This document shows, piece after piece, positions 1 through 14,503 of a stretch of 14,503 bases of DNA (position 1 is the first letter of the stretch; each line of letters begins with the position of its first letter). The stretch is from contig JADHTT010000005.1 in NCBI GenBank assembly GCA_016784825.1, positions 1-14,503 on the forward strand, read 5' to 3'. This stretch comes from Campylobacterales bacterium (lineage in GTDB: Bacteria > Campylobacterota > Campylobacteria > Campylobacterales > Arcobacteraceae). The position numbers and the translations under genes are program-made. A model generated the notes under the pieces. That model was given only the letters and a program-made list of their open reading frames with translations. It ran no database searches and had not been told where the DNA came from.

Positions 1-122
1 CGTCCATCTATATTACCAATGAATAAAAGAAAGAGCAACACTAAGGCTATAATTAATTTCTTATTTAATTCTTTTTCAAGAATATCCTTTTTTTGTATAT
101 TTGTATCTTTAAAAGAAGCCAT
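1..122 (-). CDS. Partial small membrane protein of cassette 3
   Basis: This is the N-terminal 40 codons of an open frame that leaves the window at its left edge. It starts at the ATG at 122..120, two bases after the TAA of the upstream gene (125..355), so the two are probably translated as an operon. The visible part has a polar, lysine-rich N-terminus (MASFKDTNIQKKD...) and then a hydrophobic stretch at about residues 24-36 (IIALVLLFLLFIG), which looks like one membrane segment with a cytoplasmic N-terminus. I recognise no family. By position it belongs to integron cassette 3. Function unknown; the frame and the TM segment are what is seen, the rest is inference. Confidence 0.5.
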   Translation of the reverse strand, partial: MASFKDTNIQKKDILEKELNKKLIIALVLLFLLFIGNIDG

Positions 123-124
123 CT

Positions 125-355
125 TTATATATCCCAAATTGAAATATTTGTTTTAAGTACATTATCAAGTGCTTCATTTAGATAAATAAAAGATTGCATT
201 TTGTTTACTTTTTCTCTTTCTTCTCCAATATCTAAATTTGGTGTTCCTAAAAATACTTTGTATCCTGTTGTGAATTTTAAGATACTTAAATGTCCATCTG
301 TTTTTTCTTTAGCTAATAACTCAGCCTTTTCTAGTAGTGTTTGTAAATCGTTCAT
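125..355 (-). CDS. Small hypothetical protein, first gene of cassette 3
   Basis: A 76-residue soluble protein with no signal peptide or membrane segment. The start is supported by an AAAGGA Shine-Dalgarno sequence a few bases before the ATG. Residues 1-20 look helical and charged (DLQTLLEKAELLAKEKTDG). A central part with aromatic and glycine residues follows (HLSILKFTTGYKVFLGTPN) and then another helix. This resembles small single-domain proteins often carried by integron cassettes and phages, but I cannot name a family. It is the first gene after the attC site at 561..692 and is read in the same direction as all other cassette genes. A TAA followed after two bases by the next ATG links it to the truncated membrane protein at 1..122. 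Confidence 0.6.
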   Translation of the reverse strand: MNDLQTLLEKAELLAKEKTDGHLSILKFTTGYKVFLGTPNLDIGEEREKVNKMQSFIYLNEALDNVLKTNISIWDI

Positions 356-560
356 GATTTTCCTTTAAATTTATTTACCATAATAGGTATATATAAATTT
401 AAAGAATTTTTATATTTTCAGAAATTTTGATTAAACTTTTTTAAAAAGTTTTGAGCCAATCACTTAAAAACAAAATATTTAATGATGGTTTGATTTGTAG
501 AGTTTCCCTTAAGCAAGATTTATTTTACAGTTTCATTGCCATCATATCTTTAAAACTTAA
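356..560. other. Cassette 3 leader, no gene seen
   Basis: About 200 bases with no credible ORF on either strand. Going down the - strand from attC there are only a few-codon frames. There is a 9-bp perfect inverted repeat at 433..441/443..451 (AAACTTTTT/AAAAAGTTT), which could be a weak terminator or chance in AT-rich DNA. An AT-rich stretch around 380..395 (TATATATACCTATTATGG on the - strand) may be the promoter of the gene at 125..355. Nothing else is recognisable. Confidence 0.4.
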
Positions 561-692
561 ATATAACGTTTGAAGTGAACTACAAGATGGTATCACTTCA
601 GAAATATTTGAAACTTAATTAAATTTTCTTTACAAATTAAAAGCTCGAATTATCGCAAGTGTAATCTTGTTAGTTCCTCTGATTTGTTGTAT
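561..692 (-). other. attC recombination site of cassette 2
   Basis: A 132-bp imperfect palindrome downstream of the TA pair. On the - strand it opens with the R'' box ATACAAC (692..686) and closes with GTTATAT (567..561), the hybrid R' box shared with cassette 3. Inside, AACTAACAAGAT (675..664) pairs with ATCTTGTAGTT (588..578) except for one unpaired A, as expected for an extrahelical base of a folded attC. The terminal region continues with CACTT/AAGTG pairs (594..598/657..661). The length resembles Vibrio-type long attC sites more than 59/60-bp ones. The R'' box is the exact complement of GTTGTAT, the R' box rebuilt from the start of cassette 2. Confidence 0.88.
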
Positions 693-697
693 CTGCC

Positions 698-982
698 TTA
701 CCTAGTAGGTTTATTTCTATTAAATATTCGTAAAACCTCAATTAAATCTTTTTCAAAATTTACTTTATAATTTATAGTATAACCTTTATATGTCATATCT
801 CTTATATTTTCATTTTTAAAATATATTGATTGTCTGTATTTAAATGGATTATTTGGGATTAAAAATATCAATTCCTCAAGTTCATTAGCAAAATTTATAC
901 TCGCTCCAACTTTATCTTTTGCTATATAGTTTACAATTTGTAATAATTGGTTTTCAAAAGTTTTTTTATAACTAATTTGCAT
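698..982 (-). CDS. RelE/ParE-family toxin
   Basis: A 94-residue protein with the pattern of the RelE/ParE toxin superfamily: an N-terminal helical pair (FENQLLQIVNYIAKDK, about residues 9-24; a second helix around 30-45), the proline-arginine turn NNPFKYRQS (44-52), then strands (IRDMTYKGYTINYKV, about 60-74; LIEVLRIFNRNKP, 80-92). Members act either as mRNA interferases or as gyrase poisons. The IF.R..P ending and R..TYKGY strand lean to the ParE side, but the target cannot be decided here. The ATG follows the antitoxin stop codon with no gap (TAAATG), so the pair is translationally coupled, antitoxin first. The stop lies 5 bp before the attC R'' box. Confidence 0.85.
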   Translation of the reverse strand: MQISYKKTFENQLLQIVNYIAKDKVGASINFANELEELIFLIPNNPFKYRQSIYFKNENIRDMTYKGYTINYKVNFEKDLIEVLRIFNRNKPTR

Positions 983-1225
983 TTAGTTTAGTGTTTTTAA
1001 ATGATTGTTTATATTTTTCCATAAGTCATTATGTGAAATCATTTCAGCAGTTCCACTTTCAACTTCTTGTAAATCTTGTTCTAATTGTTGTTGTCTTTCA
1101 TAAAAATATGGGTCTTGTTCTAAATTTTTATCTTTTTGAAGTTGAACTTTATCTTTATAATGCTCAATAATAGTTAAAAAATCTTGAACAAAATTATCTT
1201 GAATATTTACTGTTAATGTTTGCAT
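983..1225 (-). CDS. Antitoxin of the cassette 2 TA pair
   Basis: An 80-residue acidic, glutamine-rich protein directly upstream of the ParE/RelE-type toxin, which is the typical order for a type II antitoxin. The N-terminus (MQTLTVNIQDNFVQDFLTII) is compatible with a short strand followed by a helix, as in small DNA-binding dimerisation domains. The middle part (YERQQQLEQDLQEVESG, about 42-58) is a charged helix and the C-terminal tail (MISHNDLWKNINNHL) resembles toxin-embracing tails in this class. AAGGA at 1237..1233 is a good Shine-Dalgarno seven bases from the ATG. A -10 box and a 13-bp inverted repeat lie just upstream and are the obvious place for autoregulation. Antitoxin assignment is by position and general pattern. 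Confidence 0.72.
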   Translation of the reverse strand: MQTLTVNIQDNFVQDFLTIIEHYKDKVQLQKDKNLEQDPYFYERQQQLEQDLQEVESGTAEMISHNDLWKNINNHLKTLN

Positions 1226-1253
1226 GATAAAATCCTTACTGTAAATTAACTGA

Positions 1254-1290
1254 ATTATATCAAAACTTAAGTGAAATTCACTTAAGTTTT
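1254..1290 (-). promoter_or_regulatory. TA promoter with palindromic operator candidate
   Basis: A perfect inverted repeat with 13-bp arms (1262..1274 and 1278..1290, core AAAACTTAAGTG) and a 3-nt loop lies two bases upstream of a perfect -10 box on the - strand (TATAAT, 1259..1254). The antitoxin ATG is 28 bp further. A palindrome overlapping the -35 region of a TA promoter fits an operator for the antitoxin-toxin complex. It could also end transcription from the DUF2188 gene as an AT-rich hairpin, but no U-run follows directly. Confidence 0.55.
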
Positions 1291-1294
1291 AAAT

Positions 1295-1525
1295 TTAACC
1301 TTTTGGTGGATATGGGTCATTACCATGACTATCTTTTGCAGATATTTTCCCATCTTTATTATGTATTGTTAATTCTGTATTTTGATTTTGACTGATTGTT
1401 CTTGCTCTATCAGTAGCTTCTTTTTTTGTATCAAAGTGTCCTGATGACCTTTGACCACCACTTTGCTTTATATCCCAGCCACCTTTTTCTTTGTTTGGAA
1501 CTACATGTGTACTTTTTGTCGCCAT
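1295..1525 (-). CDS. DUF2188 domain protein
   Basis: A 76-residue protein that matches the DUF2188 pattern along its whole length: a strand with a V.PNKE.GGWD.K..G motif (about residues 8-23), the FDTKKEA..RAR helix (31-42), then a strand and an ending rich in D, G and P (DSHGNDPYPPKG, 65-76). The fold resembles a small beta-beta-alpha-beta unit; no biochemical role is established to my knowledge. AGGAGG lies a few bases before the ATG and overlaps the end of the preceding gene region (stop at 1544..1542), so the two were probably co-transcribed. DUF2188 genes are common in plasmids and integron cassettes, which fits this place. Confidence 0.85.
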   Translation of the reverse strand: MATKSTHVVPNKEKGGWDIKQSGGQRSSGHFDTKKEATDRARTISQNQNTELTIHNKDGKISAKDSHGNDPYPPKG

Positions 1526-1541
1526 AACTTCCTCCTATTTT

Positions 1542-1966
1542 TTATTGACCATACATTTTTAGTCCTGTTCCGTAGGGATTATTAGGACTATCACTTTTAT
1601 ACTTGCTACCTGCACCATAAGGATTATTTATACTATCTGGTGAATATTTACTTCCATATCTGCCGTATGGATTTGATACTGAATCTGGATCATATTTATT
1701 GCTACTTAGCTTACCTCTGTAATTTCCTTGTGAATCATAAAGTTTTGGTGCATTTGTTGCGTAAGGATTATTTGCAGATTATTACTATACTTACTGCCAT
1801 ATTGTCCGTATGAGTTGTTTATACTATTTGAACGATATTTACTTCCTGAACCATACTTATTATTTGACGAGTTCGCTCCGTATGGATTACTGCTATAATT
1901 ACCTAAGTAGTCGCCACCTAATAATATTGATGTTAAAAATATAACTCCAACAACTGTCTTTTTCAT
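1542..1966 (-). pseudogene. Frameshifted exported NPYG-repeat protein
   Basis: The frame from the ATG at 1966 begins with a signal-peptide-like start (MKKTVVGVIFLTSILLGG) followed by repeats such as SSNPYG, NKYGSGSKY and YGQYGSKYS. It then leaves the repeat pattern at about 1780 (after KYSNN) and stops at 1706. In another - strand frame the pattern resumes at once (SANNPYATNAPKLYDSQGNY, then several SxNPYG.YGSKYS.DS units) and ends GTGLKMYGQ with TAA at 1544..1542. The span of 425 nt is one short of 142 codons, so a single missing base near 1778..1780 (AATAATCTGC on the - strand) explains the break. Proteins of this type, with an NAPKLYDS segment between NPYG repeats, occur widely as small secreted proteins of unknown function. 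It is either a genuine frameshift or a sequencing error. Confidence 0.75.
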
Positions 1967-2010
1967 TTTATAAATCCTGTTAATAGTTGCTGAAATTTCT
2001 ATACATATAG

Positions 2011-2141
2011 ATACAACAGTTGAGTTAAGTTACAAGGCGTTTTACTACTTAAAAGTTAGTATTGTGTAGAAACTTTATTTTTAAGTAAAAGCTAAAATTT
2101 ACCGCAGTATAGCCTTGTTAAATTTCTACGATTTGTTATGT
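2011..2141 (-). other. attC recombination site of cassette 1
   Basis: A 131-bp imperfect palindrome. On the - strand R'' is ACATAAC (2141..2135) and the closing hybrid R' is GTTGTAT (2017..2011). TAACAAGGC (2120..2112) pairs with GCCTTGTA (2038..2031) leaving one unpaired A, the same kind of extrahelical base as in the other site. The loop region can pair further (TTTTAC/GTAAAA and TTAAAA/TTTTAA around 2040..2054 and 2079..2090). R'' overlaps the toxin stop codon (TAA at 2138..2136). R'' is the exact complement of GTTATGT at 3857..3851, the R' rebuilt from the start of cassette 1. Confidence 0.88.
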
Positions 2142-2426
2142 CCTGCCTTGTAAGTTTATTGGATTTCTACTAGTGTGAAATATAGCTAATATCATAATTA
2201 CATCTTCATATTGTTCATATATTACAATATAAGGAAACTTATCCATCAAAACTTTTTGTGATGTTTTTGTTTCATATTGATATAAATTTGGAAAGTCTAA
2301 TATTTTATTAAATGTTAAATCTAAATGATGAATAAACTTTTCTTTTAGATTTAAATCTATTTTAAAATAATGGCTTAATGCTTCTTGCAAATCCTCTTCC
2401 GCTTTTGGATGTAGTTTAATATTCAT
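2136..2426 (-). CDS. RelE/ParE-family toxin
   Basis: A 96-residue protein with the superfamily pattern: a starting strand then PKAEEDLQEALSHYFKID (about residues 7-24, the A..DL.EA..YY-like helix), a second helix (KFIHHLDLTFNKILDFP, 30-46), and the C-terminal strands KFPYIVIYEQYEDVIMILAIFHTSRNP (63-89), where FPY.V.Y and the ILA.FH..R.P ending are typical of ParE-like plasmid toxins. The start follows the antitoxin stop after two bases. Its TAA lies inside the attC R'' box, so gene and recombination site are fused with no spare sequence. Its sequence is clearly different from the cassette 2 toxin, so the two pairs are not recent duplicates. Confidence 0.85.
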   Translation of the reverse strand: MNIKLHPKAEEDLQEALSHYFKIDLNLKEKFIHHLDLTFNKILDFPNLYQYETKTSQKVLMDKFPYIVIYEQYEDVIMILAIFHTSRNPINLQGRT

Positions 2427-2428
2427 TA

Positions 2429-2671
2429 TTATCTTGAAATATCACTTTTAACCTTATTCCATGAACGACCTATTGATGGGTTATTGTGAAATGATAAAAT
2501 TCTTGAATTTAGTTCTTCTTTTTGTTTAATCGAAAGTTCTAAACTATTTTGATTTATTTCAAAATCTTTTATATTATTCTCTACAATAAATTTTAAAGCT
2601 CTTATAATTTCATCTTTTGAGTGATTAAAAAATTGCTCTATCTTTGGTTCTTGTATTGATAATTGCATCAT
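2429..2671 (-). CDS. Addiction-module antitoxin (PF09720-like)
   Basis: An 80-residue protein whose C-terminal half (about 45-79: LELSIKQKEELNSRILSFHN, then NPSIGRSWNKVKSDI) fits the 'unstable antitoxin / addiction module component' pattern, in which a helix with L.RL..~~..NP is followed by W..V...I. The N-terminal half has a helix-rich stretch (SKDEIIRALKFIVENN). It precedes and is coupled to the ParE-like toxin. Two ATGs in tandem (2671 and 2668) are possible; GAGGAG (2683..2678) is seven bases from the first, which is preferred. A TATTAT -10 box and an imperfect inverted repeat upstream suggest that the pair has its own autoregulated promoter. Confidence 0.8.
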   Translation of the reverse strand: MMQLSIQEPKIEQFFNHSKDEIIRALKFIVENNIKDFEINQNSLELSIKQKEELNSRILSFHNNPSIGRSWNKVKSDISR

Positions 2672-2690
2672 GATAAGCTCCTCAACTCTA

Positions 2691-2734
2691 ATAATACAAT
2701 AATAACATATTTTTTTGAATATATGATAATATTG
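2691..2734 (-). promoter_or_regulatory. TA promoter with imperfect palindrome
   Basis: Two 14-nt arms, CAATAATAACATAT (2697..2710) and ATATGATAATATTG (2721..2734), match as inverted repeats at 12 of 14 positions. They directly abut a TATTAT -10 candidate (2696..2691, - strand) upstream of the antitoxin. The layout mirrors the other TA pair (palindrome, then -10 box, then Shine-Dalgarno), which supports a role as operator. AT-rich composition weakens the case. Confidence 0.45.
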
Positions 2735-2740
2735 ATATTT

Positions 2741-3358
2741 TTATTTTATATGACATTGTAAAATATTTTCATTTTTAAAATTAAATATTTGATTTCCCAG
2801 TTTTAAAAAAATTGTGTTATATTTTATATTGTCTTTATTTTCAATAAGATATTTTGATAAATTAATAGTAACCATATCAATATCAAGTGTAGCTCTAGTT
2901 TCTGAATGCACTAATAAAATATTTTCATTAAATTTTTTATAACTATCAAATTTTTTTATTTTTTTAGAAATTGCATTAACAATATCATTTAAAACTTTTT
3001 CTTCTAATTCGTAACCTTTATACGGTCTTCCAATTAACTTGTCTTTTGATTTATTCAAAAGATTAATAATTTCCTGTTTTGACATTTGCTCATCTTCAAA
3101 TAAAGTTGGGCAAATTGATGTGTTATTAAACTCTGTATCTCTGATAAAACTTACTTTTTGCATATTTTGGTCTAATGCTCTTGTAATTTCTATACCAATT
3201 GTATTTTTGCAATCACCAATAATAAAATCTGGACTTTCTGATTTTGTTATTGTGATCTTGTCATAATTTAATTGTAGCATTTTATAACAATTATCGAGTA
3301 ATAACTTTATTAGATGATTTTCAATTCTATCTTTAGTCCATTCTTTACTTGATACCAT
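2741..3358 (-). CDS. Possible PD-(D/E)XK nuclease-fold protein
   Basis: A 205-residue soluble protein. Residues 41-59 (ESPDFIIGDCKNTIGIEIT) form the kind of PD-x(n)-(I/V)E(I/V)x motif found in PD-(D/E)XK nuclease-fold proteins: D44 and E57 would be metal ligands, and T59 stands where the catalytic Lys usually is. An earlier acidic residue (E13) in the first helix fits the N-terminal Glu of this fold. The rest is lysine-rich helices and a strand around 145-153 (ENILLVHSE) as in similar small cassette-borne proteins. The start overlaps the lipoprotein gene by 14 bp, so the two are coupled. It may be a nuclease with a defence or mobile-DNA role, but the missing Lys and lack of a recognised family leave this open. 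Confidence 0.5.
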   Translation of the reverse strand: MVSSKEWTKDRIENHLIKLLLDNCYKMLQLNYDKITITKSESPDFIIGDCKNTIGIEITRALDQNMQKVSFIRDTEFNNTSICPTLFEDEQMSKQEIINLLNKSKDKLIGRPYKGYELEEKVLNDIVNAISKKIKKFDSYKKFNENILLVHSETRATLDIDMVTINLSKYLIENKDNIKYNTIFLKLGNQIFNFKNENILQCHIK

Positions 3359-3854
3359 ATTTTTCTTTTATTGATTTAATAATAAAATTCGCTTCATAGA
3401 CAATAGTATTGTTTTTTGGTTTTTCTTTAAAACATATTATCGTATTGTTTGTACTTGGTTTTGATATATTATATGTTTGACCACCATATGTTCTTGTATT
3501 TGCTGAACCATAAAAAGTATTTCCATAAACATTACCATTTATATTTGTATGTGAGCGAGTTGGTGTAGTATATGTACTATTTCTAGTATAGTTTTCTGAA
3601 TTTGTAATAATAAAATATTTATAACCATTTTTCAAACTTAATTCTGCTGACCTTAACAATGTAAAATCTGCTGTTCTTTGTCTTGATGTAAAACCATTTC
3701 CTCGAAAAGATACATTGAAAACATTATTACCTAATCTTGTTTCTGTATATCCACCAGTGAATCCTGTTGATTGATATTTTGTAGCACAACCACTAAATAT
3801 AAATACCGCTATTACTAAAATCATCCATTGTCGTATATTGTCTCCTTTTGACAT
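3345..3854 (-). CDS. CC0125/CC1285-family-like lipoprotein
   Basis: A 169-residue protein with an N-terminal hydrophobic stretch (MILVIAVFIFSGC, residues 11-23) ending in a lipobox-like FSGC with C23 as the predicted lipidated cysteine. The mature part starts ATKYQSTGFTGGYTETRL and continues with VSFRGNGFTSRQ..ADFTLLRSAEL.L..GY.YFII, the characteristic pattern of the CC0125/CC1285 family of small envelope lipoproteins of unknown function. The middle (about 91-132) is rich in N, T, G and Y. The ATG sits within the attI/cassette junction (GTTATGT, 3857..3851) and no Shine-Dalgarno is visible before it. An AAAGGAG lies inside the frame at codons 3-5 and is 16 bases from the in-frame ATG of residue 11, too far for a normal start. 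It would be driven by a promoter on the attI side. Confidence 0.78.
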   Translation of the reverse strand: MSKGDNIRQWMILVIAVFIFSGCATKYQSTGFTGGYTETRLGNNVFNVSFRGNGFTSRQRTADFTLLRSAELSLKNGYKYFIITNSENYTRNSTYTTPTRSHTNINGNVYGNTFYGSANTRTYGGQTYNISKPSTNNTIICFKEKPKNNTIVYEANFIIKSIKEKYGIK

Positions 3855-3857
3855 AAC
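3851..3857 (-). other. attI crossover point (GTTATGT)
   Basis: On the - strand the heptamer GTTATGT fits the integron core site G^TTRRRY at its first four positions. The cut falls between 3857 and 3856, so cassette 1 begins with TTATGT. The exact complementarity to the R'' box of cassette 1's attC (ACATAAC, 2141..2135) shows that this is the junction. The rest of attI lies between here and intI, but its integrase-binding repeats cannot be delimited by eye. Confidence 0.75.
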
Positions 3858-4060
3858 TATTTATTGTACATACATTATATATCAAACACCCTAAAAATCA
3901 TCAAATAGTATAACACTTTAAATGTATGATATTGAAAATGCTACAAAGCCTATAAATAAGTCATTCTTACAAAATATTACTAAAAAGTATTGCAATTTGA
4001 CATATTTTTTAAAGAAGTTATTCAATTAAGGTATAGTTTTAATATTGGACTAATAAGGTA
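3858..4060. other. attI region and divergent promoters
   Basis: This stretch between cassette 1 and the intI leader holds no ORF. It should contain attI proper and the promoters. On the + strand a TATAGT box at 4032..4037 with a weak TTAAAG at 4009..4014 (17-bp spacer) is a candidate intI promoter. A perfect TTGACA at 3997..4002 has no -10 box at normal distance. No LexA-type site was found. Confidence 0.4.
3874..3904 (-). promoter_or_regulatory. Candidate cassette promoter Pc
   Basis: Reading toward the cassettes, a perfect TATAAT (3879..3874) lies 19 bp after TTGATG (3904..3899), 20 bp upstream of the lipoprotein start. The spacer is longer than ideal, but a strong -10 box alone is usual in Campylobacterota. 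The position just outside the attI crossover is that expected of Pc, which would transcribe the first cassette. Confidence 0.5.
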
Positions 4061-4101
4061 TGTCCGTAATAGTCAATCATAATGTATTACTATTACGGAC
4101 A
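4061..4101. repeat. 13-bp inverted repeat in the intI leader
   Basis: TGTCCGTAATAGT (4061..4073) and ACTATTACGGACA (4089..4101) are perfect inverted repeats around a 15-nt spacer, 46 bp before the intI start. They are less AT-rich than their surroundings. No U-run follows, so this is not a terminator. An operator for intI or a leader hairpin that limits its translation is likely; an old transposon end is also possible. Confidence 0.6.
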
Positions 4102-4147
4102 AAATCTTAATAGTATAGCAAAACGATAGATACACTTTGGAGATAAA

Positions 4148-5110
4148 ATGGCAAAAAAATTATTAGAAATGGTTAGAGATAAAATTAGATTTAAACACTA
4201 TAGTATTAGAACAGAGCAAGTTTATTTATCTTGGATAAAAAGATATATTTTATTTCATAATAAAAGACATCCAAAGGATATGGGAAAAATTGAGATTGAA
4301 CAATTTTTAACTCATTTAGCTATTGATAATCATGTGAGTCCAACTACTCAGAATCAAGCATTTAACGCAATTTTATTTTTATATAAAGAAATTTTAAATA
4401 TACCTATGCAAGACCAAAATATTCAAGCCTTAAGAGCTAAACAAAAGAAGCATATACCTGTTGTATTAAGTATCAACGAGGTGAAGCAAATTATTTTAAA
4501 TATGAATGGACTTTATCAAGTAATGTTAAAACTTATGTATGGTTGTGGACTACGGATGAATGAACTATTAAATCTTAGAATAAAAGACATAGATTTTAGC
4601 TATGATAAAGTTTATATTTGGGATAGTAAATCACAAAAAGATAGAACTGTACCGTTACCATTAAAAATAAAAGATGAGTTAAAAATTCAAATCAAAAAGG
4701 TCAAAGAGATACACCAACAAGATATAGATAATGGATATGGAACAGTTGAATTACCATATCAACTTAATAAAAAATATCCTAAAGCCAAATATGAAACGAA
4801 ATGGCAATATATTTTTCCTATGAATAAAGTATCTAAAGACCCAAGAAGTGGTACAATACGAAGACATCATATTTTGGAAGTTACATTTTCTAGAAATATA
4901 AAAAATGCTGTAAAAAAATGTACTATTGATAAAAAAGTATCTGCACATATCTTTAGACATTCTTATGCAACTCATTTACTGCAAACTGGAACTGATATTA
5001 GAAGTATACAAGAGTTACTAGGTCATAAATCTATTGAAACTACTATGATATACACCCATGTTGTAAAAGAATTAAATAAAGATGATATTAAATCACCTTT
5101 AGATTTTTAA
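4148..5110 (+). CDS. intI: Integron integrase (tyrosine recombinase)
   Basis: A 320-residue tyrosine recombinase that inserts and excises cassettes by attC x attI or attC x attC recombination. The N-terminal core-binding domain (about 1-90) has the IntI-like pattern R.KHYSIRTEQVYLSWI..YI.FH....P..MG. The catalytic domain shows the Arg box CGLRMNELLNLR (R136), box II HIFRHSYATHLLQTGTDIR (H267, R270), LGHKSIETT (H293) and the nucleophile Y302 in MIYTHV. Between them, about residues 190-235, is the extra segment that distinguishes IntI from XerC/D, with KWQYIFP (W219) and DPRSG.IRRHH. Length matches the family and all catalytic residues are present, so it should be active. GGAG a few bases before the ATG supports the start. 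It is transcribed away from the cassettes, the classical integron layout. No LexA box was found; regulation may depend on the inverted repeat at 4061..4101. Confidence 0.95.
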   Translation: MAKKLLEMVRDKIRFKHYSIRTEQVYLSWIKRYILFHNKRHPKDMGKIEIEQFLTHLAIDNHVSPTTQNQAFNAILFLYKEILNIPMQDQNIQALRAKQKKHIPVVLSINEVKQIILNMNGLYQVMLKLMYGCGLRMNELLNLRIKDIDFSYDKVYIWDSKSQKDRTVPLPLKIKDELKIQIKKVKEIHQQDIDNGYGTVELPYQLNKKYPKAKYETKWQYIFPMNKVSKDPRSGTIRRHHILEVTFSRNIKNAVKKCTIDKKVSAHIFRHSYATHLLQTGTDIRSIQELLGHKSIETTMIYTHVVKELNKDDIKSPLDF

Positions 5111-5165
5111 AGCTTTTAATTCAAACTTAAATATAATATCAAAATTACAAAAGGAAACTATAGAT

Positions 5166-5543
5166 TTGATTCAAAAAAAACCACTTAATGAAAAAGCTTT
5201 ACGACTTAGATACATCAGAGCCTTAGAAAAGTTTGCCAAACGAGCAATCAATCTATTAAAAGCACCAGAAGAAGATTTTCACTTTGAAAAATTTAAAAAA
5301 AAGATGCATGAAAACTTTGAATTTGTAGAAAAAGTAGAAGCAGTTAGACTTGATAGTGGTTATATGTCAAAGCTTCAAGATTATGTAAATCTTATCTTAG
5401 GTACTTTGGATAATCATTCTAAAGACTTTGAAGATGAAAAATCTATGCTTTTAAAAGAAGCAAACCTACTACACAAAGAAAAAAATAAAAATATCTATAA
5501 AAAAGACAAACACTCAAAACACAAATTCAATGATGGATATTAA
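5166..5543 (+). CDS. Small charged hypothetical protein
   Basis: A 125-residue protein with a likely TTG start at 5166: no ATG exists until about codon 47, AAGGA lies at 5151..5155 (10-nt spacing), and a perfect TATAAT at 5132..5137 could start its transcript. It is mostly helical and highly charged (RLRYIRALEKFAKRAINLLK at 13-32; FKKKMHENFEFVEKVEAVRL) with a lysine/histidine-rich tail (NKNIYKKDKHSKHKF), which suggests nucleic-acid binding. It ends 7 bp before the RecD2-like helicase and is probably co-transcribed with it. I recognise no family. It is the first backbone gene after the integron. Confidence 0.65.
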   Translation: MIQKKPLNEKALRLRYIRALEKFAKRAINLLKAPEEDFHFEKFKKKMHENFEFVEKVEAVRLDSGYMSKLQDYVNLILGTLDNHSKDFEDEKSMLLKEANLLHKEKNKNIYKKDKHSKHKFNDGY

Positions 5544-5550
5544 TAAATAA

Positions 5551-7830
5551 ATGTCAAATAAAAAACAATTTAATCTTACTGGTGTAATCAAAAAAGTATT
5601 ATATACAAATGCTGAAAATGGCTACTGTATAGCTGTACTGGAAAATGATCAAAAGATTTGTGGAAATTACTTTGATGCAGATATTGAAAAGCTTGTAGGT
5701 GTTGATATTATTATGACTGGTGATTGGACTACTCACAAAAAGTATGGTTCACAGTTTGAGTTTGTCACACTTGAAGTTCAAGAAGCTGAACTATACTTCT
5801 TTTTGACAAAGATTGTAAAAGGTGTAGGTAAAGCTGTAGCAAAATCTTTACTAGATAAATTTAGTGAAGAAGAGCTAATAGATATACTTGATAATGATCC
5901 AAATAGATTATTAAAAGAAAAAGGTATCAAAGAGAAAAAGTTATCTACTATTGTAAAATCATGGCAAAAGTTTAAGCATATGAGAGAGCTTGGTTCGTAT
6001 CTATCTAAATATGGAGTATCTAGCAATCTAATTTCTAAAATATTTGAAATATTTGGTGCAGTTGAAAATATGGTGGATAAAATAGAAGAAAATCCATATA
6101 TACTAACCAAGATAAAAGGTATAGGCTTTAAAAAAGCAGATGAAATAGCCAAAGCAATAGGTATAGACCACAAAAGTCAATTTAGAATATCTGCATGTCT
6201 AAATTTTATTTTAGATGAGTATTGTAATTCAAACGGAAATAGCTCTATAGGTAAAGAGAAGATGTTTATGCTTCTAGATGATGCACTAAACTTTGAAAAT
6301 GAAAATAGACTATATGAGAATACTTTAAATCATATGGTAAGACATAGTGAAATATTTAAAACTACTCAGCATAGATATTCTCCTGGTATGCTTTATCATG
6401 CAGAAAAAAATATAATAGATTTTTTTGAAAAAAGACAAAAATCACCAAAAAATATTATTATCAAAGATTTTGATACATATATCACTAAGAAAGAACAAAC
6501 ATTAGGATTTACACTAAGTGAGGAGCAAAAGAACGCTGTATCACTTATAAATGATGGGAATAATACTCTGATGCTTGTTGGTTATGCTGGTACAGGTAAA
6601 TCTACATCAAGTAGGGCACTATTAGAGCTTCTAGAAGAGGTTTATGGCTATGATGAGATACATTGTATAGCTTTAAGTGGAATTGCCTCTCAGCGTATTA
6701 GTGATACTACAGGATACAAAAGTAGTACTATTCAGTCACTATTGCTTAGTGCTGCTGAAAAAGACTATTTAGACTACAAGGTAGTATTGTTAGATGAAGC
6801 ATCTATGGTAAATTCAGTTATGTTTTATCAAGTGATCTCAAAAATCAAAGATGATACGGTATTTATAATAGTAGGTGATGATGGACAGCTACCAGCTATT
6901 GGAGCAGGGGATGTATTAGCGGATGCTATGAAATATGAGCTTGCCCCTGTATGTAAGCTTACGAAAATATATAGACAAAATGAAAATCAAGCAATAGCAA
7001 CCATTGCAAATGAGATTAGGTGTGGTCAAGTACCAGAGTATAAAAAATCTTATGATGATTTTAAATTTGAAGATGTTTCAATCGACAATTATTATTCTAC
7101 AAAAGCAACAGCAAGTGCAAATGAACTATCTAATATTAGAGGCTCAAATACAGATAATATATTAAACTCTATCTTAAATATCTCGAGTAATTATCTTAAA
7201 GATGCCTATAGACTAATCAAAGAGAAAGAAATATCAAAATTTCTTACACTATTTCAGGTAATCACCCCTATGAAAAGTGGGCTACTTGGTGTAGAAAATT
7301 TAAATATACAACTTCAAAAGCTATTTAATTCAAATAGAGGTGCTAGTGTAAAAACTCGACTTTATGAATATAAACTAGCTGACAAAGTTATCCATATCAA
7401 AAATACAAATATGAAAGCTCAAACTATGCAAATGTATAGAGATAATAGTATTGATTTTCTTGAAAAGCGTATATTTAATGGTCAATTAGGGATGATAATC
7501 AAGCTTGATTTTGAAGAGTCAAAGGCTGTGATACTATATCCAAATGATGATACTGTGGTATTTTATGATTTTGATGAGCTTCAAAATTTAATCTCACTTG
7601 CATACTGTCTTACTATTCACAAAACTCAAGGTATGGAGTATGACACAGCACTGATACCTATGACATTTAGCCATTTTATCATGCATAATACAAAGCTATT
7701 GTATACAGCAATCACTAGAGCTAAAAAGATGTGTTATGTAGTTGGTGAAGATGAAGCCTTTGCAACTGCTTGTAAGCGTATTGAAACTACTAAGCGTCGT
7801 ACAGTAATGCAAGATCTTTTAGGTAAATAG
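5551..7830 (+). CDS. recD2: RecD2-like superfamily 1B DNA helicase
   Basis: A 759-residue ATP-dependent 5'-3' DNA helicase of the RecD2/TraA type. The N-terminus (about 8-75, TGVIKKVLYTNAENGYCIAV...) is the OB-like domain of RecD2, followed by helix-hairpin-helix segments (KGVGKAVAKSLLDKF near 90; ILTKIKGIGFKKADEIAKAI near 184-203). Helicase motifs: Walker A GYAGTGKS (344-351), Walker B VVLLDEAS (411-418), motif III VGDDGQLPAIGAGD (441-454), IYRQ (473-476), the late motif LTIHKTQGMEYD (687-698) and LLYTAITRAKK (716-726). This order and the length fit RecD2 proteins that work without RecBC in DNA repair and replication-fork processing. The start at 5551 is kept by the short gap to the upstream gene. 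No clear Shine-Dalgarno is seen, so coupling is possible. rnpB begins about 30 bp after its stop. Confidence 0.92.
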   Translation: MSNKKQFNLTGVIKKVLYTNAENGYCIAVLENDQKICGNYFDADIEKLVGVDIIMTGDWTTHKKYGSQFEFVTLEVQEAELYFFLTKIVKGVGKAVAKSLLDKFSEEELIDILDNDPNRLLKEKGIKEKKLSTIVKSWQKFKHMRELGSYLSKYGVSSNLISKIFEIFGAVENMVDKIEENPYILTKIKGIGFKKADEIAKAIGIDHKSQFRISACLNFILDEYCNSNGNSSIGKEKMFMLLDDALNFENENRLYENTLNHMVRHSEIFKTTQHRYSPGMLYHAEKNIIDFFEKRQKSPKNIIIKDFDTYITKKEQTLGFTLSEEQKNAVSLINDGNNTLMLVGYAGTGKSTSSRALLELLEEVYGYDEIHCIALSGIASQRISDTTGYKSSTIQSLLLSAAEKDYLDYKVVLLDEASMVNSVMFYQVISKIKDDTVFIIVGDDGQLPAIGAGDVLADAMKYELAPVCKLTKIYRQNENQAIATIANEIRCGQVPEYKKSYDDFKFEDVSIDNYYSTKATASANELSNIRGSNTDNILNSILNISSNYLKDAYRLIKEKEISKFLTLFQVITPMKSGLLGVENLNIQLQKLFNSNRGASVKTRLYEYKLADKVIHIKNTNMKAQTMQMYRDNSIDFLEKRIFNGQLGMIIKLDFEESKAVILYPNDDTVVFYDFDELQNLISLAYCLTIHKTQGMEYDTALIPMTFSHFIMHNTKLLYTAITRAKKMCYVVGEDEAFATACKRIETTKRRTVMQDLLGK

Positions 7831-7845
7831 ATTAAGAACAAATTA

Positions 7846-7851
7846 GATAAT
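7846..7851 (+). promoter_or_regulatory. Candidate rnpB -10 box
   Basis: GATAAT lies in the 29-bp gap between the helicase stop and rnpB, 8-9 bp before the predicted RNA 5' end. A clear -35 box is absent, which is common in AT-rich Campylobacterota promoters. It would give rnpB its own transcription, separate from the helicase. Confidence 0.4.
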
Positions 7852-7859
7852 ATTACACT

Positions 7860-8182
7860 TAAGGTACAACAGACAATAGCTTGATAGCAATATCAAGAGG
7901 AAAGTCCGGGCTACAGTGAAGTATGGTTCCATTTAAAGAATGGCTAGGGTAACCTAAGGGATAGTGCAACAGAAAGTAAACCGCCTTTTTTAAGGTAAGG
8001 GTGAAACGGTGAAGTAAGAGCTCACCAGGTCTTTGAGTAATCATTGATGCTATGTAAACCCAACCAGTAGCAAGAAGAGAGTGGTAAAACTTCACATTTT
8101 TCCTCTTCGCACGACTGCTAGAGTAATCTAGGAGCTAGATAAATTATTGTCCTCGACATGACGCGGCTTACGTTGTGCCTTA
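7860..8182 (+). ncRNA. rnpB: RNase P RNA
   Basis: The catalytic RNA of ribonuclease P, which removes 5' leaders from tRNA precursors. Conserved blocks appear in the right order: GAGGAAAGTCCGGGCT (7897..7912), an AGTGCAACAGA.AGTAAACCGCC block near 7963..7986, GGGTGAAACGGTG...AAGAGCTCACCAG near 7998..8030, a TGTAAACCCAACC block near 8053..8066, and the 3' ACATGACGCGGCTTACG (8156..8172). The ends pair as helix P1: AAGGTACAAC (7861..7870) with GTTGTGCCTT (8172..8181), one G-U pair, with one more U-A pair outside. The length is normal for a bacterial type A molecule. Its 3' end overlaps the stop codon of the convergent cca gene. Any frame read across it is not a gene. Confidence 0.97.
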
Positions 8183-9376
8183 TTTCAAATACTTTTTCAC
8201 AATACCAATATTATAGTTATGTATATGCTGTTTAATCACTTCGGGTTCTGGCACTTTAGATTTTTTATATTGAATATCTATCCAAGCTTTTGGACTATAT
8301 TGTGCTATATCATCAAATATATTTAATAATAATTCTTCATCTAGATTTTCTGTAGTATCTATTGCTATACGACCTTGGTTATCTGCATTGGCAATTATAA
8401 TAAGATCTATTAGAAGCTGTCTATCTTTTCTAAAGCTTTCAAAAAATGTAGCTATTTTAGATGCTTTCATTGTAAATAAAATATATATTTTTATATGATT
8501 TTCTATTAAAAACAACATTCTTTTTGTTAGTTTAGTAGGTAGTTGCATATCAATTAGTGGTAAAACTAATTTTCTTTGCTCATGTCCTGCTGAATCACCA
8601 TCTGTCCTATAGCATATAGGCTTTGCAATATCATGATAAATAGCAGTTAGTTTTTGCAATGGAGAACCATTGGATATATTTTTTAGCATCTGCATTGTAT
8701 GTTCAAATACATTTGCTTCAAGATGATATTTTGATCCCTCTTTTAAAGTTGTAAGCTCATATATTGATGGGAAAATATCTTCCAAAACTCCAAGTTCAAA
8801 TAGTGTCTCAAAAAAGATATGGCTATTATCTAGTTCTAAAACTTTTGATACTTCTTTATATACTCTATCTGGCTGTAGATGTTTTAATTCATCTTTCATA
8901 CTATATACTAATACTTTTGTATCTCTATATATCTTCCATTCATAGCCATATCTAGCCCTAAGTCTAGCAAGCCTAAGTACTCTTATGGGGTCTTCTACGA
9001 AAGCTTGAGATGTATGTCTTAGTATCTTTTTTTCTATATCTTTTTGACCACCATATGGGTCTATAATAATATTTAATTCCTCATCAAAAGCTATACTATT
9101 TATAGTAAGATCTCTTCGTTCTAAATCTTGCCTTAATGTTATATCTTCAGTATCTACGCTAAATCCCTTGTATCCGGTACTTACTTTCTTTTCAGTTCGT
9201 GCAAGAGCTAGTTCATCACCATCTTCTGTAATAAATACAGGGAAATCTTTTCCAACTTGTTTAAGATATGAAAAATCATCTTGAGTATATCCTACGGCTA
9301 CATAGTCTTTATCACTAGTTTCGTACCCAAGAAGCTTGTCTCTAACGGCTCCACCAACTAAGTAAATCTTTTTCAT
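8180..9376 (-). CDS. cca: CCA tRNA nucleotidyltransferase with HD domain
   Basis: A 398-residue class II enzyme that adds or repairs the CCA end of tRNA using CTP and ATP, without a nucleic-acid template. The N-terminal head has GGAVRDKLLG (8-17) and the metal-binding carboxylates D22/D24 in SDKDYVAVG, followed by RRDLTINSIA (87-96) and EDPIRVLRLARLRARYG (128-144), as in the E. coli type. An HD-type phosphohydrolase domain follows (H226 in VFEHTMQML, H248-D249 in YHDIAKP), so it is the multifunctional form. Length is close to the E. coli protein (about 412). Its ATG overlaps the stop of the SprT-like gene (TAATG), making a translationally coupled operon. The 3' end is antisense to the last three bases of rnpB, another tRNA-maturation gene. 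Confidence 0.92.
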   Translation of the reverse strand: MKKIYLVGGAVRDKLLGYETSDKDYVAVGYTQDDFSYLKQVGKDFPVFITEDGDELALARTEKKVSTGYKGFSVDTEDITLRQDLERRDLTINSIAFDEELNIIIDPYGGQKDIEKKILRHTSQAFVEDPIRVLRLARLRARYGYEWKIYRDTKVLVYSMKDELKHLQPDRVYKEVSKVLELDNSHIFFETLFELGVLEDIFPSIYELTTLKEGSKYHLEANVFEHTMQMLKNISNGSPLQKLTAIYHDIAKPICYRTDGDSAGHEQRKLVLPLIDMQLPTKLTKRMLFLIENHIKIYILFTMKASKIATFFESFRKDRQLLIDLIIIANADNQGRIAIDTTENLDEELLLNIFDDIAQYSPKAWIDIQYKKSKVPEPEVIKQHIHNYNIGIVKKYLK

Positions 9377-9867
9377 TAGTATAAAAACTCCAACTTCCCT
9401 AATACAATATCATCATGCTTAACAAATCTATCACATTTTTTACCTTCTAGATCAAGGCATATCTTTTGCCATTTTAAAGTATGACCGCCATTTTCTTTTG
9501 TAAAGTCTCTAAATACAAACATCAAAGCATGAGCATATTCATGGGGTAATACATAATCAATCATATAGTCACTACTCTCTTGAAATCTATTTTTATTCAA
9601 AATAATTTTAATAGAATTTTGATCATATACAGCTAGACCAAATAAGTTATCTTTTATTTTATCTGAAATGATAATTGGTATATTAATATTTTTATTATAC
9701 TTTTGAACTATTAGTTTTTGAATATGGTATTCTTTTTGCTTTAATTTAGTTTGTATCTCAAGTGGTAGTTCTTTACCATCATATTTACTATTATTGTATG
9801 ATATTACCATTAGTAAGACCATTGATATAGCTACAACAGCTGTAAATATTCTAAATATATTTTTCAT
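9376..9867 (-). CDS. Membrane-anchored SprT-like metallopeptidase
   Basis: A 163-residue protein with an N-terminal membrane anchor or uncleaved signal (about residues 4-23, IFRIFTAVVAISMVLLMVIS) and a SprT-like zinc peptidase domain. LPHEYAHALMF (107-117) carries the HExxH ligands H109 and H113 and the catalytic E110. GGHTLKWQKIC (127-137) supplies the third ligand H129, the order seen in SprT-like proteins (HExxH...GH...W). C-terminal cysteines (C137, C145) might form a small zinc or disulfide site. The membrane anchor suggests an extracytoplasmic domain, unlike cytoplasmic SprT. The start lies within the upstream gene (17-bp overlap) and the stop overlaps the cca start by one base. Substrate unknown. 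Confidence 0.75.
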   Translation of the reverse strand: MKNIFRIFTAVVAISMVLLMVISYNNSKYDGKELPLEIQTKLKQKEYHIQKLIVQKYNKNINIPIIISDKIKDNLFGLAVYDQNSIKIILNKNRFQESSDYMIDYVLPHEYAHALMFVFRDFTKENGGHTLKWQKICLDLEGKKCDRFVKHDDIVLGKLEFLY

Positions 9868-10255
9868 AATATTTATAATTTTTGTAATAGTTTATTATAT
9901 GTGTGATTTGCCATATCAAAGTAGCAAATACAAAATACATAAACCATAAAGATATCATACCTATAAAACCACCTTCATAATAAAAATCAACAACTTGGAA
10001 TATCAATAAAAAGACTAATGTTGATTGAAGTGGTACTTCGTCTATATTTTGTATATACGCAACTATTTCAAAGTTTTGTAGTTTCTTTTTAAAGTACCAT
10101 AGCACTGGTAAACTTACAATATTTAGTATGATGATAATATATTCATCTAATATAATTTGAACTATTTTATTAACTGGTAAAAATATATAATATACTATAG
10201 CTATAAATATTATACTGCCTATAAGTGAATGTAGTGTTTTGATATTTGAATTCAT
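9851..10255 (-). CDS. Four-helix membrane protein of unknown function
   Basis: A 134-residue protein with four hydrophobic segments (about 9-26, 33-54, 78-91 and 96-120) and a lysine/tyrosine-rich C-terminal tail (NYYKNYKYYEKY). It is the first gene of the - strand operon with the SprT-like peptidase and cca, overlapping the peptidase by 17 bp. I recognise no family. A peptidase partner or regulator role would be guesswork from position only. A perfect TATAAT sits just upstream (10267..10262), leaving little room for a Shine-Dalgarno before the ATG; GATAT precedes the start, so initiation may be weak or the transcript nearly leaderless. Confidence 0.65.
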   Translation of the reverse strand: MNSNIKTLHSLIGSIIFIAIVYYIFLPVNKIVQIILDEYIIIILNIVSLPVLWYFKKKLQNFEIVAYIQNIDEVPLQSTLVFLLIFQVVDFYYEGGFIGMISLWFMYFVFATLIWQITHIINYYKNYKYYEKYI

Positions 10256-10261
10256 ATATCA

Positions 10262-10290
10262 ATTATACCAAAATAAGCTAATTTTGGCTA
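10262..10290 (-). promoter_or_regulatory. Operon promoter with palindrome in the spacer
   Basis: On the - strand, TATAAT (10267..10262) is preceded by a near-perfect 20-bp palindrome centred on AGCT (10268..10287; outer arms CCAAAAT/ATTTTGG, 18 of 20 positions symmetric). It fills the space between the -10 box and the -35 position, where a repressor could act. The MITE-like element begins about 13 bp further upstream. Confidence 0.5.
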
Positions 10291-10302
10291 AAATATCCTA
10301 TA

Positions 10303-10568
10303 GGGCACCTCTAAAAATTAATATTATTCATAGAAGGAGAAAATAAACTTGAGATTTTGACTAATAAATTTTTCAAGCTACCCGTAGGTAACTTTAAAAA
10401 TTTTTAGGTGAAATATCTGTTTAGTTTCCCTTCCCGTTGGGCTTTGTATACTTTTTGATATATTACGTTATATCGTTTCGTATTACCTACGGGTAGGACT
10501 TCAACTCATAGCCTTATATATCAAAAAGTATACTAAAGCTATGAATGTATTAGTTTTTAGAGATGCCC
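10303..10568. mobile_element. MITE-like element with long terminal inverted repeats
   Basis: A 266-bp non-coding element. The left end, GGGCACCTCTAAAAATTAAT continuing to 10333, and the right end (10539..10568, reverse complement starting GGGCATCTCTAAAAACTAAT) match over about 30 bp with two substitutions and one indel. Both ends are bordered by TATA, a possible target duplication, although TATA is self-complementary and may belong to the repeat. Inside are further inverted pairs: 10333..10348 with 10419..10433; CTACCCGTAGGTA at 10378..10390 with its complement at 10484..10496; and an 18-bp perfect pair at 10446..10463 and 10516..10533. There is no transposase frame, so it would depend on a full-length relative; the ends look like those of some IS5-type elements, which is a guess. 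It fills the 307-bp gap between two divergent genes. Confidence 0.72.
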
Positions 10569-11876
10569 TATATACACAAGGAATATATTATAAATACATT
10601 TACAAAATTAAATTTAAATCAAAATATTATTAAAGCTATAGAGAATCAAGGGTATGAACATCCTACTAAAATACAAAGAAAAGTAATACCAATTGCTATT
10701 AAAGGTATAGACCTTATAGCAGCATCAAAATCAGGTACAGGTAAAACTGCATCATTTGTATTACCAATGCTAGATAGAATATCAAAAATGATTAAACCTG
10801 ACAATAGAGTATTGCGTGGCCTTATTGTAGTACCTACAAGAGAGCTTGTAGATCAAATTTCAGTAGCACTTGATGCATATGGAAAGTTCTTAAAAGTTAG
10901 ACATACAAAGATTCAAGGTGGTATTAGTAGAGGTTCACAAGTTGGTAAACTATCTACAGGAATTGATATCATTGTAGCAACACCTGGTAGATTAAAAGAT
11001 ATGATCAAAGAAGAGATTATTGATGTATCTAGTGTAAATATGATTGCTTTAGATGAAGCAGATACTATGCTAGAGCTTGGTTTTTTAGAAGAGATAGAAT
11101 ATATCTTTGCTCACTGTAGTCCAAAGCGTCAAATCATGATGTTTTCAGCTACTATTTCTCAAAATATCAAAAAACTAGGTAAAGAATTTTTACATGATCC
11201 TGTTTCTGTAGCAGTATCAGATAGAAGAGATGTAGTTACACTAATTGAGCATAGAGCTATTAAAGTTGATAAAAAGCGTAAAGATGAACTTTTAGCACAT
11301 ATTATCAAAAATGATAACTTTGAACAGATACTTGTATTTGTAAATATGAAAGAGACTGCTGATACGGTAACTAGTTATTTACAAAAAAAAGGTATCAAAG
11401 CTGTTGGATTACATGGTGATATTGAGTATAAACAAAGAACACAAAATATTAAACATTTTAGATCTAAAAAAGCTCAAGTATTAGTAGCAACTGATGTAGC
11501 TGGACGTGGTATAGATATCAAAGAGTTACCACTTGTAATAAATTATGATCTACCAGAAGAGACAGATGAATTTACACATAGAGTAGGTCGAACAGGTAGG
11601 GCAAACAAAAAAGGTATTGTAATTACAATACTTACTACTACTGAATATAATAAGTTTACTAAAGTTGAAAGAAACCTAAAGCTTAGTATCAAAAGAGAAG
11701 TATTAGAAGAGTTTGAACTAAAAGATAGACAACCAAGACAAAAACAACAAAAGAAAAAATCTCTTAGTCAAAAGTTAGGTTTAAAAGCTCCAAAGAAAAA
11801 AGATGAAAACTCTGGTAAAAAAAGATCTAAAAAAACGACTAAAAGAGATGCAAATAGAGTCTTTAGAAAAAGCTAG
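10563..11876 (+). CDS. DEAD-box ATP-dependent RNA helicase
   Basis: A 437-residue RNA helicase, likely for ribosome assembly or mRNA unwinding in the cold. Motifs: Q motif TKIQ (about 36-39), motif I SGTGKT (57-62; preceded by SK rather than the usual QT), PTRELVDQ, GG pair in QGGIS, TPGRL, DEAD (164-167), SAT (195-197), the C-terminal lobe with VATDVAGRGIDI and HRVGRTGR (339-346). A lysine-rich tail (about 388-437) should bind RNA. The only ATG/GTG/TTG upstream of motif I in this frame is the ATG at 10563, which lies inside the right terminal repeat of the MITE-like element; the frame is closed by TAG at 10551. A better Shine-Dalgarno (AAGGA, 10578..10582) lies 3' of it, before ATT/ATA codons, hinting that the original start was lost or is non-canonical. 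Confidence 0.9.
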   Translation: MPYIHKEYIINTFTKLNLNQNIIKAIENQGYEHPTKIQRKVIPIAIKGIDLIAASKSGTGKTASFVLPMLDRISKMIKPDNRVLRGLIVVPTRELVDQISVALDAYGKFLKVRHTKIQGGISRGSQVGKLSTGIDIIVATPGRLKDMIKEEIIDVSSVNMIALDEADTMLELGFLEEIEYIFAHCSPKRQIMMFSATISQNIKKLGKEFLHDPVSVAVSDRRDVVTLIEHRAIKVDKKRKDELLAHIIKNDNFEQILVFVNMKETADTVTSYLQKKGIKAVGLHGDIEYKQRTQNIKHFRSKKAQVLVATDVAGRGIDIKELPLVINYDLPEETDEFTHRVGRTGRANKKGIVITILTTTEYNKFTKVERNLKLSIKREVLEEFELKDRQPRQKQQKKKSLSQKLGLKAPKKKDENSGKKRSKKTTKRDANRVFRKS

Positions 11877-11889
11877 GTACAATTAATAT

Positions 11890-12138
11890 ATGAAGATATT
11901 TGAAGAGTTAAATTTAAAAGTTGATAGCTTAATAGAGGAAAATACTCACCTAAAAGGTGAGGTATTATCATTGCGTTCTACTAATGATGCACTATTGAAA
12001 AGAAGTGAAGACATGCTTTTAAGTATAGATGAAACTTTATCAAGTATTACTATTAAAAGTTTGGATTCTAAAGATGAAGATGATTTTGAACTAGATATAG
12101 ACATATCAGATATTATGGATGAGATTAATGGAAAATAA
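11890..12138 (+). CDS. Small coiled-coil protein
   Basis: An 82-residue acidic protein. Residues 1-50 show heptad-like leucines (FEELNLKVDSLIEENTHLKG then EVLSLRSTNDALLKRSEDML), consistent with a coiled coil, and the C-terminus is strongly acidic (SKDEDDFELDIDISDIMDEI). It begins 13 bp after the DEAD-box helicase and overlaps the next gene by 11 bp. Size and shape recall small division or structural proteins of the ZapB sort, but this is only a resemblance; no family is recognised. Confidence 0.6.
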   Translation: MKIFEELNLKVDSLIEENTHLKGEVLSLRSTNDALLKRSEDMLLSIDETLSSITIKSLDSKDEDDFELDIDISDIMDEINGK

Positions 12139-12358
12139 AAAGATTACATTTTATATCAATAATGAAGCTTATACTGTTAATATTGGTCCAGATAAAGATG
12201 ATGCCTTCAAAGATGAATTAACAAAATTCGTTCCAACTCAAAGAAACATTAATACAAAAGAACTATTAGCTGCATATATCAAACAATCACATCAAATTGT
12301 AAAATACAATAATGAATTAGAGCAATTACTAGATAAGCTTAATGGCAATAATCGATAA
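12128..12358 (+). CDS. Small hypothetical protein, ZapA-like in outline
   Basis: A 76-residue protein counted from the ATG at 12128 (MENKKITFYINNEAYTVNIG); an in-frame ATG at 12119 adds only three residues and is less well placed. The order, a short beta hairpin (KITFYINNEAYTVNI) followed by a long helix (about 44-72, NTKELLAAYIKQSHQIVKYN...), recalls ZapA, the FtsZ-ring-stabilising protein, but no signature is strong enough to assign it. It overlaps the coiled-coil protein (11 bp) and the prepilin gene (17 bp), so all are translated together. The small coiled-coil neighbour would fit a two-protein complex. Confidence 0.55.
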   Translation: MENKKITFYINNEAYTVNIGPDKDDAFKDELTKFVPTQRNINTKELLAAYIKQSHQIVKYNNELEQLLDKLNGNNR

Positions 12359-12734
12359 AAAGGCTTTTACACTACTAGAGTTAATATTTGTAGTAATGAT
12401 ATTAGCAATTTTATTATCACAAGCTGTGCCAAAGTTTTATGAATACTTCCATAGTACAAATATTCTGAAGGCCAGAGGTGATGTTTTATTAATTAGATCA
12501 AGCATTAATGAATATAGAAATGATCTATTGCTTAAAAATACGACAGCACAATATCCAGTGAGTTTAGATAGTATTTTCACTAATCTAAATATAAATACAT
12601 TTATAAAAAATTCAGACTCAATTTATGAAGTAAAAATTGATAATAGCAGTATCGAATTTAAATATGAAAAAGATATAGGTAAATTTGATTGTTTACATAA
12701 AGTACAAGAGTATTGTGAGGATATTACTAGATGA
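12342..12734 (+). CDS. Prepilin-like (pseudopilin) protein
   Basis: A 130-residue protein with a type IV prepilin N-terminus: short basic leader MAIIDKKA, then FTLLELIFVVMILAILLSQA, with E13 at mature position +5. The residue before the cleavage point is A8 rather than the usual Gly, which prepilin peptidases tolerate in some pseudopilins. After the hydrophobic helix (9-27) comes a globular part with two cysteines (in FDCLHKVQEYC), likely a disulfide. It would be part of a type II secretion or competence-type pseudopilus. Its ATG overlaps the previous gene by 17 bp and its TGA overlaps the priA start (ATGA), so it sits in the middle of a coupled operon rather than in a pilus cluster. Confidence 0.8.
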   Translation: MAIIDKKAFTLLELIFVVMILAILLSQAVPKFYEYFHSTNILKARGDVLLIRSSINEYRNDLLLKNTTAQYPVSLDSIFTNLNINTFIKNSDSIYEVKIDNSSIEFKYEKDIGKFDCLHKVQEYCEDITR

Positions 12735-14503
12735 ATTATTATGAAGTATCACTTCTTAAATCTCCTGTAGGGCTTTTAACTTATCAATCAGAGCAAGATA
12801 TTGCTATTGGTACAAAAGTTTCTGTACCACTTCGAGGAAGAAAAGTAAGTAGTGATGCTGTAATTATCAATAAAGTAGAAATACCAGACTTTAAATGTAA
12901 AGACATAGATGAGGTTTATGGTTTATACTATGATCAAAAGATGCTGGAGATATCTTCATTTATAAGTCAATACTATGTATGTAGTATCGGTGAAGCATTA
13001 AGTTTATATCATCCATTTAAAAATACTATTGACTATAGCTCTAAGGTACCCAAATACCAAAATAATATAGAACTATCAAGTTCTCAACAAGAAGCTTATG
13101 ATTTTACTGTAGAAAATAATAGTTCATTAATATTTGGTGATACTAGTAGTGGTAAAACAGAAATTTATATTCAATCAATGATAAGACATATTGATCAAGG
13201 TAAGCAAATTGTTTTATTGATGCCAGAGATATCACTAACACCACAGATGCAAAAAAGACTTGAAAAGGTTTTTGGTAAGACTATTGCATTATGGCATAGT
13301 AAAATAACAAAAAAGAGAAGAGATGCTATTTTAGATGGTGTTTTAGATGGTAGCATCAAAATAGTAGCCGGAGCTAGATCTGCATTATTTTTACCATTTA
13401 AGGATCTTGGTCTAATGATAGTTGATGAGGAACATGATAGCTCTTATAAAAGTGATAGCAAGCCAAGATACAATGCAAAAGATTTGAGCCTATATATTGC
13501 TAATAAATATGATATACAAGTGATTCTTGGTAGTGCAACACCATCAATTAGTTCTTTTATAAAAGTACCGTATTTTAGAATCAAACAAAAATATTTTAAT
13601 TCAAAAAACAATACTATTGTATTTGATAACTCAGCACTACAACTAAATGATACTATTCTTAGTAAAATCTCAAATACTATAGCCAATGATAAGCAAGTTA
13701 TTATCTTTTTGCCAACTAGAGCAAATTTTAAATATCAAGTATGTAGTGATTGTGGTAAAGCCGTAGAGTGTCCATATTGTAGTGTAAGTATGAGTTTATA
13801 TAGAGATGCTAGAGCATTAAAATGCCACTATTGTAATTATACTCAAAAAATACCAGATACTTGTCCCTCATGTACTACAGGTTTCATTAAAAATAGCAGG
13901 CTTGGTACTGCTGAGGTTGTTGAACAACTTCAACAATTATTTCCTCAAAATACAATAGGGCAGTTTGATAGAGATAAGGTACGAACAGATAAACAACTAC
14001 GAGATATTCTTGATAAATTTAACAAAAATAAAATTGATATTCTTGTAGGTACTCAAATGTTATCAAAAGGACATGACTATCATAATGTAAGTTTAGCTGT
14101 AATACTTGGTATTGATTCTGTATTAAATATGGAGAGCTACAAAGCAAGAGAAAATGCTCTATCACTAGCCATACAAATAGCAGGAAGAAGTGGTAGAAAA
14201 ACAGATGGCGAGGTGTTAATTCAGACACAAAATCAGGAGTTCTTTGAGTATTACTTACAGGAAAGTGATTTTGAAGAATTTCTAAATGAAGAATTAAAAT
14301 TTAGAGGTTCATTGTATCCTCCAAAAATAAGACTAGCTAAGGTTATATTTAGCCATAAAAACGGAACAATGGCACAGCAAGAGATGTTTAAATATCACAA
14401 TATTGCTAATAAGTGTCAAGAGATACAAGTAGTTGGATTTGGTGAAAGTAAAATATATAAAATAGCTGATAAATATAGATTTGAAATACTACTTAGGTCA
14501 TCA
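12731..14503 (+). CDS. priA: Primosomal protein N' (PriA helicase), 3' end cut off
   Basis: A superfamily 2 DNA helicase that reloads the replisome at stalled forks. 591 codons are visible without a frameshift, and the frame runs off the window; the family in this phylum is of about this size, so little is missing. The N-terminal DNA-binding domain (NYYEVSLLKSPVGLLTY...GTKVSVPLRGRK) is followed by Walker A GDTSSGKT (136-143), PEISLTPQM, DEEH (232-235) and GSATPS. The zinc-binding region has eight cysteines in pairs (C338/C341, C347/C350, C365/C368, C378/C381). The second helicase lobe has GTQMLSKGHDY and the arginine-finger motif GRSGR (485-489). The ATG overlaps the TGA of the prepilin gene. 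Confidence 0.95.
   Translation, partial: MNYYEVSLLKSPVGLLTYQSEQDIAIGTKVSVPLRGRKVSSDAVIINKVEIPDFKCKDIDEVYGLYYDQKMLEISSFISQYYVCSIGEALSLYHPFKNTIDYSSKVPKYQNNIELSSSQQEAYDFTVENNSSLIFGDTSSGKTEIYIQSMIRHIDQGKQIVLLMPEISLTPQMQKRLEKVFGKTIALWHSKITKKRRDAILDGVLDGSIKIVAGARSALFLPFKDLGLMIVDEEHDSSYKSDSKPRYNAKDLSLYIANKYDIQVILGSATPSISSFIKVPYFRIKQKYFNSKNNTIVFDNSALQLNDTILSKISNTIANDKQVIIFLPTRANFKYQVCSDCGKAVECPYCSVSMSLYRDARALKCHYCNYTQKIPDTCPSCTTGFIKNSRLGTAEVVEQLQQLFPQNTIGQFDRDKVRTDKQLRDILDKFNKNKIDILVGTQMLSKGHDYHNVSLAVILGIDSVLNMESYKARENALSLAIQIAGRSGRKTDGEVLIQTQNQEFFEYYLQESDFEEFLNEELKFRGSLYPPKIRLAKVIFSHKNGTMAQQEMFKYHNIANKCQEIQVVGFGESKIYKIADKYRFEILLRSS

Follow-up and report, generated by a model that had tools for sequence, protein, structure and literature searches.

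Four-gene cassettes ending in toxin–antitoxin pairs in a Campylobacterota integron

Integron cassettes mostly hold one open reading frame, some hold two or none, and some of the two-frame cassettes are toxin–antitoxin (TA) pairs, according to a figure legend in PMC8618304. The TA cassettes of chromosomal Vibrio integrons have been described, in work cited in PMC11023631, PMC11551772 and PMC8876359, as array stabilisers that kill when they are lost. How integrons retain cassettes that are mostly unexpressed is a question posed in PMC11023631, and the answer offered there is TA cassettes spread along the array. Here we analyse a stretch of 14,503 nucleotides from a Campylobacterales bacterium (the window), in which TA pairs share their cassettes with other genes.

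Two cassettes beside the integrase gene

The window is part of a Campylobacterota integron, the integrase gene of which, intI, lies at 4148–5110 on the plus strand (TIGR02249, 1.6e-125 in a profile search, exceeding the cut-off); the five closest loci, all from Campylobacterota assemblies, are 78–83% identical. The adjoining array contains two four-gene cassettes on the minus strand, cassette 1 at 2017–3856 and cassette 2 at 567–2016, each with a 3′ attC that has R″ and R′ boxes and a foldable strand, and each starting with the complement of its own R″. The start of cassette 1, GTTATGTC (3857–3850), and its R″, GACATAAC (2142–2135), are exact reverse complements of each other over 8 nt, and this start is the sole such 8-mer on the minus strand from 4147 to 2427. 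The start of cassette 2, GTTGTATC (2017–2010), matches the reverse complement of its R″, GATACAAC (693–686), in a 9-nt run. Both attC sites, on the minus strand, are of the long class: attC1 (2010–2142) has 117 nt between its R″ and R′ boxes and a low finder score of 15.4, with no reverse-strand site reaching 14, and attC2 (560–693), of which both strands were folded, scores 42.5. Among 86 attC-to-attC intervals, a set in which no array is represented by its attI-side cassette, the start is the reverse complement of the interval's own R″ over at least 8 nt in 54, as opposed to 1.7% of cross-pairs; in 24 of the 86 the agreement is under 7 nt. The 120 sites of the attC finder are no independent test, since its training set (63 of 80 seeds) was drawn from these same arrays, with the exception of the two window sites, both of which lay outside that set. 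An earlier, cruder attC search was set aside, as shuffled sequence gave about as many sites.

In cassette 1, cargo gene 1a (3345–3854, minus strand) encodes a CC0125/CC1285-family lipoprotein (NF047637, 4.6e-27), and the first ATG of its reading frame falls within the R′ core. Cargo gene 1b (2741–3358, minus strand) encodes a 205-residue protein that matches no Pfam family and has 25 homologues; its conserved ESPDF...G[IV]EIT motif is presumably nuclease-like. A search of 397 Campylobacterota genomes for this protein gave two weak partial matches, neither of which was accepted, and its structure model (pLDDT 89.9) finds nothing among PDB folds at E<=0.001, the weak hits including Holliday-junction resolvases and Gabija GajA. 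Gap 1 (2672–2740), a putative TA1 promoter region, is followed by antitoxin 1 (2429–2671; Unstab_antitox at 5.1e-4, weak and under the cut-off) and ParE-family toxin 1 (2136–2426; PF05016, 6.1e-9), all on the minus strand. In five strong relatives the antitoxin has a toxin-1 relative directly after it.

Cassette 2, likewise on the minus strand, begins with cargo gene 2a (1542–1966), a frameshifted gene for a YGSKYS-repeat protein that is open over 1706–1966 and continues in another frame; locus L075 holds an intact relative, which itself has 3570 homologues. Cargo gene 2b (1295–1525) encodes a DUF2188 protein (PF09954, 1.7e-21) and matches the PADLOC candidate PDC-S16 at 2e-35. Beyond gap 2 (1226–1294) lie antitoxin 2 (983–1225), to which profile searches assign no family, and ParE-family toxin 2 (698–982; PF05016, 1.4e-10). 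Of 397 Campylobacterota genomes, 37 contain an antitoxin 2 match, and a toxin-2 relative adjoins the antitoxin in 24 of 25 fetched loci. On plasmids, toxin-2 relatives occur in 18 Campylobacter records, every one below 60% identity; viral contigs searched with IntI, antitoxin 2 and the gap 2 palindrome contained no relatives, and Rfam gave no match in window positions 1–5200.

Both pairs thus consist of a ParE-family toxin and an adjoining small antitoxin gene, kept together in relatives, as in type II TA systems, and they differ from each other as an earlier sequence-only reading had stated. That reading had also described two four-gene cassettes in which the TA pair runs to R″. The cassettes are real and have native ends, but with cargo 2a frameshifted only three of the four genes of cassette 2 are intact in this copy. 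The stop codon of toxin 1 lies within R″, and that of toxin 2 falls 4 nt short of it.

The gap between cargo and TA pair

The two gaps had been noted as equal, and both measure exactly 69 nt; this equality is not special, because the corresponding gap in TA2-type relatives spans 63–75 nt. An inverted repeat had been proposed for both. It is upheld in gap 2, where the palindrome (1290–1262; 14-nt arms, 1-nt loop) was reached by 0 of 400 shuffles, folds as RNA at -15.6 kcal/mol and is followed by a -10 box, TATAAT, at 1259–1254. In gap 1 the repeat is not significant (62 of 400 shuffles reached it) and recurs in none of five TA1 relatives. The palindrome is present in seven of nine cassette-type TA2 loci, being missing from L093 and L105, as opposed to none of the 16 attC-less relatives tested, a comparison that does not include the fetched TA2 loci L106, L107 and L111 and in which L090 and L105 count among the cassette-type loci because GATACAAC follows their toxin, not on the strength of a finder-scored attC. 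Both arms vary together, and the hairpins of the seven loci range from -13.2 to -16.6 kcal/mol. The palindrome core also precedes an unrelated TA pair in L092; this, together with the absence from all 16 attC-less relatives tested, rules out a simple operator of the TA2 antitoxin family, and the palindrome may still bind a regulator.

Boxes resembling a -10 element stand ahead of the antitoxin in gap 2 of the window and in most TA2 relatives. Over positions 500–4200 a simple sigma-70 scan found 30 promoters against 29.9 expected, and a consensus scan for G+C-containing terminators returned zero. The attC finder places no site within gap 1 or gap 2.

TA pairs and cargo in relatives

The sequence-only reading had suggested a repeated way of building cassettes, in which passengers precede a TA pair that adjoins attC, and a search for TA pairs with the same attC and no leading genes. 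Such a pair was found: TA1 stands alone, with the R″ of window cassette 1, in L005/L083, a Sulfurimonas cassette. In L083 the solo pair has R″ GACATAAC and start GTTATGTG; in L005 (9726–10800) a degenerate attC precedes it and the ends of the interval are mismatched. Among the relatives, no TA2 pair turned up as a solo cassette whose start could be recognised, and an order in which the TA pair came first and cargo later thus rests on one TA1 relative.

TA2-type pairs bear out the proposed construction with other passengers, since they end cassettes with three leading genes in L093, two in L092 and one each in L162 and L112 (the latter broken), and their R″ is almost always the same. A ParE search gave 146 matches in 42 genomes, of which 110 were examined; those left out were weaker by E-value, apart from one row that began before its locus, a YoeB toxin (L005, 7713–8874) that ends at an attC. 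Among the 12 ParE cassettes found, five are TA2-type, and all five carry leading genes (one cassette being broken), the R″ GATACAAC and a gap of 63–75 nt, with the palindrome in four; of the seven with other ParE families, six are solo-like and one is unclear. The start GTTGTATC is the sole such 8-mer in the 6269, 1758 and 2317 nt searched in L075, L093 and L162, respectively, which is weaker evidence than in the window because these starts were located by searching for the R″ complement. The upstream stretches searched in L092, L112, L108, L105 and L090 hold no matching 8-mer. In L112 an upstream attC is followed by GTTGTACG, and the cassette ends agree over 6 nt only; in L108 the toxin frame is split in two. 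The two findings named beforehand as fatal to the proposal were not encountered: no four-gene unit lacking attC turned up in the genomes searched, and the TA2 gap is kept within its 63–75 nt in relatives. Taken together, comparison of these loci shows TA2-type pairs holding nearly the same R″ while the putative cargo differs.

L053 (5197–6300; leading frames with DUF4160 and DUF2442) and L051 (a 154-residue frame with another TA pair) are candidate cases only, and L148 was rejected as a case of cargo with TA because its start match could be chance. The labels GIY-YIG-like, Phd-like, MazEF, MNT-HEPN and rpsF/ssb/rpsR are assumed from the sequences rather than taken from a family search.

Alignment of the window with L075 shows the same cargo over a different TA pair: the leading pair is shared, with 635 of 720 nt identical (88%) in the cargo and 354 of 526 (67%) in the TA part. 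Towards L090, 84 of 97 nt are identical at the cargo end and 465 of 528 in the TA pair. The identity with L075 drops at 1227–1277 on the minus strand, around the gap 2 palindrome and -10 box, with the best point at 1252 (chi-square 88.3; at most 16.1 in 300 shuffles). The break is broad, with values of 74.9–88.3 at all listed positions between 1227 and 1277, which weakens the evidence for exchange. At third codon positions the values are 0.67 for the YGSKYS part, 0.83 for DUF2188, and 0.57 and 0.61 for the TA pair, the YGSKYS part being not far from the TA pair. In the tree, drawn without L108, L091 and L113 (no whole toxin frame picked up) and without L107 and L111, and with L106 represented by a short frame, the window groups with L090, and L075 with the attC-less L109; both groupings are starred. 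On these comparisons, cargo and TA pairs are seemingly swapped independently of each other.

Origin and role of the cassettes

We narrowly favour a model of composite, self-stabilising cassettes, built of modular cargo, an insulator or promoter, a TA pair and attC, in which the TA pair would keep the cargo. The 3′ end would be formed by a TA pair with its own putative promoter, reaching attC, and the cargo genes would lie between the cassette start and that promoter. In the TA2 type, a terminator- or insulator-like palindrome would usually close the cargo unit, directly followed by the -10 box of the TA pair. Cargo and TA pairs may be exchanged within cassettes by recombination independent of attC, which the boundary palindrome may favour; IntI would then move the complete unit, and cells losing an excised cassette would be poisoned. 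Putative TA addiction thus probably retains the cassette cargo. A stronger version, in which such cassettes form a distinct class with the attC-end TA pair as a reusable chassis, cargo and TA swapped at the conserved palindrome independently of attC, and silent cargo kept unselected, we put forward only tentatively, judging it rather less probable.

The sequence-only reading had suggested that an ordinary cargo cassette and a TA cassette became one on losing the attC between them. This is simple, and mismatched ends such as those of the 24 intervals under 7 nt, for example L005 9726–10800, are expected of missed or lost attC sites; L112, with 6 nt of agreement, and L092, without a matching start, fit as well. 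Yet a fusion would retain the start of the cargo cassette and the R″ of the TA cassette, and only 1.7% of such cross-pairs agree over at least 8 nt, whereas both window cassettes do and L075, L093 and L162 have the matching 8-mer; moreover, neither gap shows an attC, and 69 nt is below the length of a long-class site. Fusion is therefore improbable, and the window cassettes, by their matched ends, look like native units.

A neutral account, in which TA pairs are common cassette genes that some multi-gene cassettes happen to include without special function, draws on the solo TA-like cassettes that arrays of this kind also contain (L045, L065, L071, L048 and L083), on the matched-end two-frame cassettes without a recognised TA pair (L045 2429, L056 5589 and L064 1436) and on the broken cargo 2a. 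The leading genes, R″ and gap common to all five TA2-type cassettes, one of them broken, with the palindrome in four, are a regularity hardly expected of chance additions, and we regard this account as unlikely, if the most credible of the alternatives. Least credible, and quite improbable, is that leading genes and TA pair act together, for instance against phage, instead of as cargo and lock. The PDC-S16 match of the DUF2188 protein, the presumed nuclease-like motif of the 205-residue protein and weak HNH (L005) and AAA (L093) matches in other cargo, both under the Pfam cut-off, would agree with joint defence. Against it speak the apparently independent exchange of cargo and TA pairs and the hairpin and -10 box between them in most TA2-type loci; PDC-S16, besides, is a candidate only, and of the ten window proteins scanned a single further one matches PADLOC at E<=0.1, and only weakly (0.023).

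If, as the model of self-stabilising cassettes would have it, TA pairs are bundled with cargo in single cassettes, protection would act per cassette and travel with the cargo to new arrays, and cassettes would be remodelled internally by a route other than attC, at a testable boundary. Like the Vibrio TA cassettes, the composite cassettes combine a TA pair with an attC. The Vibrio pairs are described, in the accounts cited above, as having a promoter of their own, as the pairs in the window may, and without mention of further cargo, whereas in the composite cassettes the TA pair has one to three companion genes within the unit served by its attC. With the two-frame cassettes of the PMC8618304 legend they share more than one reading frame per attC, and differ in having three to five genes with a TA end. 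As in the Tn3-family transposons treated in PMC7157771, the TA pair is built into a mobile unit with passengers; those units move by transposition, whereas the cassettes described here would move by attC recombination.

Integron and cassette ends

The window encodes an integron integrase at 4148-5110 (TIGR02249 match, 1.6e-125), and a scan with this protein returned 14 loci, of which 13 have titles of Campylobacterota type and one is labelled Lysobacterales; its nearest relatives are 78-83% identical, and TIGR02249 exceeds its cut-off in 34 of 397 Campylobacterota genomes. Close upstream of intI is a perfect inverted repeat (TGTCCGTAATAGT/ACTATTACGGACA, arms 4061-4073 and 4089-4101) with a possible role in its regulation. 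The window cassettes lie on the minus strand and run leftwards. Cassette 1 (2017-3856) contains a lipoprotein (NF047637), a 205-aa protein without a Pfam family, an antitoxin and a ParE toxin (pair TA1); it starts with GTTATGTC and its own R'', a core box of attC, is GACATAAC. Cassette 2 (567-2016; start GTTGTATC, own R'' GATACAAC) contains a frameshifted YGSKYS-repeat protein, a DUF2188 protein that also matches PADLOC candidate PDC-S16, an antitoxin and a ParE toxin (pair TA2). The measured coordinates place 69 nt between leading pair and TA pair in both, the equality noted in the sequence-only reading. Elsewhere in the window, nested inverted repeats (arms 10299-10323/10548-10572, 10378-10417/10457-10496 and 10443-10471/10508-10536) fill the space at 10299-10572 ahead of an ORF at 10563 that looks like a DEAD-box helicase.

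For a comparison of cassette ends, 36 Campylobacterota integron regions were collected, a few with partial integrase matches only, and an attC finder was built whose training used 63 of 80 seed sites drawn from these same arrays. At a score of at least 14, it returned 120 sites across the array strands of 43 stretches, 34 of which have at least one site, and none on their reverse strand; the window sites score 15.4 and 42.5, and both were outside the training set. The spacing between boxes is 52-62 nt in 91/120 sites and 110-125 nt in 18/120, and both window sites (2010-2142 and 560-693) fall into the long class. Had an attC between cargo and TA pair been lost, as the sequence-only reading proposed, start and R'' would stem from different cassettes, and good agreement between them would be rare. 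Of 86 intervals bounded by consecutive attCs, 54 begin with a sequence that matches the reverse complement of their own R'' for 8 nt or more, compared with 1.7% of cross-pairs; cassette 2, with 9 nt of agreement, is one of the 86. Cassette 1, on the attI side, lies outside this set and its start was located by searching for the R'' match, which is present once on the cassette strand between 4147 and 2427, directly at the first ORF. With matched ends in both window cassettes, attC loss is therefore an unlikely origin for them.

A G+C-rich short inverted-repeat element (GTTATCCGCT...CGGATAAC) was seen at or near cassette junctions at seven separate sites in two genomes (L071 1177, 2927 and 9545; L093 97 and 2094; L162 119 and 1415; L numbers denote loci from other genomes), not counting three further listed matches in overlapping loci. 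Cassette starts with GTTATCCGCT are present in L053 and L061 too.

Relatives of the two TA pairs

Matches to antitoxin 1 occur in 8 of 397 genomes; five are strong, and a toxin 1 relative follows in all five. In the Sulfurimonas genome of L005/L083, a TA1-type pair is alone in its cassette, which starts with GTTATGTG after a degenerate attC and has a scored attC at the toxin end with R'' GACATAAC; the cargo-free pair with the same R'' that the sequence-only reading had sought thus exists. For the remaining four strong relatives the finder detected no attC, an R''-like stretch being present in L084.

Antitoxin 2 is more widespread (matches in 37 of 397 genomes). A finder-scored attC adjoins the toxin end in four of 25 TA2 loci fetched (L092, L093, L108 and L112), in L090 and L105 the toxin is followed by GATACAAC but no attC was scored there, and L162 and L075 were added from a ParE survey, giving nine cassette-type loci including the window. 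R'' is GATACAAC in eight of these and TATACAAC in L108. L075 carries the window's leading pair with both genes intact, and L090 a DUF2188 gene truncated by the contig end; the leading genes are three others in L093, one in L162 and two in L092. L112 has one broken leading ORF and L108 no intact one, and the TA2 pair of L105 sits at a contig end. The last leading gene and the antitoxin are 69 nt apart in the window; the relatives have 70 nt (L075), 71 (L090 and L162), 68 (L093), 63 (L092) and 75 (L112, manual count). A search for the R'' complement located GTTGTATC once upstream of the toxin in L075 (6269 nt), L093 (1758 nt) and L162 (2317 nt), at a junction in L075 and L093, the L075 leader resembling that of the window; it is absent from the available upstream stretch of L092, L112, L108, L105 and L090. 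In L112 an upstream attC is followed by GTTGTACG, and its leader shares TTCAGCAACTATTA with the window. On the minus strand of L108, the TA2 pair has the palindrome described below, a split toxin frame and an attC, behind genes that we take to be rpsF, ssb and rpsR; this unit is possibly a cassette inserted outside an array. The earlier observation holds in its main points. The architecture recurs in relatives, and at least one TA family combines a near-constant TA end with exchangeable cargo.

The TA pair, too, has probably been replaced while the cargo was retained. From cassette start to DUF2188 end, window and L075 are identical at 635/720 nt, in the TA pair at 354/526 nt, and window and L090 at 84/97 nt of the DUF2188 end and 465/528 nt of the TA pair. 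The best window/L075 breakpoint is at 1252 (chi-square 88.3, compared with at most 16.1 in 300 shuffles), just past the palindrome (1290-1262) and a -10 box (1259-1254), within a broad peak (74.9-88.3 at the positions shown, 1227-1277) that does not fix the exact breakpoint. At third codon positions the values are 0.83 in DUF2188, 0.67 in the initial portion of the YGSKYS gene and 0.57 and 0.61 in the TA pair; as the YGSKYS value is near the TA values, part of the contrast may reflect rate differences. The TA2 tree appears to be the clearer evidence: it groups window and L090 together and places L075 beside the attC-less L109, both groupings being starred, and its eight cassette-type rows require four changes, at least two of them forced. 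These pairings suggest replacement in one of the lines.

Inverted repeats in the gaps

An inverted repeat ahead of a -10 box had been described for both gaps. This stands for gap 2, where AAAACTTAAGTGAATTTCACTTAAGTTTT directly precedes the -10 box and was reached by none of 400 shuffles, and fails for gap 1, whose repeat was matched by 62 of 400 shuffles and is not shared with its relatives. Seven of nine cassette-type TA2 loci, all but L093 and L105, carry the gap 2 palindrome or a variant of it with a repeat score of 12-15; none of 16 attC-less TA2 loci tested does (best score 9), though L109 and L097 contain sequence resembling one half. Its arms covary (CTTAAGTG, CTAAAGTG, GTTAAGTG), and the RNA fold reaches -13.2 to -16.6 kcal/mol in the seven loci; when two attC-less loci were folded alongside them, one gave -8.8 kcal/mol.

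An operator of one antitoxin family does not explain the palindrome, since in L092 its core (CTCAAGTGA/TCACTTGAG) also lies ahead of an unrelated TA pair, before the -10 box; a related form occurs in L051. We prefer to read the palindrome as a putative terminator or insulator that separates the cargo from the TA promoter, but a consensus terminator scan found no standard terminator at the gap 2 site. The next cassette of L092 and L051 945-1418 both hold another antitoxin-like gene (MQLQPNYIVD...) and a RelE-like toxin after a TA cassette, with a palindrome of this type ahead of the -10 box; in L051, a 154-aa ORF lies ahead of the antitoxin-like gene.

Cassette content and comparison with known TA cassettes

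In 42 genomes, 41 with a whole or partial integron integrase, PF05016 (ParE) gave 146 matches in 30, and 12 of 110 examined have attC at the toxin end. Five are TA2-type (L162, L075, L092, L093 and L112), all with leading genes, those of L112 broken; the other seven are six solo-like cases (three in L071, L048, L083 and a second in L162) and L148, whose arrangement is ambiguous. Outside the 12, the L005 interval 7713-8874, whose ends match over 8 nt, contains a gene that weakly matches HNH, a small gene at the antitoxin position and a YoeB toxin. Matched ends of 7 nt or more delimit 62 intervals: 46 contain one ORF of at least 45 aa, nine two, one three, four four and two none; the four-ORF intervals include cassette 2, and another, L053 6300, consists mostly of antisense ORFs.

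The intact L075 YGSKYS protein has 3570 homologues, the 120 listed including Pseudohaliea and a deltaproteobacterium; in 357 Campylobacterota genomes it has three matches, the sole strong one in its own genome. The 205-aa protein has 25 homologues, one identical, mostly on short contigs, and its confident structure model matched no solved fold at E<=0.001. A conserved ESPDF...EIT pattern among these homologues is suggestive of nucleases.

According to a figure legend (PMC8618304), cassettes generally hold one ORF and some hold two, certain two-ORF cassettes being TA pairs. A cassette joining a TA pair to other genes was found neither there, nor in the portions consulted of PMC11023631, PMC8876359, PMC11551772, PMC2945992 and PMC3856429, nor in the result lists of literature searches, a limited coverage that is no proof of absence. 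TA cassettes bring their own promoters, or cassette-borne promoters drive their transcription (PMC11023631, PMC8876359), and they are described in these sources as stabilizing chromosomal integrons (PMC11023631, PMC8876359, PMC11551772). By analogy with such TA cassettes, the TA pair would protect the cargo that precedes it.
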